40,271 nucleotides of DNA. It comes from Calditrichota bacterium (GTDB lineage: Bacteria; Calditrichota; Calditrichia; Calditrichales; J004). How positions within the stretch are numbered: the first letter of the stretch is position 1; the number at the start of each line of letters is the position of its first letter. The stretch covers positions 1 to 40,271 of the forward strand of contig RFFS01000144.1 in NCBI GenBank assembly GCA_003696775.1, read 5' to 3'. Below, in pieces: positions 1 to 40,271 of the stretch. Position numbers and translations under genes: made by a program. The notes beneath the pieces were generated by a model that did no database searches, was not told where the DNA came from, and worked only from the letters and a program-made list of their open reading frames with translations.

Positions 1-444
1 ACAAGCCGTTTTAAGCTTACCGCTTCCCAACGTCAACGCCTGGAAAACGTGCAGGATATTTTATTTCCTTCGGAACCCGACGCACCCGGCGCACGCGATA
101 TTAATGCCGCCGAATACCTGCAGGCCGTGCTGCTTGATCCGCGCATGGACCCGGAAGAGATGGACTTCATTATTAACGGGTTAAACTGGCTGGAGGAAGA
201 AGCACTTGAACGGTGGGAAAAATCCTACAACAATATGCTGCCTCTCGAGAAGGAAATGCTCATCGAACATGTCAGCGGCCTGGATTGGGGCAGCTCCTGG
301 TTGTCCACCTTGTTGCTGTTTATTTTCGAGGCGTTGTTGTCCGATCCCCTGTATGGCGGCAATCCCGACGGCATAGGCTGGAAGTGGTTGGGTTACACAC
401 CGGGGCAACCCCGCCCCAAAAAGAAGTATGACGCTTATCTATAA
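1..444 (+). CDS. Gluconate 2-dehydrogenase subunit 3 family protein (5'-partial)
   Basis: The reading frame is open to the left edge, so the gene is cut by the window; a GTG at 49 exists but the residues before it (FKLTASQRQRLENVQD) continue the family pattern, so the true start lies upstream. The visible 147 residues match the small subunit of membrane-bound gluconate/sorbitol-type dehydrogenases: a helix leading to LFPSEPDAPGARD and a C-terminal DPLYGGNPDGIGWKWLGY segment, which is characteristic. In the known complexes this subunit helps export and stabilise the flavoprotein subunit. The signal sequence, if present, is outside the window. The GMC gene follows 11 bp downstream, so the two are almost certainly co-transcribed and form one complex. 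Substrate cannot be told from the sequence. Confidence 0.85.
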   Translation, partial: TSRFKLTASQRQRLENVQDILFPSEPDAPGARDINAAEYLQAVLLDPRMDPEEMDFIINGLNWLEEEALERWEKSYNNMLPLEKEMLIEHVSGLDWGSSWLSTLLLFIFEALLSDPLYGGNPDGIGWKWLGYTPGQPRPKKKYDAYL

Positions 445-455
445 GGGATGCCGAA

Positions 456-2120
456 ATGGATTTTGATGTATGCATCATAGGCAGTGGCGCCGGCGCCGGT
501 CCGGTGGCTTACGAACTGGCCCATGCCGGGTACGAGGTTGTGGTTCTGGAAAAAGGCCCCTGGTTCAAAACCGCGGATTTCTCCAAGGATGAACTGGGAT
601 GCTGCCGTCGCAGTTTGTTTACGCCCACCCTTATGGATGAACCCCAGGTCATTGAAGACAACACGGAAGAGGGCTGGCAGGCTGAGTCCACCTATGACAG
701 CGGCATCGATTTCTGGAACGGTAATATGGTCGGCGGCTCCTCCAATGTGATGAGTGGTTATTTCCATCGTCTCAAGCCGGTTGATTTTCGCCTGTTATCG
801 GAATTTGGCCCGATTGAGGGCGCCCATATCGTTGACTGGCCCATAAGTTATGAAGACCTGGAACCATATTATGCCAAAGTGGAGCGGATCGTCGGCGTGT
901 CCGGCAAAGTGGTCGCTCATCCCCATCTGGAACCGCGCTCCACAAGTGATTATCCCTATCCGCCCCTGGCAGTGAACGAAGTAGCCCATTGGATAGACAA
1001 GGCGGCCGAAGAACTGGGCTTCCATTCCCTGCCCACGGCACGGGCTATTTTATCCCACCCCCGCGATCAGCGGAACAGTTGCTATTATTCCAATTTTTGC
1101 GGCAGCTATGGGTGCTCCAGCGATGCCAAGGGAAGTTCCCGCGCCGCGTTGCTTAATCCGGCTCTTAAAACCGGACGGCTGCAAATCCGCGCGCGTGCCA
1201 AGGTCTTTCGATTGCTTTCGGATGCTTCCGGCCGCGTAAATGAAGTGCGCTATCATGATGCCGGGGGGCACGTGCAAAAAATCACGGCTAAAATATATGT
1301 GGTGGCCTGTCAGGCTATCGAAACCGCGCGTTTGCTCCTGTCTTCCACCGGTCCGGCGCATCCCGAAGGTCTTGGCAATAATCACGGTCAGGTGGGTAAA
1401 AACCTGCTTTTTTCCGGCGGCGGTTCCGGAACCGGACATCTTTATTTTCAAAATCTGACCCCGGATCAAATAGAAAAAATTAAAGTCCCCGGCCTTTTTG
1501 TCAACCGATCCTTGCAGGACTGGTATGTCATCGATGATCCCCAATGGGGAAGGGCCAAGGGTGGCACCATCGACTTTTTATGGCGCCATGCCAACGGTAT
1601 TACCCGCGCCAACCGGCAGAAATGGGAAGAAGGCCGTTTACTGTACGGTTTACCGTTAAAACGTAAAATGGAAAAATATTTTAAAGAAGCCCGCCACCTG
1701 CGTTTTGAAGTGTTTAACGACTGGCTGCCCACGGATGATTGTTTTGTAACCCTGGACCCGAAAGTTAAGGACAAATGGGGCGATCCGGTGGCCCGGTTTC
1801 GCATCGGCTATCATCCGCGGGATTTGAAAGTGGGGCGGTATCTGGCTGATAAAGCCGAAATGGTTTTGAAGCAACTCGGCGCCCGGGATATCAGCAGCGG
1901 TATCAGCGGATTCCCGCCCGCCAATCTACAGGCCGGCGGCTGCCGCTTCGGTAACGATCCGGCAACCTCAGTGTTGGACAAGGAATGCCGGGTGCACGAC
2001 GCGCCGAATTTGTTTGTTACCGACGGCAGTTTCATGCCCACCGGCGGCAGCGTACCCTATACATTTACCATTTATGCCAATGCCTTTCGTGTGGCGGAAA
2101 GCATTAAAGCGCAACTTTAA
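456..2120 (+). CDS. GMC family FAD-dependent oxidoreductase
   Basis: 554 residues with the N-terminal Rossmann motif GSGAGAG (residues 9-15) and an acidic residue E32 that would hold the FAD ribose, a GMC N domain, and a GMC C domain ending in DGSFMPTGGSVPYTFTIYAN. No signal peptide is seen; in this family export is usually by hitch-hiking on subunit 3, here encoded just upstream. It would oxidise an alcohol or sugar in the periplasm and pass electrons to a cytochrome or quinone. Odd point: in the segment that normally reads HQAGTCRFG, the first residue is leucine (L491, NLQAGGCRFG), and the usual Asn of the second active-site segment is replaced by Pro-Tyr. The enzyme may have altered chemistry or be inactive. 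The family call is firm, the substrate unknown. Confidence 0.9.
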   Translation: MDFDVCIIGSGAGAGPVAYELAHAGYEVVVLEKGPWFKTADFSKDELGCCRRSLFTPTLMDEPQVIEDNTEEGWQAESTYDSGIDFWNGNMVGGSSNVMSGYFHRLKPVDFRLLSEFGPIEGAHIVDWPISYEDLEPYYAKVERIVGVSGKVVAHPHLEPRSTSDYPYPPLAVNEVAHWIDKAAEELGFHSLPTARAILSHPRDQRNSCYYSNFCGSYGCSSDAKGSSRAALLNPALKTGRLQIRARAKVFRLLSDASGRVNEVRYHDAGGHVQKITAKIYVVACQAIETARLLLSSTGPAHPEGLGNNHGQVGKNLLFSGGGSGTGHLYFQNLTPDQIEKIKVPGLFVNRSLQDWYVIDDPQWGRAKGGTIDFLWRHANGITRANRQKWEEGRLLYGLPLKRKMEKYFKEARHLRFEVFNDWLPTDDCFVTLDPKVKDKWGDPVARFRIGYHPRDLKVGRYLADKAEMVLKQLGARDISSGISGFPPANLQAGGCRFGNDPATSVLDKECRVHDAPNLFVTDGSFMPTGGSVPYTFTIYANAFRVAESIKAQL

Positions 2121-2146
2121 GCTCTTTTAGTCGTTAATATGTGTCA

Positions 2147-2160
2147 TTTGACCTGTCAAA
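2147..2160. repeat. 14-bp palindrome upstream of LVIVD protein gene
   Basis: TTTGAC-CT-GTCAAA is a perfect inverted repeat with a 2-bp centre, 60 bp before the start at 2220. It could be an operator for the secreted-protein operon. No regulator is recognisable next to it, so this is only a structural observation. Confidence 0.3.
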
Positions 2161-2219
2161 ATTGATAAATTTTTTTTATGTTTGCCCGTTTACTCATCCA
2201 ATAATGAAAGGCTTTGCCC

Positions 2220-4724
2220 ATGCTCAGAATATTTTCATTCTTATTTTTATTTGTTTCGGTTATCCTGGCGGATAATATCCAAAAGCTCGGTAATTGGTAT
2301 CCGGGCGAATTTTGCAACGATATCTGGGGCTATGACGCGCCCGACGGTCGTTATTATGCCATAATGGGCGCCCAAAGCGGAACCTATGTTCTGGATGTGA
2401 CCGATCCGGCTTCCATTCAAAAAGTGGGCTATGTGGCCGGTTCAAGTTCCACATGGCGTGATATTAAAACGTATCGGCATTACGCCTATGTTACCAATGA
2501 AACATTCGGCCTTGACATCATCGATTTACAAGACGCGCCCAACAGTATCCGGCATGTTCAGATGATGAATGTTCAGAATTTCCATAATCTGTATATAGAC
2601 ACCACAACCGCCACCATGTACTGCGCCGATGCTTCCTCATCGGGCAGTGTGCATATTTTCTCACTGGCCGATCCTGAAAATCCGGTCGAAATAAATACCT
2701 TCGGTACGGAAAGTCATGATATTTACGTTCGGGACAGCATCGCATATGTGTCCCAGGGCAGACAGGCCAGTATCGGCATTTACGATGTATCCGATCCCAT
2801 GAATGTGGTTACATTGAAAACCATTCATATTCCCAATGGCGGTTATGCCCATAACAGTTGGTTGAATGAAAGCGGCGAATATTTGATCAGCACGGAAGAA
2901 ACGGCGGGAAAAACCGTTAAAATGTGGGATATACGTGATCTTAATAATATCGAAATGGTTTCGGAAGGCCTGGGCGCCAATCAACTGGCGCATAACGCGC
3001 ATATTGAAGGGGAATTCGCTTATGTTTCCCATTACGAAGCCGGGTTGGTGATTTTCGATGTATCCCATCCCGATAAAATGGCCCTGGTGGGCAATTACGA
3101 CACCTATCCCGAAGATAATCACAGCAATTACAATGGCGACTGGGGCGTGTTTCCCCACAGCCGTTCCGGCAATGTTTATGTATCCGATGAAGACCGCGGT
3201 TTGTTTGTGTTTGAGTTTAACGGCACCCATGCCAGTTACTATAAAGGCGTGGTGCGCGATGCCCAGACCCTGCAACCCGTCAGCGCCGCCCGTTACGAAT
3301 TAAACGGGAATGAAACGGGCCGGACGGATGAAAACGGCCTGTATGATTTCGGTGTAGGCTTATCCGAGGATGCCACACTTGAGGTCAACGCGTATGGTTA
3401 TCAAACCGCAACACTGACCCTTTCGCCCAACGGTGGCGTCACCGATAGCATGGATATTCTTTTAAATTCCGCACCCCGTACGGACTTTCAGGTTGTTGTT
3501 CAAACCGAGGACGGCGTGCCATTGCAGGGATTTCAGGTTGCCTTCCAGGCCGAAAGCCGCTGGTTGGACGCACCTCAATCCCACACCGCCATGACCGATG
3601 CCAACGGAAGCGCGCGTTTTGAAGATTTGCCGGTTTCGGATGGAGACGCCGCGTATTACACGCATTTTGTGGTTACCGGGCAATTTCCGTATGCCACCGT
3701 CACTGAAGATACCATTGCACTTGAGAACCAGCCGGAAAATAATATAACAGTAGAAATGAGACCGGCGGATGTTTTGGTTATTAACAGCGATCCCAACGGC
3801 GCGTACGGGGAATATCTCGAGGAAGCCCTTAATGAACAGGGCTACAGCGATTTTGTTCTGGCTACGCAAAAAGAAGGCCGCCTGCCTTCGCTGGAGGATA
3901 TCCGCCTTTTTCAAACGCCGCATGTTATCTGGATGACCGGTGATGCTTCCGTGGATGTATTACCCCCTGCCGCACAGGATTCCATCATCCGTTATCTCAA
4001 AAACGGAATCAATGTAATCCTTACCGGACAAAATATCGCCGAATATCTCAACCAGGAAAATCCGGCGTTTTTAAGTGACTGGCTGGGCGCCTCCTTTATC
4101 GACAACAGCAATTCCAAGATTTTAAAGGGTAATGCGGAGCACCCGATTGGTAGTCAGATCAACCGCATCGGCTTGTATGCCAGCCAGGCCGCCGCCAATC
4201 AGGTTTCGCAGGATATGTTGTTGGCGGACAGCTCCCGGGGCGCCGGCGCGGCCTTGTATTACGGAGGGTCCACCTATAATGCCGCGGCGGTCACCCGCGT
4301 TTTTGAAGATTATGGCAGCGTGCTCTTTTTTGCCGGTTTCGGGATGGAAGCGGTTTATAAAAGCAGTAGCACCATGGTGACACGCGGAGAATTGATCAAT
4401 GATATTTTTAACTGGTTCGAGTCACCCACGGCTTTAAAACCGATTCAAAATATTACGCTTAACGCTTTTGACCTGCGACCAAACTATCCCAACCCTTTTA
4501 ACCCGTCCACCCGCATCGTGTTCGATGTGCCCCATGCATCACATTTGCGTTTATCGGTCTTTGATGTAACAGGTAAAGAAGTAACTACTTTAATTGATCG
4601 TACCCTGAGTCCCGGCCGGCATCAGGTAACGTTTCAGGCGAAAGATCTCGCCTCCGGTGTCTATTTTTACAGACTACAAACAAAAGAATTCACCCAAACA
4701 CGTCGCATGCTGCTTATCCGTTAA
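2220..4724 (+). CDS. Secreted LVIVD-repeat (choice-of-anchor B type) protein with T9SS sorting domain
   Basis: 834 residues. I chose the ATG at 2220 rather than the TTG at 2214 because AAAGG lies 9 bp before it and the protein then begins with a clean signal peptide (MLRIFSFLFLFVSVILA). Domains in order: LVIVD-type beta-propeller repeats (about 20-345; e.g. YVLDVTDPASIQKVGY, GIYDVSDPMNVVTL, LVIFDVSHPDKMALVG), a carboxypeptidase-regulatory-like beta sandwich (about 350-425), another Ig-like domain (about 430-520), a Rossmann-like domain resembling ThuA/glutamine-amidotransferase folds (VLVINSDPNGAYGEYL to about 735), and a C-terminal sorting domain with NYPNPFNPST and GVYFYRL. It is probably exported by a type IX-like route and held at or released from the surface. 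Function unknown; a cell-surface adhesion or binding role is inferred. Confidence 0.85.
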   Translation: MLRIFSFLFLFVSVILADNIQKLGNWYPGEFCNDIWGYDAPDGRYYAIMGAQSGTYVLDVTDPASIQKVGYVAGSSSTWRDIKTYRHYAYVTNETFGLDIIDLQDAPNSIRHVQMMNVQNFHNLYIDTTTATMYCADASSSGSVHIFSLADPENPVEINTFGTESHDIYVRDSIAYVSQGRQASIGIYDVSDPMNVVTLKTIHIPNGGYAHNSWLNESGEYLISTEETAGKTVKMWDIRDLNNIEMVSEGLGANQLAHNAHIEGEFAYVSHYEAGLVIFDVSHPDKMALVGNYDTYPEDNHSNYNGDWGVFPHSRSGNVYVSDEDRGLFVFEFNGTHASYYKGVVRDAQTLQPVSAARYELNGNETGRTDENGLYDFGVGLSEDATLEVNAYGYQTATLTLSPNGGVTDSMDILLNSAPRTDFQVVVQTEDGVPLQGFQVAFQAESRWLDAPQSHTAMTDANGSARFEDLPVSDGDAAYYTHFVVTGQFPYATVTEDTIALENQPENNITVEMRPADVLVINSDPNGAYGEYLEEALNEQGYSDFVLATQKEGRLPSLEDIRLFQTPHVIWMTGDASVDVLPPAAQDSIIRYLKNGINVILTGQNIAEYLNQENPAFLSDWLGASFIDNSNSKILKGNAEHPIGSQINRIGLYASQAAANQVSQDMLLADSSRGAGAALYYGGSTYNAAAVTRVFEDYGSVLFFAGFGMEAVYKSSSTMVTRGELINDIFNWFESPTALKPIQNITLNAFDLRPNYPNPFNPSTRIVFDVPHASHLRLSVFDVTGKEVTTLIDRTLSPGRHQVTFQAKDLASGVYFYRLQTKEFTQTRRMLLIR

Positions 4725-4764
4725 GTGTCCTAGGAGTTGTGATCTGTACTTTAATGAGGTAAAA

Positions 4765-6147
4765 ATGAAATTCTCCAAATATTTTTTAGTTTTGATGCTT
4801 GCCATGCTGCTGACTTTTTCCTGTCAGACGAAAATCAACGATACGGATGATACCATCCATTATGATGAGATCACCGATATTCATTATGATGCACACATTC
4901 AACCTTTGTTGGATGAATACACGACCCGTTTGCAAAATGAGAGTCTGTATCCCGAAGGGCTGGAGACGGATAGCTGGCAGCATTTGTTCGAGGGTTGGAA
5001 AAACGGCGCGGCGGTTATTCCTTACGATGCGCAAGGCAGTTTATTTTATCAATTAATCGGAATGTTAAAAGATACAACCGAAGGTGACGCGGCCAGGCGC
5101 GACCTTATCCGCCGCTGGATCGAGGCCGGCGCTCCCAATGAACAGGGCGTTATTCCTTTCGACGACGCCACGGATATTGTTTATGTTTGCAATCAGGGCG
5201 CCTCGTCTGTTTCCCTTGTGGATGTCAACCATCTGGTTGTGATGCGCACCCTTTATCTCGAGGATTATGGCTTTTCCGACCATGCCAAACCGCACCACAT
5301 CGTCGTGGAGCCGGATGGCACGGCCTGGTATGTGAGCCTGATAGCCGACGGAAAGGTGGTGAAATTTGACTCGCGCAACCGTATTGTGGGCAGTGTGGAT
5401 ACCCCCACACCGGGTTTGATGACACTGCATCCTACACGCCGCATCCTATATGCCGGCCGTTCGATGACAGCGCCCAATCCTCCCTCGTCCGTTCTGGCCA
5501 TCAATACATCCGATATGACTTACAGGGAAATACCCGTTCCCTATGCCCGGCCTCATGCGTTGGCCATTCAACCCAACGGGGATTATCTCATCTCCGCCAG
5601 TCTTGTGGAGAATAAATTTGCCGTTATCGACGCCCAACGTGATGAGTTGGACGCGACTTATACTTTCCCGGATACCAATCCGGTATATGTGCAATGTGTT
5701 TTTGTGCCGGACGGGACTTCCTTTTTCGCAACCGGGCAGTTGAGCGCGACGCTTTATCGTTTTGCCATGGACAGTGAAGGTGTTGTAAGCGCCGACGGGA
5801 GTTACGCCCTGGGCGAACAACCCTGGCATCCGGTAATAATCCCGGACGGTACGCAATTGTTTGTGGGCAATAAGGTATCCAATTCGGTTTCCGTGTTCGA
5901 TATCATCGGCAATCAGGTGAGCGCCACACTGCAGGGAAATGGTGTGGCATCACCACACGGCAGCACCGTTACCTCCGACGGAAAATATGTATTCATTTCC
6001 AATCAGAATACCAACGGCGATTATCAGCCGCCGTTTCGGGATGACGCCGCCTCGGTGGGTACCATAACCGTATTTGACGCCACGACGCATGCTTTGGTTA
6101 AAACCATAGAAGTAGGGACATCGCCCTCAGGTATTGCGCATAAATGA
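4765..6147 (+). CDS. YVTN/YncE-type beta-propeller lipoprotein with haem-less cytochrome-c-like N domain
   Basis: 460 residues. The start is the ATG at 4765, preceded by GAGGT; the frame is open further upstream but that part lies inside the preceding gene. A lipoprotein-type signal (LLTFSC, Cys20) follows, with an imperfect lipobox. Residues about 42-125 align by eye with planctomycete-type cytochrome c domains: HIQPLLDEYTTR, GLETDSWQHLFEGWKNGAAV, GSLFYQLI, and LIRRWIEAGAPN, but the CxxCH haem motif is replaced by EYTTR (51-55). The rest is a YVTN-like propeller (VYVCNQGASSVSLVDV, LFVGNKVSNSVSVFDI, YVFISNQNTNGDY). It lies between two T9SS-tailed proteins and overlaps the next gene by 4 bp, so the three probably act together at the outer membrane. 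Exact role unknown. Confidence 0.85.
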   Translation: MKFSKYFLVLMLAMLLTFSCQTKINDTDDTIHYDEITDIHYDAHIQPLLDEYTTRLQNESLYPEGLETDSWQHLFEGWKNGAAVIPYDAQGSLFYQLIGMLKDTTEGDAARRDLIRRWIEAGAPNEQGVIPFDDATDIVYVCNQGASSVSLVDVNHLVVMRTLYLEDYGFSDHAKPHHIVVEPDGTAWYVSLIADGKVVKFDSRNRIVGSVDTPTPGLMTLHPTRRILYAGRSMTAPNPPSSVLAINTSDMTYREIPVPYARPHALAIQPNGDYLISASLVENKFAVIDAQRDELDATYTFPDTNPVYVQCVFVPDGTSFFATGQLSATLYRFAMDSEGVVSADGSYALGEQPWHPVIIPDGTQLFVGNKVSNSVSVFDIIGNQVSATLQGNGVASPHGSTVTSDGKYVFISNQNTNGDYQPPFRDDAASVGTITVFDATTHALVKTIEVGTSPSGIAHK

Positions 6148-8273
6148 TAGTACGTTGTGTTGGAGCCCTATTTGCGGTTTTAACTGTTTTATGGGCGCAA
6201 CCCGGGCCGTTTAACCGTGTTTTACATCCTTTTGATATCCAGCGTGAAGACGGCCGTCCCAGCCAGCGGCCGTTCTTAGGCGGATATAACACGCCGCGCA
6301 TACAATGGTCCGATTATAACGATGATGCCCTGCCAGATTTATTCCTTCAGGAGCATGACGATTATGTGACGCTCTATCTCAATACCGGCAGCCGGACACA
6401 ACCGCGTTTGCAATGGTTTGACGATGACGTCTTCGGCATACGCACGGGCGCCTGGTTTCGACTGGCGGATGTGGATAACGACGGGGATGATGATCTGTTT
6501 TGCGCCGGTGACGATCAAACCATCCGATATTTTATGCGCCGCGACAGCGATTATGTGGAAGCTTCTAACGGATTGATGGATGACGAGGGTGCGTTGATAT
6601 TGTCGGAACTAACCAGTATCCCGGCATTTTACGATATCGATTGCGACGGTGACAAGGATATGTTTTTAGGTCGGCAGACCGGCACCATTACATTTTATGA
6701 ACATACCGGCGCTTACGATAACGCCGGCGTTCCCATTTACCACTTTGTTATGGATAACTGGCAGGATATTCAAATCATTGGCGGAGGCCGGCCCCTGCCC
6801 AAAAGCGGCCTTCTGCACGGCGCCAACAGTTTAACCTTCGGCGACCTGAATAATGACAACGCCGCGGAAATGATTTACGGTGATTTCTTTTCTCAAAGCC
6901 TGTATTATTTTACAAATACCGGTCGTTGCGACAGCGCCCGCATGGAACGCACCATGGATAGCTATCCTCCGGAAACACCCCTGCTTACCAGCGGCTTTAA
7001 CGCGCCTTCCCTTTTTGATGTGGACGGTGACGGCGACCTCGACCTTTTCGCGACGGTTTTGGGCGGCGCCTTCTCGCTTTCGCAAAGCCTGAACAGTAAT
7101 TTCTATTATATGGAAAATATCGGAAGTGCCGCGCAGCCGGAACATATCATTTTAAGCGATAACTATCTCGATGTATTCGACATGGGCAATGAATGTGTGC
7201 CGGCGGTTTATGATCTGGATGATGATGGTGATCCGGACTGGATACTCGGTAATCAGACGGAAACCATCGCTTCCTCCTCGCACGGACAGGCGTTGGTGTA
7301 CCGCAACACGGGCAGTGCTTCCAAACCGGTTATGCGTTATGACCCATCCCTTACCATCGATACCGATAATATCTACAACTGTGCCCCGGAAATTTTTGAT
7401 CTGGATGATGACGGCGATCCCGACATGCTTATGGGGCGCAGCAATGGCAAACTGGCCTATTTTGAAAATCAGGGTAGGGCGGACAACCCTTTGTTTGTGC
7501 GTATTACCACCAAATACATGGATATTGATGTGGGCAGCAGAAGCGTGCCGCGCCTGGCGGATTGGGACGGTGACGGTGACGCCGATTTATGTATCGGTGA
7601 GTTTGACGGTTTGCTCAATTTTTATGAAAACACCGGTGACCCTCAAACGCCTCAATTTAAGGCAATCGTGTTGCCGGTTGCCGGATACCAGGCGCGTGGA
7701 TGTGCCTATCCGGCGTTTTACGATTGGGATGCGGACGGCGATCCGGATTTGATAGTCGGGTTTGATCAGGGTGAAGTACAGTTTTTTGAATGCACGCCGG
7801 AACAGGACACGCTTTTTCACCGGGTGGATGTATTGAATTTGCGTCCCGCGCGGAAAACCGCACCGTTTATATACGACTGGGACAATGACGGTGACGGCGA
7901 CCTGCTTATCGGTACGCAAGGCGGCGGACTATTTGCCTGGGAAGCGGGAACGCCTACCGCTATTGTTGCACCTGCATACACTCCGACGCCGCAAAACATC
8001 ACCCTTTCCGAAGGATGGCCCAACCCTTTTAACGGCCGTATTCAATTCTCCCTTACCATAAAAAGGACGGCGCACGTTGCGGCCAGTATTTATGATGTCA
8101 ACGGTCGGCGCATGATCAGCCTTTACGACGCGGCCCGGCAATCCCCCGGACAGCGTGTTTTTCAATGGGACGGCCGGAACCGGCTGGGGCAGTCGGTCGC
8201 CTCGGGAATTTACTGGCTGGTTGTACATAGCGGCCGACAGATACAGTCGCGTAAAATCGTCTATATAAAATAG
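6144..8273 (+). CDS. Secreted FG-GAP/VCBS-repeat propeller protein with T9SS sorting domain
   Basis: 709 residues starting with a signal peptide (MIVRCVGALFAVLTVLWAQ). The start codon overlaps the previous stop (ATGA), so the two genes are translationally coupled. From about residue 109 to 590 there are at least eight acidic calcium-loop repeats such as DVDNDGDDDLF, DIDCDGDKDMF, DVDGDGDLDLF, DLDDDGDPDWI, DWDGDGDADLC and DWDNDGDGDLL, each followed by phrases like YFENQG or YENTGDP; this is the integrin-like VCBS propeller. One repeat (DLNNDNAAEMI) has lost most acidic ligands. The C-terminal 90 residues carry a T9SS type A-like tail (GWPNPFNGR, then SGIYWLVV). Probably a calcium-stabilised surface protein that binds carbohydrate or another protein; the ligand is unknown. 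Confidence 0.88.
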   Translation: MIVRCVGALFAVLTVLWAQPGPFNRVLHPFDIQREDGRPSQRPFLGGYNTPRIQWSDYNDDALPDLFLQEHDDYVTLYLNTGSRTQPRLQWFDDDVFGIRTGAWFRLADVDNDGDDDLFCAGDDQTIRYFMRRDSDYVEASNGLMDDEGALILSELTSIPAFYDIDCDGDKDMFLGRQTGTITFYEHTGAYDNAGVPIYHFVMDNWQDIQIIGGGRPLPKSGLLHGANSLTFGDLNNDNAAEMIYGDFFSQSLYYFTNTGRCDSARMERTMDSYPPETPLLTSGFNAPSLFDVDGDGDLDLFATVLGGAFSLSQSLNSNFYYMENIGSAAQPEHIILSDNYLDVFDMGNECVPAVYDLDDDGDPDWILGNQTETIASSSHGQALVYRNTGSASKPVMRYDPSLTIDTDNIYNCAPEIFDLDDDGDPDMLMGRSNGKLAYFENQGRADNPLFVRITTKYMDIDVGSRSVPRLADWDGDGDADLCIGEFDGLLNFYENTGDPQTPQFKAIVLPVAGYQARGCAYPAFYDWDADGDPDLIVGFDQGEVQFFECTPEQDTLFHRVDVLNLRPARKTAPFIYDWDNDGDGDLLIGTQGGGLFAWEAGTPTAIVAPAYTPTPQNITLSEGWPNPFNGRIQFSLTIKRTAHVAASIYDVNGRRMISLYDAARQSPGQRVFQWDGRNRLGQSVASGIYWLVVHSGRQIQSRKIVYIK

Positions 8274-8386
8274 GGTGTTGGTGTGTTTTTCATGCCTTGA
8301 TTCAGTTTTAAGTTAAAAAAGTTATAAAATCGCGATACGAAAGGCATCTCTTTTATTTTGTTTTAGGAACAAAAAGGACGGGTGCT

Positions 8387-10204
8387 ATGCAACAAACCAT
8401 TTATCGAATCAGGTTAAAAGTGCTAATATTATTAACCACTGTTATCCTGTCATACATCAACGCACAAGAGTCCATACATTGGCGAGAATGGAATGCACTA
8501 TCTTTCGCCGATGCGCAAAAAAACAATAAATTAATTTTTGTAGATATCGGAATGGAAGGGTGTACGGCCTGCCGTTGGATGGTGGAACGTACCTATACAC
8601 ATCCCGATGTTATTCATTTGATAAATGAACATTTCATTGCCATTCAGGTGGACAGTGAGTCACGTCCCGATATAGGTGAACGCTATTCTGATTGGGCCTG
8701 GCCCGCATTGATCTTTATGTCACCCGCGGGTAAACAGGTTCATGCTATACGTGGCAGTCGGTCACCGCAAAATTTTATTGCCGTGCTCGAAGAATTGATC
8801 AAAAGACAAAAAAATCACCAATTAATCAGGGATGACAACGCACCGTTTCCTGCTCCGAACGAAACAAATTCTTCTCCTTTGGATGTTCTGAAAGATCAGG
8901 TATTGGGACAACTCGATAATATTTATGATGAAACACTCGGTGGCTGGGGAAGTCAACAAAAAAGTTTATACAGTTACGCCCAAATATATCAGTTGGAATT
9001 AAGAGGGCATCGTGGCACAGGACCATACCCCCGTAGGGCGCTTTTTCAGACCATAAACGGACTTTTAAAACAGATTGATACGGTATGGGGTGGCGTTTTT
9101 GTGGCTTCCATTAATAAATGGGAAAATATTGTTCCGGAAAAACGCATAAGTAATCAGGCAGCTGCCATGTCGGCTTTTGCAGCGGCCTATTGGTTGTCCG
9201 GTGATGAAAAATACCTGCGGGGCGCCCGTTATGTTGACAAATACATGAGCGGGATGATGATGGATAAAAACGGTACATTTTATACCAGTCAGGAAGATGT
9301 AGCTACGCGACTTCCCGTAGAGATGGATGCCCGTGCATATTACCGTTTGATGGATAATGAACGCCGAAGTTATGGTATTCCACCGATAGATCACTCTGTC
9401 TATACCCATAAAAACGGTGAAATGATTAGCGCCTATGTACGATTGTTTGAAGTCAGCCGCCAGACAGCATATCTTGATAAAGCCCGCCGGGCAGCGGATT
9501 TTTTATTAAAAGAAAGAATGCAACCACCGGGTTGGATGTTACAAACCCTGCCCTCCTCAAAAGTCAGTAAAGATAATCGTATGCGGAAGCAGGTCGTTCA
9601 AAAGCGTCCATATTTAAAGGCACAGGCTTATTTTGCTCTTGCCCTGATCGATCTTGCTCGTGCTACGGGAGATAAGCCCTATCTAAGAGATGCGCGACGC
9701 CTCACCGATGCTATGATCGACCAATTCTGGGATAAAACTTACGGGGGGTTTTTCGCATCGGTTCCCGATGATGTCAATCGATTTGTCCCTTTGCAAAAAC
9801 CAGTGGAGGATAATGCGGTTGCCGCGCTGGTATTATATCAAATGTCCGTTTACTTTCACCAACCATCTTATTATCAATATGCCCTAAAAACCATACAAGC
9901 TGTAAGTCTGCCTTATATGGTGAAACGGGAAGGACGCATGGTGGCCCATTTGGCGGTCGCACTGGAATGGATGTCCAAGAAATATGTGGAATTTTCCATA
10001 ACAGGTTCACCGGATTTGGCGGAAACACGTGCGCTTTTCAGAACCGCTTCCCAGATATATGAACCGCGAAAAATTTTGCATTTTCAGGAAGAAGGCCGTT
10101 ACCCGGCACAAAAAAGGCCGGCCGTTTTTATCTGCAATCCTCTCTTTTGCACCAATCCATTGTTCTCATCCAAGGCGGTAATTCAGCAGGCGGCTACATT
10201 TTGA
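8387..10204 (+). CDS. Exported DUF255/YyaL-like protein (thioredoxin fold plus alpha/alpha-barrel)
   Basis: 605 residues with an N-terminal signal sequence (to about INA, residue 26), SD AAGGA upstream. Residues 30-145 form a thioredoxin-like domain: WREWNALSFADAQKNNKLIF, GCTAC (Cys59 and Cys62), then VDSESRPDIGERY and AWPAL with the cis-Pro position. This matches the DUF255/SSP411/YyaL pattern (CHWCH, VDREERPD, GGWP) but with CTAC in the active site. The remainder (about 170-570) is a six-hairpin alpha/alpha-barrel like N-acylglucosamine 2-epimerases, and the C-terminus CNPLFCTNP resembles the paired-cysteine end of YyaL proteins. Sampled lines are about 43-45% G+C versus more than 50% in neighbours. 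A DsbA-like gene converges on it, so a thiol-redox role in the envelope is plausible but not shown. Confidence 0.75.
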   Translation: MQQTIYRIRLKVLILLTTVILSYINAQESIHWREWNALSFADAQKNNKLIFVDIGMEGCTACRWMVERTYTHPDVIHLINEHFIAIQVDSESRPDIGERYSDWAWPALIFMSPAGKQVHAIRGSRSPQNFIAVLEELIKRQKNHQLIRDDNAPFPAPNETNSSPLDVLKDQVLGQLDNIYDETLGGWGSQQKSLYSYAQIYQLELRGHRGTGPYPRRALFQTINGLLKQIDTVWGGVFVASINKWENIVPEKRISNQAAAMSAFAAAYWLSGDEKYLRGARYVDKYMSGMMMDKNGTFYTSQEDVATRLPVEMDARAYYRLMDNERRSYGIPPIDHSVYTHKNGEMISAYVRLFEVSRQTAYLDKARRAADFLLKERMQPPGWMLQTLPSSKVSKDNRMRKQVVQKRPYLKAQAYFALALIDLARATGDKPYLRDARRLTDAMIDQFWDKTYGGFFASVPDDVNRFVPLQKPVEDNAVAALVLYQMSVYFHQPSYYQYALKTIQAVSLPYMVKREGRMVAHLAVALEWMSKKYVEFSITGSPDLAETRALFRTASQIYEPRKILHFQEEGRYPAQKRPAVFICNPLFCTNPLFSSKAVIQQAATF

Positions 10205-10322
10205 AAGTGTTTTAAGGCTGCCGTCATATCGCAACCATGCCTGAATGATAGCCAGACGAGCGGTTTAGAATGCAAGTGCAGATATTTTCGATTAAAAAAG
10301 GCGGGATGAGCCGTTAAACAGG

Positions 10323-10907
10323 CTATTCCATGTTTTTTTGAAATGCCTTCCGGAACGTTTCCAAAGGCTGGCATCCTAAGATCGCCTGTCGTCCCCACAT
10401 AAAGGCTGGCAGGGTTTGCACGCCCAGCTTAAGGGCGTTATACCGGCGTTTATCCAGCCGCAGGGCAAAGGCCATGTTGTCCAACGCCGCGCGGACACTG
10501 CCCGAGGGCATTCCGCTTAATGTGGCCAGTTGCTCCAGCACCGTGTCGTCATCCAAAGGCGCCTGTTCTTTCCAATAGGCCTCCATACCCGCCTGCCAAA
10601 AAATATCCAAACGACCCTGTTCACGCGCCGCCTCGGCTACCAATTGAAATTTACGTGTGTTATATGTTTTTTCAGGCAGGCGTATCCCGTCCATATTAAA
10701 CGAACGGGCATATTGTTCAACATATGCCCGGAAGGGAGCGTAACGTTCATCGGAAATATCTACACCACCCGGCGGTGTTTTAGGATGCAGTTCCATGCCG
10801 AGACGTAAAAAGGAAACATTGTGGTTTTTGATCAGGGCGGGGATGATGGTTGCCTCGGCGATATAACAAAAGGGACATACAATATCCGAAAATAATTTAA
10901 TTTCCAT
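10323..10907 (-). CDS. DsbA family (FrnE-like) oxidoreductase
   Basis: 194 residues beginning MEIKLFSDIVCPFCYIAE, with the thioredoxin CPFC motif at residues 11-14 at the end of the first strand, an inserted helical domain, and VQTLPAFMWG supplying the cis-Pro segment. This is the FrnE/2-hydroxychromene-2-carboxylate-isomerase-like branch of the DsbA clan. It has no signal peptide, so it probably acts in the cytoplasm on thiols or glutathione conjugates. It is one of two solid - strand genes in the window (with dnaA); it converges with the YyaL-like gene and diverges from the TolC operon. Confidence 0.9.
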   Translation of the reverse strand: MEIKLFSDIVCPFCYIAEATIIPALIKNHNVSFLRLGMELHPKTPPGGVDISDERYAPFRAYVEQYARSFNMDGIRLPEKTYNTRKFQLVAEAAREQGRLDIFWQAGMEAYWKEQAPLDDDTVLEQLATLSGMPSGSVRAALDNMAFALRLDKRRYNALKLGVQTLPAFMWGRQAILGCQPLETFRKAFQKNME

Positions 10908-10920
10908 GCAAAAGCTTCCT

Positions 10921-10936
10921 TATATTTTGGAATATA
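10921..10936. repeat. Inverted repeat TATATT-TTGG-AATATA
   Basis: Perfect 6-bp arms around TTGG, 14 bp upstream of the DsbA-like start codon. Sits in the divergent promoter region; could be a regulator site or just an AT-rich promoter element. Confidence 0.3.
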
Positions 10937-10962
10937 AAATAGGTCAGTTTTATCCCGAAACC

Positions 10963-10976
10963 AATATTTAAATATT
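10963..10976. repeat. 14-bp perfect palindrome AATATTTAAATATT
   Basis: A fully self-complementary 14-mer midway between the divergent DsbA-like and TolC genes, a usual position for an operator of an efflux operon. No adjacent TetR/MarR-type regulator is encoded in this window, so its partner is unknown. AT-rich sequence makes chance palindromes likelier. Confidence 0.35.
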
Positions 10977-10995
10977 ACAATTTTCACGAAAATGG

Positions 10996-11025
10996 TTGTA
11001 TATTAACACTTTAGTAACTTATAAA
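10996..11025 (+). promoter_or_regulatory. Candidate sigma-70-type promoter for the efflux operon
   Basis: TTGTAT (10996-11001), an 18-bp spacer and TATAAA (11020-11025), placing a start of transcription about 20-25 bp before the ATG at 11055. The -10 matches five of six consensus bases and the -35 four of six. FCB-group promoters can differ from this consensus, so it is a moderate call. Confidence 0.4.
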
Positions 11026-11054
11026 CCGCTTATCACTAAAAAAACGGTAAAACC

Positions 11055-12347
11055 ATGCGGAAACAAATTTTTCGAGTTATACAGTGGCTGTTCGTGTTAA
11101 GCCTGATAATAACGGCTCAATCGCTTAGTGAATTGATGACGCGTTTGGGCGAAAACAATATGGAGCTGAATAGCCGGTTTTGGCGACAAAAACAAAGCGA
11201 GGCGCAATGGGCGTCTCAAAAAGGATTACTATGGCCGACTTTGTCATTTCAGGCTCAATATAATTATGTCAGTGAAGTGTTAAATGTCTCTTTTCAGCCT
11301 GTACCCACCGCACCTGCCGTGGGCTTTTCCCTGGGACAGCATGATGCCTATAAAACAGCCCTGCCGGTCGGCTATGCCTTGTTCAACGGTTTTAAGATCC
11401 AATCGGCCATCGATGCCGCCTACCTGAAGAGTAAGCTGGCCGCAACGGAATACGCCCGTGCCTATAAGGAACAAGCCCTGAAAGCTGCCACCTTGTATCG
11501 ACGCATACAGGAAATGAACTTACGCAAAAAGATTGTAAACGCCGCGTTAAAACGTCTCACGATACATGGCAGAATACTGCATGCATTAATACAACAGGGG
11601 TTAGCCCGTAAGGTCGATTCTCTCGATATCCGCCTGAAACGTTTGCAACTTAAACAAAAAACAGTACAGTTGGATAATACTCAAAAACAACTGCAAAGGG
11701 CGCTGGACAGATTATTCGGTTTTCATGTAACGGTGGCGCCTTTTGAAGAATCCCTTCCCGTAACGGCCCCTGAATGGCAGGAAAAACAAGTCGAGGCCTG
11801 GCAGGCGTTGGATTGGCAGGAACGACTTATGGCAAAACAAAAAGAGATCGAGAAAGCTTCTTATTGGCCGAGAATCACGGCCGGCGCGTCTTATATTTAC
11901 GGTAAACCAGGCGTGGATGTTATCCGGAACGAATGGATGGATTATTATGTGGCCGGTGTCAATCTGAGTTGGGATATCTGGTCCGGCATGAAAAACCGAC
12001 ATGCTGTGGAAGCGGCCGACTATGGCCAAAAGGCGCTGGCTCTGCAAAAAAAAGCCTTAAGCGAAGCCTGGCATCAACGCTTTGAAGACAAAAAAGATGC
12101 CTGGCAAACTTTAAAATCAGATTTGACAGTTCGTAAGGAACAGGTGGCGTTGAACCGTGAAAAATGGCGTTTGCTCAAGGCGGAAGTGGAGCAAGGCCGG
12201 GCGCGGCCTTCGGAATTGGAAGAAGCTTCTTTAAATCTGACAGAAGCGGAATTGAATCTGGCCGCCCTGAAAATAGCGGTTAAAACAGAATACAATGAAA
12301 TGGAATTTTTAAGCGGTAAACCTGTTGCCGATTGGAGATTAAAATGA
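11055..12347 (+). CDS. TolC family outer-membrane efflux protein
   Basis: 430 residues with a signal peptide (ending near LIITAQS) and the TolC/OEP pattern: two halves of long amphipathic helices with beta strands between (SFQAQYNYVSEV in half one, ITAGASYIYGKPG and GVNLSWDIWSG in half two). It forms the outer-membrane channel of a tripartite pump. It is first in a six-gene operon; its stop overlaps the HlyD gene start by 4 bp. No lipobox is visible. The assignment to an efflux rather than a protein-secretion pump rests on the YbhGFSR-like partners downstream. Confidence 0.92.
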   Translation: MRKQIFRVIQWLFVLSLIITAQSLSELMTRLGENNMELNSRFWRQKQSEAQWASQKGLLWPTLSFQAQYNYVSEVLNVSFQPVPTAPAVGFSLGQHDAYKTALPVGYALFNGFKIQSAIDAAYLKSKLAATEYARAYKEQALKAATLYRRIQEMNLRKKIVNAALKRLTIHGRILHALIQQGLARKVDSLDIRLKRLQLKQKTVQLDNTQKQLQRALDRLFGFHVTVAPFEESLPVTAPEWQEKQVEAWQALDWQERLMAKQKEIEKASYWPRITAGASYIYGKPGVDVIRNEWMDYYVAGVNLSWDIWSGMKNRHAVEAADYGQKALALQKKALSEAWHQRFEDKKDAWQTLKSDLTVRKEQVALNREKWRLLKAEVEQGRARPSELEEASLNLTEAELNLAALKIAVKTEYNEMEFLSGKPVADWRLK

Positions 12348-13264
12348 TACAGATACGGATAAATCATATTTATGGCGCGCGGGGACTATGGTGGCGTGTC
12401 GGAGTATTCTTCTTTGCTTTGATCGTTTCCTGCGGCGATCAAAATAACAGCGCACATCGTTACCAGGGCAAGGTGGACGCCGATGTATTGCGCATCAGCG
12501 CGCGTACGGCCGGTGTAATCGATTCCATGTTTGTTCGGGAAGGCGATCCAGTCCAAAAAGGGATGCTATTGGCTGTCATCAACAGCCGGCGCAGTCATGC
12601 CCGCATGCAGGCCGACCGGGCGCGTCTCGGTGAAATCGAAGCTAACCGGGATGCGTTACGTGCGCAAATCGCGCAACTTGCGGTTAGTATGGAGCTGGCG
12701 GAAAAGAGTCTGAAAAAGATCACCGCGCTATATAAACAGGGCGCCGCCACGGAACAGCAATTTGATGAAGCAGATGGTAAGGTGCGTTCCCTCAAGGCTC
12801 AGGAAAGGGCATTGCGGGCGCAGGAAAAAGTGCTGGACAGTAAAAAAACGGCCGTACTGGCGGCCCTGCGGGTCAGCCGGATGAACCGGGATGACGCACG
12901 CATACCGGCACCTGAAGATGGTATGATCCTGACACGATTGCATAATCCGGGTGAATGGGCGGCACCGGGGATGCCTTTGTTCGAAATGGCCCACACCGAT
13001 CAGGTGGATGTTATCTGTTATCTGCCGCTGACGGCATTGACATCCATCCGTGTGGGCGACCCGGCCCGTATATTTGCCGATGGTCTGGAAGATGCCCTGA
13101 GCGGCACGGTGAGTTACATTTCGGATCGTTCCGAATTTACGCCCAAAACCATCCTGACAAAGGAAACACGCACCACGTTGGTCTATCGTGTTAAGATTAC
13201 AGTCAATAACTCTTCCGGATCGCTCAAGCTTGGCATGCCGGTGGATGTGGAACTGGGGTCATAA
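12344..13264 (+). CDS. HlyD/YbhG-like periplasmic adaptor lipoprotein
   Basis: 306 residues from the ATG at 12344 (ATGA overlap with tolC); a TTG at 12332 is an alternative that adds four residues. The N-terminus has a signal ending in ALIVSC, so Cys30 is probably lipidated. The biotinyl-lipoyl halves (GKVDADVLRISARTAG, VREGDPVQKGMLLA; IPAPEDGMILTRL, GEWAAPGMPLFEMA) flank a coiled-coil hairpin (about 90-180), and a beta-barrel domain follows (VDVICYLPL). It bridges the TolC channel and the inner-membrane ABC transporter encoded next. The stop and the next start share a base (TAATG). Confidence 0.92.
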   Translation: MIQIRINHIYGARGLWWRVGVFFFALIVSCGDQNNSAHRYQGKVDADVLRISARTAGVIDSMFVREGDPVQKGMLLAVINSRRSHARMQADRARLGEIEANRDALRAQIAQLAVSMELAEKSLKKITALYKQGAATEQQFDEADGKVRSLKAQERALRAQEKVLDSKKTAVLAALRVSRMNRDDARIPAPEDGMILTRLHNPGEWAAPGMPLFEMAHTDQVDVICYLPLTALTSIRVGDPARIFADGLEDALSGTVSYISDRSEFTPKTILTKETRTTLVYRVKITVNNSSGSLKLGMPVDVELGS

Positions 13265-14181
13265 TGACCGCGCTTGAGGTTCGCCGTTTAAGGAAACATT
13301 TTGGCGCCACCCGGGCCGTGCGTGATGTGAGTTTTGATGTGCATTACGGCGAAATTGTCGGATTGATTGGGCCTGACGGCGCCGGTAAATCCACCACCAT
13401 GCGCATGGTGGTTACCCTGTTGACGCCGGACGAAGGGCACATACGTTTCATGGATCGCGAAGCGCAGTCAGACACTGCCTTTGTGCGCTCCCACATTGGC
13501 TATATGCCGCAACGCTTTAGTCTGTATCAGGATTTAACCGTGGAACAGAATATGCTTTTTTTTGCCGATCTGTTCGATGTGCCCGTCGCCGAACGCGCGG
13601 CGCGCATGGAACGTTTGTATGCCTTTTCCCGTCTCGGTCCTTTCCGGGATCGTCTGGCCGGCATGTTATCCGGCGGCATGAAACAAAAACTGGCTCTGAG
13701 TTGCATGCTGATCCATCAACCCCGGGTCATTGTGTTGGATGAACCCACTTTTGGCGTGGACCCGGTTTCACGGCATGAATTTTGGGAAATATTGCACACT
13801 TTACGTCAGGAAGGGGTCGCCATTCTGGTATCCACCGCCTATATGGACGAAGCCGTTTTATGCGATCGCGTGGCGCTGATGCATGAGGGGGCTTTTCTGG
13901 CTTTTGACCGGCCGGAAAGTATTGTGCGCACCCTGCCTCGTGTCATATACCGCCTGGAAACGGCCACCCCCGCGCGCACATTTCAATACATCCGGGAAAA
14001 CAGCGATCTGGAAATTCAACTATTTGGAGACGGTTTGCATATCTATGTACCGGGCGATCAAAAGGATACCTTGTCAACCATCCTTAAAAAACTGAATATC
14101 GATATGAACAACATTCAACCCGCGGAACCGCAGTTGGAAGACCTGTTTCTCTATTTAATGCAGGAAGAAGCGCATGGCTGA
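13264..14181 (+). CDS. ABC transporter ATP-binding protein (YbhF N-half-like)
   Basis: 305 residues. Walker A is GPDGAGKST (37-45), with Asp in place of the usual Asn, a variant typical of YbhF/RbbA-type proteins. Q-loop region YMPQRFSLYQDLTVEQN, signature LSGGMKQKL, Walker B VIVLDEPTFGVDP, and H-loop position occupied by STAYMDEA rather than the usual His (STHYMDEA in the partner gene). The C-terminal 70 residues form an extra domain common in these exporters. It overlaps the next ATPase gene by 8 bp and the two should form a heterodimer; in E. coli the equivalent halves are fused as YbhF. The missing H-loop His suggests one hydrolysis site is degenerate. Confidence 0.93.
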   Translation: MTALEVRRLRKHFGATRAVRDVSFDVHYGEIVGLIGPDGAGKSTTMRMVVTLLTPDEGHIRFMDREAQSDTAFVRSHIGYMPQRFSLYQDLTVEQNMLFFADLFDVPVAERAARMERLYAFSRLGPFRDRLAGMLSGGMKQKLALSCMLIHQPRVIVLDEPTFGVDPVSRHEFWEILHTLRQEGVAILVSTAYMDEAVLCDRVALMHEGAFLAFDRPESIVRTLPRVIYRLETATPARTFQYIRENSDLEIQLFGDGLHIYVPGDQKDTLSTILKKLNIDMNNIQPAEPQLEDLFLYLMQEEAHG

Positions 14182-14914
14182 ACCGGCGGTGGAAGCGGAA
14201 AATCTGACCCGGCGTTTCGGCCGGTTCACAGCGGTGGATCACATTTCCTTTAAAGTAAATAAAGGGGAGATATTCGGATTTTTGGGCGCCAACGGTGCCG
14301 GTAAAACCACAACCATCCGCATGCTATGCGGATTATTGCTACCGACGGAAGGACAGGCGCGCGTGGCGGGCTTCGACGTTTATACCGCCTATGAAAAAAT
14401 TAAAATGCATATCGGTTACATGAGTCAGAAATTCAGCCTGTACGAAGACCTGACCGTGCGTGAAAATATTCAGTTTTACGGTGGCTTGTACGGCTTAAGC
14501 CGAGGGGAAATTAAGCGTAAAACCGAAGAACTGGTGACCTATCTCGGTCTGAGCGATCAAATCGACCAGCTAACCAGCGATTTACCGTTGGGCTGGAAGC
14601 AGCGCATGGCTTTAAGCGCCGCCATTTTGCACGATCCGCCGATCATCTTTCTCGATGAACCCACCAGTGGAGTCGATCCGGCCTCTCGCAGGGATTTTTG
14701 GCTGCTTATATACCGGCTGGCCGAAGCGGGCAAAACAATTTTTGTGACCACCCACTACATGGATGAAGCCGAATACTGTCATCGTCTCAGTATTATGAAG
14801 GACGGTCGTATTGTGGAACTGGACGCGCCCGCGGTGTTAAAAGAGCGCTACGGTAAAACGACGATGCAGGATGTTTTTCTGGAAGTGGTTAATCAACGCG
14901 GTGAAATCAAATGA
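14174..14914 (+). CDS. ABC transporter ATP-binding protein (YbhF C-half-like)
   Basis: 246 residues with Walker A GANGAGKTT (38-46), Q-loop YMSQKFSLYEDLTVREN, Walker B IIFLDEPTSGVDP and H-loop VTTHYMDEA. The signature reads LPLGWKQ instead of LSGGxxQ, as is usual in the C-terminal half of YbhF-like proteins. Together with the preceding gene, the pair keeps one H-loop His and one canonical signature each in different subunits, so a heterodimer with one main catalytic site is likely. It is coupled to the first permease by an ATGA overlap. Confidence 0.93.
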   Translation: MAEPAVEAENLTRRFGRFTAVDHISFKVNKGEIFGFLGANGAGKTTTIRMLCGLLLPTEGQARVAGFDVYTAYEKIKMHIGYMSQKFSLYEDLTVRENIQFYGGLYGLSRGEIKRKTEELVTYLGLSDQIDQLTSDLPLGWKQRMALSAAILHDPPIIFLDEPTSGVDPASRRDFWLLIYRLAEAGKTIFVTTHYMDEAEYCHRLSIMKDGRIVELDAPAVLKERYGKTTMQDVFLEVVNQRGEIK

Positions 14915-16014
14915 ACCGGATATTTTTAAGCATCATTAAAAAAGAATTTTTTCATATCATGCGCGACCGTCAGACTCTGGTGATCATTTTTGTGATGCCG
15001 TTGATGATGCTGTTTTTATACGGTTATGCCATTACCCTCGAAATGCGCAATATTCCCACCGTGGTCATCGATCACGATCACGGACCTATGGCGAGGGACT
15101 TGATTAGGCAACTGGAAGCGGTCGATTTTTTTACTATTGTTGCCCGCGATATCCCGGAAGAAACAATCACGGATGTTTTTCAAAAGCGTTTCGCCCGCTG
15201 TGTGCTCGTCATTCCGGCGCATTTCAGCCGTCAGACGCGGACACGATTGCACACACCCGTACAGGTGATCATCGACGCCACCGATCCCAACGCCGCAAAT
15301 TATATCAATAAGTATTTGGGGCGGATTGCTTTTAATTTCACCCTTACGCATAACACGCTTTTTCCCGCGGCTTTTAAAACCATTCCGCGCACCCTTTATA
15401 ATCCGGATTTAAAATCATCGTACTTTTTTGTGCCCGGTCTGGTGGCCGTAATCCTGTTGTTAATCAGCACCCTGTTGACCAGCATTGCCATTGTGCGGGA
15501 AAAGGAGATGGGTACCATGGAGCAAATTTTGGTCAGTCCGGTGCGTCCTTTCCAGGTTATTCTCGGAAAGGTGATCCCCTATGTGGCCATCGGCTACGGC
15601 ATCAGTGTGATGATTTTGGTGGCGGCCCGCTTCTGGTTCCAGGTACCGGTGAACGGTTCCCTGCTTTTTCTTAACGGTGCCCTGATCCTCTACATTTCCA
15701 CCGGTCTCAGCATCGGGTTGTTGATTTCTTCCATCACCGATAAACAGCAAATCGCCATGATGATTACCCTGATGGTAACCATTTTACCCACGGTGATGTT
15801 GAGCGGCTTTATTTTTCCGATAGCCAGCATGCCGTTACCGTTTCAGTGGGTATCGCGTCTCATACCGGCCACGCATTTTTTACAGATCATCCGCGGCGTG
15901 ATGCTTAAGGGTATCGGGATCGCCGAACTTTGGCCGCAAACATTGATTTTGGTGGGGATGACCGCCCTGTTGCTGGTGATTAGCACAAAAAAATTCAGTT
16001 CCACATTGGATTGA
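14911..16014 (+). CDS. ABC-2 type permease (YbhS-like)
   Basis: 367 residues with one transmembrane helix near the N-terminus (LVIIFVMPLMMLFLYGYAITL), a large periplasmic domain (about 45-175), then five hydrophobic segments in the C-terminal half, including IVREKEMGTMEQILVSPVRP, the loop typical of ABC-2 DrrB/YhhJ-type permeases, and FIFPIASMPLPFQWVSRLIP. It forms the membrane channel with the next permease, driven by the two ATPases. Likely substrates are hydrophobic drugs or lipids, but the sequence does not say which. Confidence 0.92.
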   Translation: MNRIFLSIIKKEFFHIMRDRQTLVIIFVMPLMMLFLYGYAITLEMRNIPTVVIDHDHGPMARDLIRQLEAVDFFTIVARDIPEETITDVFQKRFARCVLVIPAHFSRQTRTRLHTPVQVIIDATDPNAANYINKYLGRIAFNFTLTHNTLFPAAFKTIPRTLYNPDLKSSYFFVPGLVAVILLLISTLLTSIAIVREKEMGTMEQILVSPVRPFQVILGKVIPYVAIGYGISVMILVAARFWFQVPVNGSLLFLNGALILYISTGLSIGLLISSITDKQQIAMMITLMVTILPTVMLSGFIFPIASMPLPFQWVSRLIPATHFLQIIRGVMLKGIGIAELWPQTLILVGMTALLLVISTKKFSSTLD

Positions 16015-16033
16015 CAGGATAAAAGGACACCGA

Positions 16034-17158
16034 ATGCAACGTATTTTATACATGGTTCAGAAAGAGTTCCGGCAGATATTGAGGGAACGCTCCTATATTG
16101 CCATCCTTTTTGTAATGCCCGTGGTGCAAATTATCCTGTTGGGTTTTGCCATTACCACGGATGTTAAAAACATTACCATTGGAATTCTTGATCTGGATAA
16201 CACACATGTCAGCCGGCGGGTCGGTGAATCCTTCCATGAAAACGTAACCTTCAGGCTTTACGCTCAAACCCATTCGGAGAAGGAGTTACACCACTGGATG
16301 GACGAAGGAAGTATTTCGGTCGGTGTGGTAATCCCGCCGCATTTTGAAAAAGACCTGGTCAATGCCGTTCAGCCGGATGTTCAGATCATTTTAGATGGTG
16401 TGGATGGGAACACCGCCGGCGTGGTGGCGGCCTATGTGGCCCAGCTTAGCGCCGCGTTACAGGGCGAGTTGCTACAACGGGCGCCGGCGCTTCAACGGGA
16501 ATGGACGCGGGTGCATTCCGTAGCAATCGAACCGCGCATGTGGTATAATCCCAGCCTGGAAAGCGTTAACAATATTGTACCGGGCATCATTGCCACGCTT
16601 ATTACCATGGTAACGGTTCTGGTAACCGCTATGAGCATTGTTCGAGAAAAGGAACTGGGTACGCTGGAACAGCTTATGGTTACACCCTTGCGCAAGGGTG
16701 AGTTGATGCTGGGAAAAATCATACCTTTCGCGCTATCCGCTTTTATCTTGGTCATCGTTTCCATAATCAGTGCGGGGTTGATCTTCAATATATGGATGCA
16801 AGGCTCCCTATGGACGTTGCTGGGCATGAGCGTTTTATTCAGTATCAGCACGCTCGGTGTGGGCATTCTGGCTTCCACCATTGCTTCCACCCAGCAACAA
16901 GCAATGTTCGTGGCCTGGTTTTTTATGATATTTGCCCTGCTGCTGTCCGGTTTTTTCATACCCATAGAAAATATGCCGGATGTAATTCAATGGATCACCT
17001 ATCTGAACCCCTTACGTTATTTCATGGTAGTTATCCGCGAAATATATCTCAAGGGAACTTCCTACATCCATTTGTGGCGGGAAACGCTGGCTATGTTGCT
17101 GGTGGGCATGGTCTCCTTCGGACTGGCCACTATTCGTTTTCATAAACGGGTTGGATAA
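16034..17158 (+). CDS. ABC-2 type permease (YbhR-like)
   Basis: 374 residues, similar in layout to the previous permease: TM1 (YIAILFVMPVVQIILLGFAI), periplasmic domain, then IVREKELGTLEQLMVTPLRK and FFIPIENMPDVIQWITYLNP in the C-terminal membrane half. SD AAGGA lies just before the start, so it has its own ribosome binding site 19 bp after the partner gene. It closes the efflux operon. Paralogous with the upstream permease (a duplication common to the family). Confidence 0.92.
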   Translation: MQRILYMVQKEFRQILRERSYIAILFVMPVVQIILLGFAITTDVKNITIGILDLDNTHVSRRVGESFHENVTFRLYAQTHSEKELHHWMDEGSISVGVVIPPHFEKDLVNAVQPDVQIILDGVDGNTAGVVAAYVAQLSAALQGELLQRAPALQREWTRVHSVAIEPRMWYNPSLESVNNIVPGIIATLITMVTVLVTAMSIVREKELGTLEQLMVTPLRKGELMLGKIIPFALSAFILVIVSIISAGLIFNIWMQGSLWTLLGMSVLFSISTLGVGILASTIASTQQQAMFVAWFFMIFALLLSGFFIPIENMPDVIQWITYLNPLRYFMVVIREIYLKGTSYIHLWRETLAMLLVGMVSFGLATIRFHKRVG

Positions 17159-17260
17159 GCCCGAATACGTTCATTTACCTGCCAAAGCCGCCCACATATT
17201 AACCTTTCAGGCCCGTTTGTCGAACTTAGCTTACATACACGTAAAACATGGAAAGACAGT

Positions 17261-19456
17261 ATGGGTTGGCTGGAAATTTTTAAGGATGAAAACGAACTCC
17301 TGACAGAGTTGGAAAACGGTAGTTATTTTCATCGCAGCGTGCTTGTGGTGGATGATGAAGTCAATATCACCGATACCATGGGACGCTTTTTGCAGGAAGA
17401 AGGTTACCGTGTTTTTCTGGCGACAAACGGTATGGAAGCGCTGGAAACATTCCGCATCAAACAACCGCGTATAGTGGTAACCGACCTGATGATGCCGGGC
17501 ATGAGCGGAATTGACCTGATTCGTGAAATCCGCGCCATGGATAAAGAGACCGAAATCATCGTCCTGACCGGCCACGGCGATATGGACAAGGCCATAACCG
17601 CCCTGCGCCATCAGGTGTCCGACTTCCTGATCAAACCTATCGATTTACTGGTCTTGCGTCACGCTATCGAAAAAGCCCGTACGCATCTCAGGCTAAAAGA
17701 TGATGTACGTGAATACACGGCGGAACTGGAAAGGCTGTACGCGGAAGTGCGCGGTAACAAGGAACATGTGGAATCCATCTTTAATCATGCGCCCATAGCG
17801 GTTATCACCTATGATGCGCAAGGGCGTATTTTATCCTGGAATCGGCGCGCCGAAGAAATCACCGGCTATACTCGGGAAGAGGCCGAAACGAAAAACCTGT
17901 TGGATATTTTTGTCTTCAACGGTTCCCTTTTTTCCGATGAAGACCTGGCCAATGAAGCAATGACCAACAAAAAAACTGTGGGGCAAATTTTAAACCGCAA
18001 ACAACAGATGCGGTATATCGAACGCGAAGGCACGGTGCTGCGTGATAAAGGTAATAATCGGGTTAAAATCATCGAGTCCTTTACCGATGTGACGGAAAGA
18101 ATCCACAACGATCGTTTGCTGGAAAAACGCTATCTGCAAGTGCAAATCATCAACGAAATCGGTAAAAAAATAGCCGCCAGCACGGATATAAACGAATTGC
18201 TGGCGTTTATTACCCAGCGGCTGGTTAAAACCTTTTTCGAATCGGCGACCGTGGCCATATTTCTTAAAAACGAAGCGGGCATGCCCTGCCTGAAAGCCGC
18301 CGCGGGCTTAAGCGTGGATACTTTTTTGCAAAGTTATCCGCCGGAAAAAGAAGCGCCGGAAAGCACGGCGTTGCAACATATCCTGAAACATAACCAAAGA
18401 CTTGTGGAAAGTCCGGTAAACACCATCCCGCCACTTACGCCGGGTTATCCGTCCTTTTTCGGTTTTCCCATTTCCACGCAAAGTAAAATCTATGGTGTGC
18501 TGTACATCGAAAATAACGAAGCCATGTACTTCGATGACGGCGATCTCTTTTTATTGGAAGCCATCGCCGAATACATTGCCATCAGCATGGATCGTTTGGC
18601 CTTAATTGAAAAAATTACCCGGCAAAACGAATTGCTGGAAAAACAGGCATCGGATTTAAAGGAAGCCCTTGGGCAGGTGGAAGCCCAAAAAGGCATTATA
18701 GAAGAGAAAAATAAACAACTGGAAAAAGACCTCAAAAAAGCAGGCGATCTGCAAAAAAGTTTGTTGCCGGAACGCCTGCCAGATAGCAGTGGGCTGCATT
18801 GTGAAGCCTCGTTTACCCCTTCACACCAATTGGGCGGGGATTTTTACGATGTATTCGAAATCAATGAAAACATGACCGGTTTCCTTATCGCCGATGCCAC
18901 CGGACACGGGGTTTCTTCGGCAATGTTGTCGGCCATGTTTAAAATGACCCTCGGGAAATATGCCCGCACGGAAACAGACCCCGGACGTGTTTTTAAAGCC
19001 TTAAATCATGATTTTTGCAATGTGGTGCAAACCGGTGATTTTTTCACCGCTTTTTACGGTGTCGTGGATCATGCCCGCCATAAATTGATATACAGCAATG
19101 CCGCCCATCCACTACCCCTGTTGTATGATTATCAATCCAAAACAATCGAAACGCTGGATTCGGAAGGATTTTTACTGGGTGTTATGGATGAAGGTATCAC
19201 TTACGAAACAAGGGAACGTGACCTGACCGGCCCCATCCGTTTGTTTGTATATACCGACGGTCTGCAGGAAGCGATCAATTCCGATGGCGAACAATTTGGC
19301 GATGCACGCATAGAAAAAGCCATGCGACGTTACGCCCGTTATAAAGCCGGTACTTTCCTGCATAAAATCGTTGAAGACCTTAAAAATTATACGGGTAACG
19401 CGAGCGGCACTTTTGACGATGACCTGACTCTCCTGGTATTGGATATTAATAAATAG
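17261..19456 (+). CDS. Response regulator with PAS, GAF and SpoIIE-type phosphatase domains
   Basis: 731 residues. Receiver domain about 26-145 with acidic pair DD31-32, phospho-acceptor D75 (VVTDLMMPG) and the KPID lysine; PAS domain about 165-270 (FNHAPIAVITYDAQGRILSW); GAF domain about 300-450; coiled coil about 455-500; then a PP2C/SpoIIE phosphatase with GGDFYDVFEI, ADATGHGVSSAM and FDDDLTLLVLD, so the metal-binding aspartates are all present. Such RsbU/RssB-like proteins dephosphorylate an anti-sigma-factor antagonist in response to a sensor kinase. No antagonist or kinase gene is adjacent, so the partner is encoded elsewhere. It is separated from the efflux operon by 102 bp. Confidence 0.92.
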   Translation: MGWLEIFKDENELLTELENGSYFHRSVLVVDDEVNITDTMGRFLQEEGYRVFLATNGMEALETFRIKQPRIVVTDLMMPGMSGIDLIREIRAMDKETEIIVLTGHGDMDKAITALRHQVSDFLIKPIDLLVLRHAIEKARTHLRLKDDVREYTAELERLYAEVRGNKEHVESIFNHAPIAVITYDAQGRILSWNRRAEEITGYTREEAETKNLLDIFVFNGSLFSDEDLANEAMTNKKTVGQILNRKQQMRYIEREGTVLRDKGNNRVKIIESFTDVTERIHNDRLLEKRYLQVQIINEIGKKIAASTDINELLAFITQRLVKTFFESATVAIFLKNEAGMPCLKAAAGLSVDTFLQSYPPEKEAPESTALQHILKHNQRLVESPVNTIPPLTPGYPSFFGFPISTQSKIYGVLYIENNEAMYFDDGDLFLLEAIAEYIAISMDRLALIEKITRQNELLEKQASDLKEALGQVEAQKGIIEEKNKQLEKDLKKAGDLQKSLLPERLPDSSGLHCEASFTPSHQLGGDFYDVFEINENMTGFLIADATGHGVSSAMLSAMFKMTLGKYARTETDPGRVFKALNHDFCNVVQTGDFFTAFYGVVDHARHKLIYSNAAHPLPLLYDYQSKTIETLDSEGFLLGVMDEGITYETRERDLTGPIRLFVYTDGLQEAINSDGEQFGDARIEKAMRRYARYKAGTFLHKIVEDLKNYTGNASGTFDDDLTLLVLDINK

Positions 19457-19511
19457 GCATCCCGCGGTTTCACTTTTAAGTTAGCGTACCGCGACGACAT
19501 TACGGGGTGCC
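19456..19511. other. Imperfect stem-loop after the phosphatase gene
   Basis: GGCATCC near 19457 pairs with GGGGTGCC near 19504 (one G-U), and inside it CGCGGT (about 19463-19468) pairs with ACCGCG (about 19488-19493), with an unpaired stretch on the 3' side. There is no T run behind it, so it is not a standard intrinsic terminator; it may protect the mRNA end or be an unknown structured element. Confidence 0.35.
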
Positions 19512-19676
19512 TTGTTAAAAGGGCGCCTCATCCTTAACCGGAACCACCCGGTATGTCATCCGCAGAATCTGAATGCCGGGTCTATAAATCATTCTTTATT
19601 GATATACTCTGTTTCATTTAACTGTTTAAATGGCTAACTTTAGCCTTTTTAATTGTTTCACTAATCCGACTACGGT

Positions 19677-21065
19677 ATGTTAACCTACACACAAGCTGAA
19701 AATTTACTCAGAAAATACGAACAAACGCATGTTCTGAAATTTTGGAATGAATTGAATGATGCGGAACGTCAGCATCTTTTAAAACAGATTGAACAAATCG
19801 ATTTTGACAATCTGAGTCAATTGATAGAACTGACCCGTCAACAAAACACCACCGTTTCACGCGAGATGGAAGAAGCGCCCATTGTGCGCCTGGCGGATCG
19901 GGTGGATAAAGACGCGGCCATGCGACGCCTGGGGGAAGAAGCCCTGCGCAAGGGAAAGGTAGCGGCCTTTTTGGTGGCCGGCGGGCAGGGCAGTCGTTTG
20001 GGGTTTGATGGCCCGAAAGGGATGTATCCCGTTACACCCGTAAAGCGTAAATCCCTTTTTCAGTTACACGCGGAAAAGATCATCAGCCGCGCCCGGCGTT
20101 ATGATACCGTCATCCCGTGGTATATCATGACCAGTCATTCGAATCACAAACAAACCGTTGCTTTTTTCCGGGAAAACCGCTATTTCGGTCTGCGGCCGGA
20201 AAATGTGTTCTTTTTTCGTCAGGAAATGCTGCCTGCCGTGGATGAACAGGGTAAATTGATTCTCGATCGAAAAGATTCCGTTTTTATGAGCCCAAACGGT
20301 CATGGTGGCGCGTTAAAAGCCATGTGGGACAGTGGCGCCGTGAAAGATATGCGCCACCGGGGAATCGAGCATATCTTTTATTTTCAGGTGGATAATGTAC
20401 TCACCCGGATTTGCGAACCGGAATACATCGGCTATCATATCGCCGCCGGCGCCGATATGTCCAATAAGGTGGTGCATAAAGCCTATTCCGGTGAAAAAAT
20501 GGGCGTTATTTGCAGCATGGAAGGAAAAACTGCGTTGGTTGAATACAGCGACATGACCGACGAGCAGATGCAAGCCACGGACGCTAATGGCGGATTGAAA
20601 TATTGGGCCGGTTCCATCGCGGTGCATATGATTGATGTGGCGTTTGTGGAAAAGGAGACCGATCATGGTTTCCGGCTGCCGTATCATGTAGCCCATAAAC
20701 AAATTCCGTTTGTGGATGAACAAGGTCGTGTCGTCCAGCCGCGTGATAAAAACGGTTATAAATTCGAAACATTTGTCTTTGACGCCTTAAATCATGCCCG
20801 CGCCACCATGACGCTGGAGGTGGAACGCAGCGAGGAATTCAGCGCCTTAAAAAACGGTGAAGGCCTGGACAGTCCCGAAACGGCCCGGCGGGATATGAAC
20901 CGCTTGTATGCCCGATGGTTGCGGCAGGCCGGTTACCCTCTTCCGGCGGATGACGATGGCGCAACGGACATCGAAATCAGTCCTCTGTTTGCCGATGAGG
21001 TGCAGGCGTTGATGGCGCGGCAGCATGAGATCCCCCCATTCAGCACACCCTTTTATCTGGAATAG
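19677..21065 (+). CDS. UDP-sugar (N-acetylhexosamine/glucose) pyrophosphorylase, UDPGP family
   Basis: 462 residues with the eukaryote-like UAP/AGX1 layout: a helical N-terminus, the nucleotide-binding loop LVAGGQGSRLGFDGPKG (98-114), MSPNGHGGALKAM, and FYFQVDNVLTRICEP. It joins UTP and a sugar-1-phosphate, most likely GlcNAc-1-P or Glc-1-P, to make a UDP-sugar for envelope polysaccharide. Bacterial UDPGP-family proteins with this motif set occur in several phyla; whether this one prefers GlcNAc or another hexosamine cannot be told. It is the first gene of a compact operon running to 23725 that also contains an RmlC-like epimerase, consistent with a sugar nucleotide role. Confidence 0.88.
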   Translation: MLTYTQAENLLRKYEQTHVLKFWNELNDAERQHLLKQIEQIDFDNLSQLIELTRQQNTTVSREMEEAPIVRLADRVDKDAAMRRLGEEALRKGKVAAFLVAGGQGSRLGFDGPKGMYPVTPVKRKSLFQLHAEKIISRARRYDTVIPWYIMTSHSNHKQTVAFFRENRYFGLRPENVFFFRQEMLPAVDEQGKLILDRKDSVFMSPNGHGGALKAMWDSGAVKDMRHRGIEHIFYFQVDNVLTRICEPEYIGYHIAAGADMSNKVVHKAYSGEKMGVICSMEGKTALVEYSDMTDEQMQATDANGGLKYWAGSIAVHMIDVAFVEKETDHGFRLPYHVAHKQIPFVDEQGRVVQPRDKNGYKFETFVFDALNHARATMTLEVERSEEFSALKNGEGLDSPETARRDMNRLYARWLRQAGYPLPADDDGATDIEISPLFADEVQALMARQHEIPPFSTPFYLE

Positions 21066-21074
21066 GAAATTGTC

Positions 21075-21566
21075 ATGTTTGAACGGGCCGAACACCAAAA
21101 ACAGATGCGCATCCTCTGGCTAAGTATGTTCAGTACGGCGCCGGGGCTTTCGGCTCTGGCTGTTGGGTTGTTTTACATCAGTCCCGAATCATTGAAACCA
21201 CTTGCCGATTACCGCCTGTTGGACCAGGTGGTGATGACGGCGGTTTTGTTTTTGGTGATCGGCGTTATAGGATTGAAACGCAGCCTGTATGTGGCGGATA
21301 AACAAATGTCGGGTTTTCGCCTAAAAACGAAGGACCATAACCAGTTATGGACTTTGTGCCGCCTCGCGGATCGTAAATATCAGCTCATCCTCTGGATAAT
21401 GGGGGAATTGATAGCCTTGCTGGCATTTATAATTTTTGTGTTCAGCGGGAATTTAAGTCTGTTTGCCGTTTATATGTTGGTAGGCGGTTATGTTCTGGCG
21501 GTCAATTTTCCCACGGGAAGATTTTTAGACCGTTGTCAATATATTTTGGAAAGCGAAGGAGAATAA
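21075..21566 (+). CDS. Hypothetical four-helix membrane protein
   Basis: 163 residues with four hydrophobic segments (about 14-37, 55-73, 108-128 and 132-150) and a charged middle loop that includes FRLKTKDHNQLWTLCRLADR. I do not recognise a family. It lies 9 bp after the pyrophosphorylase gene and 4 bp before the epimerase-like gene, so it is in the same transcript. A role in the inner membrane linked to envelope synthesis is inferred from context only. Confidence 0.7.
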   Translation: MFERAEHQKQMRILWLSMFSTAPGLSALAVGLFYISPESLKPLADYRLLDQVVMTAVLFLVIGVIGLKRSLYVADKQMSGFRLKTKDHNQLWTLCRLADRKYQLILWIMGELIALLAFIIFVFSGNLSLFAVYMLVGGYVLAVNFPTGRFLDRCQYILESEGE

Positions 21567-21570
21567 TGTA

Positions 21571-22047
21571 ATGGAATTTCAAAAAGGCGTCATTCATGAT
21601 GTGGTGATCCGTCCGCTTCAAAAATTCATCGATGAACGCGGCTGGTTATGTGAATTATACCGGGAAGATGAACTGGAAGCCAGCCGGCACCCGGTGATGA
21701 GCTATATATCCATGACTTTGCCCGGTGTGGCCCGCGGCCCGCATGAACATGTGGATCAGACCGATTATTTCGGATTCATCGGACCGTCTAATTTTATGCT
21801 TTATTTGTGGGATGCCCGGGAAGATTCCCCGACTTATGGTTATCGCATGAAAGTGGCCGTGGGGCAGGATCATCCCGCTGCGGTTATCATTCCTCCGGGC
21901 GTGGTGCATGCCTATAAAAATATCGGCGGGCAACCGGGTATTGTTTTTAACGCCCCCAACCGGCTGTATGCCGGTAAAAACAAAGCGGAACCGGTGGATG
22001 AAATCCGCCATGAAGATCAATCCGATTCACCTTTTCAACTGGACTGA
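21571..22047 (+). CDS. RmlC-like dTDP-4-dehydrorhamnose 3,5-epimerase family cupin
   Basis: 158 residues, short for RmlC (usually about 180). It keeps the family outline: FIDERGWLCELYREDEL, then SMTLPGVARGPHEHVDQTDYFGFI around the first active-site His, and IIPPGVVHAYKN. In true RmlC the segment reads GVLRGLHxQ; here it is GVARGPHEH. It may epimerise a different sugar nucleotide or act as a cupin sugar isomerase. GAGAA precedes the start. It shares one base with the next gene (TGATG), so it is translationally coupled. Confidence 0.78.
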   Translation: MEFQKGVIHDVVIRPLQKFIDERGWLCELYREDELEASRHPVMSYISMTLPGVARGPHEHVDQTDYFGFIGPSNFMLYLWDAREDSPTYGYRMKVAVGQDHPAAVIIPPGVVHAYKNIGGQPGIVFNAPNRLYAGKNKAEPVDEIRHEDQSDSPFQLD

Positions 22048-22622
22048 TGCGTTTACTTTTAATTTTGATTGTTCTGTCTTTTCCGGCCCATGGACAGATT
22101 GGTATCGGCGCCGCCGGAACGGCCGGATGGCCCGGCGCGCAGGCCTCATCCCAATATGATATTCGATTCCAAACCGGCATAGGTTACCGTTTTTTTTTAA
22201 GACATGATGTGGCCGCGCTGGCCGACGGACGATTGCATTTGAAATACACGGCGGGTAAAAGCGTGCACTGTACCACGCTGCCGCTGGCCGGCGAAACCGC
22301 CTATCGTTTTTCCGAATTCGGTATTTTTTTGTTATGGGAAAAACCAAACGGACTGGCGGAGCATGTGCCGTTTTATTTTGGCGCGGGCGCTTCCCTGTTA
22401 AGCCTGGTTTCCGATAACCGCTACCGGGAAGATTACAGTGATGAAAACCTGATGCCCCATATACTTTACGGTGTGCGCTGGGAGTGGAGCGAAGGCTTTG
22501 ATGCCTTTGCCGAAGTGGATATCTATTATGGCCGAAACGGTGCCGGACCCGAGACGTTGCCCGTTACAGGTGTTGCACTGACGATCGGTGTTACCATGTA
22601 TATTTCGGAGCCCGCGCCATGA
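22047..22622 (+). CDS. Hypothetical exported beta-barrel-like protein
   Basis: 191 residues with a signal peptide (MRLLLILIVLSFPAHGQ) followed by alternating hydrophobic/polar strands (YDIRFQTGIGYRFFLRHD, YRFSEFGIFLLWEK, LYGVRWEWSEGFDAFAEVDI) and a final strand ending in aromatic-rich VALTIGVTMYIS. This pattern is typical of small outer-membrane barrels or periplasmic beta proteins. It overlaps the next gene by 4 bp. Not assigned to a named family. Confidence 0.65.
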   Translation: MRLLLILIVLSFPAHGQIGIGAAGTAGWPGAQASSQYDIRFQTGIGYRFFLRHDVAALADGRLHLKYTAGKSVHCTTLPLAGETAYRFSEFGIFLLWEKPNGLAEHVPFYFGAGASLLSLVSDNRYREDYSDENLMPHILYGVRWEWSEGFDAFAEVDIYYGRNGAGPETLPVTGVALTIGVTMYISEPAP

Positions 22623-23395
22623 ACGCGCAAGTCCTCTTTGCCGGTTCCCAGGATGCGCGCCCCCGGGTTGTCCTCTCGACTTCCTTTCTGGCCGATCCTT
22701 ATGTACCCCTGTTGACCACCGCCGGGTTTGACTGCCGCCGCGCCGACGGGCCAACGCTGTATGATATGCTTTTAAAAGAGAACGTGGACATTGCTCTGAT
22801 CCAGGTAATGGATTTTGCCCGTATCAATCGTCACGGCTGGCGTGTGTTAAAAAATGCCGCGTTAAGCTGTTCCACGGAAAGCGGGATCGCCCGGGTCAGC
22901 TTTGCCGGGGCCTCTTCCCTGGATCGCATCTGTGTGGATGAAAGCTCTTTGTTGTTCTGGCACTGGCTGGATTTGATTTTATTGGAGCGTTTCGAAACGG
23001 AAGCGCATCCCGTGCGTGACAACTGCCCCGAAAACATGCCGCGCCTGTTCGCCGGCCTGCCAGCTCTGGAAAAAGGTGGGGAACACGATTGGGATGTGGC
23101 CGAACAATGGGGCGAAATGACCAACACGCCGTTGACAACACATCTGTGGTTGGTCAGGGAAAGCGTGGACGCCAAAAGCATCGAACGCCTTGATGCGCTT
23201 TTCCGCAAGCCGTTTGTTTCCGATAATCCGGCGTTTAATCGCCTGATATCACGCCATATTAAACGCGATTTCGACGAGGCCTCACGTGAAGGTCTGGCCG
23301 AATTTTATCGATACGCTTTTTTTCATGGTCGTATCGACTATATGCCGGAAATAAAATTTTGGGGTGGGGCGTCCGAAACGGAAAGGGAAGGATGA
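22619..23395 (+). CDS. MqnA/MqnD-like periplasmic-binding-fold protein
   Basis: 258 residues. The middle reads like chorismate dehydratase MqnA: LYDMLLKENVDIALIQVMDF (in MqnA: L..GEVDIALIP), then STESGIARVSFAG, ICVDESSLLFWHWLDLILLE (MqnA: DTSSRTS..L), and DWDVAEQWGEMTNTPLTTHL (MqnA: DLGEEWxxxTGLPFVFA). The N-terminal YLN motif is missing and the Thr-Ser of the DTSSRTS segment is altered. It might be a true but diverged futalosine-pathway enzyme, or a solute-binding relative with another substrate. No other mqn gene is visible nearby; it sits in an operon of envelope-sugar genes, which is odd for MqnA. Confidence 0.6.
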   Translation: MNAQVLFAGSQDARPRVVLSTSFLADPYVPLLTTAGFDCRRADGPTLYDMLLKENVDIALIQVMDFARINRHGWRVLKNAALSCSTESGIARVSFAGASSLDRICVDESSLLFWHWLDLILLERFETEAHPVRDNCPENMPRLFAGLPALEKGGEHDWDVAEQWGEMTNTPLTTHLWLVRESVDAKSIERLDALFRKPFVSDNPAFNRLISRHIKRDFDEASREGLAEFYRYAFFHGRIDYMPEIKFWGGASETEREG

Positions 23396-23398
23396 TCA

Positions 23399-23725
23399 AT
23401 GGCCAGTGATATATCTTTTGTCCGCTTTGTATGCGACCAGTTACGGAACGCCGGTGATGTTGAATATAAAAAGATGTTTGGTGAGTACGGGCTTTATCTT
23501 GATGGTAAGATTTTTGCGTTGGTCTGCGATAACCGCTTATTTATCAAACCCACCCCACAGGGGCGTCAATGGCTGGGGGAACCCGATGAAGCGCCCCCGT
23601 ATCCGGGGGCAAAAAATTATTTTAGCATGGATAATCTTCTGGATGATGCCGGGAGACTTTCCGAACTGGCACGGATTACCGTGACGGCGCTACCGGCGCC
23701 CAGGCCGAAAAGGAAAAAACCTTAA
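23399..23725 (+). CDS. TfoX/Sxy N-terminal domain protein
   Basis: 108 residues: FVRFVCDQLRNAGDVEYKKM, FGEYGLYLDGKIFALVCDNR and LFIKPTPQGRQWL are the standard TfoX-N pattern, and the protein ends in a basic tail (PRPKRKKP). The TfoX C domain is absent, as in most stand-alone members, which are not established competence regulators. Function unknown. The stop overlaps the dnaA stop by 3 bp on the other strand (convergent genes). Confidence 0.85.
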   Translation: MASDISFVRFVCDQLRNAGDVEYKKMFGEYGLYLDGKIFALVCDNRLFIKPTPQGRQWLGEPDEAPPYPGAKNYFSMDNLLDDAGRLSELARITVTALPAPRPKRKKP

Positions 23726-25131
23726 CGGTTATATTCCAGATGTTTTTTCATGCTTTCCAGTTTGTTGCGGTAGGTCGGTTCCGTGGCCATGCGCTCGTTC
23801 ACCGATTCCAGGGCGTGAATAACAGTGGAATGATCACGTCCGCCAAAATGTAATCCGATAGTAACCAGGGAATGTCGGGTCAGTTCCTTAGACAGGTACA
23901 TAGCCACCTTGCGCGCTTCCACAATGTTCTTTTTGCGTGTTTTAGCGCGAATCTGATCCGCGGAAACCTCGAACACTTTGGCGCAATACTGAACGATGGT
24001 GTCAATGTTCAAAATGTTTTGATCGGGGCGGGCGATTTCAGTAACGATGCCCCGCGCCAGCTCGATGGTCGGTTCCGCGGCGGTGAAGGTGACCTGTGCC
24101 ATGATTTTGGTCAGGGCGCCTTCCAGTTCCCTGACATTATCCACCAGGTTGACGGCCAGGTATTCCAGCACATCCTCGGGAATGTCCAACTCGCTTTCAT
24201 CGCATTTCCGGCGCAGAATGGCCAGCCGGGTTTCAAAATCAGGCGGCTGAATATCGACCACCAGACCCCATTTAAAGCGTGAAATCAGGCGTTCTTCCAG
24301 TGCGTTCAGTTCGTTGATCGGCCGGTCGGAAGTCAGCACGATTTGTTTGCCGTTTTGATGCAGATCGTTAAAGGTATGAAAGAACTCTTCCTGGGTTTTT
24401 CCCTTATTGGAGAAAAACTGAATATCATCAATCAACAGAATATCGCAGGAACGGTAAAAGGCGGAAAATTCGGCCACTTTGTTTTTCTGAATGGCGCTGA
24501 TAAAATGCGAAGTAAAGGTTTCGCTCGAGGCGTAATATACCTTTATATCCGGGTTATGTTGGCGGGCATGATTACCAATGGCCTGAATAAGATGGGTTTT
24601 GCCGAGACCGGTGCGCCCGTATATGATTAACGGATTGTAATTGGTGCGGCCGGGGGCGTCGCCAACAGCCTGTGCCGCCGCGCTGGCGAATTTATTGTTG
24701 TCGCCAATAATAAAATTTTCAAAAAGATACCGTTCATTGATGCGGGTAGAAAATACATATTCCGCCTGTGGATTGTTGGGCGTGGTGACCGTTCCGGGTT
24801 TGGATGAGGGAGCGGCCCAATCCTGCGCGCCATAAGGTGATTCCGGCGCCGTGTCGTTATTTTTAACACTGAAAACGATTTTTTTACTGTCGCCCAGAAC
24901 CTGTGTAACAGCGTTCTGCAAAAGGGTATTGTAATGGTTTTCGATCCATTCAGAGAAAAAACGATTAGGGACTTCCAGCATAAGCTGTTTCTCGTTATGT
25001 TCCACGAGGCTAACGGGAGCAAACCATGTATTAAAGCTACGGATGTTTATATTCTGTTTGATAACATCCAAAATAGCAGGCCATACGGAAGCGGAATTAG
25101 AAGATGTTTCCGATAGTGAATTCTGCGCCAT
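23722..25131 (-). CDS. dnaA: Chromosomal replication initiator DnaA
   Basis: 469 residues. Domain I about 1-85 (VWPAILDVIKQNINIRSFNTW), a variable linker about 90-125, AAA+ domain about 130-345 with Walker A GRTGLGKTH (172-180) and Walker B ILLIDDIQFF, and the C-terminal helix-turn-helix with GGRDHSTVIHALESV, the DnaA-box-binding signature. It starts the replication of the chromosome at oriC. It lies alone: no dnaN, recF, gyrB, rpmH or rnpA follows. A perfect DnaA box 21 bp before its start suggests autoregulation. Confidence 0.98.
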   Translation of the reverse strand: MAQNSLSETSSNSASVWPAILDVIKQNINIRSFNTWFAPVSLVEHNEKQLMLEVPNRFFSEWIENHYNTLLQNAVTQVLGDSKKIVFSVKNNDTAPESPYGAQDWAAPSSKPGTVTTPNNPQAEYVFSTRINERYLFENFIIGDNNKFASAAAQAVGDAPGRTNYNPLIIYGRTGLGKTHLIQAIGNHARQHNPDIKVYYASSETFTSHFISAIQKNKVAEFSAFYRSCDILLIDDIQFFSNKGKTQEEFFHTFNDLHQNGKQIVLTSDRPINELNALEERLISRFKWGLVVDIQPPDFETRLAILRRKCDESELDIPEDVLEYLAVNLVDNVRELEGALTKIMAQVTFTAAEPTIELARGIVTEIARPDQNILNIDTIVQYCAKVFEVSADQIRAKTRKKNIVEARKVAMYLSKELTRHSLVTIGLHFGGRDHSTVIHALESVNERMATEPTYRNKLESMKKHLEYNR

Positions 25132-25151
25132 TTAAACGTCCTTTAATTCGT

Positions 25152-25160
25152 TTATCCACA
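25152..25160 (+). promoter_or_regulatory. DnaA box TTATCCACA (dnaA-proximal)
   Basis: Perfect nine-base consensus, 21 bp before the dnaA start codon, so well placed for autorepression of dnaA. Confidence 0.7.
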
Positions 25161-25260
25161 ATAAGCGTGGTCAGGAATTGCGTTTCATCGGGTCGGCAAT
25201 CCTGATTCATGTGATTATTTATATATGAGAGAGATGTGTAAGTTGTTTAAAAATAAAAGT

Positions 25261-25304
25261 TTGAAGCGAAGTGTGTCGGCCGGGTCACTTATTTTGCGCT
25301 TCAA
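25261..25304. repeat. Inverted repeat TTGAAGCG...CGCTTCAA
   Basis: Eight-base arms (25261-25268 and 25297-25304) around a 28-nt loop with a nested TCGGCCGG-like core, followed by a T-rich run. Located 14 bp before the DnaA-box cluster; may be an origin structure or an RNA hairpin on the + strand. Confidence 0.35.
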
Positions 25305-25317
25305 TGCTTTTTTGTTT

Positions 25318-25363
25318 TGTGGATTAGTGGGGATTATCCACAAGTTATCCACATTTATCCCTT
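25318..25363. promoter_or_regulatory. DnaA-box cluster of the putative oriC
   Basis: Two perfect boxes in the same orientation, TTATCCACA at 25334-25342 and 25345-25353 (11 bp apart), flanked by TTATCCCTT at 25355-25363 (10 bp further) and by TAATCCACA on the opposite strand at 25318-25326. The spacing of about one helical turn is what cooperative DnaA filament seeding needs. Confidence 0.75.
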
Positions 25364-25527
25364 ACGTCTGATTCATACTAATTGTCGAGTGGGATATATG
25401 TCAAGAGATGAGGGGATAATTAGCGTGAAAAAAATCAATGTACGATAATGTTAAATGCCTTAGTCCTTGAATTTATTTACCTTATGGGCAAAATAAAAAT
25501 TTGGAAAAGTGTAAAAATATACGTCAA

Positions 25528-25543
25528 TGTTTCACGCGGAAAG
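25528..25543 (+). promoter_or_regulatory. Degenerate parS-like site
   Basis: TGTTTCACGCGGAAAG matches the left half of the ParB site TGTTTCACGTGAAACA in nine of nine bases, but the right half carries four changes (12 of 16 overall). Its position beside a probable oriC is right for parS. parA/parB are not in this window. Weak call. Confidence 0.25.
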
Positions 25544-25659
25544 CCGTAAAGTCAAATGAAACGGGCATTTGTGTATAAAACAGTTTCACACATTTTTTAA
25601 CAAATTCGCTTATAAAAAGGCAATCCTTTAAATTAGCTCATTTTTGGGAGGATTTAATC

Positions 25660-26031
25660 ATGAAAACAATACGCACAGACCAGGCCCCGGCACCCATCGG
25701 GCCTTATTCCCAGGCGGTGGAAGCGAACGGGTTTATTTTTCTCTCCGGGCAAATTGCCATTAATCCGCGTGATAACAGCATCCCGGATGATGTGGACGCC
25801 CAGACCCGGCAGGTCATCACAAACATGGTCGCGGTTTTGAAGGCCGCCGGCAGCGATCTGGGCAAGGTGGTTAAAACCACCATATATTTGTCGGACATGA
25901 ATGATTTCAGTCGGGTGAACGCCATCTATGCCGAATATTTTGACCAAAGCAAACCGGCGCGGGCTACCGTGGAAGTGCGCCGTCTTCCCAGGGATGTGCG
26001 CATTGAGATGGATTGTATTGCTGTTAAATGA
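25660..26031 (+). CDS. ridA: RidA family reactive enamine/imine deaminase
   Basis: 123 residues with SD GGGAGG 10 bp upstream of the ATG. The family signature GPYSQAV (14-20), FLSGQI, and PARATVEV with the catalytic Arg101 (equivalent of Arg105) and Glu116 are present. It hydrolyses 2-aminoacrylate and related enamines to keto acids, preventing damage to PLP enzymes; acts in the cytoplasm as a trimer. The stop overlaps the next start (ATGA). Confidence 0.95.
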   Translation: MKTIRTDQAPAPIGPYSQAVEANGFIFLSGQIAINPRDNSIPDDVDAQTRQVITNMVAVLKAAGSDLGKVVKTTIYLSDMNDFSRVNAIYAEYFDQSKPARATVEVRRLPRDVRIEMDCIAVK

Positions 26032-26903
26032 AAGCGGCATTTATTCTCAATCCGGCGGCGGGGCGCGGCAAAGCGCTTCAAATGGAAGCCACCCTTCAAA
26101 ATGAGGCGCAACGTCTGTTTCCCGGCGCGCCGATCGTACGCAGCGCGCGCCCGGGGCATGCCCGAAACCTGGCGGCTCAATTGGGTGGGACGCATGATAC
26201 GGTTATAGCCGTGGGCGGCGACGGCACCATTCATGAGGTGGTGAACGGTTTAATGGAAAATAAGGCCGCGCTGGGCATTGTGCCAGTGGGAACGGGAAAC
26301 GACCTGGTGAAGGCCTTGAATATACCCCGCGATACACAGGCGGCTTTGCAATTAATTCGTAACACTCCGCCGCGTCCGATCGATGTGGGGCGGGTCAATG
26401 ACGGTTATTTTATCAACGGATTGGGTATCGGCTTTGACGCCTGGGTGGTCAAACGAAGCCTGAGTGTCAAAAAGCTGCGCGGGAATTTGGTTTATCTATA
26501 TGCGGTATTGGCTACCTTGGGTTCCTATAGCCACTGCACACTGGAAATTGACATGGACGGGAACCAATCCGGGCAAGACCTGTTTTTAATGACCATTGGC
26601 AACGGCCCTTCACTGGGGGGCGGGTTTAAACTAACTCCGGGGGCACGTCTTGATGACGGCTGGTTTGATATCTGTACGATCCGGAAAATGCATATCCCAA
26701 GAGTGTTAAGGAATTTGCTACGGGTTTACAGGGGAACACATATTCATGATCCGCGTGTGGAGATAAGTCGATGCCGGGAAATCACCGTACGTTCCACCAT
26801 ACCTTTTGCCGCCCACGCCGACGGCGAAGCATTAGGGTATGATTTAACCGAATTGAAAATGTCCGTTTTACCGGGAGCCTTGCATGTGTATTGCAACTAT
26901 TAG
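26028..26903 (+). CDS. Diacylglycerol kinase-like (YegS/DagK) lipid kinase
   Basis: 291 residues: AAFILNPAAGRGKAL at the N-terminus, GGDGTIHEVVNGL (63-75) with the catalytic nucleotide loop, and GIVPVGTGNDLVKAL (83-97). C-terminal beta sandwich typical of the DagK/YegS family ends in AHADGEAL. Likely phosphorylates diacylglycerol or a related lipid at the membrane. Coupled to ridA by an ATGA overlap and overlapping the next gene by 20 bp. Confidence 0.92.
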   Translation: MKAAFILNPAAGRGKALQMEATLQNEAQRLFPGAPIVRSARPGHARNLAAQLGGTHDTVIAVGGDGTIHEVVNGLMENKAALGIVPVGTGNDLVKALNIPRDTQAALQLIRNTPPRPIDVGRVNDGYFINGLGIGFDAWVVKRSLSVKKLRGNLVYLYAVLATLGSYSHCTLEIDMDGNQSGQDLFLMTIGNGPSLGGGFKLTPGARLDDGWFDICTIRKMHIPRVLRNLLRVYRGTHIHDPRVEISRCREITVRSTIPFAAHADGEALGYDLTELKMSVLPGALHVYCNY

Positions 26904-27603
26904 AAAAGGTTTGATTTTACTTTGTGTGCTTGGGAGCACCGTTGTAAACGGACAAAACGCACCGGCAAGCCCGCCAGTCGGTTATACATGGCAATGGAGT
27001 GATGTGGTACCGGGTGTGGCCCAGCTTCATCAGGAACGATTTGTAAAAGCGGCCGTGTTTTATGGTGGCGCGGCCTGGATTTATGCCAACGCCGCCAATT
27101 ATTATTACCGCTTCACGCAATACGGATACAACCGGGACTTAACCGCTTTCCGCCAAACCCTAGCCTGGGGGGCGGCGTGGCATGGTTTGGCTTTACTGGA
27201 TGGCTGGTATTACGGCCGTCGTTATAAGCCGGTCAAACGGACGCTGTTCTCCGATAAACCGTTGAAATCGCCCTGGGGCGCTGCGCTGCGTTCCCTCTTT
27301 TTCCCCGGTTGGGGGCAATGGTATAACGATGCCCCTTACAAATCGGCCTTCTATTTCACCCTTACGGCGACCATCGCCTATACTGTTTATCACAACGACC
27401 GGTTGTATCGGCAAACCGGCGCATACAGTTACAAAGATCAACGCACACGTTATTACTGGTATCTCGGTCTGGACTATCTGCTGATGGTTTTGGACGCGCA
27501 GGTGGACGCCTGGCTTTATAAGTTTGATGAAGTGACACGTTGGAGCTTGGGGCCGCATCCGCAAAACGGCGCCCTTATGTTTCGGATGGAGGTGACCTTT
27601 TGA
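26884..27603 (+). CDS. DUF5683 family membrane protein
   Basis: 239 residues. The ATG at 26884 overlaps the kinase gene by 20 bp; it gives a signal-like N-terminus (GLILLCVLGSTVVNG). The core LKSPWGAALRSLFFPGWGQW is the family signature (PGxGQxYN) and a hydrophobic segment follows (SAFYFTLTATIAYTVY). DUF5683 proteins are common in the FCB group, of unknown function, probably in the envelope. The C-terminal RMEVTF resembles an outer-membrane final strand. Confidence 0.8.
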   Translation: MCIATIRKGLILLCVLGSTVVNGQNAPASPPVGYTWQWSDVVPGVAQLHQERFVKAAVFYGGAAWIYANAANYYYRFTQYGYNRDLTAFRQTLAWGAAWHGLALLDGWYYGRRYKPVKRTLFSDKPLKSPWGAALRSLFFPGWGQWYNDAPYKSAFYFTLTATIAYTVYHNDRLYRQTGAYSYKDQRTRYYWYLGLDYLLMVLDAQVDAWLYKFDEVTRWSLGPHPQNGALMFRMEVTF

Positions 27604-27950
27604 AACGCATTGTGTTGGTGGTGATGCTTTGCGCGCTATGGGCGCGGGCGGGCGTTCCTTTTTCCTTATCAGACAGCAGCCGGACGGTAAGTTACCACGA
27701 CTCCTTTTGGGCAAAAGACAAAGCGCAGCACGCCGTGGGAAGCTTTTTTCTGACCGGATTGGGCATACAGTCCATGAAGCGCCTGGGTCTGTCCGATAGC
27801 AAAGCGCGTATCTGGTCGGTTTCCGTTACTTTAAGTATTGGTCTGGGTAAGGAAATCCGAGACAGCCGCCAAAAGAACAACATCTTTTCCGTTCCCGATT
27901 TAATCGCCGATGTACTGGGGATCGGCCTGGCGTTATGGGTGGTGCGCTGA
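27600..27950 (+). CDS. YfiM/DUF2279-like small membrane protein (TTG start)
   Basis: 116 residues beginning TTG at 27600, which overlaps the previous stop (TTGA) and yields a signal sequence (KRIVLVVMLCALWARAG). The 5' open frame back to 27540 lies inside the previous gene and is unlikely to be used. Core motifs DKAQHAVGSFFLTG, GLGKEIRDS and SVPDLIADVLGIG match YfiM/DUF2279 proteins, which are predicted membrane or lipoproteins of unknown function. Coupled to the DUF5683 gene. Confidence 0.75.
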   Translation: MKRIVLVVMLCALWARAGVPFSLSDSSRTVSYHDSFWAKDKAQHAVGSFFLTGLGIQSMKRLGLSDSKARIWSVSVTLSIGLGKEIRDSRQKNNIFSVPDLIADVLGIGLALWVVR

Positions 27951-28074
27951 GGCCATTTGTTCAAGCCTGCCTATCCGGCCGGGCATTCGGTTCATTTTCA
28001 GATTATTTATGTTAGCTGTTTTTAGGGACAATCCGTATATTAGCGTTTTCACAAAATATACGGAACACTCACAC

Positions 28075-29466
28075 ATGCAATACGATTGGGATCGCCCAAG
28101 GGAATTTTGTGGCGTTGTTGGTATTTATGGCGATAAAAACGCTTCTTTTTCCGCATATCTTGCTTTGCACGCCCTGCAACATCGCGGGCAGGAAAGCGCG
28201 GGAATAGCTGTCAGCGATGGTGTTACGGTGCGCAAAAAACTGGGTATGGGGCTCGTCTCCGATGTCTTCGCTGAAAAAGACCTGAAAGAACTGCATGGCC
28301 ATATCGGTATCGGGCATAATCGTTATTCCACCACCGGCGCTTCCGCCGAGTTGAACATACAACCGATTGTTGTCCGTTATAAGGACGGCGCCCTGGGCGT
28401 GGGCCATAACGGCAACCTGACCAATTCCCAAACCCTGCGCCGTAAGCTGGAAGCACGGGGTTCCATATTTCAAACCACATCCGATAGTGAAGTGATCCTT
28501 CATCTCGTTGCCAAATCCCTGGAAGAATCGCTGATAGATAAAATCAAGGACGCGGTGCGCCAGATTGAAGGCGCTTTCAGTCTGGTGTTCATAACCAACG
28601 ATAAATTAATTGTGGTGCGCGATCCTAACGGGTTCCGGCCGTTGGCGCTGGGTCGTCTTGGAAAAGGCTATATCGTCGCTTCGGAAACGGCGGCTTTCGA
28701 TTTGCTGGGCGCCAAATATATCCGTGATGTGGAAAAAGGAGAAATGATCGTCTTTGATAATAACGGCATGCAGAGCTATCATCCATTTCCCAAATGCACG
28801 CCGGCCCATTGTGTTTTTGAGTTTGTCTATTTTTCCCGCCCGGATAGCCGGATTTTCGGCGACTATGTGGACAAAACCCGCCGCAAACTCGGTAAAAATC
28901 TGGCCCTGGAAGATAAGGAAACGGATGCGGATATCGTTATATCCGTTCCGGACAGCAGCAATACCACCGCCCTGGGCTACTCCAGGCGCAGTAATGTGAA
29001 ATTTGAAATCGGTTTAATTCGCAACCATTATGTGGGCCGTACCTTTATCAATCCCACCCAAAGCAAGCGCAGTTCCGATGTGCGGCTGAAATTCAATACC
29101 GTGGGCGGCGTTTTAAAAGACCGTCGCGTGGTGATCGTGGACGATTCCATTGTGCGGGGCACGACCCTCAAAAAACTGGTACAAACCGTACGCGAAGCCG
29201 GCGCCAGGGAAGTGCATTTGCGTATCAGTTCCCCGCCGATCAAGAATCCGTGTTTTTACGGAATGAATTTTCCCACCCACGAAGAGCTGATCGCCAATAA
29301 GCGGGAAGTTGACGAAATTTGCCAATACCTTGGGGCTGATTCCCTGAAATATCTTTCCCTGGAGGGCATGTTAAGCGCTATGCCGTCGGAACAGGGCCAA
29401 ACCTATTGCACCGCCTGCTTCAGCGGTGTTTATCCGCTAAAGGTTAAAGACCTGGAAGAAACCTGA
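28075..29466 (+). CDS. purF: Amidophosphoribosyltransferase PurF (Fe-S type)
   Basis: 463 residues from the ATG at 28075; the frame stays open to 27910 but that part is not conserved. The first 11 residues form a propeptide ending before Cys12 (FCGVVGIYG), the catalytic nucleophile after cleavage. Glutaminase domain to about 235 (HRGQESAGI, GHNRYSTTG), then the phosphoribosyltransferase domain with VIVDDSIVRGTT. Cysteines in PAHCVFEF, NPCFYG and YCTAC fit the 4Fe-4S ligands of the Bacillus-type enzyme. It makes 5-phosphoribosylamine from PRPP and glutamine, first step of purine synthesis. The upstream 124 bp hold the promoter; no purine riboswitch was identified. Confidence 0.97.
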   Translation: MQYDWDRPREFCGVVGIYGDKNASFSAYLALHALQHRGQESAGIAVSDGVTVRKKLGMGLVSDVFAEKDLKELHGHIGIGHNRYSTTGASAELNIQPIVVRYKDGALGVGHNGNLTNSQTLRRKLEARGSIFQTTSDSEVILHLVAKSLEESLIDKIKDAVRQIEGAFSLVFITNDKLIVVRDPNGFRPLALGRLGKGYIVASETAAFDLLGAKYIRDVEKGEMIVFDNNGMQSYHPFPKCTPAHCVFEFVYFSRPDSRIFGDYVDKTRRKLGKNLALEDKETDADIVISVPDSSNTTALGYSRRSNVKFEIGLIRNHYVGRTFINPTQSKRSSDVRLKFNTVGGVLKDRRVVIVDDSIVRGTTLKKLVQTVREAGAREVHLRISSPPIKNPCFYGMNFPTHEELIANKREVDEICQYLGADSLKYLSLEGMLSAMPSEQGQTYCTACFSGVYPLKVKDLEET

Positions 29467-29469
29467 TTC

Positions 29470-30420
29470 ATGGATATGCCCTCCCGTCGTCATCCGGCTG
29501 ATTTGTTTTTTGTTTTACGTCCCATGCTTTTTTTTCCCGGCTGGTCCACCATGCTGGCCGGTTACTTCATTTTATGGAAAAACAATTTTTACTTCCCAGA
29601 ACTTTGGCCCGCTACCCAAACCTGGATGACGCTTGCACTCCTTTTTGTAACTTTCGGCGCCGCCATGGGCGCTTCTTTTTTGCTGAATCAACTGCGGGAC
29701 ATCGACAGCGATAAGGAAAACGGTAAACTCTTTTTTCTAAGCGAGGGCATATTGTCGGTTCGGTTATTATATGTGGAAACAGTCGTGCTTCTGCTTATCA
29801 GTCTGGCCGGATTTTACATAAATCTGTCCGTTGGACTTATGCTGATGCTGTTTATTCTCATTACGGGATATTTGTATAATTTCGCTCCGTTCCGCATGAA
29901 AGATCATCTGTGGGGCAGCATCGTCGCCAATATCCTGATGGGCGGCCTGGCCTTTGCCATAGGCTGGCTGGCGCGCTATCCGTATGATACGCGGCTATTC
30001 ACGGATGCCTTACCGTATCTGATTTTTAACACCGTGCTGTATCTTTACACGACATTGCCGGACAGGGCAGGGGACGCGCGTGTCGATAAAAAAACACCGG
30101 CCGTGGTCTGGGGCAGGGATAAGGTAATACGGCGCTCTTTATTTTTATATGGCCTGGGAATGGTTTTTGCCTGGGGACTGCATGACTTCACCGCATTGTT
30201 GATATATCTGCTGACCCTGCCGTTGCTTTTACCTCTCATAAAGGAACCATTGGTCAGTCATACCCTGAAAGCGACAAAATTCGGTATTTTCTTTTTTGCC
30301 TTACTGATTTGTTTCAAATGGCCGTGGTACCTAATTTTAATGATTGCGCTTTTTGGCATCACAAAATATTATTTCAGAAAACGATTTAATTTTGATTACC
30401 CCAATTTTAAAGGACAGTAA
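29470..30420 (+). CDS. UbiA family prenyltransferase
   Basis: 316 residues with about nine transmembrane helices. The first Asp-rich motif is NQLRDIDSDKENGK (73-86) and the second DRAGDARVDKKTPA, both of which bind Mg-prenyl diphosphate. It transfers a polyprenyl chain to an aromatic or other acceptor in the inner membrane; MenA/MqnP, UbiA and archaeol-type relatives all share this pattern, so the acceptor cannot be set. A MqnA-like gene elsewhere in the window suggests a quinone role as one possibility. It lies 3 bp after purF and abuts ftsY. Confidence 0.85.
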   Translation: MDMPSRRHPADLFFVLRPMLFFPGWSTMLAGYFILWKNNFYFPELWPATQTWMTLALLFVTFGAAMGASFLLNQLRDIDSDKENGKLFFLSEGILSVRLLYVETVVLLLISLAGFYINLSVGLMLMLFILITGYLYNFAPFRMKDHLWGSIVANILMGGLAFAIGWLARYPYDTRLFTDALPYLIFNTVLYLYTTLPDRAGDARVDKKTPAVVWGRDKVIRRSLFLYGLGMVFAWGLHDFTALLIYLLTLPLLLPLIKEPLVSHTLKATKFGIFFFALLICFKWPWYLILMIALFGITKYYFRKRFNFDYPNFKGQ

Positions 30421-31325
30421 TGTTTGGTAAACTGAAAAAAGGACTCAGCAAAACCCGTGGCGGCGTATTCGGTAAAATCAACCGAATTTTAACCGCCAAA
30501 CGTAAGATAGATGATGATTTGCTGGATGAACTGGAAGAGTTGTTAATAACCGCCGATGTGGGCGTGAGCGCCACGTTGGATATGATCGAAAATATCCGTC
30601 AAAAAGTACGTAAGGAAAAATACGAGACCACGGAAGAACTCAACCGGTTGATAATCGAAGCGGTACGCGAGGAACTGACCTTTGACGAACCGCCGATCCC
30701 GGACAGCAAACCCTATGTGATTTTGATGATCGGGGTGAACGGAACGGGTAAAACCACCTCCACGGCCAAGCTGGCCCACTATTACAAGCAACAGGGAAAA
30801 GATGTGTTGTTGGCGGCGGCAGATACTTTTCGCGCGGCAGCCATCGATCAACTGGCTACCTGGGGGGAGCGCCTTGGGGTACGCGTGATACGCCACCAGG
30901 CCCATTCCGATCCTGCGGCAGTGGTATTTGACGCCTGTGCCTCGGCCGTGGCTTCCCATGCCGATGTGCTCATCATCGACACGGCCGGCCGACTGCACAA
31001 TAAGGTCAACCTGATGAACGAATTGGAGAAGATCAACCGGGTCATCAGCCGGCAAATTCCGGATGCCCCGCACGAAGTGATTCTTGTACTGGATGCAGGT
31101 AATGGTCAAAACGCGGTTCAGCAGGCCAGGGAATTTATCAAAGTGGCCAAAGTGAATGCCTTATTTTTATCCAAACTGGACGGCACGGCCAAGGGGGGCG
31201 TTGTGTTGGGTATTAAAAAGGAATTGGGTATTCCCGTGCGTTATATCGGCGTGGGGGAACAGGTTGACGACATGGAACGGTTTGACGCCGGCGCATTTGT
31301 GGAAGGATTGTTCGAAAAAGAATGA
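30420..31325 (+). CDS. ftsY: Signal recognition particle receptor FtsY
   Basis: 301 residues comprising the NG domains only; the long acidic A domain is absent, as in many short FtsYs. N domain about 1-95, then the G domain with G1 GVNGTGKTT (105-113), DTFRAAAIDQLATW, DTAGRLHNKVNLMNEL (G3 region) and SKLDGTAKGGVVLG (G4). It docks ribosome-SRP complexes at the membrane in a GTP-dependent way. Start and the UbiA stop share a base (TAATG); the rimO start overlaps its end by 4 bp. Confidence 0.97.
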   Translation: MFGKLKKGLSKTRGGVFGKINRILTAKRKIDDDLLDELEELLITADVGVSATLDMIENIRQKVRKEKYETTEELNRLIIEAVREELTFDEPPIPDSKPYVILMIGVNGTGKTTSTAKLAHYYKQQGKDVLLAAADTFRAAAIDQLATWGERLGVRVIRHQAHSDPAAVVFDACASAVASHADVLIIDTAGRLHNKVNLMNELEKINRVISRQIPDAPHEVILVLDAGNGQNAVQQAREFIKVAKVNALFLSKLDGTAKGGVVLGIKKELGIPVRYIGVGEQVDDMERFDAGAFVEGLFEKE

Positions 31326-32623
31326 AAAAAGTACATATTACCACGCTGGGTTGCTCCAAAAACCTGGTGGACAGCGAAGTGTTGCAAGGCCAGTTGGAAG
31401 CCCATGAATTTCAGGTCATTGACTCGCCCGAAGCTTCCGATTTATTGATCGTCAATACCTGTGGTTTCATCGAAAAAGCCAAGGAAGAATCCATCCAGGC
31501 CATATTCGAAGCGCTGGAACTCAAAAAACAGGACCCGGCCAAAAAAGTGTTTGTTACCGGTTGCCTGTCGGAACGCTATCGCGACGACATTGTCCGCGAA
31601 ATACCCGAGGTGGACGCCATTTTTGGCACGGAAGAATACCGCGCCATTTTAAACGCCCTGGGTAAAAAACACATGGCCGAAGATAATCTCAGCCGGTTAC
31701 GGCGGGTTACAACACCGCGCCATTACGCCTACATGAAAATCAGTGAAGGCTGTAACCATACCTGTGCTTTTTGTGCCATTCCCGGTATTCGCGGAAAACA
31801 CCGCAGCCGTCCCATGGAAGAACTGTTGGCGGAGGCGCAACGCCTGGCCGACGGTGGTGCGCGTGAGCTGATCCTCATCTCTCAGGACACCTCTTATTAC
31901 GGCAAGGATTTATACGGCAAACAACGCATAGCCGAACTGTTGCGCGGACTGGAAAAGATCGACGGTTTACGTTGGATACGTGTACTCTATTGGTATCCCA
32001 CCAACTTCCCGCTGGAAGCGCTCGAGGTGATGCGTGAAAGTGATAAGGTGTTGGCGTATCTCGACATGCCCATCCAGCATGTAAGCGACCGCATGTTGCG
32101 CCGGATGCGCCGCGGCGACACATTGCAATCCCTGGAACGCCTTTATGACAAGATACGACATACCGTTCCGGAGATAACCCTACGCACCACCTTAATCGTC
32201 GGGCATCCCGGTGAAACCAATGCCGATTTCCGGGCGATGTGTGATTTTGTCCGGCGTTTTGAGTTCGACCGGCTGGGCACGTTTACCTATTCCGATGAAG
32301 AAGGCACACCGGCTTTTTCCCAGGACGAAAAAATTGATCCGGCACTGGCCGAAGAGCGGCAGGCGGAAATCATGGAAATTCAAAAAGAAATATCATTAAG
32401 AAAAAATCAAAACTTGATTAACAGCGAACAAATTGTTTTATTAGACGAATATGACATCAACACCGGATACTACAGCGGACGTACATACAGGGATGCGCCC
32501 GAAATTGATAACGAAGTGTTGATACCGCAAAACAGCGCCACGGCCCGGCCCGGTGATTTTGTACGGGTGACGGTGGAAGATGCCGCCGAATATGAACTCT
32601 TCGGTGTGATTAAAAATCGGTAA
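31322..32623 (+). CDS. rimO: Ribosomal protein S12 methylthiotransferase RimO
   Basis: 433 residues. The N-terminal UPF0004 domain has three conserved cysteines (Cys11 in GCSKNLVDSE, Cys47 in NTCGFI, Cys81 in TGCLSERY), and the radical SAM domain has CNHTCAFC (144, 148, 151). A TRAM domain closes the protein (EQIVLLDEYD onward). It adds a methylthio group to Asp88-89 of S12. The HxS and GKHRSR features favour RimO over MiaB. Translationally coupled to ftsY (ATGA). Confidence 0.96.
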   Translation: MKKVHITTLGCSKNLVDSEVLQGQLEAHEFQVIDSPEASDLLIVNTCGFIEKAKEESIQAIFEALELKKQDPAKKVFVTGCLSERYRDDIVREIPEVDAIFGTEEYRAILNALGKKHMAEDNLSRLRRVTTPRHYAYMKISEGCNHTCAFCAIPGIRGKHRSRPMEELLAEAQRLADGGARELILISQDTSYYGKDLYGKQRIAELLRGLEKIDGLRWIRVLYWYPTNFPLEALEVMRESDKVLAYLDMPIQHVSDRMLRRMRRGDTLQSLERLYDKIRHTVPEITLRTTLIVGHPGETNADFRAMCDFVRRFEFDRLGTFTYSDEEGTPAFSQDEKIDPALAEERQAEIMEIQKEISLRKNQNLINSEQIVLLDEYDINTGYYSGRTYRDAPEIDNEVLIPQNSATARPGDFVRVTVEDAAEYELFGVIKNR

Positions 32624-32687
32624 TGAACAATATACCTGTCGGGCGGTTTATAGATCGGACGGCTTACAACCTATTTCCGGGGAAATT

Positions 32688-33968
32688 ATGACACGTTTTC
32701 GCATCTTTATATTGTCCCTATTATGCATCATTCCTTTTGCGCACGCCCAATATTTCGAAGAATCCGGTCTGAGCGGCGTAGGGATTCCTTTTTTTGAGGT
32801 GTCCGTCAATCGTCAGTTCGGCAATGTGGCCGATAAAAGCCATGTGCTGGTTTTTTCCGAAATTCTTTACGATGATCTGACTTTTGTCAAATCCGATACC
32901 ATCGGTTATGATGCCCGGTTTGAGTGGTTGATCGCCGTTTATTCCGACAAAAAGGATATCATTTTTTCCAAAACATTAAATCAAAGAATTAACGTCAGGG
33001 ATTTTGAACAGACCAACAGCCGTACCCAAAAGGTGATCGTTAAAAACAGTGTGGACCTGCCTCCCGGCGAATATGAATTCCTCATTCGGGTCATCGACCT
33101 GAATTCCAATAAATCCGCGCAAAAACGAATTGAAGTAACCATACCCGATTTTGCCGAAAAGGTGTTGAGCATCAGTGATATTTTGTTTGTGCAAAATGTC
33201 CATCTCGATTCCCTGGATCGCATCGTCGATTTTGACCCTGTAACCCGCAATAATTTCACCAATCGCGAGGGCCATTTTTATCTCTATTTTACATTATATT
33301 CCCAGGTAACCGGTAAGCCGGTTCAGGTAGGCTATACATTTGCCAGCGCCAAGCAAAATGTGGATTTCGATTCCACGGCCGTGAAGGTGCTGAAAAAAAA
33401 TTATACCGCTTTTTTACTACGCGTGGACAAAAAGATTTTTACCGAAAACCGTTATAAACTGGAACTGACCGCCGAGGTGGATGAGCATAGTGTCAAACAA
33501 ACCAAAGACCTGACATTCTTTTGGAAAAACGTGCCGGTTTCCAGTGGAGACATCGATCTGGCGCTGCGACAGATGCGCTATATTTTGAGCAGTGATACCC
33601 TTGAAAAATATCTGGCTCTGGATGATGATGCCAAGAAAAAGTTTTTTGAACGATACTGGAAAGAGCGCGATCCGAATCCCGCTACCCGTAAAAACGAGTT
33701 AATGGATGAATATTATAAACGTGTCAATTATGCCAATCAGCAATTTACCGGATTTGGCACGCCCGGCTGGCTCAGCGATCGCGGCCGAATATTTATAAAA
33801 TTCGGCCCGCCCGATGATATCGAACGTCATCCCTTTGAGCTGGACAGTCATCCTTATGAAATCTGGCGGTATTATAACCTTAGAAAAATATTCCTTTTTG
33901 AAGATTATTCCGGTTTTGGCGATTACCGGCTGAACCCCAATTATTCCAATATGGAATGGGAAAACTGA
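32688..33968 (+). CDS. GWxTD domain-containing exported protein
   Basis: 426 residues with a signal peptide (MTRFRIFILSLLCIIPFAHA). The central part is beta-rich; the C-terminal 120 residues hold the GWxTD domain: ERYWKERDPNPATRKNELM, FGTPGWLSDRGRIFIKFGPP, ERHPFELDSHPYEIWRYYN. In this gene the eponymous motif reads GWLSDRG. These proteins occur in Calditrichota, Ignavibacteria and neighbours; the function is unknown, probably in the periplasm. It precedes a two-component system, separated by 148 bp. Confidence 0.9.
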   Translation: MTRFRIFILSLLCIIPFAHAQYFEESGLSGVGIPFFEVSVNRQFGNVADKSHVLVFSEILYDDLTFVKSDTIGYDARFEWLIAVYSDKKDIIFSKTLNQRINVRDFEQTNSRTQKVIVKNSVDLPPGEYEFLIRVIDLNSNKSAQKRIEVTIPDFAEKVLSISDILFVQNVHLDSLDRIVDFDPVTRNNFTNREGHFYLYFTLYSQVTGKPVQVGYTFASAKQNVDFDSTAVKVLKKNYTAFLLRVDKKIFTENRYKLELTAEVDEHSVKQTKDLTFFWKNVPVSSGDIDLALRQMRYILSSDTLEKYLALDDDAKKKFFERYWKERDPNPATRKNELMDEYYKRVNYANQQFTGFGTPGWLSDRGRIFIKFGPPDDIERHPFELDSHPYEIWRYYNLRKIFLFEDYSGFGDYRLNPNYSNMEWEN

Positions 33969-34056
33969 TCCGCGCGGACACTATTAAGCCGGATAACTCT
34001 TGGTGATATTTCCGAAAATGGCCGGATAGGGTATAGCCCCGGATTTATTTTGGATA

Positions 34057-34074
34057 TTGTGATAATCTTGTGAT
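34057..34074 (+). promoter_or_regulatory. Candidate OmpR/PhoB-type operator (direct repeat)
   Basis: TTGTGAT occurs twice, at 34057-34063 and 34068-34074, 11 bp apart, the helical spacing typical of OmpR-family half-sites. It lies 43 bp upstream of the response-regulator gene, so autoregulation is plausible. A promoter could not be set. Confidence 0.4.
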
Positions 34075-34116
34075 TAACCGTTATTACCTTTGCCGTGAAA
34101 AAAACGGGAGAATACC

Positions 34117-34836
34117 ATGAACGATAAAAAAGTTTTAATCATCGAAGACGATCCCGATATCGGCGATTTGCTTGAAATGCATCTGAAAGACCTGCAACTC
34201 AATTTAGATCGGGCCACGGATGGCGAAAACGGCCTGGAAAAGGCGCTGGATAACGAATATGAACTGGTCATTCTGGATTTGATGCTGCCGCGGATGAATG
34301 GCATGGATGTTTGTAAAAAAATTCGTGAAAAGAAAAAAAGCCTGCCCATCCTGATGCTGACCGCCAAATCCGAGGAATTTGACAAGGTGTTGGGTCTGGA
34401 GCTGGGAGCGGATGACTACATTACCAAACCGTTTAGCATTCGCGAATTGCTGGCGCGCATCAAGGCCATCATCCGCCGGGTCAACGCGGTGATAGAAGAA
34501 CAAAACGCCAGCGATGTAAAGGAATTGCAATTTGGCGAGCTGAATCTCAATCTGGAAAAGCGCCGCGTGCAACTGAATGGCGAAGTGGTGGAACTGACCG
34601 CCAAGGAATTTGATTTGTTAGCCCTGTTTGCTTCCAATCCGGGCAAAGCTTACACCCGTGAAAATCTGCTGAATATCGTTTGGGGGTATCAGTTCACCGG
34701 TTATGAGCACACCGTCAATTCCCATATCAACCGGTTGCGAGCCAAAATAGAAAAAGACCCATCCGAGCCGCGTTTTATAAAAACAGTATGGGGCGTGGGC
34801 TATAAATTCGCCGATTATGAGGATTTTGATGAATGA
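34117..34836 (+). CDS. OmpR/PhoB-type response regulator
   Basis: 239 residues. Receiver domain 1-120 with acidic pocket EDD (10-12), phospho-acceptor D54 (VILDLMLPRMNG) and Lys in ITKPFS; winged-helix DNA-binding domain about 135-235 with LTAKEFDLLALFASNPGKAY and FIKTVWGVGYKFADYE. SD GGGAG is 8 bp upstream. It binds as a dimer to direct repeats, one of which may lie just upstream (34057-34074). Its partner kinase is the next gene (ATGA overlap). The signal is unknown. Confidence 0.96.
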   Translation: MNDKKVLIIEDDPDIGDLLEMHLKDLQLNLDRATDGENGLEKALDNEYELVILDLMLPRMNGMDVCKKIREKKKSLPILMLTAKSEEFDKVLGLELGADDYITKPFSIRELLARIKAIIRRVNAVIEEQNASDVKELQFGELNLNLEKRRVQLNGEVVELTAKEFDLLALFASNPGKAYTRENLLNIVWGYQFTGYEHTVNSHINRLRAKIEKDPSEPRFIKTVWGVGYKFADYEDFDE

Positions 34837-36344
34837 AATCCTTTTTTAAAACCCTGTATGGTAAAATAACGCTCATCTTTTTTTTATTGCTCTTTTTGCT
34901 CGGTACCGCGCAAATTATCATCTCCGTGCAGTCGTCCATGAATTTCGTCTGTGAAACCGATCAGACCCTCAATCGTTATCTGGCGCGCAATCTGGCCACC
35001 AAATTTCAACCTTTTTTGCAGGATTCTCTTAATCGGGCCGGTATCGATCAGATCATAAACGAGTTGATGATCTTCAACCCCCGCATAGAAATTTACCTTA
35101 CGGATGAGCAGGGTGATCTGCTGGCTTATTTCGCCGACCCCAATAAAATTAAAAATACCCGTATCGATACCGCCCCGATCAAAAAATTTCTTTCCAATGA
35201 TCCCGGCGTGCGTCTGCCCATCATGGGGGATGATCCCCGTTCGGATCGCAAAAAAGTCTTTTCCGCCGCCGAAATCGCTTTGCCGGGCGGTCAAAACGGA
35301 TATATTTACGTCATACTCGGCAGTGAACTTTACGACACGGCCATCAACGGAATCGGGGGCAGCTATATTCTGAGTACCACCGCTTTTTCGCTGGGTTTGA
35401 TGTTGATATTTGCCGGGATTCTCGGCTCCATATTGTTTTTTAATCTAACCCGGCGCCTGCGACGCATGACCAGTGCCGTCAAAGATTTTGACAAAGGCGA
35501 TTACAGCCGCCGAATCACCATCCAAACCGATGATGAAATGGGGCAACTCTCCAAGGCCTTTAACCACATGGCGGATACCGTGGAACAAAGTATTGAGGAA
35601 ATGAAGAAAAACGACGCTTTGCGCCGCGAATTGATAGCCAATGTGTCTCATGACCTGAGAAGTCCGCTAGCCTCCATACAAGGCTACCTGGAAACCATTA
35701 TCATGAAAGATGATAGCATGGACCCGGAGCAACGGCGGTCATTTTTAAATACCATACTCAATAGTGTTACCGGTCTTAATCAACTGGTACACGAACTGTT
35801 TGAACTTTCCAAACTGGACGCCATGCAAACACAACCCCGGCCCGAACCTTTTTCCGTGGCGGAGCTCCTACAGGATGTGGTTTTAAAATTCCAACCCCAG
35901 GCCGAAGCCAAAGGTATTCATCTGATAACCAAACTGCCGCGCAGCATGCCACTGGTTGTGGGGGATATCGGCATGATAGACCGCGTTATATCCAATCTGA
36001 CGGATAACGCTATCCGCTATACACCCCATGGCGGTAAGGTGACTATTGTGCTGGACAAAAGGGATGGAAGGGTATGGATTAGCGTAAAAGACAGCGGCGA
36101 AGGCATACCCCGCGAAGACCTGCCGCATATTTTCGACCGATTTTACCGGGTGGAAAAAAGCCGTTCCAAAAATTCCGGCGGTTCCGGTTTGGGACTGGCC
36201 ATCGTTAAAAAAATACTGGATGCGCATAAGGTGAGCATCAATGTGCAGAGTGAACCGGGCAGGGGAACGGTCTTTTCATTTTGTCTGAAAATCCATACCC
36301 GGGATCACCACACCGCGTCGGGCATTTCCATGGAAAATAGATAG
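34833..36344 (+). CDS. Sensor histidine kinase
   Basis: 503 residues: TM1 about 12-33, a periplasmic sensing domain, TM2 about 180-205, HAMP about 205-258, HisKA with ANVSHDLRSPLASIQGYLET (phospho-acceptor His273), and HATPase_c with NLTDNAIRYTPHGG (N box), VKDSGEGIPREDLPHIF (G1) and GGSGLGLAIVKKI (G2). It phosphorylates the upstream regulator. The sensed signal is not known; the sensor domain looks like a PhoR/WalK-type four-helix or PAS-like module. A 250-bp gap follows before the sigma factor gene. Confidence 0.95.
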   Translation: MKSFFKTLYGKITLIFFLLLFLLGTAQIIISVQSSMNFVCETDQTLNRYLARNLATKFQPFLQDSLNRAGIDQIINELMIFNPRIEIYLTDEQGDLLAYFADPNKIKNTRIDTAPIKKFLSNDPGVRLPIMGDDPRSDRKKVFSAAEIALPGGQNGYIYVILGSELYDTAINGIGGSYILSTTAFSLGLMLIFAGILGSILFFNLTRRLRRMTSAVKDFDKGDYSRRITIQTDDEMGQLSKAFNHMADTVEQSIEEMKKNDALRRELIANVSHDLRSPLASIQGYLETIIMKDDSMDPEQRRSFLNTILNSVTGLNQLVHELFELSKLDAMQTQPRPEPFSVAELLQDVVLKFQPQAEAKGIHLITKLPRSMPLVVGDIGMIDRVISNLTDNAIRYTPHGGKVTIVLDKRDGRVWISVKDSGEGIPREDLPHIFDRFYRVEKSRSKNSGGSGLGLAIVKKILDAHKVSINVQSEPGRGTVFSFCLKIHTRDHHTASGISMENR

Positions 36345-36511
36345 CCGATATCCGTCATCCCAAATTCCCGGAAAATCATTTATCCGTAGAAGTTATTTTT
36401 TTTGAAAATATTACTTTCCTTTGTTTCTCTTTTGCTCGGTACGGATTCGTTCTAACGACGGGTAACAAAATTAAGGGTGTGAATTTATATACGAATGTTG
36501 TAAAATGAGCC

Positions 36512-36525
36512 ATGAATCCATTCAT
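36512..36525. repeat. 14-bp palindrome ATGAAT-CC-ATTCAT
   Basis: Perfect 6-bp arms around CC, 70 bp before the sigma-factor start; a candidate operator in the promoter region. Confidence 0.35.
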
Positions 36526-36527
36526 AA

Positions 36528-36574
36528 AAAATGTAAGTGTGCAAGTTTACTGCCGGTTCTTTGTCCTACATTTT
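36528..36574. repeat. Inverted repeat AAAATGTA...TACATTTT
   Basis: Eight-base arms at 36528-36535 and 36567-36574 with a 31-nt spacer, 20 bp before the sigma-factor start. Together with the nearby palindrome it suggests that this promoter is regulated; alternatively an mRNA hairpin in the leader. Confidence 0.35.
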
Positions 36575-36594
36575 AGAATAACCGGAAATAATGA

Positions 36595-37173
36595 ATGGAA
36601 GCCCGATTACAACGACAGGCGGAGACCACTCAGCCGATGACATTTGACGCTATCTATCAACAGAATGCCGACCGGATTCTGAACCTGGCCTTTCGGATGA
36701 CCGGTAAGGAAACATTATCGCACGATATTGTACAGGATGTGTTTATGAAGGTCTATCAAAAACTGGACACATTCCGCGATGAAGCACAACTGTCCACCTG
36801 GATATACAAAATAGCGCTCAACCATATCATTAATGTCATGAAGCGCGAAAAACGGTTTTTCTTTTCCGGCTCTTTCACGGAAGATTCGGCCCTGAAAGCG
36901 CGGGCGGAAAAGGAAACCGTCTGGGAAAGGGAAGCGCCCGAAAGTCCGGATCAATACATGGAAACGCGGCAAAGGGAGACCCTGCTCAGGGCATTTATAG
37001 AAAAACTTCCGGCTAAATATAAAATTCCGTTGTTGTTATACAGATATGAAAATATGAGTTACCGGGAAATTGCCGAACAATTGCAAATAAGTGTCAGCGC
37101 GGTGGAGACCCGCATCCACCGGGCACGAAAAAAACTAGCCGGGATGCTGGAACCCTGGTTGGAACACATATAA
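36595..37173 (+). CDS. ECF-type RNA polymerase sigma factor
   Basis: 192 residues. Region 2: ADRILNLAFRMTGKE, DIVQDVFMKVYQKLDTF and TWIYKIALNHIINVMKR; region 4: LLYRYENMSYREIAEQ, SVSAVETRIHRARKKL. No region 3, as usual for ECF sigma factors. An alternative start at the ATG at 36640 would drop 15 residues. It would direct transcription of its own operon and perhaps others; the next gene is in the anti-sigma position. Confidence 0.93.
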   Translation: MEARLQRQAETTQPMTFDAIYQQNADRILNLAFRMTGKETLSHDIVQDVFMKVYQKLDTFRDEAQLSTWIYKIALNHIINVMKREKRFFFSGSFTEDSALKARAEKETVWEREAPESPDQYMETRQRETLLRAFIEKLPAKYKIPLLLYRYENMSYREIAEQLQISVSAVETRIHRARKKLAGMLEPWLEHI

Positions 37174-37183
37174 GAGGTGCATC

Positions 37184-37513
37184 ATGAAAAAAGATACTTT
37201 GGAACAATGGCTTAGCCAAAAGGCCCAGTCGCCCACTCCTGTGTTGCAGGCCGATCCTTTTTTACCCACACGTATTGAGGCTTTGGCGCGTGCCGAACGG
37301 CATGAAGGATTATCCTGGACAATACGCGGCGTTTTAGCGGCAGCGGCCTTGTTGCTCGGCGTCTATATAAGCGCCGATATCATGGACAACGGTCATTATG
37401 CCAATCCCACTGATACCACCTATGCAAGCTGGGCATCGGCCGTTATGCAAAACTCCATTGGCGATCAATTTCAGACCATAAAGTTGCAGGAAACGGAGAC
37501 GTACGATGAGTAG
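37184..37513 (+). CDS. Small single-span protein in anti-sigma position
   Basis: 109 residues, SD GAGGTG. One transmembrane helix at about 48-64 (GVLAAAALLLGVYISADIM) separates a 45-residue cytoplasmic part, with LEQWLSQKAQSPTPVLQAD, from a short periplasmic tail. There is no HxxxCxxC zinc motif as in ZAS anti-sigma factors. Its place after an ECF sigma gene and its topology suggest a membrane anti-sigma factor of an unrecognised type; overlaps the next gene by 8 bp. Confidence 0.65.
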   Translation: MKKDTLEQWLSQKAQSPTPVLQADPFLPTRIEALARAERHEGLSWTIRGVLAAAALLLGVYISADIMDNGHYANPTDTTYASWASAVMQNSIGDQFQTIKLQETETYDE

Positions 37514-37985
37514 AAAAATGTTGTCCGCGTTGTTGATCGTTTCACTATCCTTTAACCTGGCGGTTTTGGGGATGTTCTTATATAAAAATATCACCGGCGC
37601 CCCACCGCAGGGACCACCCTTTTTTAACCCGCGCCGGCCACCGTTTCTGGAACAACTGGATATCGCTCCGGAACAACGTCGGGAACTTGAAAAGCGTGTG
37701 CGTGAGTTTCATAGGGAAAATATCGGCCTGAAAAAGGAAATCGCCCGTCTCGAAAGGCAACTCCTTTTGGAAATGGAAAAAGAAAACAGCGACAGTGCGC
37801 GGGTGGATAGTCTTGTAAATGAATTGAGCGGACTTAAAAAAGAATTTAGCCTCAAAGCCGCACGTAAATTAAAACAAGCGGGTAAAATTTTAACGCCGCG
37901 TCAAAGAAAACTGTTTCTCAATCGGCTGCTTATGCCTGGAAAAGGCCCCGGGCCTCAGCGGATTCGCAGACCGGAAAAATTCTAA
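37506..37985 (+). CDS. Periplasmic heavy-metal sensor (CnrX/ZraP-like)
   Basis: 159 residues with an N-terminal transmembrane segment (about 5-25), a Pro-rich linker (PPQGPPFFNPRRPPFLEQL), then a long helical hairpin (about 48-135) beginning EQLDIAPEQRRELEKRV and ending ILTPRQRKLFLNRL, as in the CpxP/Spy/ZraP clan (Metal_resist family). In known systems such proteins sense metals or misfolded proteins outside the membrane and signal through an anti-sigma factor. It overlaps the previous gene, supporting a sigma/anti-sigma/sensor unit. Metal ligands cannot be set. Confidence 0.75.
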   Translation: MSRKMLSALLIVSLSFNLAVLGMFLYKNITGAPPQGPPFFNPRRPPFLEQLDIAPEQRRELEKRVREFHRENIGLKKEIARLERQLLLEMEKENSDSARVDSLVNELSGLKKEFSLKAARKLKQAGKILTPRQRKLFLNRLLMPGKGPGPQRIRRPEKF

Positions 37986-38047
37986 CTTTTTCACGGAACT
38001 ATTCAACCGCGGTGAGTAGAACCGTACAAATCCAAAAAATGGAATCC

Positions 38048-38066
38048 GGATCACAATTTCTGATCC
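38048..38066. other. Small hairpin before the lipoprotein gene
   Basis: GGATCA (38048-38053) pairs with TGATCC (38061-38066) around a 7-nt loop. No T run follows, so this is not a standard terminator; may be an operator or leader hairpin. Confidence 0.25.
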
Positions 38067-38111
38067 TGAGTTCTGTAAATTAGAAAATTCATTTAATGAA
38101 GGAGTCCATCC

Positions 38112-39089
38112 ATGCTACGATACTATTTTATTTTGATTGTCCTGGCGCTTGTTTTTGCGTCCTGTCAACGTCATAGTACCGAACCCATGACCGAAGAACC
38201 GAACTACAATGATTTGTATTTGCAATCCGTTGACGATGAATTTGGTTTAATGGACGGCCCGTTGCCGGCCTTAATGGATAGCGCGCAAGCGGTTTTCTCC
38301 GTTACCTGGGGGCATATGGGGTTCCCGGGGTTGCCTTTTCGTGTGGAAACCGGGCAGGCTTTTGCCGCCGCACGGGAAACAACGGGCAGCTTTCCGTTAC
38401 ATAACGGCGGCGTGGACATGGGCGATGTGGTTTTGGAAACACCCCATGGCGATGTGGAACTAAATCCATTCCACGCCTTTCGGGGCCGGTTTGTGTATAG
38501 CAGCTTTGGCATGCCGGCCGATTCCGGTCAGCATGGGCGCGGACGGAGCCCGGTGCACGGCTTTAATTTTTTCAACTTTAACACCATCACATTCGAAGCC
38601 AATGCCGTCTATTCCTTTAATGTCAACGGTTCGGATCAATTTCCGGCGATGACCATTCAATTGGAAACACCGTCCGCCAAGGCGGAAATTCTCTCCGTTA
38701 ACAATGGCGCCACGCCGGACAGCACACATGATTTAAGCATACGCTGGCAGGGGGGCGACGCCGATTATGATGTGCTGATCGTTATCATACCTTTTGCCAA
38801 CCCCCACGGACGACCGGGCAACAGAAATTTTAAACCCGGTGACAAACCCGATACGGAAATGATTCGTCCGGATATATTCGGTAAGCCGGTGGTGGCCCGC
38901 TTTTTAGAAGAAAACAACGGCAGCTATACCTTCCCGCGGGAGGAATGGACACGGGCTCTTGAAAAATTCGACACCAAATCTTTAATGGTCAACGTGTCCC
39001 TGGTTAAAGCCCAACGAGATGAAATTTCCGGTAAAACCGTAGTGGGGATTATCCGCCTGCAAGACCGTCAGCTTGTTTCATTGCAATAA
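38112..39089 (+). CDS. Hypothetical lipoprotein
   Basis: 325 residues with SD AAGGAG and a lipoprotein signal (LALVFASC, Cys18). I do not recognise a family. The chain has a first part with GHMGFPGLPFRVETGQ and METPHGDVEL-like segments, a central beta-rich region (TFEANAVYSFNVNGSDQFPA, AEILSVNNGATPDSTHDLSI) that reads like a beta sandwich, and a C-terminal half with DYDVLIVIIPF and SLMVNVSLVKAQRDE. It ends shortly before a terminator. Likely anchored to the outer or inner membrane facing the periplasm; function unknown. Confidence 0.7.
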   Translation: MLRYYFILIVLALVFASCQRHSTEPMTEEPNYNDLYLQSVDDEFGLMDGPLPALMDSAQAVFSVTWGHMGFPGLPFRVETGQAFAAARETTGSFPLHNGGVDMGDVVLETPHGDVELNPFHAFRGRFVYSSFGMPADSGQHGRGRSPVHGFNFFNFNTITFEANAVYSFNVNGSDQFPAMTIQLETPSAKAEILSVNNGATPDSTHDLSIRWQGGDADYDVLIVIIPFANPHGRPGNRNFKPGDKPDTEMIRPDIFGKPVVARFLEENNGSYTFPREEWTRALEKFDTKSLMVNVSLVKAQRDEISGKTVVGIIRLQDRQLVSLQ

Positions 39090-39101
39090 AGCGTTTAATT
39101 T

Positions 39102-39134
39102 AAGCCCGTTCACTTAACCAGACGGGCTTTTTTT
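39102..39134 (+). terminator. Strong intrinsic terminator
   Basis: AAGCCCGT (39102-39109) and ACGGGCTT (39122-39129) form a perfect 8-bp stem with a 12-nt loop, followed without a gap by a T run to 39134. It ends the lipoprotein transcript. The next base is the A of the following gene's start codon. Confidence 0.9.
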
Positions 39135-39581
39135 ATGATTAAAGAAGAAATCGAACATTATCTCTACACGCATATTCCTCTTTCCGCCGCCATGCGCGTA
39201 CGCGTGGAAGACGCCACCTGGGAGCACATTGCCCTGACCGCCCCCCTGGAACCCAATATTAACCACAGGCAATCCGCCTTTGGAGGCAGTGTGTCTTCCC
39301 TGGCCATGCTTACCGCCTGGACGCTGGTTTATTTTCGATTGAGGAAATTAAATCGCATGGCCCGCGTGGTTATCCATAAAAATGAGATGCAATTTAACAA
39401 ACCGATAACCGGACCTTTTATAGCCGAAACCCATGCCCTGGATGAACCCACATGGGAATTGTTCGACAAAACCCTGCAGAGGCATGGCATCGCCCGGATT
39501 GATGTCCGGGTGCGCATTATGTTTGCCGGTATCGAAGCCGCTCGTTTCACGGGATCTTTTGTCGCCCTGTCCACCTTATAA
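39135..39581 (+). CDS. YiiD-C-like putative thioesterase
   Basis: 148 residues in the YiiD C-terminal-domain family (hotdog fold): LYTHIPLSAAMRVRVED, APLEPNINHRQSAFGGSVSS (His then FGGS on the hotdog helix), KNEMQFNKPI. It likely hydrolyses an acyl-thioester; substrate unknown. The start at 39135 is chosen because the conserved HIPLS segment lies only 13 residues inside; the next in-frame ATG is further in (about residue 20). There is no ribosome-binding site: the terminator's T run abuts the ATG, so expression must rely on readthrough or on an unidentified leaderless start. Confidence 0.8.
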   Translation: MIKEEIEHYLYTHIPLSAAMRVRVEDATWEHIALTAPLEPNINHRQSAFGGSVSSLAMLTAWTLVYFRLRKLNRMARVVIHKNEMQFNKPITGPFIAETHALDEPTWELFDKTLQRHGIARIDVRVRIMFAGIEAARFTGSFVALSTL

Positions 39582-39925
39582 ATAGCCGGTCAATCGGGTA
39601 AACCCCTTTCTGTTTGTTGGTTCCACCTGAGTTGATACCGGCTCACCTTAAACCGAGCAGCAATTTATTACAGGATGCGATATCATTGCTGTCCTCATTT
39701 AATGTTACTCCCTAAAAAATCGGGTTTTATAAAGTCAAAAATTTTAACCGCCCAGACTGCAATGCTTATTTTTTATCACAATAAGTCCTTTGTACGCTTA
39801 GGGCGCTTTGGGGACAAAAACATTAAAACCTGTGAGTGTGATTTATTCGATCCTCGGAAAAATAGAACCATATGAGCTGTGGGTGTGCTCATCTTTTGAT
39901 ATATGATTATTATGGACGGATATGA
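39582..39925. other. Gene-free AT-rich stretch
   Basis: Holds no convincing gene. A 66-codon frame at 39675-39875 has no recognisable family or SD. A 7-bp inverted pair AGCCGGT (39584-39590)/ACCGGCT (39637-39643) is present but has a long loop and no T run. Base composition shifts toward A+T compared with the coding region to the left. Confidence 0.4.
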
Positions 39926-40153
39926 TTAGATATAAACATTTACATCGTATTCATTAAACACTTTATCTGCTGTTACAATTCCCGCTTTAAATTTTTGTAC
40001 GGTTGCTATGATAAAGCGGTCAGCCGGGTTTTTGTGATACAAGGGAAGCGTGGTTACCTGACAAAGAACACCAATACTAAGTGGCAGAATGGTTAAATCA
40101 TGATTTTGTACGGATTTTAAGAACCATTTTTCAAACTTCATTTGTACAATCAA
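39926..40153 (-). pseudogene. VapC-like PIN-domain toxin remnant (C-terminal half)
   Basis: 75 codons that match the C-terminal half of VapC/PIN toxins: ILPLSIGVLCQVTTLPLYHK, NPADRFIIATVQKFKAG and IVTADKVFNEYDV. The N-terminal half with the catalytic Asp and Glu is missing; a stop lies a few codons upstream in frame. Another frame from about 40271 to 40160 on the same strand reads HVSLTQITTTKKIRIG, loosely like the PIN middle region, so the gene may be broken by a frameshift and continue past the window. Non-functional as seen. Confidence 0.55.
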
Positions 40154-40271
40154 TTCGATGTAATATTAAGCATTCTTGTATGAATTCATTATGATAAACC
40201 CCAATGCGGATTTTCTTTGTAGTAGTAATCTGAGTGAGAGAAACATGTATTAACCGCAGCCAGTAATATAG

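Follow-up and report, generated by a model that had tools for sequence, protein, structure and literature searches.

Can a cytochrome c domain be kept after its haem has gone? The question was raised by a gene in the window (the whole stretch of 40,271 nucleotides from a Calditrichota contig), which encodes a lipoprotein of 460 residues with a cytochrome-like head and a β-propeller. The initial annotation had described the head as a planctomycete-type cytochrome c domain lacking its haem motif and possibly serving a non-redox purpose at the cell surface. The span given for it, 4888–5139, corresponds exactly to residues 42–125 of the product, and the three peptides quoted from it were all present.

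Layout of the lipoprotein and diagnostic residues of the head

The likely start codon of the gene is the ATG at 4765, the stop lies at 6147, and the gene occurs as a single copy in its genome. The features discussed below are the following:

2220..4724, + strand: LVIVD-repeat protein with a C-terminal sorting domain, upstream, a conserved member of the cassette
4765..6147, + strand: coding sequence, 460 residues, lipoprotein with a haem-less cytochrome-like head and a YVTN/lactonase β-propeller
4765..4824, + strand: signal peptide with a lipobox at Cys20 (LTFSC), read from the sequence; Cys20 is almost invariant in the alignment
4858..5145, + strand: haem-less, PSCyt1-derived head, residues 32–127, 96 residues
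4921..4935, + strand: TTRLQ (residues 53–57), by alignment the exact counterpart of CTSCH in haem members
4996..4998, + strand: Trp78; Trp or Tyr where the haem is missing, whereas the six CX2CH heads and 11 of the 13 outgroup heads have Ser
5053..5055, + strand: Leu97; Leu in all five haem-less heads, Met in all six CX2CH heads
5059..5088, + strand: residues 99–108, a shortened loop; in the haem members it is longer and contains PHP or RMP, the putative distal ligand
5161..6144, + strand: β-propeller, residues 133–460, assigned by family scores, with His177, 264, 355, and 398 kept
6144..8273, + strand: FG-GAP-repeat protein with FlgD_ig and sorting domains, downstream; its start and the stop of the propeller gene overlap

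The lipobox places the protein probably at the cell envelope, in agreement with the surface location proposed initially. After Cys20, the first cysteine is Cys142, inside the propeller. Since residues 21–141 are free of cysteine, a CX2–5CH motif is impossible in the head. The replacement of CxxCH was thereby upheld, with the motif absent at the true aligned position, although the replacing residues had been named as EYTTR (51–55) and the correct register is TTRLQ. The aligned counterparts in the other haem-less heads are GDMLS, ETLLN, ATILN, and AGILA. The second Cys is replaced by Leu56 in all five haem-less heads, and the histidine of the motif became Gln, Ser, Asn, Asn, and Ala, respectively. 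The RMP of the outgroup aligns with the PHP of the CX2CH members, and this segment is deleted in the haem-less heads. The Met of RMP is of the usual kind of distal ligand, and the RMP/PHP residues would provide that ligand in the haem heads. With the Cys pair, the His, and the RMP/PHP loop all gone, the attachment site, the proximal ligand, and the putative distal ligand were lost together. Thus, the head of the 460-residue protein has neither a haem attachment motif of a c-type cytochrome (CX2CH or CX3–5CH) nor a distal axial ligand (Met or His) in the loop that should carry it.

Six diagnostic positions are common to the five haem-less heads: Glu51, Tyr52, Leu56, Pro63, Trp/Tyr78, and Leu97. 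Trp78 may act as a cavity filler. We considered whether the head binds a cofactor or a small ligand in the old pocket, for instance non-covalent haem through His44, a quinone, or a lipid. The conserved sequence skeleton and the invariant His44 are compatible with such a pocket, and according to PMC4451467 a b-type cytochrome can arise when alanine replaces both cysteines of a cytochrome c. However, the members with covalent haem have His44 as well, so that it is no new ligand, the histidine of the motif and the distal loop are missing, and the Leu and Trp found where the cavity is supposed to lie suggest that the pocket is filled. We regard ligand binding as unlikely.

The propeller scored above the cut-offs of Lactonase PF10282 (37.1 bits, cut-off 21.7) and TIGR02276 (44.3 bits, cut-off 27.85). 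The scores remained below the cut-offs for the L-NosZ equivalog (52.4 bits, cut-off 700), the hydrazine synthase β equivalog (45.5 bits, cut-off 560), and Cytochrom_D1. The four propeller histidines (5293–5958; KPHH, RPHA, PWH, and PHG) occupy the same register of four blades. All four were invariant in 13 of the 13 closest relatives, and two of the four in 26 of 26. By their placement, they possibly bind a metal within the central channel.

Relationship of the head to haem-bearing cytochromes

A search of 40 genomes of the phylum found the gene in 11, including its own genome, and 9 genomes belonging to the same class had full-length intact homologues. Beside the same propeller, homologues were found both with CxxCH and without it, a comparison that the initial annotation had proposed. 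Six full-length relatives carry CX2CH (L004, CTSCH; L006 and L008, CVSCH; L009, CISCH; L010 and L011, CTGCH). Four are haem-less (L003, L005, L007, and L026) and come from three genomes, as L005 and L026 belong to one. The haem-less sample thus consists of only five sequences, with the 460-residue protein included. Two shorter relatives, L002 of the same family and L031 from a Bacteroidota metagenome-assembled genome, have a signal and a propeller without a head. The relatives in three other phyla (L046–L049 and L065–L073) all combine CX4CH with the RMP motif, as against CX2CH with PHP in the six haem-bearing relatives of the phylum. This pattern suggests, at the level of aligned residues, a Met-to-His swap of the putative distal ligand in the haem heads of the phylum, together with a shorter attachment motif. 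The stand-alone PSCyt1-like lipoproteins of the phylum (L084, L088, L091, L092, and L093) carry CX5CH, such as CAAGGNCH, CAAVGVCH, and CAMPGGCH. This is an unusual haem motif that escapes simple CXXCH scans.

A profile built only from the CX2CH heads recognized the head of the 460-residue protein with 59.9 bits (E = 1.4e-16), and a profile from the heads of the other phyla did so with 43.7 bits. Among 10,000 shuffled sequences, the top scores were 12.2 and 7.5 bits, respectively. The resemblance, at 59.9 versus 12.2 bits, is therefore not due to chance. Profile–profile comparison of the haem-less and haem heads with hhalign gave a probability of 99.9 (E = 2e-31) over all 96 columns. The haem heads in turn matched PSCyt1 (PF07635) in 12 of 12 cases at E ≤ 0.1 (best 3.9e-12), and four of the five full-length proteins checked exceeded its curated cut-off. 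The head under study matched no meaningful Pfam or NCBIfam family and did not reach the PF07635 cut-off. Annotation by family profile misses it, since a match to the profile depends mainly on the CXXCH region. Weak PF07635 matches (best E = 0.0077) were obtained for the remaining four haem-less heads, and in two haem-less full-length proteins the weak match covered the model only from position 12 onward, beyond the motif. Homology to PSCyt1 extends over the whole length through the haem-bearing orthologues, with a common skeleton (G-L...SW/SY, GS..G..VIP, S.L, and RWI..GA), whereas CXXCH and the distal ligand loop are lacking here. Judged by these comparisons, the head shares common descent with the PSCyt1 members, which bears out the planctomycete-type ancestry first assigned to it.

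Sequence searches of Pfam, NCBIfam, and the PDB with the head alone or with the haem-less profile returned no cytochrome. Designed TIM barrels matched by the haem-less profile in the PDB (E = 2e-6) were dismissed as repeat artefacts, no single stretch being significant. The single-sequence AlphaFold model of the head showed four helices with a pLDDT of 48, which is too poor for comparison, and that of the mature protein had a pLDDT of 36. A Foldseek search of the PDB with the head model gave no meaningful match. Judging by its homology with the haem heads, the haem-less head likely retains the cytochrome c fold.

FoxE is an iron-oxidising dihaem cytochrome. Among solved structures, FoxE (PDB 5mab) came closest to the haem heads (E = 2.7e-14, with two stretches matched), but it carries haem, the solved chain has no propeller, and the haem-less profile did not find it. 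Hydrazine synthase offers a second likeness, with a weak match of the α subunit (5c2v_A) to the haem head (E = 0.0012) and a related propeller in the β subunit (5c2v_B; E = 3.7e-20). There, however, the two are separate chains, and we know of no haem-less version of these subunits. Cytochrome cd1 combines a cytochrome c head with a propeller, and NirF-type proteins have the propeller without the head; NirF matched our propeller weakly, although both belong to the d1 haem family. Haem-less cytochrome c domains are known in principle. Some SoxA proteins lost one of two haems and kept the cytochrome c-like domain, in an unrelated protein and context. The open-licence literature yielded nothing relevant on haem-less cytochrome c domains on propellers.

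Selection on the haem-less heads and their history

The five haem-less heads aligned over 96 columns with zero gaps, and 31 of the 96 columns were invariant. L007 and L026 were 74% identical in the head and 56% in the propeller. The pN values were 0.21 for the head and 0.29 for the propeller, with synonymous sites saturated. The haem-less heads are conserved at least as strongly as the propeller. These results bear on the possibility that the head is a decaying relic, tolerated as a linker after haem loss, whose next step would be loss of the domain as in L002. The headless propeller of G004, a genome of the same family, and the long branch of the 460-residue protein in the head tree would fit such decay. 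On the other hand, the exact length is kept, the invariant columns extend across genomes, and the other haem-less heads are conserved as much as or more than their own propellers. Better conservation of the head than the propeller in the closest pairs is not the mark of decay, and we consider the relic explanation unlikely. We favor, with some confidence, the reading that a PSCyt1-type head lost its haem in an ancestor within the phylum and has since been maintained as a module free of haem.

The two domains gave different histories. In the propeller tree, the haem-less proteins were scattered, requiring at least three changes of state, and a single clade was rejected (AU p = 1e-103). In the head tree, the haem-less heads formed one clade with a support of 100/99. 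After removal of the motif and loop columns, the support was 84/88 with all rows and 95/92 within the phylum. The head of L003 was 65% identical to that of L026 and 47% to that of L004, and its propeller 36% and 54%, respectively. When informative sites were scanned with the diagnostic columns removed, the best break in L003 fell near residue 170 (p = 2e-9 before scan correction). A break at residue 165, the position obtained from a sliding comparison, gave p = 7.7e-9. In at least this one case, the head was exchanged between propeller lineages. The same test on the 460-residue protein, with the diagnostic columns removed, was not significant (p about 0.6), and an independent haem loss in its own head is possible.

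Taken generally, haem could have been lost several times independently, with convergence to the same residues, rather than once with later exchange of the head. The changes of state demanded by the propeller tree alone point this way, and so does the head of the 460-residue protein, which in the masked columns was 46% identical both to the haem head L008 and to the haem-less L007. Against repeated losses stand the identical 96-residue length, the same deletion, the six common positions, and the L003 mosaic, which was significant without the motif columns. We hold convergence to be rather improbable. That a cytochrome c head was made into a haem-free binding module once, and then moved between propeller genes by recombination, is a still tentative account.

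Gene cassettes and the proposed role of the head

The gene lies in a cassette of the order LVIVD–propeller–FG-GAP. The same order was found with a haem head in G029 and without a head in G004 and in the Bacteroidota relative L031. Thus, the haem state varies within one cassette type, and, as the headless forms (L002 and L031) show, the cassette can do without docking by the head. A second order, propeller–pentahaem cytochrome–FG-GAP, occurred with haem heads in G028 and G038 and with haem-less heads in G025 and G027:C35. It was also found in G275 of another phylum (CX4CH) and, with a barrel gene in between, in G033. The pentahaem cytochrome between the propeller and FG-GAP genes is C554/C552-like (L052:8453–9817, L053:5902–7278, and L058:2537–3898). 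These loci suggest an undescribed surface electron-transfer cassette.

Two causes of haem loss were rejected from the gene content. The genome of the 460-residue protein encodes at least three PSCyt1-like CX4CH proteins, so the organism still uses c-type haem, and an organism-wide loss of cytochrome c was ruled out. Its search for a pentahaem homologue gave none at E = 1e-10. Loss of a pentahaem partner does not explain the loss of haem either: the haem-less loci in G025 and G027:C35 adjoin the pentahaem gene, and G029 keeps its haem head without a comparably similar pentahaem relative. Directly upstream, at 49–2120, lie genes for gluconate 2-dehydrogenase subunit 3 and a GMC oxidoreductase. 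This pair was not supported as a partner, having no match in any related locus searched.

In the mechanism that we propose, the losses seen in the PSCyt1-type cytochrome c head (the two cysteines, the histidine, and the loop of the distal ligand) would have taken place in an ancestor within the phylum. The helical core of the cytochrome would persist, with the haem cavity filled by the bulky side chains of Leu56, Trp78, Leu97, and Tyr52. Such a head would carry no electrons and would serve as a rigid element for docking, placed between lipid anchor and propeller. Its partners in a surface complex may be the FG-GAP protein together with the LVIVD protein here or the pentahaem cytochrome elsewhere. 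A haem-free docking or spacer module is the most likely role. From the selection on the head, the surface cassette, and the fact that neither ligand is left, we propose a non-redox role, probably in protein–protein contact, in line with the initial proposal.

Clear cases of c-type cytochrome domains that are under selection without haem seem rare. Here, related proteins in matching operons carry heads with haem, heads free of haem, or no head, which makes the part of the haem in a surface complex testable by swaps of natural parts. If there was a single conversion followed by recombination, the same cassette with haem, with a haem-free head, and with no head would be a natural experiment on the purpose of the haem.
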